Source: Natrinema sp. HArc-T2 (GTDB lineage: Archaea > Halobacteriota > Halobacteria > Halobacteriales > Natrialbaceae). Taken from it: 64,000 bases of DNA. Positions within the stretch are counted from its first letter, which is position 1, and the number at the start of each line of letters is the position of its first letter. The position numbers were made by a program, and so were the translations under genes. The DNA lies in contig NZ_JBGUAZ010000001.1 in assembly GCF_041821085.1 (NCBI RefSeq), positions 62,001 to 126,000 of the forward strand. The letters run 5' to 3'. The notes beneath the pieces were generated by a model. It was not told where the DNA came from. It did no database searches and was given only the letters and a program-made list of their open reading frames with translations. Positions 1 to 64,000 of the stretch are shown here, piece by piece.

Positions 1-447
1 GAACTCCCCGTCGGTTGCGATCACCGCACCTTCCTCGTTGTCGTCCGTGTAGAGATCGAAGTCGCCGTGACTTCCGTCCCCGTCGAAGCCCATTCCGTCG
101 ACGATCCCTTTCCCATCGAACGAGCCGGTGAGTACCTCGGTGCTTCCGACGTTGAGTGAGTACTTGACGTCGTCAGCCACGAGTTCGTCGCTGTAGTTAC
201 TGGTGATCTGGTCGCGTAGGTCTCCCTTGTTCGGGACCTTGTCTGCGCCGAGGATCGTCTCTACGTTCATGAGGAAGACTGTCACCGAGTCAGAATCCAG
301 CGTGTCGGGGTCGTAGACCCATTCAGTATAGTCGAAACCGAAGAAGCTCCCGACGACAGGAACATCACTACAGCCGGCAAGTGCCGCAAGCATCCCGGTC
401 CCCGCAACTCCCGCCCCAGTTCGAAGTACATCGCGTCTCGAGTGCAT
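1..447 (-). CDS. Tat-type lipoprotein, unknown function (C-terminus beyond window)
   Basis: The frame is open from an ATG at 447 to the window edge, so only the first 149 codons are visible. The N-terminus has twin arginines (HSRRDVLRTG), a short Ala/Gly-rich hydrophobic stretch and a lipobox-like AALAGC, as expected for a haloarchaeal Tat-exported lipoprotein anchored at Cys26. The rest is acidic and soluble (for example VTVFLMNVETILGADKV) and I do not recognise a domain. A TATA element about 25-32 nt upstream supports a leaderless start at 447. It is likely a secreted, membrane-anchored protein; the function is unknown. Confidence 0.75.
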   Translation of the reverse strand, partial: MHSRRDVLRTGAGVAGTGMLAALAGCSDVPVVGSFFGFDYTEWVYDPDTLDSDSVTVFLMNVETILGADKVPNKGDLRDQITSNYSDELVADDVKYSLNVGSTEVLTGSFDGKGIVDGMGFDGDGSHGDFDLYTDDNEEGAVIATDGEF

Positions 448-471
448 TCGCCCCCTCTGTTGTTAGCCATC

Positions 472-479
472 CTATAAAA
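472..479 (-). promoter_or_regulatory. TATA box of the lipoprotein gene
   Basis: On the minus strand this reads TTTTATAG. It lies 25-32 nt upstream of the ATG at 447, the spacing expected for a leaderless haloarchaeal transcript. Confidence 0.5.
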
Positions 480-702
480 TGATTGTGAATAATACGAACA
501 TCGACACGAAAATCGGCGGGCAAAGCGGGTGGGACCGTCACTCGAATCGTCGGTTCGCAACACCTGCCCACAACGCTCACAGTGCGGTCGAAGCGCCGGT
601 TTACGACACCGGATGGCTTTAGCGGCTGCCGATCGACGGGTGGCCTATGCAACGCACGCACACTGAGCCGAAGTCGTCGGCGACGGCCACGGGTGATCGG
701 GC

Positions 703-2058
703 GTGATCGATGATCGGGAGCGTCTCGTATCGACCGCCGCCCGCGACGTTGCACTCGCCTGCATCGAGGCCGGCATCGAGGCGGGCCACCCGCGGACGGT
801 CGTCCGCGATGCCGTCGCGCTCGAGGACGAGACCCTCCGGATCGCCGACGCGACGTACGACCTCGAGGCGTACGACGACCTCGTCGTCCTCGGCGGCGGC
901 AACGCTGCGGCCCACGTCGCCGTCGCACTCGAGGGGATATTGAGCGATCGGATCGACGGCGGGGTGGTCGTCACGGACGATCCCGTCGAGACGGCACACG
1001 TCGAGGTTCGTGAGGGTGACCATCCCGTGCCGAGCGAGCGCGGGGTCGCAGGGGCGCGCGCCCTGCTCGAGACAGCAGACGCCGCTGACGAGGACACGCT
1101 CGTGCTGGCAGCGATCACCGGTGGCGGCAGCGCGCTCATGCCCGCTCCTGCCGAGAACGTCTCGCTTGCGGATCTACAAGCGACCACCGATGCGCTGCTC
1201 GCAAGCGGGGCCGACATCGACGAGATCAACGCCGTCCGCAAGCATCTCTCGGCGCTGAAAGGCGGCCGGCTGGCCCGCCGTGTCGCCCCCGCGACGGTCG
1301 TCGCGGTCCTCTTGAGCGATGTCGTGGGGAACGATCCAAGCGTCATCGCGAGTGGCCCACTCGCTCCCGACGAGACGACGTATGCAGACGCACTCGCGGT
1401 CCTCGAGCGCTACGACCTCGATGCACCCGCGACCGTTATCGACCGGCTCGAGCGCGGTGCAGCCGGCGAGATCGCCGAGACGCCGGCTATCGATGACCCC
1501 GCGTTCGAGCGCGTCTCGACGCAGATCGTCGCTGACGGGATGACGGCACTCGAGGCGGCCCGTGACGTGGCGGCAGCTCGTGGCTACGAACCGCTCGTCC
1601 TCTCTTCGCGGATTCGCGGGGAGGCTCGCGAGGTGGCGACGGTTCAGATGGGGATCGCCGAAGAGGTTCGCGCCACAGGGTCCCCCGTTTCACCGCCGGC
1701 TGTGCTCCTTTCGGGCGGCGAGACGACGGTGACGATCCGCGGCGACGGGGCGGGTGGTCCGAATCAGGAGTTCGCGATGAGCGCAGCGCTCGCGCTTGCA
1801 AACGAGAGGGAGACTGAGAACAGCGACGGAGTGGGCAGCGACATCACGGTCGCCGCGGTCGACACTGACGGAATCGACGGCGTGACCGACGCAGCCGGTG
1901 CGATCGTCGACGGGACGACCGTCAAAGAGCCCGACAGCGCACGCGACGCACTCGCCGAAAACGATGTCTTCCCGTCTCTCGAGACGCGACACGCGCTGGT
2001 TCGAACGGGACCCACGGGAACGAATCTGAACGATCTGCGGGTACTGGTCGTCGAATAG
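703..2058 (+). CDS. gck: Glycerate kinase, MOFRL family (glycerate 2-kinase type)
   Basis: The 451-residue protein has the two-part layout of the DUF4147/MOFRL glycerate kinases. The N-terminal Rossmann-like domain carries GGGNAAAHVA and GGGSALM, the middle has VRKHLSALKGGRLA and LLSDVVGNDPSVIASGP, and the C-terminal MOFRL domain carries LLSGGETTVTIRG and GPNQEFAMSAAL. The family phosphorylates D-glycerate, in archaea usually to 2-phosphoglycerate, feeding lower glycolysis. The start is a GTG at 703; the nearby ATG at 710 is out of frame. The gene is convergent with the amidohydrolase-like gene, which ends 3 nt away. Confidence 0.9.
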   Translation: MIDDRERLVSTAARDVALACIEAGIEAGHPRTVVRDAVALEDETLRIADATYDLEAYDDLVVLGGGNAAAHVAVALEGILSDRIDGGVVVTDDPVETAHVEVREGDHPVPSERGVAGARALLETADAADEDTLVLAAITGGGSALMPAPAENVSLADLQATTDALLASGADIDEINAVRKHLSALKGGRLARRVAPATVVAVLLSDVVGNDPSVIASGPLAPDETTYADALAVLERYDLDAPATVIDRLERGAAGEIAETPAIDDPAFERVSTQIVADGMTALEAARDVAAARGYEPLVLSSRIRGEAREVATVQMGIAEEVRATGSPVSPPAVLLSGGETTVTIRGDGAGGPNQEFAMSAALALANERETENSDGVGSDITVAAVDTDGIDGVTDAAGAIVDGTTVKEPDSARDALAENDVFPSLETRHALVRTGPTGTNLNDLRVLVVE

Positions 2059-2060
2059 CT

Positions 2061-2894
2061 CTAACGCTCTGCGTTCCGCGCAAGCGCGTCGATCACGCGA
2101 CAGGCGTTTTTCGAGAACGCTCGGCGCAGCAGGTCTTCGGAGACGTCGAGGGTGAGAATCTCCATGACTGCGACGTTGGGGTGGCAGGCGGGCGCACCAC
2201 TGCCGAAGAAGACGCGGTCCGGATGCTCGAGCAGTGCGCGCTCGAGTTGGTCGCGGTAGCGGACGAAACTCGTCTCGAGATAGCAGTCGTCGTACGCCGC
2301 CAAGAGGTCGATCATCTCGTCCATGAGCGAGCGCTCCAGCGGGTGGCCGCCGAAGTGGCCAACGATGACGGGAAACGAGCGCTCGAGGAGGATTTCGGCG
2401 AGCGTTTCGGGCGGTGCATCGACACCGCCACGGACGATTACGGGGAGGTCGACGTCCTCCATGGCCGTGAGGACATCGTCGTCGGGGTAGTCGTCGGTGG
2501 TCGGATCGAGGACGAAGCCATGAAAGCGGTCGTCGTACGCGTATTTCTCGATGTCACTCGGGGAGATATGGTGGTCACTGCGGCGGCTGACGGCGTTGCG
2601 GAGCCGCCCGGTCGTCTTCTGTCCCGGCGTCTGGGTGCCGTTGATCCGGGCGAACGGGACGAACGGTCGGTCGACGCTGCGTCTTGCGACGCCGTTGTTC
2701 GGTGCGAGATAGCTCGTCTCCGGTGCCGACGGCGGGAAGACGACTGCTTTCGTGATTCCGGCCTGGTGCAGCTCTCGCTCGAGTCGATCCGCCGTAATCG
2801 TGTGTCTCTGTGAGGCTCCCCCGCCACCAGTTGACGGCAATCGCGTCGAGAGGTCCACCACACGAAACTCGTGTTCCAACTCCAGCATTCCCAT
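2061..2894 (-). CDS. Amidohydrolase-2-like TIM-barrel protein with degenerate metal site
   Basis: A 277-residue protein of the amidohydrolase_2 (COG2159-like) type. It has VVDLSTRLP where active members have an HxH pair, then VIVGHFGGHPLE, a YLETS strand and FGSGAP where active members usually have FGxDxP. The barrel is therefore recognisable, but the N-terminal metal ligands and the late Asp appear replaced, so catalysis may be altered or lost. I chose the ATG at 2894 (MGMLELEHEF) because the longer frame would run into the thermosome promoter. It is divergent from the thermosome gene and the substrate is unknown. Confidence 0.7.
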   Translation of the reverse strand: MGMLELEHEFRVVDLSTRLPSTGGGGASQRHTITADRLERELHQAGITKAVVFPPSAPETSYLAPNNGVARRSVDRPFVPFARINGTQTPGQKTTGRLRNAVSRRSDHHISPSDIEKYAYDDRFHGFVLDPTTDDYPDDDVLTAMEDVDLPVIVRGGVDAPPETLAEILLERSFPVIVGHFGGHPLERSLMDEMIDLLAAYDDCYLETSFVRYRDQLERALLEHPDRVFFGSGAPACHPNVAVMEILTLDVSEDLLRRAFSKNACRVIDALARNAER

Positions 2895-3001
2895 CGGGGT
2901 GTTCCGAGTCGACCTATATTGTGCTACCGGCCCGATGGCGGCCCGTCCTGTGGCTAGGTCACACGCGCAATCGCAAGACGGAACGGTGATTCGAGGGAAA
3001 G

Positions 3002-3010
3002 AATTATATA
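3002..3010 (+). promoter_or_regulatory. TATA box of thermosome gene
   Basis: The sequence AATTATATA lies 35-43 nt before the thermosome ATG at 3045 in an otherwise GC-rich region, which puts transcription start at about 3030. Archaeal chaperonin genes are commonly heat-induced; no separate operator was identified. Confidence 0.6.
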
Positions 3011-3044
3011 GAAGTGCTGACGACATGGTTAGTGAGGATCAACG

Positions 3045-4622
3045 ATGGCACAACAGCGACGCATGGGCGGACAGCCTATGTTCATTATGAGCGAGGACAG
3101 TCAGCGAACGCAGGGCCGCGACGCCCAATCGTCGAACATCATGGCCGGCAAGGCCGTCGCCGAGTCGGTACGTACCACACTCGGCCCCCGCGGCATGGAC
3201 AAGATGCTCGTCGACTCCGGCGGGGACGTCGTCATCACGAACGACGGCGCGACCATTTTGAACGAGATGGATATCGAACACCCCGCGGCCCAGATGATCG
3301 TCGAAGTCGCCGACTCTCAGGAAGAGGAAGTCGGTGACGGGACGACGACCGCGGCCGTCATCGCCGGCAACCTGCTCGGCGAGGCCGAGGACTTAATCGA
3401 GCAAGACGTCCACGCGACGACTATCGTCGAGGGCTATCACGAGGCCGCCGAGATCGCCCTCGAGGCCATCGCCGAGGAGGTCGGCGAGGCCGACGTCGAC
3501 GACGAGGTACTCCAGCAGGTCGCCGAGTCGAGCATGACCGGCAAGGGAACCGGTGGGCTCACCGCCGCCTCGCTGGCCGAGACGGTCGTCGACGCGATCC
3601 GCCACGTCGACACTGACGAGGGCGTCGCACGCGACAACGTCACCGTTCACACCCAGATCGGTGCCTCCTCGAACGCGACCGAACTCGTTCCCGGAATCAT
3701 CGTCGACGAGGAACCCGCCCACGACGGCATGCCGAGCACGGTCGAGAACGCGTCGATCGCCCTTCTGGATGTCGAACTCGACGTCCGGACCGGCGACGTC
3801 GACGCGGAGTACGCCATCGACTCGATCGACCAGCTCAACGCCGCCATCGACGCCGAGGAAGGCGAACTCGAGGGCTACGCCGAGACCATCGCCGACAGCG
3901 GGGCCGATGTCGTCTTCACCACTGAGGACGTCAACGACCGCGTCGCCACCGCGCTGGCCAACGAGGACGTCCTCGTCTTCGAGGGACTGGGCGACAGCGA
4001 CGCCCGGCAGGTCGCCTCCGCGACCGGCGCGCGCCGCGTCGGCGCGCTCGACGACCTCGAGGAGGACGACTTCGGCTCGGCCGACCGGATCCACACCGAG
4101 AACTTCGGCGACGACGACCTCGCGTTCGTCGAGGGCGGTGCGGCCGCCGAGACGGTCACCGTCTTCGTCCGTGGCGGCACCGAACACGTCGTCGACGAAC
4201 TCGAGCGCGCTATCGGTGACGCCCTCGACGTCGTCGCGACCGCACTCGAGTCCGGCGAGGTCGTCCCCGGTGCTGGCGCGACCGAGATCGCGATCGCAGA
4301 TAAGATCCGCCAGGAAGCCGCCGGTATCGAGGGCCGCAAACAGCTCGCCGTGACGGCCTTCGCCGACGCGCTCGACGTCGTCCCTCGGACGCTCGCTGCC
4401 AACACCGGTCGCGATCCCATCGACGCGCTCGTGGACCTCCGTGCCGCCCACGAGTCCGAGGGCCGCGCCGGCCTGATCACCGACGGTGACGAGGTCACGA
4501 TCGCCGATCCCTTCGAGTACGGCGTCGTCGACCCCGCCGACGTCAAGCGCGAAGCCGTCGAGAGCGCCACCGAAGCCGCGACGATGATCGTCCGCATCGA
4601 CGACGTCATCGCCGCCGAGTAA
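3045..4622 (+). CDS. ths: Thermosome (group II chaperonin) subunit
   Basis: The 525-residue protein is full length for a haloarchaeal thermosome subunit. It has the ATP-binding motifs NDGATIL (residues 66-72) and GDGTTTAAV (97-105), an apical-domain middle section, and the C-terminal equatorial motif [15 protein letters not shown]. Subunits assemble into an eight-membered double ring that folds cytoplasmic proteins. The C-terminus ends IDDVIAAE with no Gly-Gly-Met repeat tail, which fits the shorter, non-essential CCT3-like paralogue better than CCT1 or CCT2 (inference). Its strong TATA box suggests high or heat-inducible expression. A second ATG at 3081 would remove the first 12 residues. 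Confidence 0.95.
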
Positions 4623-4711
4623 CACCGTCACGTCACCCGTTTTATTCCGCTGTTTGTGGTCGACCGAGCTGCCAGTTAGCGAGAGATCGTCTTGATCGGC
4701 CAACAGTGTTA

Positions 4712-4723
4712 AGTGTTAACACT
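4712..4723. promoter_or_regulatory. 12-bp perfect palindrome upstream of HalOD1 gene
   Basis: AGTGTTAACACT is a perfect palindrome centred 23 nt before the ATG at 4741, and a half-site AGTGTTAA precedes it. It overlaps where a TATA element would sit for a leaderless transcript, so it could be an operator or a TATA-like site. Confidence 0.35.
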
Positions 4724-4740
4724 TTGTAGTTGGGCGCATT

Positions 4741-5112
4741 ATGCCTGAAACCGCTCCACGAGACAATCTGACATCGGTCGGCGAGACGAGCGGTCGAACG
4801 ATCTACTACGACGAGGGCTGTGGGACCTACCACACGTGGTACGACGACGGCGCGTACGAGCCGGTGAGCACGGCGCTGCTGTTGACGGTCTCGTCGGTGC
4901 TCGAGGTCGATCCCACCGATCTCGAGACGCTCTCGGACTACATCGAACCCGACGCACTCAACGCGCTGGTCAGCCACTGGCGGCACGACAAGCCACAGGC
5001 TGGTGGCGGTTCGGTCTCCTTCCCCTTCCCACAGTGTACCGTCACGGTCCATGCCAACGGGGAGTTGGTGATCGATCCAGCACAACAGTACGCTGCCCCG
5101 ACAGGCAACTGA
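4741..5112 (+). CDS. HalOD1 output-domain protein
   Basis: A 123-residue acidic protein matching the haloarchaeal output domain HalOD1. The core runs from TIYYDEGCGTYHTWYDD through STALLLTVSSVLEVDPTDLETLSDYI and DALNALVSHWRH to a terminal beta strand SFPFPQCTVTVHANGELVI. Such domains occur alone or fused to receivers and are thought to act as signalling output modules; the partner is not known. It stands alone between the thermosome and SAM hydrolase genes, with a palindrome just upstream. Confidence 0.7.
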   Translation: MPETAPRDNLTSVGETSGRTIYYDEGCGTYHTWYDDGAYEPVSTALLLTVSSVLEVDPTDLETLSDYIEPDALNALVSHWRHDKPQAGGGSVSFPFPQCTVTVHANGELVIDPAQQYAAPTGN

Positions 5113-5150
5113 TGGCGTGGTGACCGCGACCAGTAAGCGGTCCGATCGCG

Positions 5151-5993
5151 TCAGCCGTCGCCACTCGGCACGGGTTCGAGGACGACCCGGTCGCCGGGCT
5201 GGAGGCCGAAGGCCTCGTCACCACGGCCCTGATTGACGTCGAGTTCCGCGTAGCCGTGGCTGCCGACGGTCACCAGTCGCTCGCCGACGGAGACGGCGGC
5301 GAACGTCTCGCCGACCGGAACGGGCTCGCCGTTCGCTCGGACCCGCGCTCGGTCTTCGAGTGCCGATCCCGGGACGTTCGTGATGACGTTTCCGAAGCCG
5401 TCGACGGCCAGCACCTCGCCGACCGCTCGCTCGTCTTCGAGTGTTGCCGTCGGCAGCTTGAGGTCGACATCGACTGTCGTCGACTCGAGCCACTCGAGGG
5501 ACTCGAGAGTCTCGATGCCGATGTCGTGGACCGCGGCGGCAGCCGGCGCGAAGACGTCCCGTCCGTGGAACGTCTTGCTTCGGCCCTGTGGCAGGTGCTG
5601 TCCGCGGCTGTCTGGCTCGGACTGGTTGGTCGTCGGCTCGATGGGGCCGAGACCGTCCTCGTCGATGAGATAGTGCTCGAGTCGACCTGCGTCGCCCGCG
5701 AGCCGCCGCGCTGCAGGTAGCAAGACGCCGTTGTCCGGGCCGACGAGCGTATGGTCGCCGGCGCGGACGACTATCGCGTTGCGGTCGGTGCCGACGCCAG
5801 GGTCGACGACGACGAGATGCGTTGCAGGCGGAAAATAGGGGAGTACTTCACCGAGCCAGAAGGCGGTCGTCCGGACGTTCTGTCGGGGGAAGTCGTGGGC
5901 CACGTCGACCAGCCTGGCGTCCGTTCGCTGCAGTAAGACGCCTTTCATCGCTGCCGGATACGGCGTTCCGAAGTCCGAAGCGAGCGTAATCAT
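5151..5993 (-). CDS. SAM hydroxide adenosyltransferase (SAM hydrolase, DUF62)
   Basis: The 280-residue protein starts MITLASDFGTPYPAAMKG and has the family motifs VDVAHDFPRQ, HLVVVDPGVGT and LVGPDNGVL, followed by the smaller C-terminal domain with VDGFGNVITNVPG. Family members (related to fluorinase and SalL) use water to split S-adenosylmethionine into adenosine and methionine. The enzyme is cytosolic; its role in archaea is uncertain. It sits upstream of the NMN adenylyltransferase gene on the same strand, 28 nt away. Confidence 0.9.
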   Translation of the reverse strand: MITLASDFGTPYPAAMKGVLLQRTDARLVDVAHDFPRQNVRTTAFWLGEVLPYFPPATHLVVVDPGVGTDRNAIVVRAGDHTLVGPDNGVLLPAARRLAGDAGRLEHYLIDEDGLGPIEPTTNQSEPDSRGQHLPQGRSKTFHGRDVFAPAAAAVHDIGIETLESLEWLESTTVDVDLKLPTATLEDERAVGEVLAVDGFGNVITNVPGSALEDRARVRANGEPVPVGETFAAVSVGERLVTVGSHGYAELDVNQGRGDEAFGLQPGDRVVLEPVPSGDG

Positions 5994-6021
5994 AGTCGCC
6001 GCTACGGTCGCTCGGGCTAAA

Positions 6022-6540
6022 TCAGTCGGTGTTCGAGTCCGATTCGCTGACCATCTGAATGCGCTCGATACCGTTCATCTCCTCGACGACATCGACGACG
6101 GCCTCGGGCACGAGCGACTCCCAGTCGCCATCGGTGATCATCCGCTCGCGAACCTCCGATCCCTCGAGAACTTCGCGGTTGAACATCGGCGATTGGCGGA
6201 TCTCGATCCCGGCTTCCCGAAAGAGCTGGATAACGAGTGGATTGTTCGAGTAGGCAACGTCAAAATCCGGGCTCATGCTCTGGACGTGGCTGACCCACAC
6301 CGAGTTGCGCTCTAAGTCCTCGATGGGGACGGCGTATGTGACCAGATCGAACTCGACGAGCGACTTCGTGATCATCATGATCCGCTCGCCTGCCGTAAAC
6401 GGATTCCGGACGGTGTGGGAATCGTCGGCGCTTCCGATCCCGAGGACAAGCTCGTCGACATCGTCGGCGATCTGTTCGACCATGCTCAAGTGGCCGTTGT
6501 GGAAGGGCTGGAAGCGACCGATGTAGAACCCCCGAGTCAT
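6022..6540 (-). CDS. Nicotinamide-nucleotide adenylyltransferase
   Basis: A 172-residue archaeal NMNAT. The start MTRGFYIGRFQPFHNGHL carries the nucleotidyltransferase GRFQPFHxGH motif, followed by LGIGSADDSHT, NPFTAGERIMM and the late motif NREVLEGSEVRERM. It makes NAD from NMN and ATP, the last step of NAD synthesis. The longer upstream frame lacks homology, so the ATG at 6540 was chosen. The C-terminus has a short Ser/Asp-rich tail. It is divergent from lonB and probably cotranscribed with the SAM hydrolase gene downstream. Confidence 0.92.
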   Translation of the reverse strand: MTRGFYIGRFQPFHNGHLSMVEQIADDVDELVLGIGSADDSHTVRNPFTAGERIMMITKSLVEFDLVTYAVPIEDLERNSVWVSHVQSMSPDFDVAYSNNPLVIQLFREAGIEIRQSPMFNREVLEGSEVRERMITDGDWESLVPEAVVDVVEEMNGIERIQMVSESDSNTD

Positions 6541-6785
6541 GCCGGATACTGCTCGAGCAGCACGCTTAAGCGTGGCGAGTTGTCCGTGGATCGCCGCGTT
6601 CCGAATCGACGAACGTCCATGAGAGACGCTTTCTATCACGACTGGACAGGCTGTGTACCAGTCTATCAACAGTATATTCACACCCGTTTATATCTGTACG
6701 GAAGGCGTCGTCGGATTCGCTTGATTTGCCCCGTCGACCGCTGTGTCCTCCGGTATCAACAACTGACACCATCCTCCGTATGGAG

Positions 6786-6794
6786 AAAGTATAT
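6786..6794 (+). promoter_or_regulatory. Probable TATA box of lonB
   Basis: AAGTATATC lies 41-49 nt before the lonB ATG at 6835, within an A/T-richer stretch. This predicts a short 5' leader of about 15-20 nt. Confidence 0.4.
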
Positions 6795-6834
6795 CAGTGC
6801 CAATCCCTTCGACACAGGTACTGAACAGAGTTCT

Positions 6835-8976
6835 ATGAGTAACGATACGAACGTTGACGACCCTCCCGAAGACGCGCCGGCTGGTCCCGACCAGGACCAC
6901 CACGAGCGTCAGGGAGAACGGTCGCCGCGCGAGGGCGACGGCGATCGTCGTACCGACGTCGACGATCCAACCGACGGGTTCGAGCCGGCGTCCGACGAGG
7001 ACGACGAGATCGAGACCGTCGAAGACCTCGGCAGCACGGTCGAGGTCGATCCCGGCGTCGAGGTCGACGAGGAGATCGCCGAGGACGACCTCTTGGGCGG
7101 TCTCAAGATCGACTCGACGGAGGACATCGAAGTCCCCGATCGACTCGTCGATCAGGTCATTGGTCAGGACGAGGCACGAGACATCATCATCAAGGCGGCG
7201 AAACAGCGCCGACACGTCATGATGATCGGCTCGCCGGGGACCGGCAAGTCGATGCTGGCGAAGGCGATGAGCCAACTGCTGCCGAAAGAGGACCTCCAGG
7301 ATGTCTTAGTCTATCACAACCCCGACGACGGGAACGAGCCGAAGGTCCGGACCGTCCCCGCCGGGAAGGGCGAACAGATCATCGACGCCCACAAGGAGGA
7401 AGCCCGCAAGCGCAACCAGATGCGCTCGATCCTCATGTGGATCATCATCGCGGTGGTCATCGGGTATGCGATCCTCAGTTCGGCCAGCCCGCTGCTTGGC
7501 ATCCTCGCAGCAGGGATCATCTGGCTGATCTTCCGGTACACCTCACGGGGAACCGACGCGATGGTCCCCAACATGATCGTCAACAACGGCGATCAGCGCG
7601 TCGCTCCCTTCGAGGACGCGACCGGTGCCCACGCCGGTGCGCTGCTGGGCGACGTCCGCCACGACCCCTTCCAGTCCGGCGGCATGGAGACCCCGAGCCA
7701 CGACCGCGTCGAACCCGGCGCGATCCACAAATCGAACAAGGGCGTGCTGTTCGTCGACGAGATCAACACGCTCGACATCCGTACCCAGCAGAAGCTGATG
7801 ACGGCCATCCAGGAAGGCGAGTTCGCCATCACGGGCCAGTCCGAGCGCTCCTCGGGTGCGATGGTCCAGACCGAACCCGTCCCCTGTGACTTCATCATGG
7901 TCGCTGCAGGGAACCTCGACGCGATGGAGAACATGCACCCCGCGCTCCGCAACCGGATCAAAGGGTACGGCTACGAGGTCTACATGGACGACACCATCGA
8001 AGACACCCCCGAGATGCGGCGCAAGTACGCCCGCTTCATCGCGCAGGAGGTCGAACGCGACGGTCGTCTGCCTCACTTCACCGACGACGCCGTCGAGGAA
8101 CTCATCCTCGAGGCCAAGCGTCGCTCGGGCCGGAAGAACCACCTGACGCTACACTTCCGCAGCCTCGGTGGACTGGTCCGCGTCGCCGGCGACATCGCCC
8201 GCGCCGAGGACCGCGAGCACACGACCCGCGAGGACGTCCTGCAGGCCAAACAGCGCTCCCGGTCGATCGAGCAACAGCTCGCCGACGACTACATCGAGCG
8301 CCGCAAGGACTACGAACTGCAGGTCACCGAAGACGGCGTTGAGGGCCGCGTCAACGGGCTCGCCGTCATGGGCGAGGACTCCGGTATCATGCTCCCGGTC
8401 ATGGCCGAGATCGCCCCCGCCCAGGGTGGCGGGCAGGTGATCGCCACCGGCAAACTCCAGGAGATGGCCGAGGAGTCGGTCCAGAACGTCTCGGCGATCA
8501 TCAAGAAGTTCTCCGACGTCGACCTCTCGGAGAAGGACATCCACATCCAGTTCGTCCAGGCCGGCCAGCAGGGCGTCGACGGCGACTCCGCCTCCATCAC
8601 GGTGGCGACCGCCGTCATCAGCGCCTTGGAGAACATCCCGGTCGATCAGTCGATCGCGATGACCGGTTCGCTGTCGGTGCGCGGCGACGTGCTCCCGGTC
8701 GGTGGGGTGACCCACAAGATCGAGGCCGCCGCGAAAGCCGGCTGTGACACGGTCATCATCCCGAAGGCCAACGAGCAGGACGTGATGATCGAAGACGAAT
8801 ACGAAGAGATGGTCGACATCATCCCCTGTTCGAACATCAGCGAAGTCCTCGATGTCGCCCTGATGGGCGAACCCAAGAAGGACTCGCTGGTCGACCGCCT
8901 CAAGTCGATCACCGACGCGGCGTTCGACCAGGGTGCGGTCGGCTCCGCCAGCGGCTCGAACCCGAGTCCGCAGTAA
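6835..8976 (+). CDS. lonB: Archaeal LonB ATP-dependent membrane protease
   Basis: The 713-residue protein starts with an acidic tail (residues 1-95), then an AAA+ domain with Walker A GSPGTGKS (132-139). Two membrane segments (about 199-216 and 218-234) are inserted in the ATPase domain, as in archaeal LonB. Walker B is GVLFVDEIN (303-311). The protease domain has catalytic Ser585 in GDSASIT and Lys628 in GGVTHKIEAA; the 43-residue spacing matches the Lon dyad. LonB degrades membrane and unfolded proteins and in haloarchaea controls carotenoid synthesis. The next gene begins directly after the stop codon, so they form an operon. Confidence 0.96.
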   Translation: MSNDTNVDDPPEDAPAGPDQDHHERQGERSPREGDGDRRTDVDDPTDGFEPASDEDDEIETVEDLGSTVEVDPGVEVDEEIAEDDLLGGLKIDSTEDIEVPDRLVDQVIGQDEARDIIIKAAKQRRHVMMIGSPGTGKSMLAKAMSQLLPKEDLQDVLVYHNPDDGNEPKVRTVPAGKGEQIIDAHKEEARKRNQMRSILMWIIIAVVIGYAILSSASPLLGILAAGIIWLIFRYTSRGTDAMVPNMIVNNGDQRVAPFEDATGAHAGALLGDVRHDPFQSGGMETPSHDRVEPGAIHKSNKGVLFVDEINTLDIRTQQKLMTAIQEGEFAITGQSERSSGAMVQTEPVPCDFIMVAAGNLDAMENMHPALRNRIKGYGYEVYMDDTIEDTPEMRRKYARFIAQEVERDGRLPHFTDDAVEELILEAKRRSGRKNHLTLHFRSLGGLVRVAGDIARAEDREHTTREDVLQAKQRSRSIEQQLADDYIERRKDYELQVTEDGVEGRVNGLAVMGEDSGIMLPVMAEIAPAQGGGQVIATGKLQEMAEESVQNVSAIIKKFSDVDLSEKDIHIQFVQAGQQGVDGDSASITVATAVISALENIPVDQSIAMTGSLSVRGDVLPVGGVTHKIEAAAKAGCDTVIIPKANEQDVMIEDEYEEMVDIIPCSNISEVLDVALMGEPKKDSLVDRLKSITDAAFDQGAVGSASGSNPSPQ

Positions 8977-9945
8977 ATGACCCAGTGGACGACGTTCGTC
9001 GGGCTGACGGGCGTCGTCCTCGTCTTGCTGCTCGTTCTCTCTCATCTGACTCAATCTGCGTTTGACGACGATACTGACGACGCCAGCGACGGCGTCGCCG
9101 AGCGATTCGATGCGACGGCCCACGACGCTGACCGGAACGCTCGAGCCCCTGACGGTTCGTCACCGCCTCACGCGACTAAGAGTGTGCCGGAGCCAATCGA
9201 CGACGATCGGTCCGCTGCTGACGATCAATCCACCACTGGCTCCGTGTGGCAGTCTCGTGATGAGCGCCAGCCACGGAACGCAGCCGTGTCTGCTGATTCC
9301 CGGCCCGGCCACGCCGATCGAGCCGTCGATCCGGCGTCGCTGTCGACCGGTGCCCTCCTTGCGAACGTGGCCTTCTCACAGGGGCTGTTCGCGTTGCTGT
9401 TGCTCGGCGCGGCAGTCTACACCGCCATCCCGGCTGCGGCGCTTGGTATCGAGTTTTCCGTGGCGTATCTCGAGACGGGACTGGTACTGGGGATAGCCGC
9501 CGGGATTGGCTTCTACGTCGCGAACGAACTCGCCGCGGCGACCGCGACCCGACTCGGCTTCGACCACGACGAGACGCTCCGGGAACTGCTCGCTCCCGAC
9601 TCGATCGGTGGCTGGCTCGCGTTGTTGCTGGGTGTGTTGCCGATCATCGCCGTCTTCGAGGAGTTTCTCTTCCGCGCGGCACTGATCGGCGTCCCAGCTG
9701 CTGGTTTCGGCCTCTCGCCGTGGCTGCTCGCGGTCGTCTCGTCGATCGCCTTCGCCCTCGGCCACGGCATGCAGGGGTCGGTCGGCGTCGTCGTCACTGG
9801 CCTCCTCGGGTTCGTCCTCGCTGCACTTTTCATCCTCACTGAGAGCCTGCTGGTCGTCATCGTCGCTCACTACCTCATCAACGCCCTCGAGTTCGTCGTC
9901 CACGAGGGACTCGGTCTCGAGTGGGCGGAAACGGTCGAAGGCTAA
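8977..9945 (+). CDS. CPBP-family intramembrane metalloprotease (Abi/CAAX type)
   Basis: A 322-residue multi-pass membrane protein. After an N-terminal helix and a long acidic linker (about residues 25-120), several hydrophobic segments follow. It carries the glutamate motif EEFLFR, then FALGHG and AHYLINALEF, the metal-binding motifs of CPBP proteases. The ATG follows the lonB stop codon with zero spacing, so two membrane proteases are translationally linked. The substrate is unknown; candidates are prenylated or short hydrophobic peptides (family-level inference). Confidence 0.85.
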   Translation: MTQWTTFVGLTGVVLVLLLVLSHLTQSAFDDDTDDASDGVAERFDATAHDADRNARAPDGSSPPHATKSVPEPIDDDRSAADDQSTTGSVWQSRDERQPRNAAVSADSRPGHADRAVDPASLSTGALLANVAFSQGLFALLLLGAAVYTAIPAAALGIEFSVAYLETGLVLGIAAGIGFYVANELAAATATRLGFDHDETLRELLAPDSIGGWLALLLGVLPIIAVFEEFLFRAALIGVPAAGFGLSPWLLAVVSSIAFALGHGMQGSVGVVVTGLLGFVLAALFILTESLLVVIVAHYLINALEFVVHEGLGLEWAETVEG

Positions 9946-9980
9946 GGGGGCCACCTGACTGGTATCCGGCAGTCTGAGAC

Positions 9981-10050
9981 GAACGTCTGTCGGCGGGTGC
10001 TGGCAGGTCTACGACCGTCGTGTGGTCTCAGCGGGACAGCAGACCGTATG
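9981..10050. repeat. Degenerate copy of the dispersed intergenic element
   Basis: The segment ends in GACAGCAGACCGTATG (10035-10050), the shared terminal motif of the element family, and contains GGCGGGTGCTGGCAGG near its other end. The central palindrome is decayed. It lies in the 197-bp gap between the CPBP protease and rnhB, which otherwise holds nothing I recognise. Confidence 0.5.
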
Positions 10051-10142
10051 CGAAACGATCACCACGACGAAGACGAAGCCGGTCGCGATTCCCCGCTACG
10101 CCGGCAGTGTCGAGCGCTCGACGACCGGTGTCGCGCTCGCAG

Positions 10143-10814
10143 TTAAAACTGTTCGAGTCCGGTTTGCTCTGCTGCGGCGAGTGCCTTCTCGCAGGTCGAC
10201 CACGACTCGCGCGCGAACGGCGGGAGTTCACCGTGTGCGTCGGTGTAGGACGCGAGGAACTCGCGAGTGGTCGAATCGCTGGGGTAGCCGCTGCCGATCG
10301 CTCCGTACTCGTCGGCCAGTGCGGCGATGTGGGTGTCACGTTCGACTTTGGCGATGATGCTGGCTGCGCCGACCAGCCGCGAGTCGTCGTCGGCGCCGTG
10401 GCGGGCATCGACCGCGATTCCCTCGAGCGAGCAGGCATCAGCGACTCGGCGGGCGAACCTGTCGGCGTCGGTGTCGCAGGCGTCACAGAGTCCCGAAATA
10501 GGGTCGCTCGAGGAGCCGTCGCGATCGAGATCCGCAACGGCGTCCTCGATCGCCGCTGCGTGGGCCGCGACTGCCAGCGAGTTCATGTCCGTTTCGGGGT
10601 CGTCGATCCGTGCCGGCGTGATCTCGGCGACGCCGACTGCGATCCGATTGTCGTCCCGCAGGATCGTTGCCAGTTCCTCGCGGCGCTCAGTGGAGAGTCG
10701 TTTCGAATCTCTGATCCCATCGGGGAGGTCGCCGACGTCCTCGAGAGAGACGGCTGCGGCGAACATCGATCCCAGCGCGGGGCCTTTGCCGGCTTCGTCG
10801 ACGCCGAATGGCAT
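10143..10814 (-). CDS. rnhB: Ribonuclease HII
   Basis: A 223-residue protein beginning MPFGVDEAGKGPALG, with the first catalytic Asp in GVDEAGKG, then IRDSKRLSTERRE and the substrate-binding region VGAASIIAKVERD followed by GSGYPSDSTTREFL. It removes RNA from RNA-DNA hybrids and single ribonucleotides from DNA. I took the ATG at 10814 because the extra upstream residues do not belong to the family. It lies downstream of pus10 on the same strand, separated by a palindromic repeat. Confidence 0.94.
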   Translation of the reverse strand: MPFGVDEAGKGPALGSMFAAAVSLEDVGDLPDGIRDSKRLSTERREELATILRDDNRIAVGVAEITPARIDDPETDMNSLAVAAHAAAIEDAVADLDRDGSSSDPISGLCDACDTDADRFARRVADACSLEGIAVDARHGADDDSRLVGAASIIAKVERDTHIAALADEYGAIGSGYPSDSTTREFLASYTDAHGELPPFARESWSTCEKALAAAEQTGLEQF

Positions 10815-10849
10815 ACCACGAGGGTCGACTGCGGTGAGGAAAGTCGTTG

Positions 10850-10934
10850 TGATACGGACACCTGTCACTGCGTTCCGGAGCACCCGCGACTGCACTGCGG
10901 GCGCACCGGAAACCCGTGACAGCAGACCGTATAA
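10850..10934. repeat. Dispersed palindromic element, copy A
   Basis: It runs from TGATACGGACACCTGTCACT (10850-10869) to GACAGCAGACCGTATAA (10918-10934). In the middle TTCCGGAGCACCCGC pairs imperfectly with GCGGGCGCACCGGAA. It fills the gap between rnhB and pus10 and ends 7 nt before the pus10 stop codon. Confidence 0.75.
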
Positions 10935-10941
10935 CTCGTCG

Positions 10942-12321
10942 TCAGTTGGCTGTCTCTGCGAGTTCGTCGTCGGGCGCCGCTCGCGGCTCGTCGAGGAAGT
11001 AGTCCTCGAGTTCGAACGGCTCGTGTTCTCCTTCGACGCCGGTCACGTCGAGTGCCGTTACTTCGGCGTCGGTCTCGAGTAAGCCCGCCAGGCTTGGCTC
11101 GGTTCGACCGTTGTCGCTGCTGATCAGCTCTTTGACGTAGAGGCCACCCTCGCCGTGGAGACGCACTTCGGCTTCGGTCGGCGACTGCAGGTCGCCGTCG
11201 ATCTCGTAGACCGTCCGCTCGCGGGTCAGGCCCGCTCGCCGATGATCGACCCGTTCGGGGGTGTACTGGTCGACGGTCGTCCCCTCGAGTTCTGCGAGTG
11301 CGGCGTCGAACTCGTCTTCCTCGACTGACTCCCCGAACGCGACGTCGGCCCGGTAGTGTTTGCTCGCGTCGTGTTCCTTGACGCGTTCGACCATCTCGTA
11401 GGTCGCGAGCCGCAGACCCTCGACTTCGACTGCACCCTCGGCGGCGTCGTTGATCTCGCGTTCGAGTGTCTCGACATCGGGGTCGCGAACGCGGGGTCGT
11501 TTCACCTCGAGGACGAAGGGCCGGCCCTCCTCGAGCATGCGGGCGTCGACGTCTTCGCGGCCCGCGCCGTGGAAGGTCCCCTCCTCGCCGTCCATCGCGT
11601 CGACGACGTGGGGGCGGACGACCTGTTCGACGCTCGTGTCGTACATGTAGCCCGAGCCGCCGCAATAGTCACAGGGTTCCTCGCCGTCGTCGCCCAACTG
11701 GACGCCGCTGCCGCCACACTCCCGACAGGGCCACTCGGTCTGAGGAATGTCGCGCTCGAGTTTCCGGTAGCGACCGTAGACGAACGCGGGATTGATCTGA
11801 ACGTCGACCGCGTGGCTCGTAACGGTTCCAGAGTCGAGGGCCTCGAGCGGGTCGAACCCCTCGAGGTCGACGACCGCAAGCACGTCGGGCCGGTCGAAAT
11901 CGACGTCGGTGTCGGTCAGCGCGCCGACGCGCCGGCCGACTTCGCGGTTCACTTCGCGCTTCATGGATTCGCCGACATCGGGCTCGAGGCCGGCGTCCTC
12001 CCGGAGCAGGCGTTCGTTCTCCTCGACCAGTGGCGGGACGCGCGTGCCGACCTGGTAGGTCGCGAAGTCGACGTCTGCGAGTTCGTCGACGATCGTCTCG
12101 GCGATGGCGTCGAAGGTGCCACAGTACCCCTCGCAGACCCAGCAGTCCACGGGCTCGGTCGGCTCGAAGTCCTCGTCGTCGGCCAGTGCGACCGTCGTGC
12201 GCAGTGCCCGGCCGCGCTCGGCGTTGGTCAGTCCGAAACTCCGGTCGGCGAAGGGCCGACCGAGACAGGAATCGCAGATGGTGCCCGTCGAAAGCAACGC
12301 GCGGGCGTTGTCCGTGATCAT
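10942..12321 (-). CDS. pus10: tRNA pseudouridine(54/55) synthase Pus10
   Basis: The 459-residue protein has an N-terminal THUMP-like region with zinc pairs CDSCLG and CWVCEG, and a C-terminal pseudouridine synthase domain with FHGAGREDVDARML (the catalytic Asp is in the DVDARML stretch) and EVKRPRVRD. It isomerises U54 and/or U55 in the T-loop of archaeal tRNA. Between the domains is an additional pair, CRECGGSG and CDYCGGSG, that looks like a DnaJ-type zinc knuckle. TrmY, which methylates pseudouridine-54, is encoded 3 kb away. The ATG at 12321 (MITDNARALLSTG) was chosen over the longer frame. Confidence 0.93.
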   Translation of the reverse strand: MITDNARALLSTGTICDSCLGRPFADRSFGLTNAERGRALRTTVALADDEDFEPTEPVDCWVCEGYCGTFDAIAETIVDELADVDFATYQVGTRVPPLVEENERLLREDAGLEPDVGESMKREVNREVGRRVGALTDTDVDFDRPDVLAVVDLEGFDPLEALDSGTVTSHAVDVQINPAFVYGRYRKLERDIPQTEWPCRECGGSGVQLGDDGEEPCDYCGGSGYMYDTSVEQVVRPHVVDAMDGEEGTFHGAGREDVDARMLEEGRPFVLEVKRPRVRDPDVETLEREINDAAEGAVEVEGLRLATYEMVERVKEHDASKHYRADVAFGESVEEDEFDAALAELEGTTVDQYTPERVDHRRAGLTRERTVYEIDGDLQSPTEAEVRLHGEGGLYVKELISSDNGRTEPSLAGLLETDAEVTALDVTGVEGEHEPFELEDYFLDEPRAAPDDELAETAN

Positions 12322-12491
12322 GTCTCGGGAGTGGGGCGGCGCGGGTAACACGTTTTCCCTTCGAAGCGACGGTGTGAGACTCGCTTGCAGCGGGTATCGA
12401 CCGTCTGGCTTCGTTCGGGGGGTCGAGCGCGTGCTTGCTCCTGCAAGCCACAGCCCGGAGGTTCAAATGGGTCGGGTTCTAGCTTTCGGTC

Positions 12492-13601
12492 ATGAGCGAT
12501 TTTCGACCGGATCGTCGGTCCTTTCTCGCGGCTGCGAGTGCCGGACTCGTTGGCGCGATCGCCGGCTGTGCCGAACCCCGCGCCGAGCAGTCGATCAAGG
12601 GTGACTCCTCGGCCACCATCGACCGGGACGACCTCGCTGACGGCTCGGCGTTTACGGACATCTACGACGCGGTCATCGACTCGGTCACGCAGGTGCGTGT
12701 TTTCGGCGTCACGGACCCGAACACTGGTGCCGAGGGTCGCGGGCAGGGATCGGGCTTTCTCTACGACGACAGCCACGTCGTCACCAACGACCACGTCATC
12801 GCCAACGGCGAGGCGGCGGATCTCCAGTACACGAACGGTGACTGGACGAGCACCACGCTCGCCGGTCGCGACGCACATAGCGATCTGGCCGTCCTCGAGG
12901 TCGACCACGTTCCAGAGACGGTGACGCCACTTTCGATGGCCGACGAGCGCCCGGTGGTCGGCCAGCAGGTCGCTGCCATCGGGAACCCCTACGGGCTCGC
13001 CGGATCGATGTCAGCGGGGATCATAAGCGGTGTCAACCGGACGCTTACGGTTCCCGAGCGTCAGTTCTCGTTCCCGAACGTCATCCAGACAGACGCCGCC
13101 GTCAACCCCGGCAACAGCGGCGGCCCGCTCGTCGACCTCGACGGCACGGTCGTCGGAGTCATCAACTCCGGCGGCGGCGACAACATCGGCTTCGCAATCT
13201 CCGCGGCGCTGACCGAACGTGTCGTCCCGGCACTCATCGAAACCGGCGAGTACGACCACTCGTATCTGGGAATCGGCCTCCGAACCGTCGATCGGCTCGT
13301 CGCCGACGCAAACGACCTTTCGGCGGCAGCCGGCGTCATCGTCACTGCCGTCATCGACGGCTCGGCTGCCGATGGCGTCCTCGAGCCAGCCACGCGGACC
13401 GTCCAGCGACGCGGCGAACGGATCCCGGTTGGCGGTGATGTCATCCGCGAACTCGACGGCACGCCGATCCCTGACCGACACGCCCTTTCGACGTATCTCG
13501 CACTCGAGACCAGCCCCGGAGACACGATCGAGGTTCAGTTCCTGCGGAACGGACGGCTGCGTACGCGGGACCTAACGCTCGATGCTTGGCCACCGATATA
13601 G
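12492..13601 (+). CDS. HtrA/DegP-like S1C serine protease, Tat lipoprotein
   Basis: A 369-residue trypsin-fold protease with a Tat and lipobox signal (RPDRRSFLAAASAG then AIAGC). The triad is His101 (TNDHVI), Asp131 (HSDLAVLEV) and Ser209 (NPGNSGGPL). A C-terminal PDZ-like region follows from about residue 260 (YLGIGLRTVDRL onward), ending with LALETSPGDTIEVQFLRNG. It is expected to be lipid-anchored outside the membrane and to degrade or chaperone damaged envelope proteins. It is divergent from pus10. Confidence 0.92.
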   Translation: MSDFRPDRRSFLAAASAGLVGAIAGCAEPRAEQSIKGDSSATIDRDDLADGSAFTDIYDAVIDSVTQVRVFGVTDPNTGAEGRGQGSGFLYDDSHVVTNDHVIANGEAADLQYTNGDWTSTTLAGRDAHSDLAVLEVDHVPETVTPLSMADERPVVGQQVAAIGNPYGLAGSMSAGIISGVNRTLTVPERQFSFPNVIQTDAAVNPGNSGGPLVDLDGTVVGVINSGGGDNIGFAISAALTERVVPALIETGEYDHSYLGIGLRTVDRLVADANDLSAAAGVIVTAVIDGSAADGVLEPATRTVQRRGERIPVGGDVIRELDGTPIPDRHALSTYLALETSPGDTIEVQFLRNGRLRTRDLTLDAWPPI

Positions 13602-13865
13602 GCGGCTGGCGACGCTGCGTGCGTCTCGTGCGGCCGATTGGGCGACTCTGGTTGTGCCCTGCCGAAACCAGCCGTTACTGTCGCTGCTGTGAACTCGTTT
13701 CGCGTTCTAGCACGATCATACACATTAGGACTCGTTACGTTCTTTCTCGAGTGATAGATCGCGGTGGAACCGAACGCTACTATCGGGACGTCCTCGGTAA
13801 AGACGTGATAACAATGTACATGGGCGTAGCGATCATAGCTGGTGCGAGTACCCACCTGATGTCGC

Positions 13866-14057
13866 ATGACCGACGCCGACACCTCCCACTCCGATAGCAC
13901 GGAACCGACGTTCGAACTCGACCACGTCGTGGTCGAAAACGACGACGCGCCCGACGAGTGTGCGATCTTCCCGCTCGAAGCCAGCGAGACGGAGCTCCTG
14001 TCCGCCTGGATCTCGGCGCACGAAGGCGCGTTCGTCGACCTCGAGTCAATGCACTAG
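13866..14057 (+). CDS. DUF7511-like micro-protein (copy 1)
   Basis: A 63-residue acidic protein. The core ELDHVVVENDDAPDECAIF is followed by PLEASETELLSAWISAHEG and FVDLESMH. It resembles the gene at 18563-18793 in the pattern of a hydrophobic strand, an Asp/Cys turn, a Pro-x-Glu, and a helix containing LxxWL/I. The family is haloarchaeal and uncharacterised; the DUF number is from memory. It ends 4 nt before the small membrane-protein gene at 14062, suggesting a bicistron. Confidence 0.65.
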   Translation: MTDADTSHSDSTEPTFELDHVVVENDDAPDECAIFPLEASETELLSAWISAHEGAFVDLESMH

Positions 14058-14061
14058 TCCA

Positions 14062-14250
14062 ATGTACCTAAGTCACTCCGTTACCGCTGTCGGCTTCTGG
14101 CTTGGGACCTTGCTGCCGGTCGTCTACGTCCCCGTTATCCTGGCCGGGATCGACTCGATCGGTCGCCTCTCGCTGCTCGTCGCCCTGCTTGCGGTTCACG
14201 CGCTCGCCCTCGTCATCGGCCACGACTATGCGGGGTCGCGATCGCAGTGA
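14062..14250 (+). CDS. Small two-helix membrane protein, unknown
   Basis: The 62-residue protein has two hydrophobic helices (about residues 8-30 and 34-53) separated by DSIGR and ends HDYAGSRSQ. It starts 4 nt after the DUF7511-like gene, so they are probably cotranscribed and cotranslated. The function is not recognisable from sequence. Confidence 0.6.
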   Translation: MYLSHSVTAVGFWLGTLLPVVYVPVILAGIDSIGRLSLLVALLAVHALALVIGHDYAGSRSQ

Positions 14251-14397
14251 TCGCGAGACAGGGCTCGCTTCGGCCCCGTCTTTCGCGTGGTAGCTCTCGT
14301 CTAGAGGTGCCCCGTTCTCCGAAGGCACCCGTCGCTTTCGGGACTGATAAGCGCCGCTCCGAAAAGCAGTATGTGCTGGTTCGTGGAAGTCGAGAAT

Positions 14398-14556
14398 ATG
14401 AAGACCCACTGTCCACTCTGCCGCAGCGTCGTTTCCGACGACGCACAGCACTGGTGTCGGTGCGGCCAGCCGATGGGGTCGCGGTGTTACGATGCACACC
14501 GCGAGTGGTGCGCAGTCGACGGCAGCGAGGCCTGGATCGGCGCACTCGAGTGGTAG
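14398..14556 (+). CDS. Micro-protein with CPLC...CRC zinc-binding pattern
   Basis: A 52-residue protein starting MKTHCPLCRSVVSDD, with further cysteines in HWCRCGQ, SRCYDAH and EWCAV, enough for one or two zinc sites. Translation could instead start at 14371 (MCWFVEVEN). It ends SEAWIGALEW. It is a stand-alone zinc micro-protein of the kind abundant in haloarchaea; the function is unknown. Confidence 0.5.
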   Translation: MKTHCPLCRSVVSDDAQHWCRCGQPMGSRCYDAHREWCAVDGSEAWIGALEW

Positions 14557-14625
14557 CGTCGCTGCTCTCCTGTTCGGGTGTGGCGACCCGACAGCGGTGG
14601 AGTCAGGTCACCGATCGAATCGAGG

Positions 14626-14811
14626 CTAGTCGATCGAGGCCGACCAGACCTGCACCTGCGGCGTGCCACACCGATTACAGACCACCGCTCGTTTGTCCTT
14701 GTACGTATCCCGCTCGAGTGTGCCGTCGGGACAGTCGGGACAGGACCGCCCCGTGAGAATTGCGAGCAACTGCTGCGTACCGCCAGACTGCGACGACTCT
14801 GATTTCGCCAT
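14626..14811 (-). CDS. Zinc finger micro-protein, HVO_A0556-like
   Basis: A 61-residue protein with LLAILTGRSCPDCPDGTL, then KDKRAVVCNRCGTPQVQVW. Two CxxC pairs 23 residues apart form a zinc ribbon. The pattern matches the haloarchaeal HVO_A0556 family as I recall it. The function is unknown; possible roles are transcription or protein interaction. Confidence 0.65.
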   Translation of the reverse strand: MAKSESSQSGGTQQLLAILTGRSCPDCPDGTLERDTYKDKRAVVCNRCGTPQVQVWSASID

Positions 14812-14919
14812 ATAGTCATTGCATACCGGAGACCGGGGAAACAGTTGGCCATGCCTATGCAGCCTCGATCGGCTCGTGAGTCGAAGCAGCTATGGCCGCG
14901 TCCGGTGAATGCCCGGGAA

Positions 14920-15477
14920 ATGTGGCCCTGGGGACACCTCGCCGTCGCCTATCTGCTCTGTACCGTCGTCACGCACCGCCGATTCGGTCGCCCGCCGCGT
15001 GCCTGGCCGGCGATTGCACTCGCTGTCGGCTCGCAGACGCCGGATCTGATCGATAAACCCCTTGCGTGGAATTTCGGCGTTCTGCCCGGCGGGCGCACCC
15101 TCGCACACTCGCTTTTCACCGTTGCCTGTCTCGTGCCCGTGGCTCTGATCGTTGCGGACCGGCTCGAGGGCCGTGCGGTCGGCGTCGGCTTTCTGGTCGG
15201 TTACTGCTCACACCTGCTGGCCGACATCCCGCCAGCGGTCCTCTCGGGAGAGTTTGCATACGCCGCCTACCTCCTCTGGCCAGTGCTCGAGCAACCTCCC
15301 GAGGATCCCGTCGCCGGCATCTTCGATGCGATCCTCCACTACTACGCGATGGGGCCCTACGAGTGGGTGCAGTTCGGCCTCTTTGCCGTCGCCGCCCTCG
15401 TCTGGTATCGCGACGGGATGCCGGGGCTCGGACCGGTGTCTGCCTCGCTCGAGCGCCGATTCGGCGTCGAGTCCTGA
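14920..15477 (+). CDS. Membrane-bound metal-dependent hydrolase-like protein (YdjM/DUF457)
   Basis: A 185-residue multi-pass protein with WGHLAVAYLL near the start, then VGSQTPDLIDKPLAW, GRTLAHSLF and GYCSHLLADIPPAV. The scattered His/Asp residues are those of the LexA-binding/YdjM inner-membrane hydrolase family. An earlier in-frame ATG at 14845 would add 25 basic residues; MWPWGHL at 14920 fits the family better. The substrate is unknown. Confidence 0.75.
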   Translation: MWPWGHLAVAYLLCTVVTHRRFGRPPRAWPAIALAVGSQTPDLIDKPLAWNFGVLPGGRTLAHSLFTVACLVPVALIVADRLEGRAVGVGFLVGYCSHLLADIPPAVLSGEFAYAAYLLWPVLEQPPEDPVAGIFDAILHYYAMGPYEWVQFGLFAVAALVWYRDGMPGLGPVSASLERRFGVES

Positions 15478-15549
15478 TCGTCGGCAGTCGTGTCCGCTCC
15501 CTGAGCGTCGGATCGTGGGGGCTATCCCGACGGCCGGCAACGCTCTGAT

Positions 15550-16152
15550 ATGCGCCAGTTCGTACTCATCGGTCACGACGTGCCGACGACGCCCGACTTC
15601 TCGCTCGACGATCTCGCTGGCGGAGCCGGTCGTCTCGACGCACTCTGTCGGTCGATCACCGCCGCGTTCGTCACCTCCCACGGCATCCGCGAGGACGTCC
15701 GCGTCCACTTGATTGCTCAGGACGAACTCACCATCACCTTCGACGGCAGCGACCTCCAGCGGCTCAACCCCGACGAGCGAAGCACCGCCGCGTTGGTTCG
15801 GAAGGCTCTCGAGCACCGCGACGAGGCCATCGGCGCGCTGCCTGCAGAACCCAGTCCGGGCGTCGAACTCTACCGACGCGGATTTGCGGGAACGCTCGAG
15901 CAAATCGCCGACGGCGGTCCGATCGTCCAACTCCACGAGGATGGCGAGGCGGTCGTCGACGTCGGCGCGGAGCGGCTTTCGGATGCGGTGTTCGTGCTCT
16001 CGGATCATCGTAATTTCACCGCGGAGGAATCCGGTGTGCTCGAGGAACACGCTGATCAGCGGCTTCGACTCGGCCCGCAGTTGCTCCACGCTGATCAGGC
16101 GATCACCGTCGCCCATCACTATCTGGATACGAACGGCTACGAGGAGTTTTAG
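15550..16152 (+). CDS. trmY: tRNA (pseudouridine(54)-N(1))-methyltransferase TrmY
   Basis: A 200-residue SPOUT-family methyltransferase. It begins MRQFVLIGHDVPTTPDF, with GRLDALCRSITAAFVTSHG in the first domain and SDAVFVLSDHRNFTAEE plus LLHADQAITVAHHYLD forming the C-terminal knot region that binds SAM. It methylates N1 of pseudouridine-54 made by Pus10, giving the archaeal substitute for ribothymidine in the T-loop. It is followed by a tRNA gene 79 nt downstream. Confidence 0.92.
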   Translation: MRQFVLIGHDVPTTPDFSLDDLAGGAGRLDALCRSITAAFVTSHGIREDVRVHLIAQDELTITFDGSDLQRLNPDERSTAALVRKALEHRDEAIGALPAEPSPGVELYRRGFAGTLEQIADGGPIVQLHEDGEAVVDVGAERLSDAVFVLSDHRNFTAEESGVLEEHADQRLRLGPQLLHADQAITVAHHYLDTNGYEEF

Positions 16153-16231
16153 CGGGGAGCAACGGCCCTGCTGGTGATTTGACGGACGCATTCGGAAGCG
16201 TTAAAGGACCGGACCCATTCCGTTCGAGTGC

Positions 16232-16304
16232 GGGCCGGTGGGGTAGCTTGGTATCCTTCGGCCTTCGGGTGGCCGTAACCGCAGTTCGAATCTGCGCCGG
16301 CCCA
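16232..16304 (+). tRNA. tRNA-Pro (anticodon CGG)
   Basis: The 7-bp acceptor GGGCCGG pairs with CCGGCCC. The anticodon stem is CGGCC/GGCCG around loop TTCGGGT (16264-16270), with anticodon CGG at 16266-16268. The T arm is CGCAG TTCGAAT CTGCG. The discriminator A is at 16304 and no CCA is encoded, as is common in archaea. No intron is seen. The D stem starts with a G-T pair, frequent in archaeal tRNAs. Confidence 0.93.
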
Positions 16305-16463
16305 TACTACTCCCGCACTTCAAACCGCCGAGTGGCGCGGCTGCGACGCGAGGCATCCGAAGTGCGGGAGTCGATGACGGCACGCAGATTCGAATCAGGG
16401 AGGAGCTTCGCTCCGACCGTGGTTCGACATCTGCGCCGGCCCACTTTTCCCGCATTTCACGAC
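16285..16463. repeat. Inverted and direct copies of the tRNA-Pro 3' end
   Basis: Three related segments occur. The first is the tRNA end plus trailer, TTCGAATCTGCG ... ACTCCCGCACTTC (16285-16321). The second is an inverted copy, GAAGTGCGGGAGT ... CGCAGATTCGAA (16359-16394), whose two ends match exactly while the middle differs. The third is a direct copy with ATCTGCGCCGGCCCA (16429-16443, identical to 16290-16304) followed by TCCCGCATTTCA. This looks like att-site scars left by elements inserting at the tRNA, or a small repeat grown from it. Confidence 0.65.
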
Positions 16464-16548
16464 GCGAGCAGCGCGATTTCCGTTTAAGTGAACCGAAGCG
16501 GTTCTCTATCACCGTAGGCCGTTGGCAAGAGAACCGATCGGACGGGGG

Positions 16549-16944
16549 TTACATGACCTGCTTCGGTCGAATTCGCAAGAGCACCCGCTCGGATTCGATC
16601 GGGTTCGGATACTCGTCGACGTCCATGTATCGCTGGGCGAGGTCGTCGATGTGTTCTCGAGCGCCGTCGGTCGTAAGTTCCTCGACCTCGCCGATCACCG
16701 AGAGGCGTCGGTAGGGGTCGTCGGGATCGGCCATGCTGACGCCGATGGCGGGGTTGTGTGCTGCGTTCTTCGCTTTTTGTCGGTGCCGTTCGGTATTGAC
16801 CAGCAGGAGTCCGTCGTCCGCGTCGTAATCGATCCACACTGGCGTGACGTGTGGCAACCCCTCGTCGGTTAGTGTCGCGACGTGGGCGAACGTTTGCTTC
16901 TCGAAGAGGTCGTGGAAGTCGTCGGGGATCGAGGCCATAGACAT
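16549..16944 (-). CDS. PPOX-class flavin/F420-dependent oxidoreductase
   Basis: The 131-residue split-barrel protein has FAHVATLTDEGLPHVTPVW, VNTERHRQKAKN and PYRRLSVIGEVEELT, the layout of the TIGR03618-type PNPOx-like family that binds F420 or flavin. The host has F420 genes in this window (cofH, cofG, cofC), which fits. The start is ATG 16944, or 16938; the longer frame to 16980 is less likely. The substrate is not known. Confidence 0.8.
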   Translation of the reverse strand: MSMASIPDDFHDLFEKQTFAHVATLTDEGLPHVTPVWIDYDADDGLLLVNTERHRQKAKNAAHNPAIGVSMADPDDPYRRLSVIGEVEELTTDGAREHIDDLAQRYMDVDEYPNPIESERVLLRIRPKQVM

Positions 16945-17122
16945 CGTGTCGTTCACTCGCTTCGGTCTTGTGTATGGCACCTACATCCACTGCAGGCGAC
17001 TGATTTCGGAAGTTGACAGTCTCTGCCGACCGAACCGCGGGGAATCGCTCGAGAGAAATAAATAGCAACCATGCAGGTGATGGCTGACGGCTTATGCGCT
17101 CTGAAAGTGTCCCCATTCCCGT

Positions 17123-17383
17123 ATGACTGATCAGCAGTCGTCGACCCGTCGTCGAGTACTGATGCTTACAGGTGCAGCTGCGTCGACCGCTCTCGTTGCT
17201 GGCTGTGGCGGTCCGGGTGGCAATGGCAACGGAGAAGACGGAGAAGAGACCGAAGACGGTGACGGGGCTGTCGATACTGGTGACAACGAAACCAACGAGA
17301 CCGACATGAACGACACCAACGACACCAACGACACCAACGAAACCAACGAGACCGACATGAACGACACCAACGACACGGAGTAG
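17123..17383 (+). CDS. Lipoprotein signal followed only by an Asn/Asp/Thr/Glu repeat tail
   Basis: The 86-residue protein has a Tat/lipobox signal (STRRRVLMLTGAA, then LVAGCGG) and then no folded domain: a Gly/Glu/Asp linker and repeats of NDTNDTNETNETDM. At DNA level a 38-bp unit occurs at 17288-17325 and again at 17339-17376. N-x-T sequons are dense, so it may be a heavily glycosylated surface tether, or a decayed lipoprotein that lost its domain. Confidence 0.65.
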   Translation: MTDQQSSTRRRVLMLTGAAASTALVAGCGGPGGNGNGEDGEETEDGDGAVDTGDNETNETDMNDTNDTNDTNETNETDMNDTNDTE

Positions 17384-17459
17384 TCGTCGGTTCGACAGCA
17401 GCGACGTGGATATTCGAGTTCACACTGGTCCACTGTGGATCGTCGGCTCGCCGGTAACC

Positions 17460-17499
17460 GGCAGTCGACTGTCGGACTGCCCCTGCAGACGCGTTTTTT
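17460..17499 (+). terminator. Stem-loop plus T-tract
   Basis: GGCAGTC (17460-17466) and GACTGCC (17475-17481) form a 7-bp stem, followed 12 nt later by six T residues (17494-17499). It lies after the lipoprotein gene and before copy B of the repeat, so it is a plausible terminator. Confidence 0.4.
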
Positions 17500-17505
17500 G
17501 AATCC

Positions 17506-17610
17506 TGACACGGACTCCTGTCAGACGGACACCTGTCGGTCAGTGCCGGTGCCCCCGCGACCACCATACCCTACGGTCCCACCGGAACAGCAGGACAGCA
17601 GACCGTCTGA
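17506..17610. repeat. Dispersed palindromic element, copy B
   Basis: It opens with TGACACGGACTCCTGTCAG, repeats that motif as ACGGACACCTGTCGGTCAG, has CCGGTG and CACCGG as the central arms, and closes with GACAGCAGACCGTCTGA (17594-17610). It lies in the 271-bp gap between the lipoprotein and the duplicated-domain protein. Confidence 0.7.
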
Positions 17611-17654
17611 CCCGAGACGCAACCATTACCGAGCATCGGACCCTCTCTCGAGTA

Positions 17655-18383
17655 ATGACCGACGAACTCGAGTCGGACGTCGAGCGCATGGACGACATCG
17701 CCGAGCAACGGGACGAACTGGCTGCCCGTGTGCGGGCCCACGCCGGTGAGATCGCGCGGGAGCTCGCCGTATTACAGGGTGGCGATTACGGGCAGGAAAC
17801 GTTCGATACCGACGGCGGCAGGTGGACGATCAAGTACGAGGCCGGTGACGTCCAGTATCTGCGATTCGAGCCCACCTCGGGGTCGGAGACGTACGTCGTC
17901 TCGAGCAAGCAGCCACCCGAACCCGAGGCCTTAGAGACGGCGATGACCGACTACGGGGCGTTCGTCGCGGCGTACAACGAGTACGTCCGCTCGTTCGACG
18001 GGCTGTTCGCGGATGTGCCCGAGGAGTTCCCACCGGTCGAGTCGACGGCGGAACTGGTCGCCGAACGGGACCGGATCGTCGATCGGATCCGCGAGGTCGG
18101 TGACGCGATGGCGGCCCAACTCCATCGGTACGACGGCGAGTACGGCACCTACGCGACGACGGTCGCGGGCACCCGCTGGGAACTGAAGTGGGACGGCGAC
18201 GTTGCCTCGTACCTGCGAGTCGGTGGTTCCGACGGCACCTACCTCCTCTCACAGTACGGGCCACCGGCGGCCACCGAGGTTCGCCGGCTCGCTGACGACG
18301 TTCCCGCCTTCGTCGCCGCGTTCAACCACTACGTCGACGACCTCGAGGCGGATCTCGCGCAGGTCAGTCTCGGCGGCGACTAA
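17655..18383 (+). CDS. Conserved hypothetical protein with two tandem copies of one domain
   Basis: The 242-residue acidic soluble protein is an internal duplication. Residues about 20-118 and 133-236 align: GGRWTIKYEAGDVQYLRF with GTRWELKWDGDVASYLRV, TYVVSSKQPPEPEAL with TYLLSQYGPPAATEV, and FVAAYNEYVRSFDGLFA with FVAAFNHYVDDLEADLA. Each unit is a coiled-coil-like helix, a beta sheet with the Trp/Tyr pattern, then a helix. I do not recognise the family. No signal peptide or membrane segment is visible. Confidence 0.75.
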   Translation: MTDELESDVERMDDIAEQRDELAARVRAHAGEIARELAVLQGGDYGQETFDTDGGRWTIKYEAGDVQYLRFEPTSGSETYVVSSKQPPEPEALETAMTDYGAFVAAYNEYVRSFDGLFADVPEEFPPVESTAELVAERDRIVDRIREVGDAMAAQLHRYDGEYGTYATTVAGTRWELKWDGDVASYLRVGGSDGTYLLSQYGPPAATEVRRLADDVPAFVAAFNHYVDDLEADLAQVSLGGD

Positions 18384-18562
18384 ACCCCACACAGGCGTTC
18401 AGCGGCGACGAGCGAACCGCTGTGGGGGACACGACTGCGTCGGCTCTCGAGGTGGTTCTGGAGCGATATACAGCGGACCCAACTGCTCTATACCGGAACT
18501 AGTAGCTGTTTTGTACCGTCTGAGCATAGGACGTGGTGGCGACGACGGTCGCCAGGACTACC

Positions 18563-18793
18563 ATGGATGGCTCTACTGACCGGATCGATGAGGGTACTGC
18601 CCACGAGTACGCGGCTGCCACCGACGCGGTCGACTCCGACGAGACGGTACTGTTCGATGCCATCGTCGTTCGATACGAATCCGGCAGCGATCGCTGTACG
18701 CTCGTTCCCCACGAGGGTTCGACAACGGAGAAACTGAACGCCTGGCTGACCGCAGACCTCGAACTGGTCGTCGATCTCGACGATGCTCGGTGA
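18563..18793 (+). CDS. DUF7511-like micro-protein (copy 2)
   Basis: A 76-residue paralogue of the gene at 13866. It has LFDAIVVRYESGSDRCTLV, PHEGSTTEKLNAWLTADLE and VVDLDDAR, matching the other copy position by position. The ATG at 18563 (MDGSTDRIDE) was preferred over 18533. It stands alone; the function is unknown. Confidence 0.65.
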   Translation: MDGSTDRIDEGTAHEYAAATDAVDSDETVLFDAIVVRYESGSDRCTLVPHEGSTTEKLNAWLTADLELVVDLDDAR

Positions 18794-19020
18794 TGGCGAG
18801 AGCGAGCGCTGCACGGTTTCACATACTGCCGGACAAGCCGGGTCGCCTGCGGTCGCACTCGAGCCGTGTCACCAGCGGTGACAGCCGTTGGGACGCGCTC
18901 GAGTCTGTACTGACGGTTGTTCGGTAGTATCACCCGTTGCTGCGAGTCTGACGCCATCGCAGAAGCGGGACCCCGCTCCTCACGGAGCGACCGAGCGCTG
19001 CCGTGAGCGAGGAGGGTAGT

Positions 19021-19296
19021 TCAGACGTCGACGTACTGATCGACCCACTTCTGGCGGCGCTGGAGTGCACGTCTGCCTTTCGGCGTCAGCGCGTAGTAGT
19101 TCGTTCGCCGGTCGAGTTCACCTTTCTCGACGAGTTCTTTCTCGACGAGCGTGTCGAGATTGGGATACAGCCGACCGTGTGTGACCGGCTGGTCGATGTA
19201 GTCGTTGATGTCGTCGAGGATCTCTTGTCCGGACGGTCGATCTTTTCCTGCAATTACGTACAGCAAGTCGCGCTGGAAGCCAGTTAGCTGATCCAT
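19021..19296 (-). CDS. PadR-family transcriptional regulator
   Basis: A 91-residue winged-helix protein: MDQLTGFQRDLLYVIAG, then SGQEILDDINDYIDQ, the recognition region VTHGRLYPNLDTLVEKELV and the wing LDRRTNYYALTPKGRRAL. PadR proteins usually repress a neighbouring gene. The divergent Nudix gene starts 198 nt away and is the nearest candidate target (inference). A short 5' region with TGACGACC is seen but no clear palindromic operator. Confidence 0.85.
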   Translation of the reverse strand: MDQLTGFQRDLLYVIAGKDRPSGQEILDDINDYIDQPVTHGRLYPNLDTLVEKELVEKGELDRRTNYYALTPKGRRALQRRQKWVDQYVDV

Positions 19297-19493
19297 GGAT
19301 CACCCTCTGAGTGACGACCTTCACCACTCTGTGGTTTTGTTATAGAGCGGGTACACGCCCGCTCTGTCCCCGAATGCGCTCCATAGGACTGCTGTCAGCG
19401 GAGAACGGCCAGCGAGAGCAGCCACACGGCGACAGCGAATGCCTACATCAATATGACGCGTCGCTTTTGACGATCACCGCCGTATCGGTCGCT

Positions 19494-20057
19494 ATGCCAA
19501 CCGATCAACTGGCCTGGGAAACGCGCGAACGTCGAGTAGCCTACTCCTGTCCCGGTTTCGATGTCGTTAACGAGTCCGTGCAACTTCCCGATGGCACGGA
19601 AACCGAGTTCGATTACCTCTCGGAGCCGCCGAGCGTCTGCATCCTGCCGTTTACACCTGACGGTGACGTCGTCTGTATCGAGGAATGGCGACAGGCTGTC
19701 TCGCGAATCAGTCGCGGGCTCCCCGTCGGCGGCGTCGAACCCGACGACGACGATCTCGAGGCCGCAGCCCATCGCGAACTCGCTGAGGAGACCGGCTACG
19801 AAGCCGAGCGACTCGAGCCGCTGGTGTCGGTCGAACCCGCAAACGGAATCGCGGATACGCGCTTGCACGTTTTCGTCGCCGACGGCTGTCGACCGACTGC
19901 CGAACAGCAACTCGATCACAACGAGAGCATTCGACCAACTGAGCTGTCGTTTGCGGACCTCACCGACGCGGTCGTCGCCGGCGAGATCGACGACGGGCGG
20001 ACGGTACTCGCCGTCTCCTACTATCGGCTGGTCGAGCCAGCGTGTGGCCCGGCGTAA
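19494..20057 (+). CDS. NUDIX hydrolase (ADP-ribose pyrophosphatase-like)
   Basis: A 187-residue protein beginning MPTDQLAWETRERR. The Nudix box reads GGVEPDDDDLEAAAH then RELAEETGYE; the glutamate normally eight residues before the RE pair is an Asp here. Upstream SVCILPFTPDGDVVCIEEWR and downstream LHVFVADGC fit the ADP-ribose/NDP-sugar pyrophosphatase subgroup. The enzyme would hydrolyse a nucleoside diphosphate linked to another moiety; the exact substrate is unknown. Confidence 0.85.
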   Translation: MPTDQLAWETRERRVAYSCPGFDVVNESVQLPDGTETEFDYLSEPPSVCILPFTPDGDVVCIEEWRQAVSRISRGLPVGGVEPDDDDLEAAAHRELAEETGYEAERLEPLVSVEPANGIADTRLHVFVADGCRPTAEQQLDHNESIRPTELSFADLTDAVVAGEIDDGRTVLAVSYYRLVEPACGPA

Positions 20058-20120
20058 AAATAGTGATCGGTACTGCAACGCGCCAATCAACCGGTGTGAT
20101 CCGGTGATCTGCTGATACCG

Positions 20121-21389
20121 TTACTCCGTTTCGTTTGTCGCGTTGCCAGTCCCCTCGTCGGTTTCGTTGGTCACGTTATCGGTCTCGTCGCTCGTTTCGT
20201 TGGTTGTGTCGCCGGTTTCGTTGGTTACGTTGCCAGTCTCGTTACCGGTTTCGTTCGCCCCGCCGTCGGCTGGCTGCTGCAGGGCTTCCTCGAGACCCTG
20301 TGTTTCGCCGATGGTGAGGGTGTCGACGGTGCTATTCTCGACCGTCATCGATCCGGCTGAGACGGACGAAATCGTCTCGCCCGTTGCCGTCTCGTTACCA
20401 TCCGCGGCGGTCTCGTTTTCGGTCGTCTCGGTGTCTCCCTGCTGGGTCTCGAGGGTGCCGACGGTCATCGCTTCGACTGTGATCTCGTCGACGTCAAACT
20501 GCTCGATGGTGAGCGACTCGATCTGCTGGATGCTTTCGTTGCTATCGGTTGCGGTGTCGTTTGTCTGGTTTCCGCCGTCACCGCTGCCGCCGAACAGGCC
20601 GCCGACGGTGTCGGCGATGCCGGAGAGGATACCCCCGTCGTTACCGTTACCGTCACCGTCACTGTCACCGTCTTCGACGGTCAGGTCCTCGATCGTCAGT
20701 TGGTCGACGTTCATCGACTCGATCGTCATGTCCTGTACCGCGACCGTGCTGGCGTCCTCGTCGACGACCTGCTGGAGACCCGTTTCGGACTCGCTTTCGC
20801 CGTCGGTCTCGTTAGCGTCGGTTTCGTTCCCGCTGTCGGTTTCGTTGGCGTCGGTTTCGTTCCCGCTGTCGGTTTCGTTGGCGTCGGTTTCGTTCCCGCT
20901 GTCGGTTTCGTTGGCGTCGGTTTCGTTCTCCCCGTCGGCCTCGGTGACGGCCATGCTCTCGTTAGCGCCGTCGAGTTCGTCGAGCGAGACGTTCTCGAGT
21001 ACCAGCGATTCGAAGGCGACGTTCGAAATCGTCACCTCGGAGGGCTCGTCGTCCGCGGTTTCAGTATCTGCAGTCTCGTTATCTGCGCTCTCGTTGTCTG
21101 CGGTCTGGTTCCCGTCGGTCTCGTTCAGCTGCTGTTCGAGCTGGTCGGTGTCTCCTTGGACATCGAGTTGCTCGACGGTGAGTTCCTCGATCGTCGCGTT
21201 CTCGATCGTGACGTTGTCGAGTTCCAGTGTGCCAACCTGGACGTTTTGCAGCGTCGCGCTCGTCTCGCTCATGTCTCCGGCGTCGTCGTTCGTGGCCGTG
21301 GTCGCGCCACCGACGAGGGCGGGACCCCCCGCGAGCGTGACCAGCAGCGCGACGAACACAACACCGAGTATCTGCGATCGTGAATCCAT
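20121..21389 (-). CDS. Secreted repeat protein: short beta-strand repeats with NETD linkers
   Basis: The 422-residue protein has an N-terminal signal (ILGVVFVALLVTLAGG). Five modules of short strands follow, such as VGTLELDNVTIENATIEEL, VTISNVAFESLVLENVSL, VQDMTIESMNVDQLTIEDL and IEQFDVDEITVEAMTVGTL, resembling a beta-solenoid. Between them are long Asn/Glu/Thr/Asp stretches with many N-x-T/S sequons, so heavy glycosylation is likely. The C-terminus is all NETG/NETD with no anchor seen. The DNA has a 33-bp tandem repeat at 20817-20930. Confidence 0.75.
   Translation of the reverse strand: MDSRSQILGVVFVALLVTLAGGPALVGGATTATNDDAGDMSETSATLQNVQVGTLELDNVTIENATIEELTVEQLDVQGDTDQLEQQLNETDGNQTADNESADNETADTETADDEPSEVTISNVAFESLVLENVSLDELDGANESMAVTEADGENETDANETDSGNETDANETDSGNETDANETDSGNETDANETDGESESETGLQQVVDEDASTVAVQDMTIESMNVDQLTIEDLTVEDGDSDGDGNGNDGGILSGIADTVGGLFGGSGDGGNQTNDTATDSNESIQQIESLTIEQFDVDEITVEAMTVGTLETQQGDTETTENETAADGNETATGETISSVSAGSMTVENSTVDTLTIGETQGLEEALQQPADGGANETGNETGNVTNETGDTTNETSDETDNVTNETDEGTGNATNETE
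20817..20930. repeat. 33-bp tandem repeat inside the secreted protein gene
   Basis: Three full units start at 20817, 20850 and 20883, followed by a partial unit. Each encodes eleven residues of the NETD/SG type on the minus strand. Copy number is likely variable between strains. Confidence 0.85.
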
Positions 21390-21635
21390 ACGGGTCGACC
21401 GACGGCCGTTTCCGAGCTAAAATGAGCCGACCGTTACGACATTGTTTCACCGAAAACACCCATTATGGCTGCTCGCTGTCGCTGCTCCGGGGACCCGGAC
21501 AAACTCCTCACCGCCGCGGTGCCCGAGTGGGTTCCAACCAGATGCTTACCCGCGATCCCGCATCAAAACCTTTGATTGCCCCTCGAAACACAAGCGTCGC
21601 CTCGCGTCGCCGACAACCGATCACGGCCGTAGTAG

Positions 21636-21827
21636 TTACTCGAGTCGGAGTTCGCGCGTCTCGACGGCGTCGCAGGCCGGACAGACGAACTGGTATTGGA
21701 CCCGTTCGCCCGACGTGGTCACGCGCCAGCCACCGTCGGTGTCGATATAGCCACACGACGGACAGCGGAGTTCCGACTCGTCGAACTTCTCCCGGAGTTG
21801 CTCGAACGGCGAACGATGGGCAGACAT
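21636..21827 (-). CDS. Zinc finger micro-protein, HVO_0649-like
   Basis: The 63-residue protein begins MSAHRSPFEQLREKF, with zinc pairs in LRCPSCGYID and FVCPACDAVETRELRL and the strand VTTSGERVQYQ between them. The layout matches the haloarchaeal HVO_0649 family as I recall it. A TATA-like GTTATATAC on the minus strand at about 21850-21858 is 23-31 nt upstream, supporting a leaderless start. The function is unknown. Confidence 0.7.
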   Translation of the reverse strand: MSAHRSPFEQLREKFDESELRCPSCGYIDTDGGWRVTTSGERVQYQFVCPACDAVETRELRLE

Positions 21828-21934
21828 GTGACAACATATGTCGTGACAGTATATAACATTCTAGGCTCGTCGGTGAGTCACTGTACCGTCTGCCTATCAC
21901 AACGATTCTTAGGTATCACGACCTAGTGAGGGAC

Positions 21935-23836
21935 ATGGACGATGTCGACGCGGATCGCGGCGGTGGTCTCGGTGATCCCGCTGGAGCGGCGCGTGCGCTC
22001 GAGCACGTGGTCGATCCGGTGGTGGCGGTCGCCGACGGGACGGTCACGTACGCGAACCCGGCTGCCCGTGATGCTTTCGAAATCGGTGACGCCGACCGCG
22101 ACGCGGCGACCGCACTCGGGACGCGCTGGAACCGGCTCGCGACGGCGATCGACGAGACGACGGTCGGCACTGCCCGATGGATCGACCTCGATGATGGCCG
22201 CGAGGGTGCCCGCATCCACCGCGGTGCCGATGGTGCAACGATCACGTTCGATCGCGGCGGATCCGCCGCTGCCGGCGGCGCTGACGATGTGTCGGATGGC
22301 ACACAGCCGGGAACGAGCGATCGGCTGGTGAAAGATCGCGCACTCGAGGAAGCCCCCGTCGGGATCACGATCTCCGATCCCGACCGCGAGGACAACCCGC
22401 TCGTCTACGTCAACGACGCCTACGAGGAGATCACCGGCTACGAGTACGACGAGGTCGTCGGTCGGAACTGCCGGTTCCTGCAGGGCGAGGAGTCCGACGA
22501 GGACGCGATCGCCGAGATGGCGGCGGCCATCGACGAGGATCGACCGGTCACCGTCGAACTCAAAAACTACCGCAAGGACGGCACCGAGTTCTGGAACGAG
22601 GTCACGATCGCCCCAGTTCGCGACGACTCGGACCGCGTAACCCACTACGTCGGTTTCCAGAACGACATTACCGCGCGCAAGGAGGCCGAACTCGAACTCG
22701 AGCGCCGAACCGACGAACTCGAGTACATCTTAGACCGCGTCGAGGGGTTGATTCAGGACGTGACCGACGTCGTCGCCGGGTCGACCGACCGCGCAGAACT
22801 CGAGGCCGAAGTCTGTGACCGGATCGCTGCAGAAGACGCCTACGACGGGGTCTGGATCGGCGAGCGGAATCCGGCGACCGGCACGATCGGCGTCCGCTCG
22901 AGCGCGGGGGCCGGCCCCGAACGCGATCGGCTCGAGACGGACGACGACCATCCCGCCGCGGAGACGCTTGTGACCGGCGAGCCCGCAGTCGATACTCGCG
23001 ATGGAACGACGCTCGCTGCCTTCCCGCTGTCGTACAACGAGATCGAATACGGCGTGTTGACCATCCGAACGGATCGAACGCGCGCTGTCGACGACCGCGA
23101 AGCGATCATCCTTTCTGCGCTGGCTCGCGCGGTCGCCAGCGGGATCAATGCCCGCGAGACCAGTCGCGTGCTCACGACCGACGCCGTCGTCGCCGTCGAA
23201 CTCGACGTGACGGATCGCACGCTCGCACCCGTCGCCCTCTCGACCGACGCCAACTGTCGACTCGAGTATCGCCGGTCGGTCCACCGCATCGACGACGAGA
23301 CGGCGTCGCTGTTTACCGCCACTGGTGCAAGCGCGGACGAACTCACTGCGGCTGCTGCGGACCTCTCCGACGTTGACTGTCGCGTGGTCGTCGAACGCGA
23401 CGAGGAGGTTCTGATCGAACTGACTGGCGCGGACAACCTCGTCGGCTGGCTCTCCGAGCGCGGCGTTCGCACCCAGGCGATCGAAAGCGAGGCCGGTCGT
23501 GCGCGACTCACACTCGAGGTCCCACGCTCGGCGAACGTCCGCGCAGTCGTCGAGGCCGTCGAGGACCGCTATACCGGCACCGATATCATCTCCTTCCAGC
23601 AGCGCGAGCGCGAGGCCGAAACGCGTGAGGAGTTCGCAGCCGGGCTCGAGGAGGCGCTGACCGACCGCCAGTTCGGCGCGTTACAGCGGGCGTATCTCGG
23701 CGGCTACTTCGAGTGGCCGCGACCGACGACCGGCGAGGAACTCGCCCAGTCGATGGGCGTCTCGCGACCGACGTTCCACGAGCACCTGCGGACCGCCGAG
23801 GCGAAACTGTGTCGGGCGTTCTTCGGCGACGCATAG
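21935..23836 (+). CDS. LOV/PAS-GAF-HTH_10 transcriptional regulator (Bat-like)
   Basis: The 633-residue protein (GTG at 21926 would add three residues) has a degenerate PAS (about 20-95), then a LOV-type PAS with GRNCRFLQGE carrying the adduct Cys179, followed by NYRKDGTEFWNEVTIAPV and the strand YVGFQNDIT. After that come a coiled coil, a GAF domain (about 280-400), a Bat-type activator region and a C-terminal HTH_10 (LTDRQFGALQRAYLGGYF, then FHEHLRTAEAKL). It is related to the bacterio-opsin activator. All flavin-contacting residues I can check are present, so it is a candidate blue-light-responsive transcription factor. Confidence 0.88.
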   Translation: MDDVDADRGGGLGDPAGAARALEHVVDPVVAVADGTVTYANPAARDAFEIGDADRDAATALGTRWNRLATAIDETTVGTARWIDLDDGREGARIHRGADGATITFDRGGSAAAGGADDVSDGTQPGTSDRLVKDRALEEAPVGITISDPDREDNPLVYVNDAYEEITGYEYDEVVGRNCRFLQGEESDEDAIAEMAAAIDEDRPVTVELKNYRKDGTEFWNEVTIAPVRDDSDRVTHYVGFQNDITARKEAELELERRTDELEYILDRVEGLIQDVTDVVAGSTDRAELEAEVCDRIAAEDAYDGVWIGERNPATGTIGVRSSAGAGPERDRLETDDDHPAAETLVTGEPAVDTRDGTTLAAFPLSYNEIEYGVLTIRTDRTRAVDDREAIILSALARAVASGINARETSRVLTTDAVVAVELDVTDRTLAPVALSTDANCRLEYRRSVHRIDDETASLFTATGASADELTAAAADLSDVDCRVVVERDEEVLIELTGADNLVGWLSERGVRTQAIESEAGRARLTLEVPRSANVRAVVEAVEDRYTGTDIISFQQREREAETREEFAAGLEEALTDRQFGALQRAYLGGYFEWPRPTTGEELAQSMGVSRPTFHEHLRTAEAKLCRAFFGDA

Positions 23837-23913
23837 CAGGGCTCGAGACCGTCACGGCTCGAGAACGGTAGTCGAAGCTTAGCCCCGAGAGACGTCGTGG
23901 ACGGTCGCCGGCG

Positions 23914-23921
23914 TTTATATT
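23914..23921 (+). promoter_or_regulatory. TATA box of DUF1328-like gene
   Basis: TTTATATT lies 30-37 nt upstream of the ATG at 23951. It fixes that ATG, rather than 23897, as the likely leaderless start. Confidence 0.5.
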
Positions 23922-23950
23922 CTCCATCGTACATCGTGTGGGTCGTCGCC

Positions 23951-24136
23951 ATGCTCTCGTTCGCAACGCCGCTGCAGATCGGAGGAGTGGTTCTCTACTG
24001 GGCGGTCGTCTGTTTCACTCTCGCGATTACCGCCGCCGTGGTTGGTGCGCGTGGTGTTGCCGAGAGCTCGGTGGAACTCGAACGGATCGTCGTGTTGATC
24101 GTCGTCATCCTCGCGGTGATCGTACTCCTGTTGTGA
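23951..24136 (+). CDS. Small membrane protein, DUF1328-like
   Basis: A 61-residue protein with two transmembrane helices: VVLYWAVVCFTLAITAAVVG followed by ARGVAESS, and then IVVLIVVILAVIVLLL at the C-terminus. The layout, with a short AxGVA-type turn between helices, resembles the DUF1328/YtjA family of tiny membrane proteins. The function is unknown. Confidence 0.6.
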   Translation: MLSFATPLQIGGVVLYWAVVCFTLAITAAVVGARGVAESSVELERIVVLIVVILAVIVLLL

Positions 24137-24480
24137 CACGCCGGCTATCGTACCACTTGAACCGAGTGACACACCGATCGCATCGTCCGCGGTACTCGCT
24201 CGCGAAACTTACTCCGAACCCCCTCCCGTCGGGCGACCGGGTGTGCAGTGATGGTCAGAGGCTCCGATAGCTAGCTACTGCTCTGACTCGAGATGTGATC
24301 GCTGCTGGTTACGTGTCTGTCGCAGTTTGCAGTGTCGGCGAGTGTATCGAGCGAATCCGTTCCAGCGTCATCCGGCGATCGGTCCAGTCTCGATACCGCG
24401 ACTCCGATAACCGGTACTGGTTACGCGCGGTTGAGAACGCCTAACACGCTGGGCGTCATAGATAATGGTGAGCATTTACC
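24137..24480. other. 344-bp gene-free region upstream of aor
   Basis: No coding frame with haloarchaeal character is seen. Positions about 24170-24255 are clearly similar to 34390-34470 (shared pieces include CGTCCGCGGT, CTCGCTC and CGGGTGT), so this is a second repeated non-coding tract. A promoter for the aldehyde ferredoxin oxidoreductase should lie near 24440-24470, but I see no strong TATA box. Confidence 0.5.
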
Positions 24481-26403
24481 ATGACTGAACTCGGTGGATT
24501 CCAAGATAGAGTCGCCCGCATCGATCTCTCGGATGGGGAGGTTGCCTACGAGTCGATCGACGACGAGGACGCGAAGAAGTATATCGGTGCGCGAGGGCTC
24601 GGGGTAAAGTACGTCTTCGATCAGGGACCGGACGTCGATCCGCTCGGCCCCGACAACCTGCTCGCGTTCATGAACGGGCCGCTGTCGGGCACGCAAGTGA
24701 CGATGAGTGGTCGGATCGCCGTCTGTACGAAATCGCCGCTGACCGGTACCGTCACCGACAGCCACCACGGCGGCTGGTCCGGTGCCCGGCTCAAGTGGTC
24801 CGGCTTCGACGGCCTCCTCTTCGAGGGCCAGGCCGACGACCCGGTCTACGCCGTCGTCGAGGACGGCGAGGTCGAACTTCGGGACGCGTCTCACCTCTGG
24901 GGGAACGGCGTCCACGAAACCCGCGAGACGATCGAGGAGGAAGTCGACGGGTCCTACGGCAAGAACCTCTCGATCATGGCGATCGGTCCTGGCGGTGAGA
25001 ACGAAATTAAGTACGCCTGTATCATCAACGAGGACGACCGCGCATCGGGACGGGGCGGGACGGGCTGTGTCATGGGGTCGAAGAACCTCAAAGCGGTCGT
25101 CGTCAAGTCCTCGACGAAGATGCCACAGCCGGCCGATCCGGAAACCTTCCGAGAGGGCCACCAGCAGGCCATGCAGGCCATCCAGGAGTCGGAGGTCACC
25201 GCGCCCAACGAGGGTGGGCTCTCGATGTACGGGACGAACGTCTTAATGAACATCGGCGAGGAGATGGACGGCCTCCCGACGAAAAACGGCAAATACACCT
25301 CGACCAAGGCCATGCGCGAGGCCGAAGGCGTCGACATCGACGCCGAACGCGTCTCCGGCGAGAACGTCCGTGAGAACATCCTCGTCGACGAGCCGACCTG
25401 TCACTCCTGTCCGGTCGCCTGCAAGAAGGAAGTCGAAGTCCAGACGATGCACAAAGGCGAGGAGATGAACGTCCGGACCGAATCCTACGAGTACGAATCG
25501 GCCTACGCGCTCGGCCCGAACTCCGGTCACACCGACCGCGACGCTATCGCGCTGATGATCGAGCGCTGTAACGACATGGGCGTCGACACCATCGACACGG
25601 GCAACATGATGGCGATGGCCATGGAGATGTCCGAGGAGGGCAAACTCGAGGAAGGCGACCTCGAGTGGGGCGACACCGAGACGATGATCGACCTGATCGA
25701 CCGGATCGCCCGCCGCGAGGACGACCTCGCGGACCTGCTGGCCGAAGGGCCACGCCGGGTCGCCGACCGCAAGGAGGCCCACGACAACTCGCTGGCGGTC
25801 AAAGGCCAGACGATCGCGGCCTACGACCCGCGCTGTATGAAGGGCATGGGCATCGGCTACGCCACCTCGAACCGCGGGGCCTGCCACCTGCGGGGCTACA
25901 CCCCCGCCGCCGAAATCCTGGGCATCCCCGAGAAGGTCGACCCCTACGAGTACGAGGGCAAGGGCGAACTCACCGCTCAGTTCCAGGATCTCCACGCCAT
26001 CAGCGACTCCTTCGACATCTGCAAGTTCAACGCCTTCGCCGAAGGCATCGAGGAGTACGTCACCCAGTACAACGGGATGACCGGCCGTGACGTCACCGAA
26101 GACGAACTCCTCGAGGCCGGCGAACGGGTGTACAACCTCGAGCGGTACTACAACAACCTCGTCGGCTTCGACGGCAGCGACGACTCGCTACCCGAGCGCT
26201 TCCTCGAGGACGGCATCCGCGGGCAGGGCGCAAGCGAAGGCGAGTACTGCGAACTCGACGAGATGAAAGCAGAGTACTACGAACACCGCGGCTGGGTCGA
26301 CGGCGTCGTCCCCGACGAGAAACTCGACGAACTCGGGATCGATATTGGCCCCGGAACGGGCGTCAGCAGCGAGGGCGGTGCAGCGGTCTCGGGCGACGAC
26401 TGA
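24481..26403 (+). CDS. aor: Aldehyde ferredoxin oxidoreductase (tungsten enzyme family)
   Basis: The 640-residue protein has the AOR N-terminal domain (VARIDLSDGEVAYESI, YIGARGLGVKYVF, GPLSGTQVTMSGR, GGWSGARLKWSGFDG). The [4Fe-4S] cluster ligands are Cys307, Cys310 and Cys314 in CHSCPVACKKEV, with a fourth at Cys514 in FDICKF. Family enzymes hold a tungsto-bispterin and oxidise aldehydes to acids, reducing ferredoxin. The pterin loop GRGGTGCVMGSKNLKAV is present. It stands alone; a winged-helix regulator gene lies just downstream on the other strand. Confidence 0.94.
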   Translation: MTELGGFQDRVARIDLSDGEVAYESIDDEDAKKYIGARGLGVKYVFDQGPDVDPLGPDNLLAFMNGPLSGTQVTMSGRIAVCTKSPLTGTVTDSHHGGWSGARLKWSGFDGLLFEGQADDPVYAVVEDGEVELRDASHLWGNGVHETRETIEEEVDGSYGKNLSIMAIGPGGENEIKYACIINEDDRASGRGGTGCVMGSKNLKAVVVKSSTKMPQPADPETFREGHQQAMQAIQESEVTAPNEGGLSMYGTNVLMNIGEEMDGLPTKNGKYTSTKAMREAEGVDIDAERVSGENVRENILVDEPTCHSCPVACKKEVEVQTMHKGEEMNVRTESYEYESAYALGPNSGHTDRDAIALMIERCNDMGVDTIDTGNMMAMAMEMSEEGKLEEGDLEWGDTETMIDLIDRIARREDDLADLLAEGPRRVADRKEAHDNSLAVKGQTIAAYDPRCMKGMGIGYATSNRGACHLRGYTPAAEILGIPEKVDPYEYEGKGELTAQFQDLHAISDSFDICKFNAFAEGIEEYVTQYNGMTGRDVTEDELLEAGERVYNLERYYNNLVGFDGSDDSLPERFLEDGIRGQGASEGEYCELDEMKAEYYEHRGWVDGVVPDEKLDELGIDIGPGTGVSSEGGAAVSGDD

Positions 26404-26526
26404 TCGCTATCGTCGTCCTTGCGGCGACCGAATTATTACAAACAGCAAAAGCCGCTTCGAGCCGTCGACTGCGTCCGCTACGGGATGAGACGGATCGTGT
26501 CCGCGACAGCTGACTCCGTAGCGACG

Positions 26527-26910
26527 CTAGTCGTCTGCGACGGCGTAGGTGGCAGCCGAGTCGGCTTCGTCCGGCTTCGTCAGCTCGACTTCGACACCGC
26601 CGTCGGCGACGGAGACCAGCACGTCGTCGAAGTTCTTCCGGTACTCGGTCGCGTGCTTGCCCGAGGTGTTGATCCGGACTTGCTCTGTGACCAGCTCGGC
26701 TTCGGTCAGCATCTCGACTTTCCGGTAGGCTGTCGACATCGGGATGTCACATTCCTCGGAAAGTTCCGTCGCCGTCAGCGCGGTTTCGGCTGTCGCCTCG
26801 AGAATGGCCCGGCAGGCGTCGTCGTCGAGTGCTGCGAGCACGGCCTGGGGATCGACAGGATCGTCACGTTGCCAGCCTCGTCGCCGGGTGTCTGAGTTCG
26901 TAGCGGACAT
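26527..26910 (-). CDS. ArsR-like winged-helix transcriptional regulator
   Basis: A 127-residue protein: VDPQAVLAALDDDACRAIL, TATELSEECDIPMSTAYRKV and LTEAELVTEQVRINTSGKH form a winged helix, followed by a short C-terminal region FDDVLVSVADGGVEVEL. Many haloarchaeal regulators have this layout. It is convergent with aor and divergent from the HTH_10 gene, with a shared A/T-rich promoter region at about 26940-26980. Confidence 0.8.
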   Translation of the reverse strand: MSATNSDTRRRGWQRDDPVDPQAVLAALDDDACRAILEATAETALTATELSEECDIPMSTAYRKVEMLTEAELVTEQVRINTSGKHATEYRKNFDDVLVSVADGGVEVELTKPDEADSAATYAVADD

Positions 26911-26972
26911 CTGTTACATCCCCTAGTAGCAACCAGTCCCCCTCCAAATGAGTCCCAATAAATACAGGGTGC

Positions 26973-26980
26973 TTTATATA
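26973..26980 (+). promoter_or_regulatory. TATA box for the HTH_10 regulator
   Basis: TTTATATA lies 84-91 nt upstream of the ATG at 27064 and predicts a 5' leader of about 55-60 nt that contains the hairpin at 27024-27051. The nearby AATAAATA on the other strand could serve the divergent ArsR-like gene. Confidence 0.45.
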
Positions 26981-27023
26981 CGGTGTCGTAATTCTCGCTC
27001 GGCGGCGTACGTGAGGTGCTTGC

Positions 27024-27051
27024 GGACGCAGGCTTTAGGATGCCTGCGTCC
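27024..27051 (+). promoter_or_regulatory. 10-bp perfect hairpin in the leader of the HTH_10 gene
   Basis: GGACGCAGGC (27024-27033) and GCCTGCGTCC (27042-27051) are exact inverted repeats around an 8-nt loop, ending 12 nt before the ATG. It could be an RNA hairpin controlling translation or a DNA operator for autoregulation. Confidence 0.5.
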
Positions 27052-27063
27052 CACCAGTGCGTC

Positions 27064-27723
27064 ATGGCATCGGGGATTCGCGCGGAGGTAAAGATCGACG
27101 ATCCGACCGACTGTATCGTCACACAGGCCGCAGCCGAAACGAGCGGTCGGGTCCACTCCGTCTCGAAGAGTACCAACCCGTCGACGCCCGAACGCGTGAC
27201 CGTCGAATTCATGCTCGAGGCGGAGATAGAACCCGACGAATTCGACGTCGACGCGAAGCTCTCGGCGATCTTCTCGTATGGCTCGAGTACCGTCTATCGG
27301 TTCGAGCGCGACCTCGACCACGGCTGTCCCTGTGCGTGCATCGAGCGCTTCGACTGTCCGCCCGTCGATGTCCGTGCACATGGCGCGTCGCTGTACCTGA
27401 CGTTTCACGCACCAGATATGACACACCTCCAGACGGTCATCGGCGCGTTGCGGGAGCGCTATGCGACGCTCGACGTCCAGCGGCTGCTCCAGTCCCAACA
27501 AGAACATACCGAGCAGAACCTCGTCTTCGTCGATCGGAACACGCTCACCGACCGCCAGGCCGAAGTCCTCGAGACGGCACATCGAATGGGGTATTTCGAA
27601 CACCCAAAGCGGGCAAACGCCGGCGAGGTCGCTGACGAGCTCGGAATCACCGGGACGACGCTGACCGAACACCTCGCCGCAGCACAGACGAAACTCCTGA
27701 ACGCGATTCTCGATCACGAGTAG
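27064..27723 (+). CDS. HTH_10 (Bat/DmsR-type) transcriptional regulator
   Basis: A 219-residue protein. The N-terminal beta-rich sensor region has RVTVEFMLEAEIEPDEF and a cysteine-rich stretch HGCPCACIERFDCPP. The C-terminal HTH_10 reads LTDRQAEVLETAHRMGYFEH then GITGTTLTEHLAAAQTKL. There is no PAS or GAF domain, unlike the other two HTH_10 proteins in the window. The cysteines suggest metal or redox sensing (inference). An alternative GTG start at 27016 would translate through the hairpin. Confidence 0.85.
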   Translation: MASGIRAEVKIDDPTDCIVTQAAAETSGRVHSVSKSTNPSTPERVTVEFMLEAEIEPDEFDVDAKLSAIFSYGSSTVYRFERDLDHGCPCACIERFDCPPVDVRAHGASLYLTFHAPDMTHLQTVIGALRERYATLDVQRLLQSQQEHTEQNLVFVDRNTLTDRQAEVLETAHRMGYFEHPKRANAGEVADELGITGTTLTEHLAAAQTKLLNAILDHE

Positions 27724-27810
27724 GCGTCTCGTCGCGGTCGGCGATTCATCTGGATTCAACCCCTAAGAACGTGTCGGGACCTACAGGCACGCGGCAGCGA
27801 ACCGCAATGC

Positions 27811-27818
27811 TATATATA
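27811..27818 (+). promoter_or_regulatory. TATA box upstream of DUF7560-like gene
   Basis: TATATATA lies 56-63 nt before the ATG at 27874 in a GC-rich setting. It predicts a leader of about 30 nt. Confidence 0.4.
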
Positions 27819-27873
27819 CCGGACGTGCAGCTATACCGTACACAAGCGAGGGTGCTACCCGACCCGCTCCGCC

Positions 27874-28026
27874 ATGAGTAGATACGAATTCACGTGCCCC
27901 GAGTGTGGGCAAGAAATCGAAGTCAATGAATCGATGCGCGAAGCCACGCTGACACACGGCTGTCCGGTTTGTGCAGCGTCGGTGACGCCGTCTGACTTCG
28001 CGGCGGGGCAACCGACCGAGAACTGA
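27874..28026 (+). CDS. Zinc ribbon micro-protein, DUF7560-like
   Basis: A 50-residue protein: MSRYEFTCPECGQEIEVN, then MREATLTHGCPVCAASV and a short polar tail. Two CxxC pairs form a zinc ribbon. The sequence closely follows the haloarchaeal family that I recall as DUF7560. It has its own TATA box upstream. The function is unknown. Confidence 0.7.
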   Translation: MSRYEFTCPECGQEIEVNESMREATLTHGCPVCAASVTPSDFAAGQPTEN

Positions 28027-28077
28027 AACCGCACCGTCCCCCTCGAGTGTCCGTCCTGCGCGACTTCCGCTGCTAGT

Positions 28078-28530
28078 CTAGGCCTGCCGGTCGACTTTGG
28101 TCCAGCGACCGTTGAGCGTGGCCGGTTCGAGGCGATAGAGTTCGATACAGAGGTCGTCTTTCCCGTCAGCCCAGAGCTCGAACAGTGGTCGCTTTGCCTC
28201 GCCGTACTGGGCGATTTCCTCGGGTGTGAGCTCCGACGGCTCGATGCTCTCGAGGCTGCCAGTCGCGATGATACTGCGATAGGACGCCTCCGCCTCATCG
28301 TAGACGACGAGTCGTGCCTCCGGCGAGGACTCGAGGAACTGGCGTTTTTCGCTCTCGGGCGTCGAAACCAGCCGCATATAGAACTCCCGATCGTCGTCGT
28401 CGTAGCCGTACGAGATCGGGATCGCATAGGGCTCGTCTGCGCGCGCAAGCGACAGCACCCCCGTCTCGTGTCGACCGAGGAAGTCGTCGATCTCCGTGTC
28501 GGTCATCTCGTTCTCCTGTTCGATGGCCAT
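28078..28530 (-). CDS. Pyridoxamine 5'-phosphate oxidase-like flavoprotein
   Basis: The 150-residue split-barrel protein has the usual FMN-binding layout: MTDTEIDDFLGRHETGVLSL, EPYAIPISYGYDD, REFYMRLVSTPESEKR and SYRSIIATGSLESI. The N-terminal motif and spacing match the haloarchaeal small-molecule or nitroimidazole-type PNPOx-like subgroup. The ATG at 28530 was chosen because a TATA element (TATAAAG on the minus strand, about 28563-28570) lies 33-40 nt upstream. The substrate is unknown. Confidence 0.78.
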   Translation of the reverse strand: MAIEQENEMTDTEIDDFLGRHETGVLSLARADEPYAIPISYGYDDDDREFYMRLVSTPESEKRQFLESSPEARLVVYDEAEASYRSIIATGSLESIEPSELTPEEIAQYGEAKRPLFELWADGKDDLCIELYRLEPATLNGRWTKVDRQA

Positions 28531-28720
28531 CGTCTCAGTAGCTTGCCAAAGGTGCAACACTATCTTTATAGTTGCCATCGACCGCGAGACCACTGCGGAG
28601 ATCGTATCATCGGTTTGTGACGATCCGGTCGTGTCGCCGGCTCGGCCCCACCACTTCGTGCTTCTCAAGTCACTCTCTGTCACTGCAGACCGGCTCACGT
28701 GGCGGCCCTGCGAGTTCGTC

Positions 28721-28806
28721 TGATACGGTCTGCTATCACTGGGTACCGGCACACCCACATGACGGGTCGCGGGTGCGCCGGCACTGACTGATAGGTGTCC
28801 GTATGA
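28721..28806. repeat. Dispersed palindromic element, copy C
   Basis: It starts TGATACGGTCTGCTATCA (28721-28738). The arms are CCGGCACACCCAC and GCGGGTGCGCCGG around ATGACGGGTC, and it ends near ACTGATAGGTGTCCG. Its orientation is opposite to copies A, B, D and F. It is in the 326-bp gap between the PNPOx-like gene and the 28857 gene, which has no other recognisable content apart from the tandem repeat next to it. Confidence 0.75.
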
Positions 28807-28838
28807 AGGAGTCCATAGGTGTCCGTATGAAGGAGTCC
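28791..28838. repeat. 24-bp exact tandem duplication
   Basis: Two identical 24-bp units (28791-28814 and 28815-28838) begin ATAGGTGTCCGTATGAAG. They overlap the end of copy C, so the element end was duplicated once. Confidence 0.85.
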
Positions 28839-28856
28839 GTCGCAGGTCAGTCGGTA

Positions 28857-29219
28857 CTAGGCGCTGATCCCGATAATGACCGGCTCCCGGATTTCGAGTG
28901 CCGTCTCGAATTCGGCCTCGCGGTCCGTCCGCCGTCCGATCCGCAATAGCTGCTCTTCGTGTGCGCGGCAGATTGCCGACAGCTCGCGGTCGGTCACGTC
29001 GAGACGCGTACCGAGGTCGTCCCAGTGTCCCCAGTCGACGAGAAAGACTTCCAGATCGTCGTCTGTATAGAGCCGTTCGTACTCCCGGCGATATCGCTCG
29101 AGGTCCGGTCCAAGCATCGCCTGTGTGCGATCGATCAGGTCTGGCAGTCGGGTCGGCGCAACGCTCGCCTTGGCGGCGGTCAGCAGGAGGACCTGTCCCT
29201 CGATCGGCTCACCCGCCAT
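28857..29219 (-). CDS. Conserved hypothetical protein, 120 aa
   Basis: An acidic soluble protein: EGQVLLLTAAKASVAPTRL, LIDRTQAMLGPDLERYRRE, EVFLVDWGHWDDLGTRL and HEEQLLRIGRRTDREAEFE. The mix of helices and a central strand with WGHW is distinctive, but I do not recognise the family. Its ATG (29217-29219) directly abuts the stop codon of the upstream gene at 29220, so the two are in one operon. Confidence 0.65.
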   Translation of the reverse strand: MAGEPIEGQVLLLTAAKASVAPTRLPDLIDRTQAMLGPDLERYRREYERLYTDDDLEVFLVDWGHWDDLGTRLDVTDRELSAICRAHEEQLLRIGRRTDREAEFETALEIREPVIIGISA

Positions 29220-29480
29220 TTATCCACCTGCGCGCATCGCTTTCTGTGCGAACTGTTCGACGAGGGGCTCGAGCGTGGCTTCCTCGCCCTCGAAGACGAT
29301 TGTCACCTCGGTCAACTGGAGCGAGGGGCCGACGCCGACCGTCTCCGAGGAGAACGTCGCCGTCCAGTCGTCGCCTGCGACGGTATCGTCGGCGACTCGC
29401 TCGCCGCCAAGCTTCGTCAGGTATCGAACCACGAGCCGCTCGGAGATGCCGCGAAAGGATCGCTCGAGACGCACTGTCAT
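29220..29480 (-). CDS. MoaD-related C-terminal-domain-like protein (DUF1952-like)
   Basis: The 86-residue protein has RSFRGISERLVVRYLTKLGG, VAGDDWTATF, LQLTEVTIVFEGEEATLEPL and a C-terminal KAMRAGG. This pattern, including the terminal R-x-GG, resembles the domain found fused to MoaD in Thermus-type proteins (DUF1952). A SAMP/MoaD-like gene lies 1.3 kb upstream on the same strand. The role may be molybdopterin-related (inference). It begins at ATG 29480; a longer frame lacks support. Confidence 0.55.
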   Translation of the reverse strand: MTVRLERSFRGISERLVVRYLTKLGGERVADDTVAGDDWTATFSSETVGVGPSLQLTEVTIVFEGEEATLEPLVEQFAQKAMRAGG

Positions 29481-29569
29481 ACACCTGATTCGGCTGCCGG
29501 ACGGATATACTGTCGGGCAGCGGTCAGGCGAGGGCCGATCGCTGCCATCGGTACTGTGATGGAGCGCGG

Positions 29570-29890
29570 TCAGCCGACCGCTCGAAACAGGACCACCGCG
29601 CCGATGCCGCCACACAGCGCCAGCAGAATGTTCTCCGTGCGCCACATGACCAGCACGACGACGCCGGCTGCACCCCACTCTGCTGGTCCACCGGTCGCCA
29701 GTTCCGGTCCGAGGATTGCGATCACGATCGCGCCCGGCAGGACCGACAGCCCGGCCTCGAGTCGCTCGCTGACCTCGATTCGGCGCAGCAGCCAGAAGCC
29801 ACCGACTTTCGTCAGCGCGGTCACGAGCGTCATCGCGAGGATGACGCCGACGACGAGCGGATCGAGCGCAAGCGCACCCTCACTCGTCAT
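29570..29890 (-). CDS. azlD: AzlD-family branched-chain amino acid exporter subunit
   Basis: A 106-residue protein with three to four hydrophobic segments (VVGVILAMTLVTALTKVGGF, LSVLPGAIVIAILGPEL, GAAGVVVLVMW and ENILLALCGGIGAVVLF). It fits the AzlD small subunit, which pairs with AzlC to export branched-chain amino acids. Its start overlaps the end of azlC by 11 nt, so the two are translationally coupled. Confidence 0.85.
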   Translation of the reverse strand: MTSEGALALDPLVVGVILAMTLVTALTKVGGFWLLRRIEVSERLEAGLSVLPGAIVIAILGPELATGGPAEWGAAGVVVLVMWRTENILLALCGGIGAVVLFRAVG

Positions 29891-30620
29891 ACCGGATCAC
29901 CTCGACGGTTGCGGCTGCGAGGCCGCCAAGCAGGATGTACCACTGACCCGGAACGACGTTCGCGGCGGTGATGGCGGTCGCGAGCGCGACGAGCCACGGG
30001 ACGAGCGTCGAGCGTCCCTCCCAGAGTTCGACGGCGAGCGCGACGAAGACCGCCGCGAGGACGAAGTCGATTCCGTACTGCGCTGGATCGCCGATCACGC
30101 CGCCGGCGGCCGCGCCGATGACCGTTGCGCCGACCCAGCAACACCAGATCGCGATCCCGGTTCCCAGGAGGAACGCCCCCCGGTTGCTGCCGGACTTGAG
30201 TTCGCGCATGGTCAGCGCCCAGTTTTCGTCGGCCATCACCAGCAGGCTCCCGTAGCTCTGCCGTGGTGTGAGTCGCTCGAGCCACGGGCTCAGCGCGGCA
30301 CCCATCAACGAGTAGCGCAGGTTGATCGCAAGCGTCGTGAGAACGATCGTCGCGACCGGGAGCGGTTCCGCCCAGAGTTCGACGGCGACGATCTGGGCGG
30401 CGCCCGCGATAACGGTCGCACTCATCAGCGTCGCCTCGGCGACGCTCAGCCCTGCCTGGCGGGCGAGCATCCCGAACGCGACCCCGTAGCCGCCGACACC
30501 GAGTGCGACCGGGAGGCAGGTGAGAAAACCGGCGCGAATTCCCTCGCGGTCGAACGTGATCGTCTCGTTTTGCGTTTCCGTCACGTGCAGTTCGTCGGCC
30601 GGATCGTCCTCCGTTGCCAT
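29880..30620 (-). CDS. azlC: AzlC-family branched-chain amino acid exporter subunit
   Basis: A 246-residue membrane protein after a 25-residue acidic start. Motifs include GFLTCLPVALGVGGYGVAFG, LSVAEATLMSATVIAGAAQ, LAINLRYSLMGAALSPWL and PGQWYILLGGLAAATVEV. It works with AzlD. The ATG at 30620 (MATEDDPADEL) was chosen; a longer frame to 30773 adds an unsupported acidic region. Confidence 0.87.
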   Translation of the reverse strand: MATEDDPADELHVTETQNETITFDREGIRAGFLTCLPVALGVGGYGVAFGMLARQAGLSVAEATLMSATVIAGAAQIVAVELWAEPLPVATIVLTTLAINLRYSLMGAALSPWLERLTPRQSYGSLLVMADENWALTMRELKSGSNRGAFLLGTGIAIWCCWVGATVIGAAAGGVIGDPAQYGIDFVLAAVFVALAVELWEGRSTLVPWLVALATAITAANVVPGQWYILLGGLAAATVEVIRYDE

Positions 30621-30814
30621 CGCGTGCGGTTCGTCGATCGGGTTGTCCGACGGAGTCTCGACGCACTCACCATGGCTCCGATCAGCGTCGCTACCGTCGA
30701 GTTTCGTCACGTTCGATTCGAGTCTAGCGACGCGTAAAGCGTTCTCGAAATCGCCGTCGGGCGTGCCGATCACGGCCCGTTCTCGCCGCCCGTGTCAGGA
30801 ACGTCGGTTCGGCG

Positions 30815-31093
30815 CTAGCCGCCGGCGACCGGCGGAAACACCGACACGACGTCATCCGCTTCGAGCGCGGTCTCAGCTCCAGCCATGTGGACCACGTTGC
30901 GACCGTTTTTCAGCACGCTCAGCTGTGGCCGGATCTGTCCCTCCTCGAGTAACTGCCCCTCGAGCCCGTCGTATTCGGCCTCGAGATCGGCGAGCACCTC
31001 GCCGACGGTCGATTCGTCTCCGATCGTTCGCGTTTGCTCTTTCTCCCCGACGGCTTCCCGGTACGTGGCGAAAAACCGAAGATCGATGTCCAT
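30815..31093 (-). CDS. Ubiquitin-like modifier / MoaD-type protein (SAMP1-like)
   Basis: A 92-residue beta-grasp protein: MDIDLRFFATYREAVGEKEQ, STVGEVLADLEAEYDGL, LSVLKNGRNVVHM and ADDVVSVFPPVAGG. The C-terminal Gly-Gly is the adenylation and thiolation site used both in molybdopterin synthesis (MoaD role) and in conjugation to protein lysines (sampylation). The layout and length match SAMP1. It lies upstream of the AzlCD pair on the same strand. Confidence 0.85.
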   Translation of the reverse strand: MDIDLRFFATYREAVGEKEQTRTIGDESTVGEVLADLEAEYDGLEGQLLEEGQIRPQLSVLKNGRNVVHMAGAETALEADDVVSVFPPVAGG

Positions 31094-31195
31094 ACAGGAG
31101 GGTCGTGGTCGGACGACATAAGTCCGGGCGGTGGTCCCACTACGATCGCGTCTCGCGGTGTGTGCGCGTTCGCCCGGGCGGTGATCGCTTCCAGC

Positions 31196-31546
31196 TCAGG
31201 TCGCCGAGGCTGCTGGCGATGTCGTGTACGAGACCGACGTGATATCGGCGGTTGCGAGTGCGTCGTCGATCGCGCTCGCGCCGCTTTCGGCTGCCTCGCG
31301 CTCGTCGTCGGCCTCGGTGGTGACCGTCACGGAAAACTCGAGGGAGATCGTGTACGGATCGAACGGTGCCGTTGGATGTTCGTAGACGTCGGCGTCGGTA
31401 ACGTCCCAGTCGGTGATCGTCCCCTCCGCTGCGAGGGTCTCGAGGGTGTCGGCAACTGTCGACGTCGCGTCGTCACAGGCAGTCGTATCGGATCCGCCGT
31501 GAAGCGTCACGAGTGTCGTCCCTGTTCGGGACACAGCGAACTCCAT
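31196..31546 (-). CDS. Conserved hypothetical protein, 116 aa
   Basis: A small acidic soluble protein: SRTGTTLVTLHGGSDTTACD, LAAEGTITDWDVTDADVYEH and YTISLEFSVTVTTEADDERE, ending in an Ala/Ser/Thr-rich stretch. The pattern of two strands and a helix is compatible with a compact alpha-beta fold. I do not recognise the family. The codon usage is typical of the window, supporting a real gene. Confidence 0.6.
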   Translation of the reverse strand: MEFAVSRTGTTLVTLHGGSDTTACDDATSTVADTLETLAAEGTITDWDVTDADVYEHPTAPFDPYTISLEFSVTVTTEADDEREAAESGASAIDDALATADITSVSYTTSPAASAT

Positions 31547-31604
31547 GCCGTCTCTAAGGTGGCCTGGAATTTCAATGCTTGGTATGAATTAACACAATTG
31601 GTCA

Positions 31605-32096
31605 CTACTCGACCCAGAACGGAACGCCGTGTGCCGAGAGGAGCGATCGCATCCGGTCGACGCCGCCTTGAATGTCCCATCCGTCCTGTGTGTAGTGTTT
31701 GTACGGATGGCGAAGCCACGAGTGTTCGCGATGGGCGAACACCTCGACGGTTCCTTCGCCCGTCCGAAACAGCGTGACGTGCAGTTGCCAGCGCGCAAGC
31801 GGTGATTCGCGGCGGACCCAACTCCCTGCCGAGCGTCGCCCGTCGTCGTGAACCTTCAGCGACGCGATCGGCTCCGACTCGAACGCCAACTCCGCGAGCA
31901 TCGACCGCACTGCAGCCAGGGTGCGCTTGACGGTGCCGACGTACTCCGCTGGATGTTGTCTGCAGATGGCGTAGCCACCGAGGGGCTCTTTGAGCCGGTG
32001 GAGTGCCGGCAGAAGCCGACGGCGGACGCGAGTCGTCAGATCGATCGCGTCTGTTCCATCCGGTGTCGGTCGGTCAGTCGTCGCCACACGTTTCAC
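31605..32096 (-). CDS. Conserved hypothetical protein, 163 aa
   Basis: The protein has a basic N-terminal helix (LTTRVRRRLLPALHRLKEPL), YAICRQHPAEYVGTVKRTLA and a C-terminal half WQLHVTLFRTGEGTVEVFAH then HSWLRHPYKHYTQDGWD. It has many His, Trp and Tyr residues and is less acidic than its neighbours. The family is unknown to me. An A/T-rich stretch at 32110-32150 upstream carries TATA-like sequence, supporting the ATG at 32096. Confidence 0.6.
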   Translation of the reverse strand: MKRVATTDRPTPDGTDAIDLTTRVRRRLLPALHRLKEPLGGYAICRQHPAEYVGTVKRTLAAVRSMLAELAFESEPIASLKVHDDGRRSAGSWVRRESPLARWQLHVTLFRTGEGTVEVFAHREHSWLRHPYKHYTQDGWDIQGGVDRMRSLLSAHGVPFWVE

Positions 32097-32263
32097 TCTC
32101 GAGTCTGACTACAAAACAATTATTATCAGATATATTTTACTTCTATGGTGTGGGTAGAGTAAAACGGGGATACAGACATACAAAGGCGAAAATATGGCTA
32201 TATAGAACTACACTTACGCATGACAGGTTCTACAGACAATTGTTCGGCAGGTGTCGCCGCTCG

Positions 32264-32650
32264 TCACAGATCCTGGAGTCGAATGCCGTCTGCCACCAAT
32301 CGGGCGTTTCGCTCCCGATCGAGGTGATCGGCGAGGTCGTCGTGTTCGTGCAGTTGTGCGATCACGTCGGCGTACAGCGTCCGCCACGCGATCGCGTAAA
32401 TCGGTGACTGTCCCCACGCTCGCAGCTCCGGCACCAGTTCGTCGTAGGTCTCGTATCGCGCCTCGAAGCGGTCGATTGCCTCGAGCACGCGAGCGGCGGC
32501 CTCGCGCTCGTCGTCGGCGTCCTCGAGTGCCCGATTGAGTCGGTTTTCCCAGCCTGCGACGGCCTTTTGCATGTCTGCCGCCGCGCTCTCGTCGTCGTCG
32601 GGCAGTCGCTCGAGGATCGGTTCCGGAACACCAAGCGTAATTTCGTCCAT
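32264..32650 (-). CDS. Conserved helical protein, 128 aa
   Basis: The protein starts MDEITLGVPEPILERLPDD and is mostly helical: AVAGWENRLNRALEDADDER, AAARVLEAIDRFEARYETY and YAIAWRTLYADVIAQLHEHD. It is acidic, soluble and without a signal peptide. The family is not recognised. The longer frame upstream overlaps the acetyltransferase gene and was not used. Confidence 0.6.
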   Translation of the reverse strand: MDEITLGVPEPILERLPDDDESAAADMQKAVAGWENRLNRALEDADDEREAAARVLEAIDRFEARYETYDELVPELRAWGQSPIYAIAWRTLYADVIAQLHEHDDLADHLDRERNARLVADGIRLQDL

Positions 32651-32709
32651 ACGACGTGCTATGCGATCGCCTGACAAGAAACTGTTTCCATTCAGCGACC
32701 CCGGGGTGC

Positions 32710-33579
32710 CTACTGGGAGTCGAGCCACGTCGCCAACATGATCTCGTCGACGAGTTCGCCGTCGAGACAGTACTGGCCCTCGTGTTCGCCGTCTCGCTGC
32801 CAGCCGTGTTCTTCCAAGAACGCGAGTGCGTCGTCGTTGGTCGCGGGCACGTTCTGATAGCATTTCTGATACCCGGCGTCGCTGGCCCACTCGAGGCCGT
32901 ACTCGAGCAGCGACGAGCCGATGCCCCGCCGTCGATACTGTGGCTCGACCCCGACGGTGAGTTCGGCAGTGTGACGCAGTGCCGGGAGTGCCGGTGCGTC
33001 GATGTGGAGCCAGCCGACGACATCGCCGTCCGTCGCCGGTGGCTCGGTACGTTCTTCGGACGACTCGGTCTCGGCTTCGTCCTCGGCCGGCTCCGGCAGA
33101 AGGATCGCCACGAAGACGATCCGCGACCGCGCCTCGTTGGCACGGACGAGCGCCGATTCCCGATCGAGTTCCATCGCGACGGTCTCGGCGCCGACGTACG
33201 TCTCGCCCTCGGCGACCGTCCGCATCGTCTCGACGACCCCGGCCCGGTCTTCCTCGCGCGCCGGTCGGATGACGACGACCCCCTCGTCGCACTCGAGATC
33301 AGCCGTCGTTGCCGAGAGCGCGATCCGAACCTTCCCGTCGATGTCGGTCAGATAGCCCTCAGCTTGCAGCGTCTCGAGACACGACTGCAGCTCGTCCTGC
33401 GTGGGTGGCACCGACTCGGTGTACGCCCTCGATCGAGCTGGTTTCGAATCCGAGTGACCGCCGTCGACTTCGATCGATCGCGCCAACTCGGCAGGCGTGA
33501 CGGCTCCGTTTCGCTCGACGTACTCGTAGATGCGTCGCTGGAGCTCGTTTTCGAACGAGCCGGTCGGGTACACGCTCAT
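32710..33579 (-). CDS. Winged-helix/GNAT acetyltransferase fusion
   Basis: A 289-residue protein. Residues about 1-90 look like a winged helix (FENELQRRIYEYVERNGAV, LARSIEVDGGH, LQSCLETLQAEGYLTD). Residues about 100-285 are a GNAT domain with VVVIRPAREEDRAGVVETM, LTVGVEPQYRRRGIGSSL (the acetyl-CoA loop R/Q-x-x-G-I-G) and NDDALAFLEEHGW. An acidic insert (EPAEDEAETESSEERTEPP) interrupts the GNAT sheet. It may be a regulator whose activity is tied to acetyl-CoA, or an acetyltransferase with a DNA- or protein-binding arm. The start is ATG 33579. Confidence 0.8.
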   Translation of the reverse strand: MSVYPTGSFENELQRRIYEYVERNGAVTPAELARSIEVDGGHSDSKPARSRAYTESVPPTQDELQSCLETLQAEGYLTDIDGKVRIALSATTADLECDEGVVVIRPAREEDRAGVVETMRTVAEGETYVGAETVAMELDRESALVRANEARSRIVFVAILLPEPAEDEAETESSEERTEPPATDGDVVGWLHIDAPALPALRHTAELTVGVEPQYRRRGIGSSLLEYGLEWASDAGYQKCYQNVPATNDDALAFLEEHGWQRDGEHEGQYCLDGELVDEIMLATWLDSQ

Positions 33580-33960
33580 AGCAACGACCGCGCGAACCGA
33601 CGGTATTAGTATGCGATTCGTATCAGCGCCGATCTGGTTCCCGCCGCGGCGAAGTACGTCATTGTACTCGAGGCCCAACCGTTTCGAACAGTACGGACGC
33701 CTGTCACGACCGGAAATCACTTGCTAGGACCTGTTCCAGTCGCTGCCGATCCCGACTTGAACGGACTCAGTCGCGATTTACTATCGCGATATGGGGTTTA
33801 TTATAGTGGTGACGGCGACTCACGCCAGCCACTCGGGACACACGTCGGTTGATACGGGAACTGAAATCGAGAACTTGTGACGCAGCATCGACTGTGAACC
33901 GGGGATGGCCCGGCGTTCGACTCGGCCAGCACTCGATTGAGACGGATTCCAGCCAGTCGT

Positions 33961-34005
33961 CATGTCAGTGCCGGCGGATCGCAACCCGCATGCGGGTGTG
34001 CTGGG
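33961..34005. repeat. Decayed copy of the dispersed element
   Basis: ATGTCAGTGCCGGCGG (33961-33976) is followed by AACCCGCATGCGGGTGTGCTGG, which keeps the CCGC/GCGG arms and flanking GTCAG of the family. The ends are lost. Confidence 0.4.
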
Positions 34006-34469
34006 GCCAAGAGATACCAGCCCGCATGACGTGTCGATCGTCCGTCTTGCGCAGGACGTGCCCGCTCTTTCGATCAGCTCACACTGGCGGTCGGACACAT
34101 CACGGACTGCATTCGAACTGCGTGACTCGAGTCCGAGCCCGACCTACGTACACCGACCGTCGAGTTGGGTGAGCGACCGTGGCAGGCAATGGCCGCTTGT
34201 TAGCGCTGTCGTACAGATAGACGATCGTGCGCGCGCGTAGCCACCGCCGTCCGGTCGCCGCCATCAGCCCCGTGTCAGTGGTCTGTCTTCGTCGGCAGTC
34301 ACCGGTCGTGGTCGTTCCTGCTGCGCGTGTTGATCTCGAGATCTCGGTGTGGTTCGTCACAGTATCGTAACACCTGCACCGAGGACGCACCGATCACACC
34401 GTCCGCGGTGCTCGCTCACGATGTTCGCTCCGACCTGCACTCGTGCGATCGGGTGTCCGGTGACGTTCA

Positions 34470-34530
34470 GATAGACGCTTGTCAGTGGGTGCCGGCGGGT
34501 CCGCGACCCGCCATGCACGGGTGCGCCGAG
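34470..34530. repeat. Decayed copy of the dispersed element, flanked by a second repeat
   Basis: ATAGACGCTTGTCAGTGGG is followed by TGCCGGCGGGTCCGCGACCC and GCCATGCACGGGTGCGCC, similar to copies B and F. It follows directly on the tract 34390-34470 that also occurs at 24170-24255. Confidence 0.45.
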
Positions 34531-35322
34531 CTACGCGAGTAGTCGTTCCGACGCCAACGGACGTGAGTCCCGTGGCGTGTCCAATCCAGCAGTCCAAGGC
34601 AGGCGGTTCGAGAGCCGTGGCCTCACGGTTCACTTCGTGACTGTCTCATCCGAGTGGTGGAACGCCGTTCGTGATGGCGGTCGAATCTCGTCTTAGGCTG
34701 TCGCCGATCTCATGCTGTCACACTCGGAGGGTCGACCTGCACACCGACCGGAATCTCGCTTCCTGACCGACGGTAAATCATATATTGCTATATCGAATTA
34801 GTGGTACTTTCGACTGGATCGGATCGATCGCGTCATCACAGTCGCTCGTCGGCGTCGATCGGACGGGCAACCGAACTCACAGCCACTCGAGACCGTCTCG
34901 AAGAAAGACTATTTCGGCGGCAGGTTTACACCGCCTGCGACTGTTCTAGGCTGTAGTATAGCAGTCTCCAATGACGGATCTTGGCGTTCAGCGCTCGCGA
35001 ATCGGCGAGTACGGCACGACCAGTAGCCACTCACTGCCGGCAACCGGACACTGCTGGCTGTTATGGCAGGTGCGTGAAGCCGCAAGGACGAACCTCAAGA
35101 GCGGGGCCCCACGTATCTCCGTAATCACAGCAAAACGACAGCGCAACATGACCCGGCTGAGTTCGTGCGCGAGCGAACGGAAGACGGCGGCACGGACAGC
35201 GCCGACGCCGAACCGGAACGAGCGAGACGGGAGGTCTCCGACTGACAGTGCCCGACACGATGGGAGACGACCAGCATCGACCCAGATTGCCAGCGCAGTT
35301 GTGGACCGAGACACGGTAACTG

Positions 35323-35784
35323 ATGAGTAAGTCAGACACGTTTCAGGCAGAGCCAGCACAGATCCTCTTGGTCGAAGACAACCCCGGCGATGTCCGTCTG
35401 ACCAGAGAGGCGTTCAAACAGGGGCGGATCGAAAACGACCTCCACGTGGTCTCCGACGGGTTCGAGGCGCTTTCGTTTCTCGCACAGGAAGACGAGTACG
35501 CCGATGTACCGCGTCCGGACCTCATTTTGTTGGATCTCAATCTGCCGCGAAAAGACGGCGAGGACGTTCTCAAGGAACTCAAAGACGATCCGGCGCTCCG
35601 GTCGATCCCGGTGATCGTCTTGACGAGTTCGAGCGCCGAAGAAGACATCGCCAGATCCTACGAACTCCACGCCAACGCCTATCTGACGAAGCCGGTCGAT
35701 CCCGACGAGTTCATCGAGACGGTCCGCGCCTTCGAGAAGTTCTGGTTTTCAGTCGTCCGGCTGCCACCGGAGGCCGATATCTAA
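35323..35784 (+). CDS. Response regulator, Rcp1-type single receiver
   Basis: A 153-residue single-domain receiver: [20 protein letters not shown], phospho-acceptor Asp in [29 protein letters not shown], and Lys in [14 protein letters not shown]. It has no output domain, so it probably relays phosphate in the manner of CheY/Rcp1 to a kinase or acts on the next protein. It overlaps the next gene by 1 nt (TAATG), so the two are coupled. No histidine kinase is in the window. Confidence 0.93.
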
Positions 35785-37472
35785 TGAGTGAGACGAACAC
35801 CCAATCCACCGAGGAGGCAAACTCAGAGACCGACGATGCGCTTCAGGTCCTCCTGATCGAGGACAACCCTGGCGACGCCCGCCTCATCCAAGAGATGCTC
35901 CACGGGACCGAAGAGCTCGTAAAGCGGGTCGGCGCTGCCGAAACGGTCGATCAGACACCCGAGCTATCACACAAGACGAGCCTCGAGGATGGCCTCGAGA
36001 CGATCTCATCCGAGCGAACCGACGTTATTCTTCTGGACCTCAACCTCTCCGACAGCGAGGGGTTGTCGACGCTCGAGACGGTCCATGAGGCATCTGAGAC
36101 GCCGATCGTCGTTTTGACTGGCCTGCGCGATCAGCAGGTCGGCATCAAGGCGATCCAGCGCGGCGCTCAGGACTTCCTCGTCAAAGACGAGGTGACGAGC
36201 GAACTCCTGATCCGGACGATCCATCACGCGATCGAGCGGGCCCGCCAACAGCGGAAACGCCGCCAACAGCGCGAGCAACTCGCGGCGCTCAATCGACTCA
36301 ACCGGATCGGCCACGACATCACCCACGCGGTGATCACGACCGAGACGCGCGCGGAGCTCGAACAACAGGTCTGTGACCGACTCACCGGGTCCGACGCCTA
36401 TCGCTTCGCCTGGATCGGCGAGGTCAATCCGGGCAGCGACCGCGTCACCCCGAAGGCGGCAGCCGGCGTCGAAGAGGGGTACCTCGACGAGATCGACGTC
36501 ACCGTCGACGAAGACGAGAGGAGCGGTCAAGGGCCGGCAGGCACGGCCATTCGGACTGGTCAGGTGCAGGTGATGAACGATGCCCAGACGGATCCCCAGT
36601 TCGAACCGTGGCGAGAGCCGGCACATGCCCGCGGGTATCGATCGTCGGCGGCGATTCCGATTATACACGAGGATCTCGTCTACGGCGTCTTGGGCGTCTA
36701 CTCGTCGTCACCGCGAGCGTTCGAAGGCCCTGAAACCGCCGTCCTCGCCCGGACCGGCGACGTCATCGCCCATGCGATCACTGCGATCGAACGCCGGGAC
36801 GCGCTGGTCAGCGACGCCGTCATCGAACTCGAGTTCCGCGTCGAGGAACTGGCCGAACCCCTGATCGACCTCTCGAGTTCCGAAGCGTGTACGATCACGA
36901 TCGAGCAGCTGGTCGGCGGTGACGAGACGCTTCTGGTGTATGGCTCGGCTCAGGATGTCTCCCAGGACGCGTTCACCGAGGCCGTCGACCGAACCGACGG
37001 CATCAGCGACGTTCGAGTCCTCTCAGCCAAACGCGACGAATTCGAGTTCGAACTCGTCGCACCGACGGCTACCTCCCTGTTCGAGACGATCGCAACCCAC
37101 GGCGGTCGCGTCGCCTCGGCGACGATCGACGACGGGGAGTTCCGCTTCGTCGTCGAACTCCCGCGTGGACGGGACACCCGCCAGATGATCGAGCTTATCA
37201 GAGGCCAGCGCGACGACATTACCTACCTCGCACAGCGAACGGTCGAACGAAGCGAGCGCGGCGAGGCCGGCGCGACGTCCGTCCTCGAGGACGAACTTAC
37301 CGAGAAACAGCGGGCCGCCCTCGAGACGGCCTACTTCGGGGGCTACTTCGACTGGCCCCGAGAGAGCACCGGCGAGGAGATCGCCGATCGATTGGGTATC
37401 GCACCGGCGACGCTCAACCAGCACCTCCGGACAGCCGAACGGAAGTTCTTCGACTCAGTGCTCGGCGAGTAG
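35784..37472 (+). CDS. Receiver-GAF-HTH_10 transcriptional regulator (Bat-like)
   Basis: A 562-residue protein. The N-terminal receiver (about 20-145) has LLIEDNPGDARLIQEML, DVILLDLNLSDSEG, VLTGLRDQQVGIKA and QDFLVKDEV. A coiled coil (ERARQQRKRRQQREQLAAL) follows, then a GAF domain (about 195-340; VCDRLTGSDAYRFAWIGEV, GYRSSAAIPIIHEDLVYGVL), a Bat-type region and an HTH_10 (LTEKQRAALETAYFGGYFDW then LNQHLRTAERKFFDSVLG). It likely turns a phosphorelay into transcription control with the coupled 35323 receiver. The GAF ligand is unknown. Confidence 0.9.
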   Translation: MSETNTQSTEEANSETDDALQVLLIEDNPGDARLIQEMLHGTEELVKRVGAAETVDQTPELSHKTSLEDGLETISSERTDVILLDLNLSDSEGLSTLETVHEASETPIVVLTGLRDQQVGIKAIQRGAQDFLVKDEVTSELLIRTIHHAIERARQQRKRRQQREQLAALNRLNRIGHDITHAVITTETRAELEQQVCDRLTGSDAYRFAWIGEVNPGSDRVTPKAAAGVEEGYLDEIDVTVDEDERSGQGPAGTAIRTGQVQVMNDAQTDPQFEPWREPAHARGYRSSAAIPIIHEDLVYGVLGVYSSSPRAFEGPETAVLARTGDVIAHAITAIERRDALVSDAVIELEFRVEELAEPLIDLSSSEACTITIEQLVGGDETLLVYGSAQDVSQDAFTEAVDRTDGISDVRVLSAKRDEFEFELVAPTATSLFETIATHGGRVASATIDDGEFRFVVELPRGRDTRQMIELIRGQRDDITYLAQRTVERSERGEAGATSVLEDELTEKQRAALETAYFGGYFDWPRESTGEEIADRLGIAPATLNQHLRTAERKFFDSVLGE

Positions 37473-37545
37473 CGATCGGTGTTGCCGTCGCTGGCCTCGC
37501 TGGCTCGCTCGAGTCCGCTTCAAAGCGAAAACTAGTGTCGGACGA

Positions 37546-38148
37546 TTATGCTGCACCGCGGGGTTCGGTCGCGGGCGGGGTCACGTCCTCGATCGGTCGG
37601 GACGCCATCGCGACAGAGACCATCGAGAGGCCAGTCACGAGAAGGCTCACGCCCACGAGCAGGCCGATCGCCCAGGCTGCCGTGGCCGGGAAGCCGGCCC
37701 AGAGGAGGCCGGCGAGGACCAGCGAGATGACGCCGCTGACGGCGATCGACGTCCGTCCCGGGGCCGACCCCATCCACAGCGCCAGCCCCAGTTCGACGAT
37801 GCCGTCGACGAACAGGTACGCCACGAGCGCCACCGTCAGAGTGACGAGCGCGACGGCGGGTGCGGCGAGTACGGCCACCCCGGCGAGTACCGAGACGATC
37901 GCGAGCGCAACCTGCCAGAGCGAGCCGCGCCAGCCGCGTGCCGTGAACGCGTGGACGGCGTGGACGAGCCCGCCGACGACGAGGAGCGCCCCGAGCGCGA
38001 TCGATACCGAAAGCCCGGTGACGACCGGAGTGGCCATCGCGAGGATGCCAACCAATCCGACGATCCCGCCCGCGATCGCGAGGGGGCGCCAGTCGCTCTC
38101 GAGGGTGGTCCCCTTGGCGTACACAGTGTCTGCTGTTTCACTGCTCAT
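37546..38148 (-). CDS. HdeD-family (DUF308) membrane protein
   Basis: The 200-residue protein has six hydrophobic helices (for example AIAGGIVGLVGILAMATPVV, LSVSIALGALLVVGGLVHAV, VALAIVSVLAGVAVLAAPAV and AAWAIGLLVGVSLLVTGLSM). The repeated GxxxxxGxxxLxxP layout is typical of the HdeD/DUF308 family. A TATA-like GTTATATACG on the minus strand at about 38178-38187 lies 30-39 nt upstream, supporting ATG 38148. The molecular function is unclear. Confidence 0.82.
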   Translation of the reverse strand: MSSETADTVYAKGTTLESDWRPLAIAGGIVGLVGILAMATPVVTGLSVSIALGALLVVGGLVHAVHAFTARGWRGSLWQVALAIVSVLAGVAVLAAPAVALVTLTVALVAYLFVDGIVELGLALWMGSAPGRTSIAVSGVISLVLAGLLWAGFPATAAWAIGLLVGVSLLVTGLSMVSVAMASRPIEDVTPPATEPRGAA

Positions 38149-38317
38149 TGTTGTTCACAGTACTCCGTACGTCGTGTACGTATATAACACAATTCTGCGA
38201 TTTGACAGTGTGTTCCAAAGGGAGACCGGTCCGAAACCCGGATGAACGGCAGTGTCAGGTCGGCTCGAAGGACTCGAGACGGAAGGCAGCCGAACCACGA
38301 CGACTATCCCAGTGGCC

Positions 38318-38434
38318 ATGAGATGTCAAGCCGTGACCGACGATCACGATGACCGCGAGTGTGACCTCTGTGGAGCGCGGATTCCGACAGCCGTCTACCA
38401 CGAGCACCTGCTCAAGTCGTGTCCTGGCCGCTGA
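38318..38434 (+). CDS. Micro-protein with CDLC...HxxxLLxxC zinc pattern
   Basis: A 38-residue protein (a GTG at 38333 or a longer frame from 38252 are alternatives): DDRECDLCGARIPTAVYHEH followed by LLKSCPGR. A CxxC, then His and Cys, gives a single CCHC-type knuckle. It lies between the HdeD-like gene and arcS; the function is unknown. Confidence 0.5.
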   Translation: MRCQAVTDDHDDRECDLCGARIPTAVYHEHLLKSCPGR

Positions 38435-38479
38435 TACTGGTCGGACAACGCGGTTCTGATATCGAGCGCCCGCAGCCGC

Positions 38480-40231
38480 TTACTTCTCCTCGACGTGGCG
38501 GATCTCGCAGGCGATCCCGCGCGTGCTCTCTGCCATCTCGCGGCCGAACATCTCGGCGCGACCGACGGCGAAGGCGTTCGGACCCTCGACGATCACCTCG
38601 TCGCCGACGCGGATGTCCTCGTCGGCGTCGACGACCCCCGGCGCGAGCACACTGCCGTGAGGGACGAAGCCATCGATCTCGACGTGCTTGACGGGCGCGT
38701 CGCTTGCAAGCCAGCGCTTGGCTCCCTCGAGCGTAAACGACAGCGTCCCGTACTGGGGCACCATCGTCGCGAGCTGGGTGTCCTCGTTGTCGCGGACCTG
38801 AATCTTGGGGTAGCGGCTCGTGGTTTGAATATCCGCGAAGAGGTCGTCGCCGGCGCCGTCACCGAGTAGGTAGTCGGCGATGGCGCGGACGGTGTTGTGT
38901 TCGCGCTCGCGCTTGGAGTATTTCAGCTCGCCCGACAGCGCCTCGGAAAGGTTCGCAAGCGATTCGTCGTCGGTCGGGTGTTCGGCGACGGTGTAGGTAA
39001 TATCGAGGTCGAGTCGTTTCTCGACGCGCTCGACGATGTCGCGGTAGCCCTCGTCGGGGACGTGGGCGATGATTTTCGGGTACTCGTTGCGCTCGAGGTA
39101 TCGCTGGAGGACTTCGGCCACGAATTGCTTCTCGTCTTCCGACCAGCGGCCCGTGACGACGGTGTCGTAGTGCTGGGCGGGGTATGTCGTCTCGAGTTCC
39201 TGCGGGACGACGCCGATGGGGCTGGTCATCGAGACGAGGTGGCCGCGCCACTGGATGACGTCGTGGAACTGGCGGTGGCTCTGGGACTCGCTGTAGGGCT
39301 TGGTGGCCGAACAGGGGACGAGCACGAGCGGGTTGTCGAACCGGTTGCGATACCGTGTCGTCACCCGATCGGCGAAGCGCTGGATTTCGACCCGGCGAAG
39401 CGTGTCCTCGGTCGCCGCGTTGATCTGGGCGTCCCGAAGAATGGGCGTGCGCTCCTCGAGATACCCCCACTGCGAGTCGAGTTCGCGCATGGCGGCGGTG
39501 AGCCACTGGTCGTGGCGGGCCTGGCCCTCGATATAGTCGCGGAGTCGGCCATCGCGGATCCGCCGCCGGACGATCGCCAGTTCCGACGCGAGGGCGTGTC
39601 GGTTGTGTTCGGCACAGTCTTCGCGGGTGAACTCCTCGCGCGGTTGCTGGCAGGCCGGACACGAACAGGGGAGTTCGTCGAGATCCTCGAGGAAGTACGC
39701 CTCGTCGGTCGTGAGATACCGACCTTCAGTCCCTTTGACGACTGCTGCAGTCTCATCGAACAGGTCGACCCCGGCGTAGGCCAACAGGGCGACGTTTCGC
39801 GGCGTCGCGACGCCGGAGAACAGCAACGCGGTGTCGGCGGGGATCGCCTCACGAGCGTCGACGACGGCTTCGACCAGCGCTGCGCCGTGGCCCATCACCG
39901 ACTGGATGTCCGAGAGGGCGTATGCGTCCGTCCCGTGATCGTCGACGTGGTCGCTCGAGACGACGGCAACGCTCGGGTAGTCGACGTCGGGATACTCGAC
40001 GGCAAAGGATTCCTGGACCTCCGGGGCGGTCCCGCCGGGAAACGCCCGGTGGGGAAGGACGGTCAGTGTCGACTCGTCTCCCTCGGGGACCTCGCGGGAC
40101 TGGCTCCAGAGCGAGCCTGCATCCTCGAGGATGTCATCGACGAGGGCAGGCGTCGAACGGGGCGACGAGAGGCGGAGTTCGCCCACGCGCGCGGCCCCAT
40201 CGCGCTCGTGCACTTCGAAATAGTCGGTCAT
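38480..40231 (-). CDS. arcS: Archaeosine synthase subunit ArcS (TGT-like with PUA domain)
   Basis: The 583-residue protein has a TGT-like N-terminal half with zinc ligands CSCPAC (189-194) and a later His, and the ArcS hallmark PCSATKPYS (306-314). A PUA domain at the C-terminus (TLEGAKRWLA, then DEVIVEGPNAFAVGRAEMFG) binds the acceptor stem. ArcS adds lysine to preQ0 at tRNA position 15; RaSEA, also in this window, then releases the archaeosine product. The start is ATG 40231 (MTDYFEVHERDG), as the longer frame is unsupported. Confidence 0.93.
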   Translation of the reverse strand: MTDYFEVHERDGAARVGELRLSSPRSTPALVDDILEDAGSLWSQSREVPEGDESTLTVLPHRAFPGGTAPEVQESFAVEYPDVDYPSVAVVSSDHVDDHGTDAYALSDIQSVMGHGAALVEAVVDAREAIPADTALLFSGVATPRNVALLAYAGVDLFDETAAVVKGTEGRYLTTDEAYFLEDLDELPCSCPACQQPREEFTREDCAEHNRHALASELAIVRRRIRDGRLRDYIEGQARHDQWLTAAMRELDSQWGYLEERTPILRDAQINAATEDTLRRVEIQRFADRVTTRYRNRFDNPLVLVPCSATKPYSESQSHRQFHDVIQWRGHLVSMTSPIGVVPQELETTYPAQHYDTVVTGRWSEDEKQFVAEVLQRYLERNEYPKIIAHVPDEGYRDIVERVEKRLDLDITYTVAEHPTDDESLANLSEALSGELKYSKREREHNTVRAIADYLLGDGAGDDLFADIQTTSRYPKIQVRDNEDTQLATMVPQYGTLSFTLEGAKRWLASDAPVKHVEIDGFVPHGSVLAPGVVDADEDIRVGDEVIVEGPNAFAVGRAEMFGREMAESTRGIACEIRHVEEK

Positions 40232-40410
40232 ACCCGATATGACCGGGGCGGGCGAAAGAGGTTGTCGATACCCCATGACTGGATTCGGACTGGCGAACCG
40301 TCATTTGTCACGACTGCCTTTTGCTTATTACTGAGCGAAATGACCAAGGAACAGTACAATACATTTGGGAAAATTAACCTTTATCACCTTTCAGTTTGAT
40401 GCCCATCTAT

Positions 40411-42456
40411 ATGTCATCAGTATTGAAATCGATAGCGAACCTGCGATCGACAGACGGATTCAGGGCGTTTCTGGCCGTGTTCATGGTCGCAGTTGTCGGT
40501 GTCGCGACGATCGGACTCCCTGCCATCGTCGGCGGCCCGACGACAACCGTCGAGGCAGCAGAGCCCTCCCCGGAAGTCAAATCGTACGACTCGGTCGCAC
40601 AGGCCGAATCGCAACTCGGCCCAGCCGATGACGTCTATCTCGGCGAGAACGGGAGTGCCGTCCTCCAGTACGATAGCGACTCTGCCGATGTCAACAAATT
40701 CGACATGGGCATGGACGTCAGCGAAGGACTGGTTCACCTGCTCGTCGTCGACGACGTCGAAAATCCAAGCGAGGAACTCGAGTCGATGAACGCTTCGGCG
40801 GTTCTCGACCAGCAGGGACTCTCCGGAAGCGGCTCCATGGTCATGGAGCGACCGGATGACCTCACGGATCTCTCCGTCGATGTCTCCGGTGAAGTTTCCG
40901 AGGACACGAACGAGTTCGACGCAGACCTGTCCGGAACGTTCGACAGCGAAAGCATGACCACCGGGACTGTCACCACGAGCGGTGAGTTCTCCGCTACTGC
41001 AGACCGCCTCGAGACGAGCGGTGACGTGTCCGTCGAGGGAGACAGCATGAGCGGGACACAAGACGTGTACGTCAATGCCGCCCTGACGGAGACAAAAGAC
41101 GGCTACACGGTCGACGTCACCCAAGAACAGACTCTCTCCCAGTATACTGCCGGTCAGTGGGAGACGCGAGATCGCGCCAAGCAGACGCTTCAGGGCCAGT
41201 ATGGGATGGTCGCGACAGCACTGGGCGGCACCAGTGAGATCGAGATCACGAGCTACGACTTCCAAGAGGGATCGAACGGTCAGTCCCAGCTCGACATCGA
41301 ATACACCGTTACGTACACCGGAATCGACAGCGGGCTCGAAGAGCAACTGACCGAACAGCTGACGACCGATCAGTCGAACGACCTGACCCGCTCGGAAGCG
41401 GAGACCATCGCAACCAGCGTCACCGATGTCGAACTCGAGAACATCGAGTTCATGCTCGACGTGAGCGATGGATCGGCCGATGCCGAGTGGGACATCGAAA
41501 TCGCGAATTACGACGAACTGACGTTTGCGATGTTCGATCTGATGGAAGCAGCCGATACGAGCGGGCAGTTCTCCGAGGAGCAACTCGAGAACGCACGAGC
41601 GTCCATCGAGGCCCAGCAGGCAGCGAACCTCGGGACGACGGTTACGTGGGACGGCTCGCTCGAGCAATCGACCAGTGACGTGACGTTCGATCTGACGGTC
41701 ACGGGCGACACGCAAAACTGGGATGCCTACCTCGACGAACTCGAATCCCGTGGCATCGAGTCGCCAAACGACGTGACGTTCGATCTGACAGCCGAAACCA
41801 GTGGTGACGAACTCTCGATGAGCGGTGAGTTCGAGGTCGAGGCCGAGGACCTGGCCGGCCAGGCGATCAACAGTTGGACAGAGTCAATCCAGAACAGTCA
41901 GCCGTCGCCGACGATGTCCCCGGAAACGGAAGAGTTCGTGTCGGCACTCGACGAGTCTAACCTCGAGGTCGCAAGTATCGACGCCGGGCTCAAAGACGGC
42001 ACGGTGCGCGTCGAAGCCGGAGCGGAATTCGAGAACATGAGCAAACTCACCGATACGGTCACCGATAGCATGTCTATCAGTGGAGTCACGACCGAGCAGA
42101 ATGGTGAGACGACATCGCTGTACGTCTACGTCGACGATATGGGCGGGATCGACACTGCATCGGCGACGAAGGCGGATCTCGAACATCTCGACGTGGTCGG
42201 AGCGACGACGACCGTCCACCAAGCCGGCCAGTGGGACGCTGATCTCCCGCAGACGGATACCGAGACGATGAGCGAATTCCTCGAGACCCAACGCAACAAG
42301 CTGTCTAGTGACGAGACAGCCGACAACGAGACGGCCAACAACGAGACGACAGACGAGACCGACGACTCCGATAGCACACCCGGCTTCGGGTTCGGAGCGG
42401 GACTCGCATCGGTTGCAGGACTGCTGACGGCGCTCCTGCTCCGACGGCGACCGTAG
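40411..42456 (+). CDS. Large secreted PGF-CTERM protein, unknown function
   Basis: A 681-residue acidic protein with a signal-like N-terminal helix (AFLAVFMVAVVGVATIGLPA) and a PGF-CTERM tail: TPGFGFGAGLASVAGL then LLTALLLRRRP, preceded by DNETANNETTDETDD. The tail marks it for archaeosortase A processing and lipid anchoring at the surface. The middle contains repeated beta-rich modules (for example VTFDLTVTGDTQNW and VTFDLTAETSGDEL). The start is ATG 40411, or 40399. It is the only large surface protein in the arc/nos region. Confidence 0.85.
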   Translation: MSSVLKSIANLRSTDGFRAFLAVFMVAVVGVATIGLPAIVGGPTTTVEAAEPSPEVKSYDSVAQAESQLGPADDVYLGENGSAVLQYDSDSADVNKFDMGMDVSEGLVHLLVVDDVENPSEELESMNASAVLDQQGLSGSGSMVMERPDDLTDLSVDVSGEVSEDTNEFDADLSGTFDSESMTTGTVTTSGEFSATADRLETSGDVSVEGDSMSGTQDVYVNAALTETKDGYTVDVTQEQTLSQYTAGQWETRDRAKQTLQGQYGMVATALGGTSEIEITSYDFQEGSNGQSQLDIEYTVTYTGIDSGLEEQLTEQLTTDQSNDLTRSEAETIATSVTDVELENIEFMLDVSDGSADAEWDIEIANYDELTFAMFDLMEAADTSGQFSEEQLENARASIEAQQAANLGTTVTWDGSLEQSTSDVTFDLTVTGDTQNWDAYLDELESRGIESPNDVTFDLTAETSGDELSMSGEFEVEAEDLAGQAINSWTESIQNSQPSPTMSPETEEFVSALDESNLEVASIDAGLKDGTVRVEAGAEFENMSKLTDTVTDSMSISGVTTEQNGETTSLYVYVDDMGGIDTASATKADLEHLDVVGATTTVHQAGQWDADLPQTDTETMSEFLETQRNKLSSDETADNETANNETTDETDDSDSTPGFGFGAGLASVAGLLTALLLRRRP

Positions 42457-42654
42457 TACGGCTCGCTAGTAGTAACAAGCTGTTCTTTTCACCGGCTGAT
42501 ACCGTCGCAGCCGCTGTTACCATCCTGTGCTAGCGGTCCGTGATGCTTCGACTGCGGAACGGAGCGTCTTGTTTTCGAACGAGACCATTATTACTCCGTT
42601 ACCGTTCGTCAATTGGACCACACAGCCTTTGACATCTCTTGTTCAATATCTCGT

Positions 42655-43299
42655 ATGGACGATCCGAACTCCGCTGTCGATTCCGAGAGAACGACAACTC
42701 GTCGAATAGTGCTAAGCGGCGTCGGGGCCGTCGGTCTCGCGAGCCTTGCTGGCTGCGCTGGGACCGGCGGTAATGACAATGGCAATGGCAATGGCAATGG
42801 AGCCGGATCCGAGTCCGTTCCCGACCCGATCTCGATCGACGAGGGAAAGGTGTGTGATAATTGTAGCATGATCATCGGGAACTATCTCGGACCCGCTGGC
42901 CAGTCTCATTACGAGGATCCAACAGCAGTTGAGGGGCTTGGCGAAGACCGTCCAGCACAGTTCTGCAGTTCACTCTGTACCTACAAGTTCACGTTCGGGC
43001 ACGAGTCCGAACCCGTGGTCAGCTACCTGACGGACTATTCGACCGTTGAGTACGAAGTCGACGATAGCGCCGCTCAAACAACCATTTCACGCCATCTCGA
43101 GGCCGATGCGTTCGGTGACGTGACGGAACTCACGATGGTCGCAGGCAGTGATGTCAAGGGGGCGATGGGTGGTTCCATCGTTCCGTTCAGTGACGCCGAT
43201 CAGGCTGACGAGTTCCAGTCCGAATACGGTGGCGATAGTTACGAGCACGACGAAATCACGCAGGAGCTGGTCAGTTCGATGATGTCCGGAGGGATGTGA
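42655..43299 (+). CDS. nosL: NosL-like copper-binding lipoprotein
   Basis: A 214-residue protein with a Tat/lipobox signal (TTTRRIVLSGVGAVG then LAGCAG), an N/G linker and the NosL core: VCDNCSMIIG, PAQFCSSLCTYKFTFGHES and VAGSDVKGAMGGSIVPFSD. NosL delivers Cu(I) to the nitrous oxide reductase active site. The gene is on the plus strand, convergent with nosYFD. The Cys pairs suited to copper binding are intact. Confidence 0.88.
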   Translation: MDDPNSAVDSERTTTRRIVLSGVGAVGLASLAGCAGTGGNDNGNGNGNGAGSESVPDPISIDEGKVCDNCSMIIGNYLGPAGQSHYEDPTAVEGLGEDRPAQFCSSLCTYKFTFGHESEPVVSYLTDYSTVEYEVDDSAAQTTISRHLEADAFGDVTELTMVAGSDVKGAMGGSIVPFSDADQADEFQSEYGGDSYEHDEITQELVSSMMSGGM

Positions 43300-43381
43300 G
43301 CGCGGTTGCTTGACCACGATCGATCGCGTTCGATTACCTGATCCTAAGACACTGTTCTGCTTTTGACACGGCTGTCGTCAT

Positions 43382-43484
43382 TGATACAGCCTCCTGTCAA
43401 GCACACGACTCCTATCAGTCAGTGCCGGTGGGACCGCGACCTCCCTGCGGCCCACCGAGGAACTCGTTACAACAGACCGTATCA
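43382..43484. repeat. Dispersed palindromic element, copy D
   Basis: ACTCCTATCAGTCAGTGCCG leads into CGGTGGGACCGC and GCGGCCCACCG arms and the end AACAGACCGTATCA (43471-43484). An extra decayed left end (TGATACAGCCTCCTGTCAA, 43383-43401) precedes it. It fills most of the 338-bp gap between nosL and nosY, in which I see no further gene. Confidence 0.72.
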
Positions 43485-43638
43485 GTGTCAGTGCACCCGT
43501 AACCACCCTGTGGTCCTCCCCGGAGACCGTATGAACGTCGATGCACAGCGGATCACACGGCAGCTGTGTGATCGGTGTGAGGCTGTGTTCAGTCGTTACG
43601 ATAGCATCGAGAACGCTGCGGTCGGCTCTGACGATCGA

Positions 43639-44532
43639 CTAGCGGTTCAGGACCCACGTCGCGATCCCCAGCGACGTGGCCGTCCAGACGAGGAGGCTCA
43701 CCAGACTTGCGATCGGTGAAGCGGCTGCCGGGCCGGTTCCTGATGCGACGATGATCGCACTCTCGAAGACGAGCCCCCGGTAGGCACTCAGCGGACTGAG
43801 CGCAAGCGCATACACGAGGCTGCCGTCGCCGATCGACCCTGCTGAAAACCCGTAGACGAGCGCCAGATCAAAGCCGACGAGCAAGACGACGAGCGCGACG
43901 ACCGACAGCGCGATCGCGCTGCGTGTGCCACTGACCACTGCCGAGATCGCGATGGCAATGGCGAGGACCGTCAGCGCAAAGAGGATCGTCAGGACGACGA
44001 ACCGACCGAACAGGATCGGCGAGTCGACGCCGGCGTGTGAGGCATAGAGGGTCCGTCCCTCTTCTTCGGCGACGAAGACCGTCAGTGCGGTGACGACAAG
44101 TGGGGCCACGATCGCAGTCAGCAGGCCGATCGCCCGGCCGACGTAGACGCCGAAGACGATCTCTCGACTCGAGACGGGATACGTCTTTAAAACGTCGAGT
44201 TCGCCACGTTCTGCGTCGCCGAGGATCGCGCGATAGCCAAAGGCGATCGCGACGACCGGGACGAGCAGTTCGAGTGGGGTAAGCAGATCGACCAGCGTCG
44301 GGACGTACCCACCGCGGACGCTCCCGCTGATCCAGCTAATTCCGAGCACGACGGCGGCGAAGGCGAGTCCGAGGATGAAAAACGTCCGCGTTCGGACGAT
44401 CGTCCGGAGTTCCCGTCCGATGATCGTCTCGAGGATGTGTCTCGAGTCGGGAGCAGTCGGTTGCGAGCGATCGGTCTGCCCACCTTGCTGAGTCGCGGGC
44501 GTGTCACTCGGTGTGTTCAGACCACCGCTCAT
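43639..44532 (-). CDS. nosY: ABC transporter permease NosY
   Basis: The 297-residue protein has six hydrophobic segments and the NosY-type layout: TIIGRELRTIVRTRTFFILG, VPTLVDLLTPLELLVPVVAI, GDAERGELDVLKTYPVSSRE and GRAIGLLTAIVAPLVVTALT. It is the membrane partner of NosF/NosD in copper-site maturation of nitrous oxide reductase. Its start overlaps nosF by 4 nt (ATGA), so the operon is translationally coupled. Confidence 0.88.
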   Translation of the reverse strand: MSGGLNTPSDTPATQQGGQTDRSQPTAPDSRHILETIIGRELRTIVRTRTFFILGLAFAAVVLGISWISGSVRGGYVPTLVDLLTPLELLVPVVAIAFGYRAILGDAERGELDVLKTYPVSSREIVFGVYVGRAIGLLTAIVAPLVVTALTVFVAEEEGRTLYASHAGVDSPILFGRFVVLTILFALTVLAIAIAISAVVSGTRSAIALSVVALVVLLVGFDLALVYGFSAGSIGDGSLVYALALSPLSAYRGLVFESAIIVASGTGPAAASPIASLVSLLVWTATSLGIATWVLNR

Positions 44533-45266
44533 GCGTGATCACCCACGACCTGCACGGTATCGCGGTGGCCGCCGACGGCGTGTTCGTACACTTGTCGCAG
44601 GGTGTCCCCACCCACTCGAGCCCGAACATCGGCGATCGGACCCTGCTCGGCGACGCGACCGTCGGCGAGTATCAGCACGTCGTCGGCGACCTGCTCGACG
44701 AGTTCCAGGTCGTGAGAGCTCAACAGGACCGCGATCCCATCGTCGGCGAGGTCGGCGGCGACGTCGAAGACGTGCAGTCCCATACTCGGGTCGAGCCCAC
44801 TGCCAGGCTCGTCTAGGATGACGATCGGCGGGTCACCGATCGTCGCCTGTGCGATACCGAGCAACCGGGTCATCCCGCCGGAGAGTGCCTCGACCGGTCG
44901 GCTGGCTGCGTTCTCGAGCCCGACTCGCTCGAGTTGGGCCATCGCGTCGGCCTCGTCGCCACCGACGAGTGACGCGTAGAACTGCAGCGTTTCGAGTGCG
45001 GTAAAGCCGGGTCGAAACGCCGGATGCTGGGGGAGATAGCCGATCTCCCGTGCGGTGTCCGGACCGTTGTAGGTAATTGTTCCTGCTGTCGGCTCGTGGA
45101 GGCCGGCGAGGTCGCGAATCAGCGTCGACTTGCCGGCTCCGTTCGGGCCGATCAGGGCCGTTACCCGGCCACGTTCGATGGTCACGGAGATGTCTCGGAG
45201 AACGGTGACCGTCCCGTAGTCGTGGTCGATACCGGTCGCTTCAAGAAGTGATGTCGTATCAGTCAT
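44529..45266 (-). CDS. nosF: ABC transporter ATP-binding protein NosF
   Basis: The 245-residue ATPase has Walker A GPNGAGKST, the Q-loop region ending in REIGYLPQHPAF, the signature LSGGMTRLLGIAQATIGDP, Walker B PIVILDEPGSGLDP and the switch histidine in LLSSHDLELVEQV. It energises NosY. It overlaps nosY by 4 nt and nosD by 8 nt. Confidence 0.92.
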   Translation of the reverse strand: MTDTTSLLEATGIDHDYGTVTVLRDISVTIERGRVTALIGPNGAGKSTLIRDLAGLHEPTAGTITYNGPDTAREIGYLPQHPAFRPGFTALETLQFYASLVGGDEADAMAQLERVGLENAASRPVEALSGGMTRLLGIAQATIGDPPIVILDEPGSGLDPSMGLHVFDVAADLADDGIAVLLSSHDLELVEQVADDVLILADGRVAEQGPIADVRARVGGDTLRQVYEHAVGGHRDTVQVVGDHA

Positions 45267-47196
45267 TGTTCGTCGTCCGCGTCAGTTCGTAGCAGGTCCA
45301 GGCCTCGTCTTCCCACTCGGTCTGGGAAAGCAGGTCGGGGTTGTTCGGTTCGCAACTCGGTGCCCGGTCGACGACACTCCCGGTTCGCATCCCGGGGACC
45401 GACCCCTCGAGTCCAGCGAGGGCCTTGAGTGCGGGTGCTCGGGCGAGCGTCGGCGTCCCGTCGGTGCGGTGGAGTCGTTTATCCAGAGAGTCGGTCGGCG
45501 AGTACGACAGATCTGACTGATCGCCGCTGGCGATGCCAGCGGCCCCCTGCCAGTAGTTGCCATCGTCGCCGTGGCTCCAGATACGGAGCGGGCCGGACAT
45601 CGCGGTGGCGTGTTCGTCGTTGCCGACGAAGTCGTTGCTGACGATGCGATTCGTCGGTAACATGGCGCTTGCCTCCGCGCCCACGTTGTTCCCCGCGATG
45701 ACGTTGTATTCATAGATCGACGATGTCGAGCCGACGTGGAGTCCGAGATCGCTTCCTTCGACGATGTTATGTGCGACGTAGTTCGCGTTCCCGCCCGGGC
45801 TGAGGCCATATTTTGTGTCACGGACCGTGTTTCCGACGACAGCGTTTCGTTCTGGCCCAGTCATGATGACGATACCATTGCTTTCCTGTCCGCTGGCAGT
45901 ATTATCGGCGATGAGACTGTCTCCCGTATACATCAGATGGACGCCGAGGTAGTTGCCCTCGAGCGTGTTCGAGCGGGCGATCGTCTCCGACGAACGATAG
46001 AGATAGATCCCGTTTCGTCCACCCGTGAACGTCGAGTTTTCGATGACACTCGGAGACTGGAACAGCAGGACACCGGCGAGGCCTTCCGTCGGATCGTCCG
46101 GAGCCGACACTGTCACGTTTCGGACGACGGCGTCTTCGCTTTCGTAGACGATGACGCCACTGGCGGGCGTGTCGATGCTGACGTTTTCGACGCGGAGGCC
46201 GGTGGCGTTATACGCCGAGATCCCAGCGTCGGTCCCGGCGTAGTACTGCAGGAAGGACGCGTCCCACGCTCTCTCGTCGATGTCGACGGGCAGGTCGCCG
46301 CCCTCGCGCGTCACGTTGCCGACACCGGTGATGTCGATCCCGTCGACTGCGATCGCCTCGCTGGTGACCGTGATGACCGAGCCGTTCCCGTCACCGCGAA
46401 TCGTCGCGTTCCCCTCGCCGGCGAGCGTGATCGGCTGATCGATCTCGAGTTTCTCCTCGTATGTCCCCTCGGGAACGACGACCGTCGTGTTCGCCGGGGC
46501 CTGGTCGATCGCGTCTTGAACGGTGTCTGCGTCCTCGCCGACGACCACGGAGGTCGGTCGATCGAGGTGTGCGGACGTGTTTTCGACTCGTTTGTCAGCC
46601 TGTTGCCGGCGGTCGGTCACGCGGTCGCGGGCGACTTCCGCATCGTCACGCTCAAACGATTGCTCGAGGGTCGATTCCCAGTCGTGGACGGCGCCACCGT
46701 GCTCGTCAGCAAACGCCTGTGCATCCTCGCGGTCGGCAAAGGGGATGACGGTGTCACCGGCAGGGGTTTGCGCGTCACTCCCGATGACGAACCATGCCGT
46801 CTCGGCGTCGGTCCATCCGGGAGCGTCGTCAGTGACTGGGTAGCCGTTGTCGTTGAGTTCGATCCCGGTGTCACTGTAGTCCGAGACGTACACTGTCATC
46901 GGATAGCCAAACCGCTGTTCGTGTTCGGGTTGGCGCTGCTGATCGATGAACGTCTCAACGCCGTAATAGCCGACGACGTACTGATACTGTGAGTAAAATA
47001 CCTGCGCACGTGGGAGGTCGACCTCGTCGCTGAGTGAGTACTCGGACTCAAGGGTGAGTCCGACGGTAACCGTATCGTCGAAGGTGGCGGGATCGGGCGA
47101 GGTCGATCCCACGTCGACGACGAACAGCCCGACAGCACCGAGCGCAACGACGAGGAGAAGACCCAAAAAGACGGTGCTAAGGGAGCGATCGATCAC
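45259..47196 (-). CDS. nosD: NosD copper-maturation protein (beta-helix repeats)
   Basis: A 645-residue protein with an N-terminal membrane anchor (LSTVFLGLLLVVALGAVGLF) and a long right-handed beta-helix (CASH) region: VVGEDADTVQDAIDQAP, VVPEGTYEEKLEIDQPITL, SEDAVVRNVTVSAPDD and NGIYLYRSSETIARSNTLEG. NosD is a periplasmic-side protein required, with NosF and NosY, for building the copper sites of N2O reductase. A minus-strand TATA-like TCATATATT at about 47220-47228 is 24-32 nt upstream. The N-terminal 200 residues add a second soluble domain. Confidence 0.9.
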   Translation of the reverse strand: MIDRSLSTVFLGLLLVVALGAVGLFVVDVGSTSPDPATFDDTVTVGLTLESEYSLSDEVDLPRAQVFYSQYQYVVGYYGVETFIDQQRQPEHEQRFGYPMTVYVSDYSDTGIELNDNGYPVTDDAPGWTDAETAWFVIGSDAQTPAGDTVIPFADREDAQAFADEHGGAVHDWESTLEQSFERDDAEVARDRVTDRRQQADKRVENTSAHLDRPTSVVVGEDADTVQDAIDQAPANTTVVVPEGTYEEKLEIDQPITLAGEGNATIRGDGNGSVITVTSEAIAVDGIDITGVGNVTREGGDLPVDIDERAWDASFLQYYAGTDAGISAYNATGLRVENVSIDTPASGVIVYESEDAVVRNVTVSAPDDPTEGLAGVLLFQSPSVIENSTFTGGRNGIYLYRSSETIARSNTLEGNYLGVHLMYTGDSLIADNTASGQESNGIVIMTGPERNAVVGNTVRDTKYGLSPGGNANYVAHNIVEGSDLGLHVGSTSSIYEYNVIAGNNVGAEASAMLPTNRIVSNDFVGNDEHATAMSGPLRIWSHGDDGNYWQGAAGIASGDQSDLSYSPTDSLDKRLHRTDGTPTLARAPALKALAGLEGSVPGMRTGSVVDRAPSCEPNNPDLLSQTEWEDEAWTCYELTRTTNND

Positions 47197-47273
47197 GGTC
47201 GCCAGTTCGATTTCACGGGAAATATATGATCTGGTCTATTCTTCGAACCGACTGTCAACGATGTTGATCGTCG

Positions 47274-47636
47274 CTACGCCGTCTCGAGATAGGTCGCCGT
47301 CGCGGACGTCTGCCCGCGGTTGAACGAGAGGATCTTGATCCGGATTACGTCCGTCACCGCACAGCTGTCAGGGACGTCCTCGACGAAGACGACGAACCCT
47401 TCGACCTTGCCGACCGCCCGCCGCTCGCCGGAGTGGTGATCGGTGAACTCGCGGATCGCGACCGTCTCGACGTCGCCGATGTCGACCGGCGGCTCGCGTT
47501 GCTGGGCTTCCCGGTGGCGTTTTCGGGACTGTCGTTCCTCGGCTGAGCCACCGCGGATGCGATTGAACAGCCACGAGCCAACCAACAGAACGACGAACGC
47601 GCCGACGGCGAGCGTTGCTGAACCTGGACCGAGCAT
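47274..47636 (-). CDS. TRAM-domain protein with N-terminal membrane helix
   Basis: A 120-residue protein: a hydrophobic helix (LAVGAFVVLLVGSWLFNRI), a basic linker (SAEERQSRKRHREAQQREPP) and a TRAM beta-barrel (VETVAIREFTDHHSGERRAV, GKVEGFVVFVEDVP, VIRIKILSFNRGQTSATATY). TRAM domains bind RNA, especially tRNA. The gene sits between nosD and tgtA; a role with tRNA modification is possible but unproven. Confidence 0.78.
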   Translation of the reverse strand: MLGPGSATLAVGAFVVLLVGSWLFNRIRGGSAEERQSRKRHREAQQREPPVDIGDVETVAIREFTDHHSGERRAVGKVEGFVVFVEDVPDSCAVTDVIRIKILSFNRGQTSATATYLETA

Positions 47637-47690
47637 ATCCCAACCGGTCGGCGCCGCGCTATTCGGTGTTCCGATCCGAGACGCGTCGCA

Positions 47691-49166
47691 CTATGTCGCG
47701 GTGAGATCGACGAGCGCCACGTCGTCGGGGACGCGCTCGAGAACGCTCGCAGGCCACCCGTCGTGGGCGAGCGTGATGTCGGTCTCCGGATGCATCTCGG
47801 CGAGTCGCGCAACGCCGTCGGCTGCGGCTGCGAGGGCGGCGCGATCAGTTCGCTCGGGGACTTCGGCGGTCAGCGGGTAGCTCTTCGAGAGCGCCCGCGG
47901 GAACGGGCCGAAGGGCGGTTCGACACGCCAGGAGTCGTCGTACTCGTCGCCACGCGGTGCATCGCCTTCCGTGAGCAACAGGCTGTCCGGAACGGACAGC
48001 CGCTCGAGGCGCTCGTGGTGGCGCACGACTTCTGGCCGACGTGCGCTCTCGTGAGACGTGTAGAAGAACGACCCCTTCGAGACGGGGTCCGAGTGCTCGA
48101 GTTGCGAGGCGTGATCGAGCAGGGTCCGATAGCCGTCGAGCATCGTCGGGTGGGCGCGAGCGCGCTGTTCGACGAGTTCCATGAGGTTGCCGGCGCGGAT
48201 CGCCTGCTTGATTCGGCGGATCTCGGCGAACGTGACGTGGAGGTTGTGGGCGGCCAGCTCCGACTCGCGTTCGTCGTCTGGGAGTGCGCGGAGTTCGTCG
48301 GGCGAGTGGTCGGTACAGACAGCACACGAACAGGGGAAGTAGTCGATCTCCTCGAGGTGGCGGGTACCCCGAACCGTCAGGTAGCGGTCGTCGCGGGCGT
48401 AGAGCGCGTAAGCCGCCGAATCGAACAGGTCACAGCCCATCGCGACCGCGAGCGCGAACATCATGGGGTGGCCGGCACCGAACAGGTGGACGGGCGCGTC
48501 GGCCCCGAGCCCGCGTTTGGCGGCGGCGACGGCGTCGATCATGTCGTCGTAGCGGTAGTCGTTCATCAGTGGGACGACCGCGCCAACAGGGAAGACGTCG
48601 AGGTCGGTGCCCTCGGCGTGACGGCCCGCTCGCTCGCGGAGGTCGGGATACGTCGAACCCTGGACTGGCGCGCTAACGAGCATCTCGCCCGTGTCGACGT
48701 CTTCGGCGATTTCGAGACGCTCCTGAGTGGTCTCGAGTTCCCGTTCGGCCTGCTCGCGGGGCACGTCCGGCGGGGTTGGAATGTCGACGGGTGTCGCGAT
48801 GTCGGAGCCGATCTCGTGTTGGAACTCGAGGATCTCCTCGGTTGTCACGGTGATCTCACCGTATTCGGAGAGTTGGAACGAGCCGGAATCAGTCATGATC
48901 GCGCCGGGGAAATCCAGCATGTCGTGGAGGCCCTCCTCGAGGGCGCGTTCCCGAAGGTCGTCGTCGCCGTTGATGATATAGGAGTTCGTAATGAGAATCT
49001 CGGCACCGAACTCGTCAGCGAGTCGGCGGGGACTGAGCGTGTCCAGATTGGGATTGATCACCGGCAATAGCGCCGGGGTTTCGACGGTGACGTCCGCACG
49101 GGGAACGGAGAGTTCACCGATGCGGCCGCCGGCGTCGAGATCCCGAACTTCGAAGCACTCGCGCAT
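47691..49166 (-). CDS. tgtA: Archaeal tRNA-guanine transglycosylase TgtA (position 15)
   Basis: The 491-residue protein has [19 protein letters not shown], the nucleophile-containing motif [15 protein letters not shown] (Asp93) and zinc ligands CSCAVC (Cys279, Cys281, Cys284) plus a His 20-30 residues later. It replaces guanine-15 in the D-loop of tRNA with preQ0. The C-terminal PUA module seen in longer archaeal TGTs is not evident; ArcS has one. The gene is divergent from raSEA. The start is ATG 49166. Confidence 0.95.
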
Positions 49167-49311
49167 TGCCTGCCAGTTGGACCGTCGGACGTAAGACGTG
49201 ACGGTTTTCGACCCGCTGGACTCGAGCCGCAAGAGAGCGACGTTCCAGCCGAGAACGTCGGCACGCGGGGAGACGAAGGCGCTTTACGCGCTGGCCCGCT
49301 TGCGTCTCCTA

Positions 49312-50412
49312 ATGAGTAAACCCACGCCCGACGTCTACGAGCAGGGCAAGGGCATGGACGCCCACAATCAGGTCATGCGCGAGATCCGCTCGCGCAAGGA
49401 GGCCAGCTACGATCCCCACGAGCCGACCCGCGTCTGGCTTGACGAGGACAACACCCCCGACGGCGTCAAAACCAGTCTAACAATCATTCTCAACACCGGC
49501 GGCTGCCGATGGGCCCGCGCTGGCGGCTGTACGATGTGTGGCTACGTCGCCGAAAGCGTCGACGGCGGCAGCGTCTCCCACGAAGCGCTGATGGACCAGA
49601 TCGACGTCTGTCTCGAGCACGAAGCCGAAAATGGAGACGAGTCCGCCGAGCTCATCAAGATCTACACCTCCGGCTCGTTCTTAGACGAGCGCGAGGTCGG
49701 CGCGGAGAGCCGGCGGGCGATCGCCGACACCTTCGCCGACCGCGACCGCATGGTCGTCGAATCGCTCCCTGATTTCGTCGACCGCGAGAAGATCGCCGAC
49801 TTCACCCAGCACGGGCTCGACACCGACGTCGCGATCGGCCTCGAGACGGCCACCGACCGGGTGCGCCACGATTGCGTGAACAAGTACTTCGACTTCACGG
49901 ACTTCGAGGACGCCTGTGCGGAGGCCGCGGCCGCCGACGATGTGGCGGGCGACGACGCCGAGGCCGGGATCAAGGCCTATCTGTTGATGAAGCCGCCGTT
50001 CCTCACCGAGTCCGAAGCCGTCGCGGACATGATCTCGTCGATCGAACGCTGTGCCGACGTCGACGGCTGTCATACCGTCTCGATGAACCCGTGTAACGTC
50101 CAGCGCTACACGATGGTCGACGAACTCTACTTCAACGACGGCTACCGGCCGCCATGGCTCTGGTCGGTCGCCCACGTCTTGGAGGAGACGGCCGACGTCG
50201 ACGCCATCGTCGTCTCGGACCCGGTCGGCCACGGCTCCGATCGGGGCCCGCACAACTGTGGCGAGTGCGACGACCTCGTCCAGAAAGCGATCAAGGACTT
50301 CGACCTGCGACAGGACCCGTCGGTCTTCGAGCAGGTGTCCTGTGAGTGTGAACTGACCTGGGAGACCGTCATGGAGCGCGAGCGGAGCTTCAACCAGCCG
50401 CTGACTCGCTAA
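49312..50412 (+). CDS. raSEA: Archaeosine biosynthesis radical SAM protein RaSEA
   Basis: A 366-residue radical SAM enzyme. The iron-sulfur motif is NTGGCRWARAGGCTMCGY with Cys65, Cys73 and Cys76 (C-x7-C-x2-C), followed by IKIYTSGSFLDEREVG, VVESLPDFVDREKI and IGLETATDRVRHDCVNKYF; the C-terminus has VSDPVGHGSDRGPHNCGECD. It cleaves the lysine adduct made by ArcS to give archaeosine at tRNA-15. tgtA, 145 nt away and divergent, and arcS are in the same window. The start is ATG 49312. Confidence 0.93.
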   Translation: MSKPTPDVYEQGKGMDAHNQVMREIRSRKEASYDPHEPTRVWLDEDNTPDGVKTSLTIILNTGGCRWARAGGCTMCGYVAESVDGGSVSHEALMDQIDVCLEHEAENGDESAELIKIYTSGSFLDEREVGAESRRAIADTFADRDRMVVESLPDFVDREKIADFTQHGLDTDVAIGLETATDRVRHDCVNKYFDFTDFEDACAEAAAADDVAGDDAEAGIKAYLLMKPPFLTESEAVADMISSIERCADVDGCHTVSMNPCNVQRYTMVDELYFNDGYRPPWLWSVAHVLEETADVDAIVVSDPVGHGSDRGPHNCGECDDLVQKAIKDFDLRQDPSVFEQVSCECELTWETVMERERSFNQPLTR

Positions 50413-50477
50413 CTCGCTACCGGCACACGGCAGTCGACGGGCCCACGTACTTCCTGCCCGGTCGATTACTGGTAGCC

Positions 50478-50642
50478 ATGGAACGCCCGTCGCTGTGGAA
50501 CTACGTCGACGAACTCGAGCCCACGCTGTTGATCCTTGTCGGATTCGTCCTGTTCATTTTCCCTGAGCCCGCGACCTCCGCGTTCGGCGCGGGGCTCATC
50601 CTCCTCGGCGCGAGCTGGTGGTTCTACGAGTGGGGTCGCTAG
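50478..50642 (+). CDS. Small one- or two-helix membrane protein
   Basis: The 54-residue protein starts MERPSLWNYVDELEPTLLIL, then VGFVLFIFPEPATSAFG, a second helix GAGLILLGASWWFYEWGR. It follows raSEA by 65 nt. The layout is conserved-looking; the function is unknown. Confidence 0.6.
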   Translation: MERPSLWNYVDELEPTLLILVGFVLFIFPEPATSAFGAGLILLGASWWFYEWGR

Positions 50643-50717
50643 CGTTGCTGCGAGTCGAATCGTCGATAGCCGTCTCGAGCCGTCACAAAAGAGCCGCTAC
50701 AGGTGTCAACTGTCGCG

Positions 50718-51398
50718 TTAGGCCGACTCGAAGCCGCGGAGAACACCCTGGCCGTCGGTCGAGCCGACGTCGGGAAGGGTCACACGTTCGGGGTGGGGCA
50801 TCAACACCGCGACGGAGTCGCGGTCGCCGAGGATGCCGGCGATGTCGTGTTTCGAGCCGTTCGGGTTCGCGTCCGGTCCCGTCTCGCCGTTTTCGTCGCA
50901 GTATCGGAAGAGCACGCGATCATCGTCCTCGAGTTCGGCCAGGCGATCGTCGGCGATCTCGTAGCGCCCCTCGCCGTGGGCGATCGGGACTTCGATGACC
51001 TCTCCCTCGTCGTAGGCGGCCGTCCAGGGCGTATCGTCGCGCTCGACGCGCAGGTAGACGTGTTCACACTGGAAGCGGGCGCTCTCGTTGGTCGTAAACG
51101 CGCCCTCGGTGAGGTCGGACTCGCAGCCGATCTGGGCACCGTTGCAGACGCCGAGGACGGGCACGCCGTCGGCCGCAGCCTCGCGGACCTCGGCCATGAT
51201 CGGGGAGCGAGCCGCCATCGCTCCGCCGCGGAGGTAGTCGCCGTAGGAGAACCCGCCGGGAAGCACGATCCCCGTCGTCTCCTCAGGGAGGCCATCCTCG
51301 TGCCAGACGATTTCGGCGTCGATATCGAGATGCTCGAGGGCGCGTTCGGCGTCGCGGTCGCAGTTCGAGCCGCCAAAGCGGATGATCGAAACCGTCAC
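50718..51398 (-). CDS. purQ: Phosphoribosylformylglycinamidine synthase glutaminase PurQ
   Basis: A 226-residue class I glutamine amidotransferase: VSIIRFGGSNCDRDAERALE, PGGFSYGDYLRGG, catalytic Cys85 in PVLGVCNGAQIG, and VLMPHPERV with the His/Glu pair. It supplies ammonia to PurL for the FGAR to FGAM step. The start is GTG 51398 (GTG 51407 is an alternative). purS lies 59 nt upstream on the same strand. Confidence 0.94.
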   Translation of the reverse strand: MTVSIIRFGGSNCDRDAERALEHLDIDAEIVWHEDGLPEETTGIVLPGGFSYGDYLRGGAMAARSPIMAEVREAAADGVPVLGVCNGAQIGCESDLTEGAFTTNESARFQCEHVYLRVERDDTPWTAAYDEGEVIEVPIAHGEGRYEIADDRLAELEDDDRVLFRYCDENGETGPDANPNGSKHDIAGILGDRDSVAVLMPHPERVTLPDVGSTDGQGVLRGFESA

Positions 51399-51457
51399 AG
51401 TCGACACCCCGCGGTGTTGCGACCGACGGTTTCGATCAGTGTGATTGCGACGGTCAT

Positions 51458-51709
51458 TTACTGTTCGGCGACCTCCACGTCGTAGTCGTGGATGGTCGGG
51501 TTCGCCAGCAGCCGTTCGGCCATCTCGTCGGCACGCTCGCGCGCGTCGTCCGCGGAGTCGGCCTCGAGGTCGACTTCGAAGCGGTCGGCCGAGCGCAGCG
51601 CCTCGAGTTCGAAGCCGAGCCGCTCTAAGGCTCGCTTCGTCGTCTCGGCCTCGGGGTCCAGCACGCCATGTTTGAGTCGAACCGTCACCGTCGCGGTGTA
51701 GGCGGTCAT
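51458..51709 (-). CDS. purS: Phosphoribosylformylglycinamidine synthase subunit PurS
   Basis: The 83-residue protein has TATVTVRLKHGVLDPEAETT, LERLGFELEALRSADRFEV and LLANPTIHDYDVEVAEQ. PurS is the small bridging subunit of the PurL-PurQ-PurS complex in archaea and Gram-positives. It lies immediately upstream of purQ; the order supports an operon. The start is ATG 51709 (MTAYTATVTV). Confidence 0.93.
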   Translation of the reverse strand: MTAYTATVTVRLKHGVLDPEAETTKRALERLGFELEALRSADRFEVDLEADSADDARERADEMAERLLANPTIHDYDVEVAEQ

Positions 51710-52057
51710 TACCTGATACCCCGTAACCGTGCTCAAAAACGCTTTCGCCTTGGCTCCGTAATGCACGTTCGTGGATACTGGTGCTCGGACACCGGTGTGG
51801 GGCCGGTCTCTGTCTTGCGAGCCAGTCGACGGCCAGCCAACGGATCGCGCCGATCGTCGCCGCCCGCTCGGCGGCGTTCGATGCCGATCTGACCGCTGGA
51901 CGGCGACCTCGTTGTCTTGGTTCGGGTCGTAATCGATCGTCTGACGGGAGAATGCGGGCGTTTCTCACTCGTCTCGACGGAAAGCAGGACTTTTAGCCGT
52001 TCGTGGACTGTGATCCGTCGTGATGAACCGAGATTCGCTCGAGCGGAGGTGGCAGCG

Positions 52058-53008
52058 TTGACGACCGACGTAACCGAAATCACGGTAATCGGAGACGACG
52101 ATACCGGGCTTATTGCCCGCGTGACGAGCCTCCTGTTCGAGCGCGGGGTCAATATCGAAGACCTCGATCAGGCGGTTCGCGACGGCGTCTTCCGGATGTA
52201 TCTGGCCGTCGACACCTCGGAGATGGTCTGTACCGAGGACACGCTTCGATCGGACCTCCACGACCTCGGTGACGATCTCGGACTCGACGTGCAGGTCCGA
52301 TTCCCCGCCGACCGCGAGCACCAGCAGATCGCCGTCCTCGTCACGAAAGAGAGCCACTGTCTCGAGGCGCTGTTCGAGGCCTGGGCTAACGACAACCTCG
52401 GTGCGGACATCGGCGTGGTCATCGGCAACCACGACGACCTCCAGCCGCTTGCCGAACACTACGACGTGCCCTTCCACGATATCGGCAACGAGAACGGCCA
52501 ACAAAACGAGGACGAACTCCTCGCGCTCCTCGAGGAGTACGACGTCGACCTGATCGTCCTCGCGCGGTACATGCGTATTCTCAGTCCTAACGTGGTCTTC
52601 CGCTACGAGGATCGTATCATCAACGTCCACCCCTCCCTGCTGCCGGCGTTCCCCGGCGCGGAAGCCTACCGGCAGGCGATCGAGGAAGGCGTGCGGGTCG
52701 CCGGCGTCACCGCCCACTACGTCACGACCGATCTCGATCAGGGGCCGATCATTACCCAGCGCGCGTTCGACGTCCCCGACGACGCCGATCTCGATGAGAT
52801 GAAACGCCGTGGCCAGCCACTAGAGGCCGACGCCTTGCTCGAGGCCGTCCAGCTTCACTTAAACGGCGATGTATCAGTCCACCGCGGTCGAACCTCGGTT
52901 CGGGAAAACGGCACCGAGTATCAGCTCGGTCTCCCCGACGAACTCGAGGAGTTCACGCCTGACCGACCGATCGACGGGATCGGCAGTGCGGTTGCTGAGG
53001 ATCACTGA
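52058..53008 (+). CDS. purU: Formyltetrahydrofolate deformylase PurU-like (ACT domain)
   Basis: A 316-residue protein: an ACT-like domain (EITVIGDDDTGLIARVTSLL, GVNIEDLDQAVRDGVFRMY) then a formyltransferase fold (VDLIVLARYMRILSPNVV, INVHPSLLPAFPGAEA, TTDLDQGPIITQ). It hydrolyses 10-formyl-THF to formate and THF. The TTG at 52058 is chosen: a Shine-Dalgarno-like GGAGGT (52045-52050) is 7 nt before it. GTG 52049 is an alternative, and an ATG at 52023 is out of frame. Its TGA is the first three bases of repeat copy E. Confidence 0.85.
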   Translation: MTTDVTEITVIGDDDTGLIARVTSLLFERGVNIEDLDQAVRDGVFRMYLAVDTSEMVCTEDTLRSDLHDLGDDLGLDVQVRFPADREHQQIAVLVTKESHCLEALFEAWANDNLGADIGVVIGNHDDLQPLAEHYDVPFHDIGNENGQQNEDELLALLEEYDVDLIVLARYMRILSPNVVFRYEDRIINVHPSLLPAFPGAEAYRQAIEEGVRVAGVTAHYVTTDLDQGPIITQRAFDVPDDADLDEMKRRGQPLEADALLEAVQLHLNGDVSVHRGRTSVRENGTEYQLGLPDELEEFTPDRPIDGIGSAVAEDH

Positions 53009-53091
53009 TACGGTCTGCTATCACCGGTTACCGGCGCACCCGCATGACGGATCGCGGGTGCGCCGGCACCTACTGACAGGAGTCTGTCTGA
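53006..53091. repeat. Dispersed palindromic element, copy E
   Basis: It starts TGATACGGTCTGCTATCA (53006-53023), with arms CCGGCGCACCCGC and GCGGGTGCGCCGG around ATGACGGATC, and ends ACAGGAGTCTGTCTGA. The TGA at 53006-53008 is the stop codon of purU. It is the cleanest palindrome of the family (13-bp perfect arms). Confidence 0.82.
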
Positions 53092-53144
53092 TTGCTCGTT
53101 TTGGTGTTCGTTTTGCTGCTATGGCGCAGTAACAGCAGCCGGTC

Positions 53145-53315
53145 TCAGTCCGACGCCGCCGACTCCCAGCGCTCGAGACACTCGTCGCCACAGAAGTGGC
53201 GATATACGACAGTCCCGTCTTCGACGGTCGTCACGACGCGCCGTTCGGACGACGGCTCCACCGACCACCTACACTGTCGACATTGGGGTAGCTCCTCGTC
53301 GAACGAGTCGATCAT
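53145..53315 (-). CDS. Zinc micro-protein, DUF7576-like
   Basis: A 56-residue protein: MIDSFDEELPQCRQCRWSVE then VVTTVEDGTVVYRHFCGDEC and LERWESAASD. A CxxC pair and CxxxC form a zinc site; the motif resembles haloarchaeal DUF7576 as I recall it. The function is unknown. Confidence 0.6.
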   Translation of the reverse strand: MIDSFDEELPQCRQCRWSVEPSSERRVVTTVEDGTVVYRHFCGDECLERWESAASD

Positions 53316-53444
53316 CGGCTGACAGATGGGGTGACCCCCACTTGAACGGAACGACCCTATCTTATCGAACACTCGCTCGTGACTCGAGGAGTGTGGAGAG
53401 TGGGCAGCAGCCTTATCGCCGTCAGTGTCGAACTATGGGTTGGT

Positions 53445-54752
53445 ATGGCACAACAAGAGGTTCAACAGGAGCTGTCCGTCGACCAGTACACCCTCGGCCT
53501 CGTCGGACCGGATCAGGAGTGGGCCGGAACCGTCGCCGACGGCGGCACGATCGAGACGTATACGCCGCCGGGCTGCTGGGGACCGATGATCACACCGGAG
53601 TTCCACGGGGGCCACGAAGTCACCCGTCCGGTCCGCGTCGAGGGAGCATCGGTCGGTGACGCCGTCGCGATCCACATCCGGGACATGACTGTCACGAGCA
53701 TGGCCACGAGTACGGGGTCGATGGCCGAACGCGAGGACGCCTTCGGCGACGACCCGTTCGTCGACCACCGCTGTCCGGAGTGTGGCACCGAGTGGCCCGA
53801 CTCGATCGTCGAGGGCACTGGGGAGGACGCGATCAAGTGCGCCGAATGTGGCGCGAACGCCTCCTCCTTTGGCTTCGAGTACGGCTACACCGTCGCCTTC
53901 GACGACGACCACACCGTCGGGATCACCCTCGACGAGGACGGCGCACACGACCTCGCCGAAGACGCCGCCGAGGTGATGGACATCCCCGAGAACTCCCGCC
54001 AGCACCCCATCCTGCTGTACGAACCCGGCGAGATGCCCGGCACCCTGGGCCGGCTGCGCCCCTTTATCGGAAACATCGGGACGACCCCGCCGGTCACGCT
54101 GCCCGACTCCCACAACGCGGGTGACTTCGGCCAGTTCCTCATCGGGGCCGAGCACGACTACGGCCTCGCGGACGAAGCCGACCTCGAGGACCGCACCGAC
54201 GGTCACATGGACATTCCACAGGTCAGGCCAGGCGCGACGCTCATCTGTCCCGTCAAGGTCGACGGAGCCGGCATCTACGTCGGCGACCTCCACGCAAACC
54301 AGGGCGACGGCGAACTCTCCCTGCACACGACCGACGTCAGCGGCACCGTTCGGATGGACGTCGAGGTCATCAAAGGGCTCGAACTCGACGGGCCGATCCT
54401 GCTCCCTCCCGAGGAGGACCTGCCCTTCATCAGCAAACCATACAGCGACGACGAACGCGAGGCAGGCCGCGACCTCGGTGCAGAACACGGTGTCGACGTC
54501 GAGGAAGACATGGGACCGATCCAGGTGATCGGCTCCGGCGCGACGGTCAACGACGCCACGCAGAACGCATTCGATCGCGCCACTGACCTGCTCGAGATGA
54601 GCGAGGGCGAGGTCCGCTCGCGGTGTACGTTCACCGGCGGCGTCCAGATCGGTCGCCTCCCCGGTGTCGTGCAACTCGACATGCTCGCGCCGATGGCCGT
54701 CCTCGAGGAGCGCGGGATCGACCACCTGGTCCGCGACCAGTACGGCCTCTAG
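53445..54752 (+). CDS. Acetamidase/formamidase family protein with zinc-ribbon insert
   Basis: A 435-residue protein: TYTPPGCWGPMITPEFHGG, EGASVGDAVAIHIRDMTVTS, HNAGDFGQFLIGAEHDYGLA, and metal-site regions VGDLHANQGDGELSLH and KGLELDGPILLPPEEDLP. Compared with the usual amidase it carries an inserted zinc ribbon (residues about 109-145: HRCPECGTEWPDS and IKCAECGANAS). The family hydrolyses formamide or acetamide to ammonia and acid; formamide may connect to formate and folate use with PurU (inference). The start is ATG 53445. Confidence 0.85.
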   Translation: MAQQEVQQELSVDQYTLGLVGPDQEWAGTVADGGTIETYTPPGCWGPMITPEFHGGHEVTRPVRVEGASVGDAVAIHIRDMTVTSMATSTGSMAEREDAFGDDPFVDHRCPECGTEWPDSIVEGTGEDAIKCAECGANASSFGFEYGYTVAFDDDHTVGITLDEDGAHDLAEDAAEVMDIPENSRQHPILLYEPGEMPGTLGRLRPFIGNIGTTPPVTLPDSHNAGDFGQFLIGAEHDYGLADEADLEDRTDGHMDIPQVRPGATLICPVKVDGAGIYVGDLHANQGDGELSLHTTDVSGTVRMDVEVIKGLELDGPILLPPEEDLPFISKPYSDDEREAGRDLGAEHGVDVEEDMGPIQVIGSGATVNDATQNAFDRATDLLEMSEGEVRSRCTFTGGVQIGRLPGVVQLDMLAPMAVLEERGIDHLVRDQYGL

Positions 54753-54768
54753 GGTCGTCGAATCGTCG

Positions 54769-55041
54769 TTATTCTCGAGCGCCACCCTGAACTGCGGGGA
54801 CGACCGTCAGCGACGCGCCTTCCGGCACCCGAGTGACGAGGTCGGCACGCTCACCCTCGAGCGAGACCCTGACGCTCGGCCGGATTCGGTCGTCATCGTA
54901 GAGATAGGGTTCCGCCCGCGGATACGCGTCGACGAGCGCTGCGATGACGTCTGCGACCGTCTCGCCAGTCCACTCGAGCGTGACAGTCTTCGCGCCGGTC
55001 GCACTCCGGAGTGGTCCGTACACTGTGACATCGGATTCCAT
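54769..55041 (-). CDS. Ubiquitin-like MoaD/ThiS-type protein with C-terminal GGARE
   Basis: A 90-residue beta-grasp protein: DVTVYGPLRSATGAKTVTLE, TVADVIAALVDAYPRAEP, SVRVSLEGERADL and ASLTVVPAVQGGARE. The Gly-Gly is followed by three more residues, so if used as a modifier it would first need a protease. The start is ATG 55041. It is convergent with the amidase gene and downstream of purC. Confidence 0.75.
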   Translation of the reverse strand: MESDVTVYGPLRSATGAKTVTLEWTGETVADVIAALVDAYPRAEPYLYDDDRIRPSVRVSLEGERADLVTRVPEGASLTVVPAVQGGARE

Positions 55042-55148
55042 GGTAGTCTCTGGCGACGAGTGGACACATATTCCGTTCGCCAACGCGAGTCGACCACAGA
55101 CTGTGTCGGCAGTGACCGAGTCGCACTCGATCACCTGGTAGGGTCCTG

Positions 55149-56168
55149 CTACAGCCGCTGAACCGCGCCAATCGCACTCGAGAGCGGCGGCGCGTCGAAG
55201 AACTCTCGGTCGGTGTAGGCGTTGGCCCCTGCACAGTACATGTCGCGGGCGGTCTCGAGGACCTCCTCTGTGAGCGGCTCGGGATCCTCTTCGCAGAGAG
55301 ACTTCCAGTCAGCGATGTCTTCCTGTTTTGCCTCGGCTTTAGCGGCGTCGACGGCTTCGACCCAGTCGGGCTGGGTACGCTTGTGGTACTGGCGCAGGAC
55401 TTCCTTCGAGAGTTGGGTTCCCTCGTAGCTGAAGCGGTTCTCGTCGAACGTGCCGACGACGTCGGCGACGCGGATCTCGCCCTGATAGTAGAGGCACTCG
55501 ATCTTGCCGTCCTCATGGACTAGGCCCGCCGACTCGGCCTGCTCGGTGATGATCCGGTTGACCTCGCGAGCGACCGCCTCGAGCTCGTCGATCGCGGCGA
55601 CGCCGGCGATGGCGTCGGCCTCCGCGCGGTCGAGATAGCGGTCGCCTTCCTCGTACTTCGTGGAGAACTCGACGATCGGCTCGTCTAAGTCGACGGCCTC
55701 GTCGGGCCACTCCTCGAAGTCGAGGTCGTGGTCGGCGGGGTCGGTCCGACGGCGCAGACTCGAGCCGACGGGCACCCGGTTGCGGAAGACGACCTCGAGG
55801 GGAATCAGGTAGTTCTCGCCGGCTGCCTCGTGGTAGTGGTCGTAGTCGTATTCGCGGCCCTCGTGGGGCAGGTCAGGAACCTGCGTCAGGTCGATAGCCA
55901 TCTCCCAGGGCGGGTGAGTGGCATCCTCGAGCGGGATGACGTCGCCGTTTTCGACGACACCCCGGTAGTGGGTCGGGACGCCCTCGGACTCGAGCAGTTC
56001 GAAATTGAACGCCCCCATCGTACAGAGGGTCGCGCCCTTCTGTGGGATCTGGTCGGGCATCTTCCCCCAGTCGAACACCGAGTAGTCGTCGGTAAAGACG
56101 AACGAGCCGTGACCGAGTTCGTCGGCAGTCGCGTCCTCCTCGATGCGGAACTCTTTGACGCTCGTCAT
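55149..56168 (-). CDS. purC: Phosphoribosylaminoimidazole-succinocarboxamide synthase
   Basis: A 339-residue SAICAR synthetase with the haloarchaeal extension. Motifs: [60 protein letters not shown] and [20 protein letters not shown]. It couples CAIR and aspartate with ATP in purine synthesis. The start is ATG 56168 (MTSVKEF). The 192-nt gap to cofH on the divergent strand carries both promoters. Confidence 0.93.
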
Positions 56169-56359
56169 GCGAGACACCCCAGCACGTGTCCGTCGCCGCA
56201 GTTCATACCCCAGTTGGGGTGGCCGGACCGTAAGAAGGTTTCAGTATCGTGCTGACCACTGCCGATGCCACAGCCGAAAAATCGAGACGTGCGTTCCTGG
56301 GAACAGGCCGAATACCGGATCCATCATCCTTTTCTCACTGTGCAGGCATTGCTATTCCG

Positions 56360-57739
56360 ATGGAGCGACCGGTGACCGAGGCCGACCTCTCGTTCGAACA
56401 CGTCCCCGAGACCGACCAGTCATTCGAAAACGCGCTGGCGAAGGCGCGCGATGGCGACCGACTCACGGTCGACGATGCCATCGAGTTGCTCACCACGGGG
56501 ACCGACGGCGAGGGGCTCGACCGGCGGCGCAAGGAACGCGTCCTCGAGGCGGCCGACCGCCGGCGCGCCGAGGTTGTCGGCGAGGAGGTCACCTTCATCG
56601 CGAACCTGAACAACAACGTCACGACGGCCTGTAACGTGGGCTGTCTGTTCTGTAACTTCAAAGACGCAGCCCACACGTTCGAACGCGAGACCGAGATCGA
56701 AACCGCGGGCTTTACGAAAACGCCAGCGGAGTCACGCGAGATCGTCGCCGACGCGGTCGACCGGGGGATCTACGAAGTTACCTCGGTGTCGGGGCTACAC
56801 CCCGCGTTCGCGCTTGACGACGACCACCGGGAGATACTCGAGGCCCATCCGAACCCGAAGGACATCAACTACAAGCCACCCGAAGCGTACGAGACCAGCC
56901 CCGGCACCTACACGGACCAAATTTCGGCGATGAGCGTCGACGGTGTTCACGTCCACTCGATGACCCCCGAGGAGGCGTATCACGCCCGGCGGGGCACCGA
57001 TTGGGACTACGAAGCGGTCTACCGACGACTGAAAGAGGCGGGGCTCGATACGGTTCCCGGCACCGCCGCGGAAATCCTCGTCGAGGAGGTCCGAGAGGTG
57101 ATCTGTCCCGGCAAGATCAGTACGGAGGGGTGGCTCGAGGCCATGGAGGCCGCCGCGTCCGTCGGCTTCGACATGACGGCGACGATCATGTACGGCCACG
57201 TCGAGAACGAGGCCCACCGCGCGATGCACTTACAACGCGTTCGAGACCTGCAGGATCGGACCGGCGCGATCACCGAGTTCGTCCCGCTTTCTTTTATCCA
57301 CCAGAACACGCCGCTGTTCGAACACGACGTGGTTTCGGGCGGGGCGAGCACCGACGAGGACGAACTGATGATCGCCGTCTCGCGGCTCTTCCTCGACAAT
57401 ATCGACCACATCCAGTCTTCGTGGGTCAAATACGGCGACGAGCACGGACTGAAGTTGCTCAACTGTGGTGCTGACGACTACATGGGAACGATCCTCTCCG
57501 AGGAGATCACCAAACGCGCCGGCGGCGGCTACGGCGAGTTCCGGTCGTTTGCGGACTACGTCGAGATGATCTCCTCGATCGGGCGGGTTCCCGTTGAACG
57601 GTCGACCGACTACGAGACGAGACGTGTCATCGATCCCGACGACCCGCCCTTTGGCCCGCAACTCGGGCCGAACGCGGACGGGACGCCGTTGCTGACGCGA
57701 GAAGAGCGCGAGGCGCGAGCGGCCCCTGCTGACGACTGA
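56360..57739 (+). CDS. cofH: F420 synthesis radical SAM protein CofH
   Basis: The 459-residue protein carries the radical SAM motif CNVGCLFCNFKD with Cys91, Cys95 and Cys98, then EVTSVSGLHPAFALDDDHRE, HVHSMTPEEAYHARRGTDW, PGKISTEGWLEAMEAAASVG, and C-terminal YMGTILSEEITKRAGGGYGE. CofH and CofG together make the deazaflavin FO from tyrosine and a ribityl precursor. The start is ATG 56360. Its TGA (57737-57739) opens a partial copy of the repeat (TGATACGGGCTGCTGCC). Confidence 0.94.
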   Translation: MERPVTEADLSFEHVPETDQSFENALAKARDGDRLTVDDAIELLTTGTDGEGLDRRRKERVLEAADRRRAEVVGEEVTFIANLNNNVTTACNVGCLFCNFKDAAHTFERETEIETAGFTKTPAESREIVADAVDRGIYEVTSVSGLHPAFALDDDHREILEAHPNPKDINYKPPEAYETSPGTYTDQISAMSVDGVHVHSMTPEEAYHARRGTDWDYEAVYRRLKEAGLDTVPGTAAEILVEEVREVICPGKISTEGWLEAMEAAASVGFDMTATIMYGHVENEAHRAMHLQRVRDLQDRTGAITEFVPLSFIHQNTPLFEHDVVSGGASTDEDELMIAVSRLFLDNIDHIQSSWVKYGDEHGLKLLNCGADDYMGTILSEEITKRAGGGYGEFRSFADYVEMISSIGRVPVERSTDYETRRVIDPDDPPFGPQLGPNADGTPLLTREEREARAAPADD

Positions 57740-57760
57740 TACGGGCTGCTGCCCCGAGTG
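57737..57760. repeat. Partial end of the dispersed element at the cofH stop codon
   Basis: TGATACGGGCTGCTGCC has one mismatch to the common TGATACGGTCTGCT end, and its first three bases are the cofH stop codon. No further element body follows. Confidence 0.5.
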
Positions 57761-57947
57761 ATCCGCTCCCAGTCCTCTCCGACAGTATTGCGGCTGGAAA
57801 AGCGTGGTCTTCACGCCTCTTCGTCCGATTGTGACCGGATGGGGCTTCCATCGAGGCGAGACCCACCACATGTCGTCGACACCCTGCCCTCCAGTGTCGC
57901 CGAGTCCGTCGTCTCGGGGAAGCCGGACAGCGGTCAGCAGTTTGCCA

Positions 57948-58877
57948 TCACCCGTGGTCAATTGGGTCCTCGCTCGATCGGTTCGAAGTCGGTCCTGCGT
58001 TGTCGGCGTTGCCGTGTTCCGAAACGTCGTCAGCGAAGCGATCGATATCGGCGAGCACGTCCTCGAACGGCACCGCTCCCCGGTCTTGAATCGTCGCCGG
58101 ATCGAGCGCAGGCGCGTCGAGGATCTCCTGCGGAGTCAACCACGACCACTCACAGCCCTCGTTTGCCTCGTTCGTTGCGTTGAGTTCTCGCTCGAGGAAC
58201 GCCTTGCTAAACGGGGGAAGCAGCGGCGGATCTTCGCTCCCTTCGAATGTATCTTCGTAGGCCGGGATGTCGCCGGGCTCGAGGTCGCCGACGACGATTC
58301 GCATGGCCATTCCCAGCACGTGGTGCGGACCACAGTACACGTCGTAGAGCCCCGGTTCGGTGAACTCGTAGAGCCAGGCACCATTGACGTTGAGCACCGG
58401 TGATGAGAACGGCGGGACCCCGTCGGGAACTCGCTGTTGGAATCCCTGTGCAGGGTGGTATGCCGTAATCGTGTGGTCGGGTGAGTCGGCGGTGAACTGC
58501 ACGACATCGCCAGTGCTGACGTGAATCCCAGTTGGGTTAAAGTGGAAGAACGGCGGGCGATCCGGGTTCTCCGGGTTGGCCGGTTCGTTCGTGTGGAGCT
58601 CGACCTCGTGGTCCGGTTGGCGGTTGCCAGGAACGGTCTCGGCGTCGGGTGTCGCCAGGCCGTAATACGGGTCGATCTCCGCGGCAGTCGGCTCTGTCCC
58701 ATCAGTCGGTGCTGCGTCGGACTCGTTGCGACTTTGGGCAGTTGCGAGCCCGCTTCCCAGCGAAAGGATGGCCCCCGCGCCAAGCGTTTTCAACAGCGGT
58801 CGCCGCCGAGCGTCGACCCATTCAGCTTCCGATTCGGTGAGCGATTCCTCGGTCCGCTCCGCGTCGGATGGTGTCAT
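57948..58877 (-). CDS. Plastocyanin/halocyanin-like copper protein, Tat-exported
   Basis: The 309-residue protein has a Tat-like signal (RRRPLLKTLGAGAI), a linker, and a cupredoxin domain with HITN-type ligands: DHTITAYHPAQGFQQ then YDVYCGPHHVLGMAMRIVV, giving His, Cys, His and Met of a type I copper site. After the cupredoxin it continues about 110 residues (FEDVLADIDRFADDVSEHG near the end), longer than simple halocyanins. It is probably an extracellular-side electron carrier; a link with N2O reductase maturation is possible but not shown. Confidence 0.8.
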   Translation of the reverse strand: MTPSDAERTEESLTESEAEWVDARRRPLLKTLGAGAILSLGSGLATAQSRNESDAAPTDGTEPTAAEIDPYYGLATPDAETVPGNRQPDHEVELHTNEPANPENPDRPPFFHFNPTGIHVSTGDVVQFTADSPDHTITAYHPAQGFQQRVPDGVPPFSSPVLNVNGAWLYEFTEPGLYDVYCGPHHVLGMAMRIVVGDLEPGDIPAYEDTFEGSEDPPLLPPFSKAFLERELNATNEANEGCEWSWLTPQEILDAPALDPATIQDRGAVPFEDVLADIDRFADDVSEHGNADNAGPTSNRSSEDPIDHG

Positions 58878-59256
58878 TGTTTCACTCCTCCAGTTACGTC
58901 TGGCTGCATCGAATCCGTCGACCGACGGCAGAATAGATGGTAAGGATCGTTGCAGCCTAACCAGAGCATTCGGCTACTGGATCGGCCTCGTCACTGGTCC
59001 GGGACGGATTCACCGCTAGCGGTACGGTAACAGCCAATGTACTTCGAGAACACCGTAAAAACAGCCTCTTACGCGTGTGGGCCGCTGGCGACCGAGACGA
59101 CGGATAGCTGCAGTCTCAGGTGGAATCAGCGCCCCAACCAGTTCTTTATTGGTGCCGTTTGAACCGCGCTTGACAGTGATCGTGTTCGAAGCGGTGGAGC
59201 TCACCCGATCCCACAGCAAGAGGAAGCGTTTCGAAGCCGGCGACGCAAGGAGCGCT
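58878..59256. other. 378-bp intergenic region between cupredoxin and deaminase
   Basis: No gene is supported here. TTCTTTATTGG at about 59140-59150 may be a promoter element for the deaminase, 107 nt upstream. No repeat element copy is seen. Confidence 0.4.
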
Positions 59257-59709
59257 ATGACCACTGCCGAATCCTTCGTTCGACGCGCCATCGACCTCGC
59301 ACGTTCAGCAGTCGAACACGGAAACACACCATTCGGCTCGCTGCTCGTCGTCGACGACACTGTCATCCGGACGGCCGAGAACACGACGCTGACTGACGAC
59401 GACATCGCCGCCCACCCAGAATTCAAACTGGCCCAGTGGGCCGCACGCGAACTCGAGCCACACGAGCGCGCGTCGTGTACGATGTATACCAGCACCGAGC
59501 CGTGTCCGATGTGTGCGAGCGCGATCGTCTACGCGGGCCTCGAGCGGGTCGTCTACAGCGTTCCTGTCGACTCACTCGCAGCCGTGCGAGACGAGAACGT
59601 AATCGAGATCCCATGCACAGAGGTCGTCGATCGGGCCGACGGATCGACGACAGTTGAGGGACCGATTCTCGAGGACGAGGGGCTCGCAGTCCACGAGGAC
59701 TATTTTTAA
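59257..59709 (+). CDS. Nucleoside/cytidine deaminase-family protein
   Basis: A 150-residue CDA-fold protein: AVEHGNTPFGSLLVVDD, the zinc and proton-shuttle motif AAHPEFKLAQ (His-Pro-Glu) and the second motif STEPCPMCASAIVYAGLERVV, then SLAAVRDENVIEIPCTEV. The HxE and PCxxC pairs match guanine/cytosine-type deaminases. The substrate is unknown. It starts at ATG 59257 and is convergent with cofG. Confidence 0.83.
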   Translation: MTTAESFVRRAIDLARSAVEHGNTPFGSLLVVDDTVIRTAENTTLTDDDIAAHPEFKLAQWAARELEPHERASCTMYTSTEPCPMCASAIVYAGLERVVYSVPVDSLAAVRDENVIEIPCTEVVDRADGSTTVEGPILEDEGLAVHEDYF

Positions 59710-60875
59710 TCCGAACGCGCCATCGTTGTTTCGTCCTCAATCACCGCTCGATAGCGCTTGCCTGCTGGATCGTCGGCCACGAGCGCATCCCGAACCGTCG
59801 GCGAGAGCCACGTCCGATCGTCGCCGTCCGCACCGTCGGCGACTCGTCCGTCGAACCCGTCCGGTCGCAGGCCGGCGGGCAGGAATCGCTCGTAGACCGG
59901 CAGTCGCTCGCCGAGTGGCACGCCCGCACTGTCGGCAATCGCCTCGAGTTCGCGCAGCGCGGGCCACGCGTACTCGGGATTGATGTGGTCGTCGGTGACC
60001 GGCGAGACGCCGCCCAGATCGTCGACGCCGCAGTCGATCAGGTCGTTCGCGGGCGCGAGGTTCGGCGGGACCTGCACCGAGATTTCGTCGGGCAGTGCGG
60101 CACGGGCCATCGCCGTCACCCGACGCATCGTCGCGAGATCGGGCGAGCCGTCGGCCCAGCGCTCGTTGTCCACGACGGGCTGGACGATCACTTCTTGGAT
60201 GTGATCGTAGCGGTCGTGTAACTCACGGATTGCGAGCAGGCTCTCGGCGCGATCGCGCCAGGTCTCGCCGATCCCCACCAGAATCCCGGTCGTGAACGCG
60301 ACGTCGAGTTCGCCCGCGTTCTGGATAGTCCGCAGGCGTTGCCCCGGTTCCTTCCGGCGCGGGCCAGCGTGGGCGTCCACCTCGGCGGTTGTCTCGAGCA
60401 TCACACCCATGCTGGCGTTGACGTCCGCGACGGTTGCCATCTGTTCGCGCGTTTGATCGCCCGGATTGGCATGGGGGAGCAGTCCTTCCTCAAGAGCGAC
60501 CTCGCAGGCCGCCCGCAAGTACTCGTGAATGGTGTCGTAGCCCCACTCTGCGAGCTGGGCGTGAATCTCGGTGTAACGGTCGTCGGGATCGTCGCCGAAG
60601 GTAAACAGCGCCTCCGTACAGCCGGCGTCCGCACCGCGCCGACAGATCTCGCGAACCTCCTCAAGCGAGAGCAGGGAGGCCTGTCCCGGCGGGTCGAAGT
60701 AGGTGCAGTACGTGCAGGTGTAGCGACAGGCCGTCGTCAGCGGCACGAAAACGTTCCGTGCGAAGGTCAGTTCCGACGGCGCGTCGACGTCGGTCGGGTT
60801 GATCGCAAGCAGCTCTTCGACGGCTCGATCGTCGACCGTGAGCTCGACGCCGTACTCGTTCGCCCCGGGGAACAT
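59706..60875 (-). CDS. cofG: F420 synthesis radical SAM protein CofG
   Basis: A 389-residue radical SAM protein with Cys50, Cys54 and Cys57 in ACRYTCTYCTYFDPP, then GCTEALFTFGDDPDDRYTEI, VMLETTAEVDAHAGPRRKEP, TTGILVGIGETWRDRAESLL and LGGVSPVTDDHINPEYAWPA. With CofH it forms FO, the F420 chromophore. It lies 64 nt downstream of cofC on the same strand. Confidence 0.94.
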   Translation of the reverse strand: MFPGANEYGVELTVDDRAVEELLAINPTDVDAPSELTFARNVFVPLTTACRYTCTYCTYFDPPGQASLLSLEEVREICRRGADAGCTEALFTFGDDPDDRYTEIHAQLAEWGYDTIHEYLRAACEVALEEGLLPHANPGDQTREQMATVADVNASMGVMLETTAEVDAHAGPRRKEPGQRLRTIQNAGELDVAFTTGILVGIGETWRDRAESLLAIRELHDRYDHIQEVIVQPVVDNERWADGSPDLATMRRVTAMARAALPDEISVQVPPNLAPANDLIDCGVDDLGGVSPVTDDHINPEYAWPALRELEAIADSAGVPLGERLPVYERFLPAGLRPDGFDGRVADGADGDDRTWLSPTVRDALVADDPAGKRYRAVIEDETTMARSD

Positions 60876-60939
60876 TACCTCTCCCTGTCGCCGCTCGGCG
60901 TATAAGAGCTTGGCTTCGCGGTGTTCGGGCCGGCGGCTA

Positions 60940-61623
60940 TCACGTCTCTGTCAGTGACTCCTCGGAACGAACGACGCCGACCCGACCGCCATGTCGGTCG
61001 AGTTCGAAGCCGAACGCCCGAAGGCAGGCGGGCGCACGATCGCCCTCGCGTCCGTGGACGAGCACCTCGACGAGGTCGTCGGGTTCGTCGATATCTGTTC
61101 CTAGCCGAAGCGAGTCGATCGTCTCGAGACTGGCCCCGACCTCGCGAGCGATCTCGCAGTGGTCGAGATAGGAAGTGCCGTGATAGTCGACGGTAAACGC
61201 GGGCTCGCGAACGACGAGCGCGTTCGTGCCGCCGGCCCGCCCCGGCGCGATCGCGATGTCGGCGTCGGCAGCCAGGAGGCGCTCGAGGGAAGCGGGCGTC
61301 GCCAGCGCGAGGTCGGCCATGACGACCGCGACGGCGTCTCCGGTCGCCGCGTCGCCGCCTGGCAGCCGCGCGTTGACCGCGTCCGTCAGGGGTCGGTCGT
61401 CGACCATGACCGACACTGCTGTCGCGACGTTGTCCGGGAGTTCGAGCGCGTCGAGATCGAGCGGCGCGGTCGCGACGACCGTCGGCTCGTGGCCCGTCTC
61501 GACGATCGCACACAGCACGTCCGCGAGCATGGCGTGGGCAAAGCGCAGCCGCTCGGCTGGGGACAGCACGGACTCGAGGCGCGTCTTCGGCGTCTCGGCT
61601 GCGAACGGGACCATGACACGCAT
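60940..61623 (-). CDS. cofC: 2-phospho-L-lactate guanylyltransferase CofC
   Basis: The 227-residue nucleotidyltransferase starts MRVMVPFAAETPKTRLESVL, with LSPAERLRFAHAMLADVL, VAVVMADLALATPASLERLL, IAIAPGRAGGTNALVVRE and LGTDIDEPDDLVEVLVHG. It activates 2-phospholactate with GTP for transfer to FO. It is upstream of cofG, so two F420 steps are in one transcript. cetZ is 150 nt away on the same strand. Confidence 0.92.
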   Translation of the reverse strand: MRVMVPFAAETPKTRLESVLSPAERLRFAHAMLADVLCAIVETGHEPTVVATAPLDLDALELPDNVATAVSVMVDDRPLTDAVNARLPGGDAATGDAVAVVMADLALATPASLERLLAADADIAIAPGRAGGTNALVVREPAFTVDYHGTSYLDHCEIAREVGASLETIDSLRLGTDIDEPDDLVEVLVHGREGDRAPACLRAFGFELDRHGGRVGVVRSEESLTET

Positions 61624-61776
61624 CCGGATCTGACTGGTGTAGTTCGAGCGCGCTCAAAAACACGTCGGAGTCCGGGATCGATTCCGGTCGATCGATCGCA
61701 TGGGTCGGCTCGATTCCCGTGCCCCCCGACACGAGTGCGGTCGCTCGGCCCGTCGACCGCAAAACGCAACGCCGGC

Positions 61777-62958
61777 CTAGAACAGCGGCTCGAGTTCGTC
61801 CTCGTCGTCCTCGACGAGTTCCTCTAAGTTCTCCTCGCTTTCCTGTTGGATATCGTCGATGTTGTCCTGGGCCTCGATGGCAACCTGCTGAAGACGCTTG
61901 ATCCGCGGGACGTTCGTCACACCCGAGAGCAAGATCGCTGCGGACACTTCGGGTTCCTGTCGGGGGAAGTCGCCACCGCGAACTTCCATGCTGCCGGTTT
62001 CCTCCTCGAGCCACTTGCGCCCGCGTTCGATGCCTTTCCGGTTCAAATACTCCGAGGGGCCGGAGAGAACGAGCAGGGCGCGCTCGGTGCCTTCGATCTC
62101 ACACGGCAGCGTGAGCCGGCCAAGCGCGGCCTTGCGGACGAGGCTCGTGATGCGGTTCGTGGTGTTGGCAGCGTCCAGTCCGTCGTCGCCACCGCCGCCG
62201 TCGCCAGTAAACCGCGAGAGGAGGCCACCACCGGTATTCAACTCGACCTCTTCGCTCGCGAAGCCGACGGTCGAGACGCCGCCGCCCGAGAGTGTGTTGA
62301 TGATCTCCGAAGAGTCGACGACGCTTTCTGCGACCTCCTGTCCGTCGCCAACCTCGCCGGCACCGAAGAGGATACCAAAGCGGCGGACGATCTCCTCGTT
62401 GATCTGTTCGTAGCCGCCTTCGACGGACTCACCGGTCTGTCGCCAGGAGTCGTTGTCGAAGACGAGCAGGTTGTCGACCTCGCGGACGAACGTCTGGAAG
62501 GATCGAGCCGCGTTGAGCGTGTAGATCCCACCCTCGTCCGTCCCCGGCAGGACGCCGAGTCCGTAGACGGGGATCGTGTAGATTCGCTTCAGATGTTTCG
62601 CGAGGACTGGCGCACCACCCGAGCCGGTGCCGCCGCCCATGCCGGCGACGATCAGAAACGCGTCGACCTCGTGGGTCGGGATCTGGTCGATGGCGTTCTG
62701 TACCTCGTCGATGTCCTCCTCGGCGACTTCCGCGCCGAGCTCGTTGTCAGCACCCACGCCGTGGCCCTTTACACGGGCCTGGCCGATGAGTACGCGATTC
62801 TCCTGTGGAATATTGTCAAGACCGATGAGGTCCGCTTTCGCGGAGTTGACGGCAATCGCCGCGCGGACGATTCCGCTGTTCGTCCGATCGTCGTACTCGA
62901 GGAATCGATCGACGATCTTGCCACCGGCCTGTCCGAATCCGATCATCGCCAGCTTCAT
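61777..62958 (-). CDS. cetZ1: CetZ tubulin-like cytoskeletal GTPase
   Basis: A 393-residue FtsZ/tubulin-superfamily protein: MKLAMIGFGQAGGKIVDRFL, GGGTGSGGAP (GTP-binding T4, residues 108-117), GLGVLPGTDEGGIYTLNAAR and a C-terminal acidic tail (EENLEELVEDDEDELEPLF). CetZ proteins polymerise and shape haloarchaeal cells; CetZ1 is needed for rod development and motility. Location upstream of cofC and cofG resembles the CetZ1 locus I recall from Haloferax; the exact paralogue is inference. A TATA element (TTTATA on the minus strand, 63005-63010) is about 47-52 nt upstream. Confidence 0.9.
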   Translation of the reverse strand: MKLAMIGFGQAGGKIVDRFLEYDDRTNSGIVRAAIAVNSAKADLIGLDNIPQENRVLIGQARVKGHGVGADNELGAEVAEEDIDEVQNAIDQIPTHEVDAFLIVAGMGGGTGSGGAPVLAKHLKRIYTIPVYGLGVLPGTDEGGIYTLNAARSFQTFVREVDNLLVFDNDSWRQTGESVEGGYEQINEEIVRRFGILFGAGEVGDGQEVAESVVDSSEIINTLSGGGVSTVGFASEEVELNTGGGLLSRFTGDGGGGDDGLDAANTTNRITSLVRKAALGRLTLPCEIEGTERALLVLSGPSEYLNRKGIERGRKWLEEETGSMEVRGGDFPRQEPEVSAAILLSGVTNVPRIKRLQQVAIEAQDNIDDIQQESEENLEELVEDDEDELEPLF

Positions 62959-63004
62959 TGTTTGTCAGGGGGCTCCGTTGGATTGGTACCAGTGCAATGG
63001 AGGA

Positions 63005-63010
63005 TATAAA
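63005..63010 (-). promoter_or_regulatory. TATA box of cetZ
   Basis: The minus strand reads TTTATA, 47-52 nt upstream of the ATG at 62958. It would start a transcript with a leader of about 20 nt. Confidence 0.45.
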
Positions 63011-63155
63011 CCTTGTGCTAAGCTGAATTTCTCGAACGATTTACTATCTCGCTAAATAGAGAGAATGGGCGGGTCTCCCCCCGAAACGGGGAGAGAAACA
63101 CCACTGATTATGTCTATCGGTTGATCGGTGTTTATTACTGTAAGCGGTGTCGCCG

Positions 63156-63240
63156 TCAGACGGACTCCTGTCAGTGGGTGCCGGTGTACCCGTGACTGCC
63201 CTGCAGTCGGGCCGGTCGCTCGTGACAGCAGACCGTCTCA
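63156..63240. repeat. Dispersed palindromic element, copy F
   Basis: TCAGACGGACTCCTGTCAG opens it, followed by GGGTGCCGGTGTACCC and a GACTGC/GCAGTC inner palindrome, and it ends GACAGCAGACCGTCTCA (63224-63240). The last three bases, read on the minus strand, are TGA, the stop codon of the gene at 63238-64000. With cetZ's promoter it occupies the 279-bp gap after cetZ. Confidence 0.75.
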
Positions 63241-64000
63241 GGCCGTGCCAGCCGGTTTCGGCCGTCGTGTCGCCCCATCGAGCCCGAGGTACGACTCGAG
63301 CGTCGTCAGGTCTGCGGGCTTACGACCAAAGTCGGTTACGTCGTTGTCGGCGACGGTGTTGTCGAACGCGAGCGAGCGGGCCTGATCTGGACCGAAAGGC
63401 ACGAACGGCAGCGGGCCGACCGCCGAGAGCCCGACTTTTGCGAGTCCCATCGGGATCGGGACGATTGTGACGTCTTTCCCCTCGGCCTCGTAGGCCAGCT
63501 CCGTCACGTCCGCGAGTGTGAGGACCTGTGGGCCACCGATTTCGTAGATTTCACCGATGTGGGTGTCGTCTTCGAGCGCCTCGGCCAGTATCGGGACGAG
63601 ATCCCCGACCCAGATCGGCTGGAACCGGGTCTTCCCGCCGCCTGGCAATGCGGTCACGTACGGCGTCGTCAGGGTTTTCGTGAAGTCGACGAACTCGCCG
63701 CCGTCGCCGAAGACGACCGACGGGCGGACGATCGTCCATTCGAGACTCGAGTTCCGGACGACCCGCTCTGCGTTTCCCTTGGCACGGATATAGGCGGTGT
63801 CGCCGTTCGGGTCTGCTCCAAGTGCGCTCAGCTGCAGGAAGCGGTCGACATCGCCGTCCTCGGCCGCGCGAACGAGGTTCTCGGTACCGCCGAGGTGGAC
63901 TTCCTCGTGGCTCGTCCCGCCGGGGGGCTCGAACAGCGGCGACAGCGAGACGAGGTTGACGACGGCGTCGTGGTCCGCAACGGTCGTGGCGATCGAGTCG
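63238..64000 (-). CDS. Atypical SDR / NDUFA9-like NAD(P)-binding protein (N-terminus beyond window)
   Basis: An open frame of 253 codons continues past the window edge. It has DHDAVVNLVSLSPLFEP, LVRAAEDGDVDRFLQLSALG, YIRAKGNAERVVRNSSLEWT, IVRPSVVFGDGGEFVDFTKT and FQPIWVGDLVPILAEAL, the layout of atypical short-chain dehydrogenases like the complex I NDUFA9 subunit family. The nucleotide-binding start (GxxGxxG) is outside the window. The catalytic role is uncertain. Confidence 0.8.
   Translation of the reverse strand, partial: DSIATTVADHDAVVNLVSLSPLFEPPGGTSHEEVHLGGTENLVRAAEDGDVDRFLQLSALGADPNGDTAYIRAKGNAERVVRNSSLEWTIVRPSVVFGDGGEFVDFTKTLTTPYVTALPGGGKTRFQPIWVGDLVPILAEALEDDTHIGEIYEIGGPQVLTLADVTELAYEAEGKDVTIVPIPMGLAKVGLSAVGPLPFVPFGPDQARSLAFDNTVADNDVTDFGRKPADLTTLESYLGLDGATRRPKPAGTA

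Follow-up and report, generated by a model that had tools for sequence, protein, structure and literature searches.

A gene-less two-hairpin insert behind a haloarchaeal tRNA-Pro gene is one member of a family at tRNA 3' ends across the Halobacteriales

Background

The attP(+) site of CTXphi is folded from two inverted sites, and bacterial BIME/REPIN arrays consist of non-autonomous hairpins in alternating orientation. The units described here resemble both. With IMEX such as CTXphi they share an inverted and a direct core split by a hairpin and the lack of an integrase of their own, but they target tRNA T-arms rather than dif and are without phage genes. As in BIME/REPIN arrays, hairpins of alternating orientation are arrayed and non-autonomous; unlike those elements, the units are not scattered over extragenic sites but are linked to tRNA genes and have stems tailored to the tRNA. 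Integron cassettes are similar in that short units are arrayed at one entry point; attC sites are folded and asymmetric, and the hairpin sites here may be so. The present units lack open reading frames, their entry site is a tRNA gene and, by inspection, their core, GTTCRAATC, does not match the attC core box GTTRRRY. A paper on archaeal integrons (PMC9668308) makes no mention of Halobacteria or tRNA.

Among archaeal systems, the att sites of tyrosine integrases in tRNA genes, as presented in the available part of a review (PMC8371274), are comparable in the duplication of the tRNA 3' end. The units differ in having no linked integrase, an inverted copy and a fit to more than 25 tRNA types, and they are not described in that part of the review. 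The PATEs of Haloquadratum (PMC3119063) are likewise small, palindromic and haloarchaeal, and movement in trans has been proposed for them, but they have IS605-type ends and are not bound to tRNA genes. A target duplication at a tRNA end, as in casposons, is present, but Cas1 and PolB cannot fit a gene-less unit of ~125 bp. No published description of these units was found in the open-access literature searched or was otherwise known to us.

The window is a stretch of 64,000 nucleotides from Natrinema sp. HArc-T2, the genome of which is a draft of 3.73 Mb.

Results

Structure of the tRNA-Pro locus

The initial annotation of the window reported that the 15-bp end of tRNA-Pro(CGG), ATCTGCGCCGGCCCA (16290-16304), is repeated exactly 139 bp downstream, and the coordinates of the recurrence (16429-16443) were confirmed; the chance of a given 15-mer recurring within 250 bp is ~2e-7 (250/4^15). 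The inverted copies that it had placed between the direct repeats were likewise exact, ACTCCCGCACTTC (16309-16321) being inverted at 16359-16371 and TTCGAATCTGCG (16285-16296) at 16383-16394. The direct copy begins 6 nt before the 15-mer: 16423-16443 corresponds to tRNA nt 54-73 with one extra base, and the repeat is best described as tRNA nt 54-73, beyond the last 15 bp. The locus has the following parts:

16232-16304, + strand: tRNA-Pro(CGG) gene, the host site (ARAGORN)
16285-16304, + strand: first (functional) copy of the tRNA 3' end, nt 54-73
16305-16382, + strand: A hairpin and linker (13-bp stem 16309-16321/16359-16371, loop 16322-16358, linker 16372-16382)
16383-16394, - strand: inverted T-arm copy (CGCAGATTCGAA), the root of hairpin B, tRNA-tailored across the family
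16395-16422, + strand: B module TCAGGGAGGAGCTTCGCTCCGACCGTGG, the inner hairpin
16423-16443, + strand: second copy of the tRNA 3' end, TTCGA-C-ATCTGCGCCGGCCCA, the right unit boundary
16444-16480, + strand: possible remnant of an older unit, CTTTTCCCGCATTTCACGACG..., which on inspection resembles the A-module start of L012/L010

Folding of the 139-nt insert (16305-16443) gave a z score of -5.5 as RNA and -5.6 as DNA, and 0/200 shuffles folded as well. Two hairpins are predicted, A directly behind the tRNA and B with a root composed of the inverted T-arm and the second tail. The A module of the window was also found in L006, L007, L011, L021 and L033, and its B module at tRNA-Pro in four other genomes and at one Arg(tct) tRNA.

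Empty and filled sites in relatives

The 3' side of tRNA-Pro(CGG) carries a similar insert in several Natrinema species and other genera and is empty in others. The empty site that the initial annotation proposed to seek in relatives is present: the filled site L012 (genome G009) differs from the empty sites L013, L017 and L024 by a clean 125 bp exactly, with both flanks homologous. When the unit was removed, the identity of L012 to the empty sites was 82-85% upstream and 73-83% downstream, versus 44-47% when it was kept. The tRNA-Pro unit was 93% identical in another genus, and the adjoining gene 71%. The inserts at this tRNA are mosaics, in which the window, L011 and L021 have A and B in common, L006 and L007 combine the window's A with a different B, and L008 has that different B with another A.

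A search for an integrase-bearing element at the same tRNA had also been suggested as a check; neither a large element with the tRNA-Pro core nor a convincing far att copy was found within 18 kb of tRNA-Pro in 20 genomes. In several Natrinema (L013, L017, L024, L031 and L012), tRNA-Pro is followed by another stretch of DNA in which a small ORF may encode a zinc finger; this stretch is probably an integrated island.

Distribution over tRNAs and genomes

The tRNA-Pro insert is not a one-off: it belongs to a large family of units that lie behind tRNA genes throughout the order Halobacteriales. The same architecture occurs behind many tRNAs of the window genome, each unit with the tail of its own tRNA. 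By an unbiased count, a unit was present at 15/44 tRNAs in the window genome (decoy rate 2.0%), at 13/41 in a genome of another family (decoy rate 2.8%) and at 0/29 in a genome of another class (decoy rate 0.2%). In the haloarchaea checked, about a third of the tRNA genes carry a unit and about two thirds are without one.

A pattern for the inverted and direct T-arm, GATTYGAA...GGTTCRAATC, was found in 55 of the 61 relatives' genomes searched, and in 50/53 Halobacteriales versus 4/242 other genomes of the phylum, with a reversed control near zero. When ~85,000 species genomes were searched with a stricter class-1 pattern, there were at least 120 matching stretches, haloarchaeal throughout among the matches listed. 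Again among the matches listed, a called tRNA (27 kinds) precedes 111 of 126 class-1 sites, contrary to a dif target; the other 15 were mostly at locus edges or behind tRNA ends missed by ARAGORN. The inverted copy, which the initial annotation called unusual, is actually the rule in the family at at least 25 tRNA types. It had also been argued that the same arrangement, fixed in distant haloarchaea without any element, would point to a conserved RNA or terminator; the arrangement is order-wide and element-free, but it is polymorphic, not fixed.

Family anatomy and module exchange

The anatomy was derived from 136 units at 25 tRNA types, partly selected by pattern, with most of the units coming from pattern-chosen loci. 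The order within a unit is trailer hairpin A, inverted T-arm piece, hairpin B and a copy of tRNA nt ~54-73. The median length of the 136 units is 124 nt, the 5-95% range is about 90-175 (92-175), and the units are without genes. The inverted piece fits the T-stem of its own tRNA better than those of others (2.83 vs 2.04 shuffled, sd 0.10, z about 8).

B modules occur at different tRNAs, one of them, for example, at Arg, Ser and two Val tRNAs, and A modules are almost always confined to one tRNA type. Of the nearest neighbours of B modules among those at other tRNAs, 13% lay in the same genome vs 5% with permuted labels (permuted maximum 12.7% in 200). This co-occurrence of similar Bs at different tRNAs of one genome, above the permuted level, suggests spread within genomes, although the shuffling of B could alternatively reflect gene conversion over short homology.

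Units also form tandem arrays, with hairpins in alternating orientation at L317, L303, L337 and L292; in the L317 array A is identical and B differs between units. Different units are arrayed behind one tRNA, and the second tail copies decay while the first remain intact. A reading of the units as tRNA introns was rejected because the first tRNA copies are whole. Counting against a mobile cassette, some units are old and were inherited at one tRNA in sister species (Arg(tct) in L035 and L328).

Folding and strand bias

The z score of folding was -4.0 for the units and -0.9 for control trailers, taken from tRNAs that lack a unit. The tRNA-sense strand folded better than the antisense strand in 97/116, and the motif bias was 110:6. 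Strand-biased folding does not separate single-stranded DNA from RNA. In the predicted folds of hairpin B, 46 of the first internal loops counted from the root were 3'-longer, 7 were 5'-longer and 46 were symmetric. In one class of A hairpins, the loop is GARCAANNNCGYGAG and the stem covaries (94% paired vs 77% with shuffled partners), a compensatory change that is expected from a selected RNA as much as from a DNA site. When the tRNA and its unit are folded together, the second tail is predicted to pair with the 5' strand of the tRNA. No Rfam family was matched, and the tRNA alone reached its threshold.

Two sense-strand motifs, GAGCGAAGCGAG and GCGAAGC, recur in the window (16395-16422) and in units in L065-L094 and L278-L337. 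GCGAAGC is an unusually stable DNA mini-hairpin, and its recurrence would fit a role as single-stranded DNA.

Integrases, islands and viral sequences

An integrase-like gene was present within ~8 kb at 5/120 loci among the matches listed (tblastn, 13 integrases of the window genome as queries); a PF00589 search covered the window genome. The phage and plasmid collections had no match to the whole insert, and no free circle or viral or plasmid attP was found there or in the viral contigs. In viral contigs, a generic pattern returned mostly tRNA-Ser/Leu look-alikes and chance matches and was discarded, class-specific patterns gave one haloarchaeal contig, with the match beside a host tRNA-Glu, and one unrelated match, and a third pattern had no matches. 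An archaeal XerA (PaXerA) reportedly binds stem-loops of unrelated att sites (PMC8371274).

The window genome has a true integrase island of ~4.5 kb at tRNA-Ala(cgc) (L350, G000:C4:165000-180000). Its far core is the bare CTCCCGGCGAGTCCA, without inverted copy or hairpin, and the island inserted at the genuine end of the tRNA instead of at one of the copies. A small acceptor-type unit follows this island, and in genome G024 the same unit lies directly behind the tRNA; islands and units therefore occupy this place independently of each other. The hairpin of the acceptor type (GCAAACGC...GCGTTTGCTCA) was considered as the attR of the island, and comparison of L347 with L350 identified it instead as an independent small unit displaced by the island.

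These acceptor-type units make up a second family of small hairpins, which follow tRNA-Ala(cgc) and tRNA-Arg(cct) and have the acceptor end for a core (GGACTCGCC...GCAAACGCTTCGCGTTTGCTCA...GGCGAGTCCA):

L347, 7119-7312, - strand: acceptor-type unit
L350, ~8150-8300, - strand: acceptor-type unit
L323: acceptor-type unit
L345, ~5850-6000: acceptor-type unit
L348, ~7400-7600: acceptor-type unit

One copy in L345 lies away from a called tRNA, and its changed core is matched in the inverted copy up to a G-T pair.

Discussion

That the family is mobile, or at least insertable, is well supported. For the insert at 16305-16443, the explanation to which we give an even chance is that it is one gene-less cassette of a Halobacteriales family that inserts at tRNA 3' ends and is moved by an enzyme acting in trans, the likeliest being a tyrosine recombinase that works on folded hairpins. 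A unit would enter exactly at the tRNA end and, since nt 54-73 are either carried by the unit or duplicated, would leave the tRNA intact. The newest unit would adjoin the tRNA and displace older ones outward, a process that would generate the tandem arrays (direct, inverted, direct, inverted and so on). The inverted T-arm piece and the direct copy would pair to form hairpin B, the root of which, often followed by a 3'-longer first internal loop, would rebuild the double-stranded T-arm core within a single strand. A recombinase provided in trans (most likely a tyrosine recombinase of the Xer/integrase type, from the host or a virus) could then join the folded strand to the tRNA gene's T-arm, much as happens at integron attC sites or the CTXphi attP(+). 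B hairpins, which have the near-universal GATTYGAA/TTCRAATC motif at their borders, could pass between tRNAs, and A hairpins and the outer stem would remain fitted to one. The folded-site model draws on the anatomy, the strand bias and the analogy with attC and CTXphi; the enzyme class, the single-stranded intermediate and the order of insertion are what we infer. More tentatively, and with rather less confidence than in the cassette itself, the units may be a new kind of mobile unit, with two hairpins and a tRNA tail, a core re-tailored to each tRNA entered and an exchangeable B; a recombinase acting in trans would move them in folded single-stranded form at most types of tRNA gene throughout an archaeal order.

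The main rival to the cassette, which we regard as somewhat unlikely, is that the units are structured trailers of tRNA transcripts, with A and B as RNA hairpins for 3' processing, termination or small-RNA function and the tail copy as part of the RNA. Such trailers would account for the better folding of the sense strand and the A class with conserved loop GARCAANNNCGYGAG and covarying stem, and they are favored by the restriction of A modules to their tRNA type and the predicted pairing of the second tail with the tRNA 5' strand. They do not explain why the site is polymorphic within a genus, why differing units are arrayed behind one tRNA or why B modules are swapped between unrelated tRNAs; moreover, about two thirds of the tRNAs have no unit, second copies decay while first copies are intact, and Rfam has no matching family. 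The decoy idea, by which spare tRNA tails are a host device, attB-like sites that trap viruses as they integrate behind the tRNA proper, is very improbable. In its favor, the copies are attB-like sequences displaced behind real hotspots, and the rest would have to be surmised; against it, the only island looked at had inserted at the genuine end of the tRNA.

Direct copies of a tRNA end are a classic att sign and do flank the insert, and tRNA-Pro and tRNA-Ala are seemingly also used by real islands in the genus, all of which agrees with attL-attR remnants of ordinary tyrosine-integrase elements (viruses, plasmids or islands) whose body was deleted. We nevertheless consider such scars improbable. 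Integrase-like genes were found at only 5/120 loci among the matches listed, the 20 tRNA-Pro regions had no far core copies, the phage, plasmid and viral-contig searches yielded no matching attP, the core of the tRNA-Ala(cgc) island is bare with the other small unit merely displaced (L350 vs L347), and a scar would not account for inverted copies that are tailored to the tRNA at over 25 tRNA types. Of the initial att reading, the tRNA tail bounding a tiny insert was right, and the scar of an excised full element is not supported by the island and integrase searches. A similarly low probability is assigned to REPIN/BIME-like or MITE-like elements mobilized by a transposase of the HUH (Y1) or DDE type, or by a Cas1-type integrase that duplicates 20 bp of target at the ends of tRNA genes. 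The alternating hairpins do resemble BIME arrays, small IS605-related elements, the PATEs, have been reported in Haloquadratum (PMC3119063), and new units seem to enter beside the tRNA like spacers beside a leader; but BIMEs are not bound to one class of site, whereas nearly all units follow a tRNA, and plain target duplication gives no inverted copy fitted to each tRNA.

If the cassette explanation is true, an undescribed insertion family occupies about a third of haloarchaeal tRNA genes and the tRNA ends are a record of recombination. The refitting of a site core to many tRNAs would become testable, as would archaeal recombination of folded single strands and effects on tRNA processing or virus integration. 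If the units prove to be RNA trailers, an order-wide class of structured RNA beside tRNA genes was overlooked.

Additional observations

At L046 and L057 (G000:C6:114514-114953 and C2:211623-212082), the genes for tRNA-Gly(gcc) and tRNA-Asp(gtc) are duplicated in tandem, and their trailers are nearly identical. In the window, the short ORF at 17123-17383 is lipoprotein-like (MTDQQSSTRRRVLMLTGAAASTALVAGCG...) and ends in a long tail of Asn-Glu/Asp-Thr repeats, and the ORF at 20121-21389 on the - strand has a similar style of repeat.
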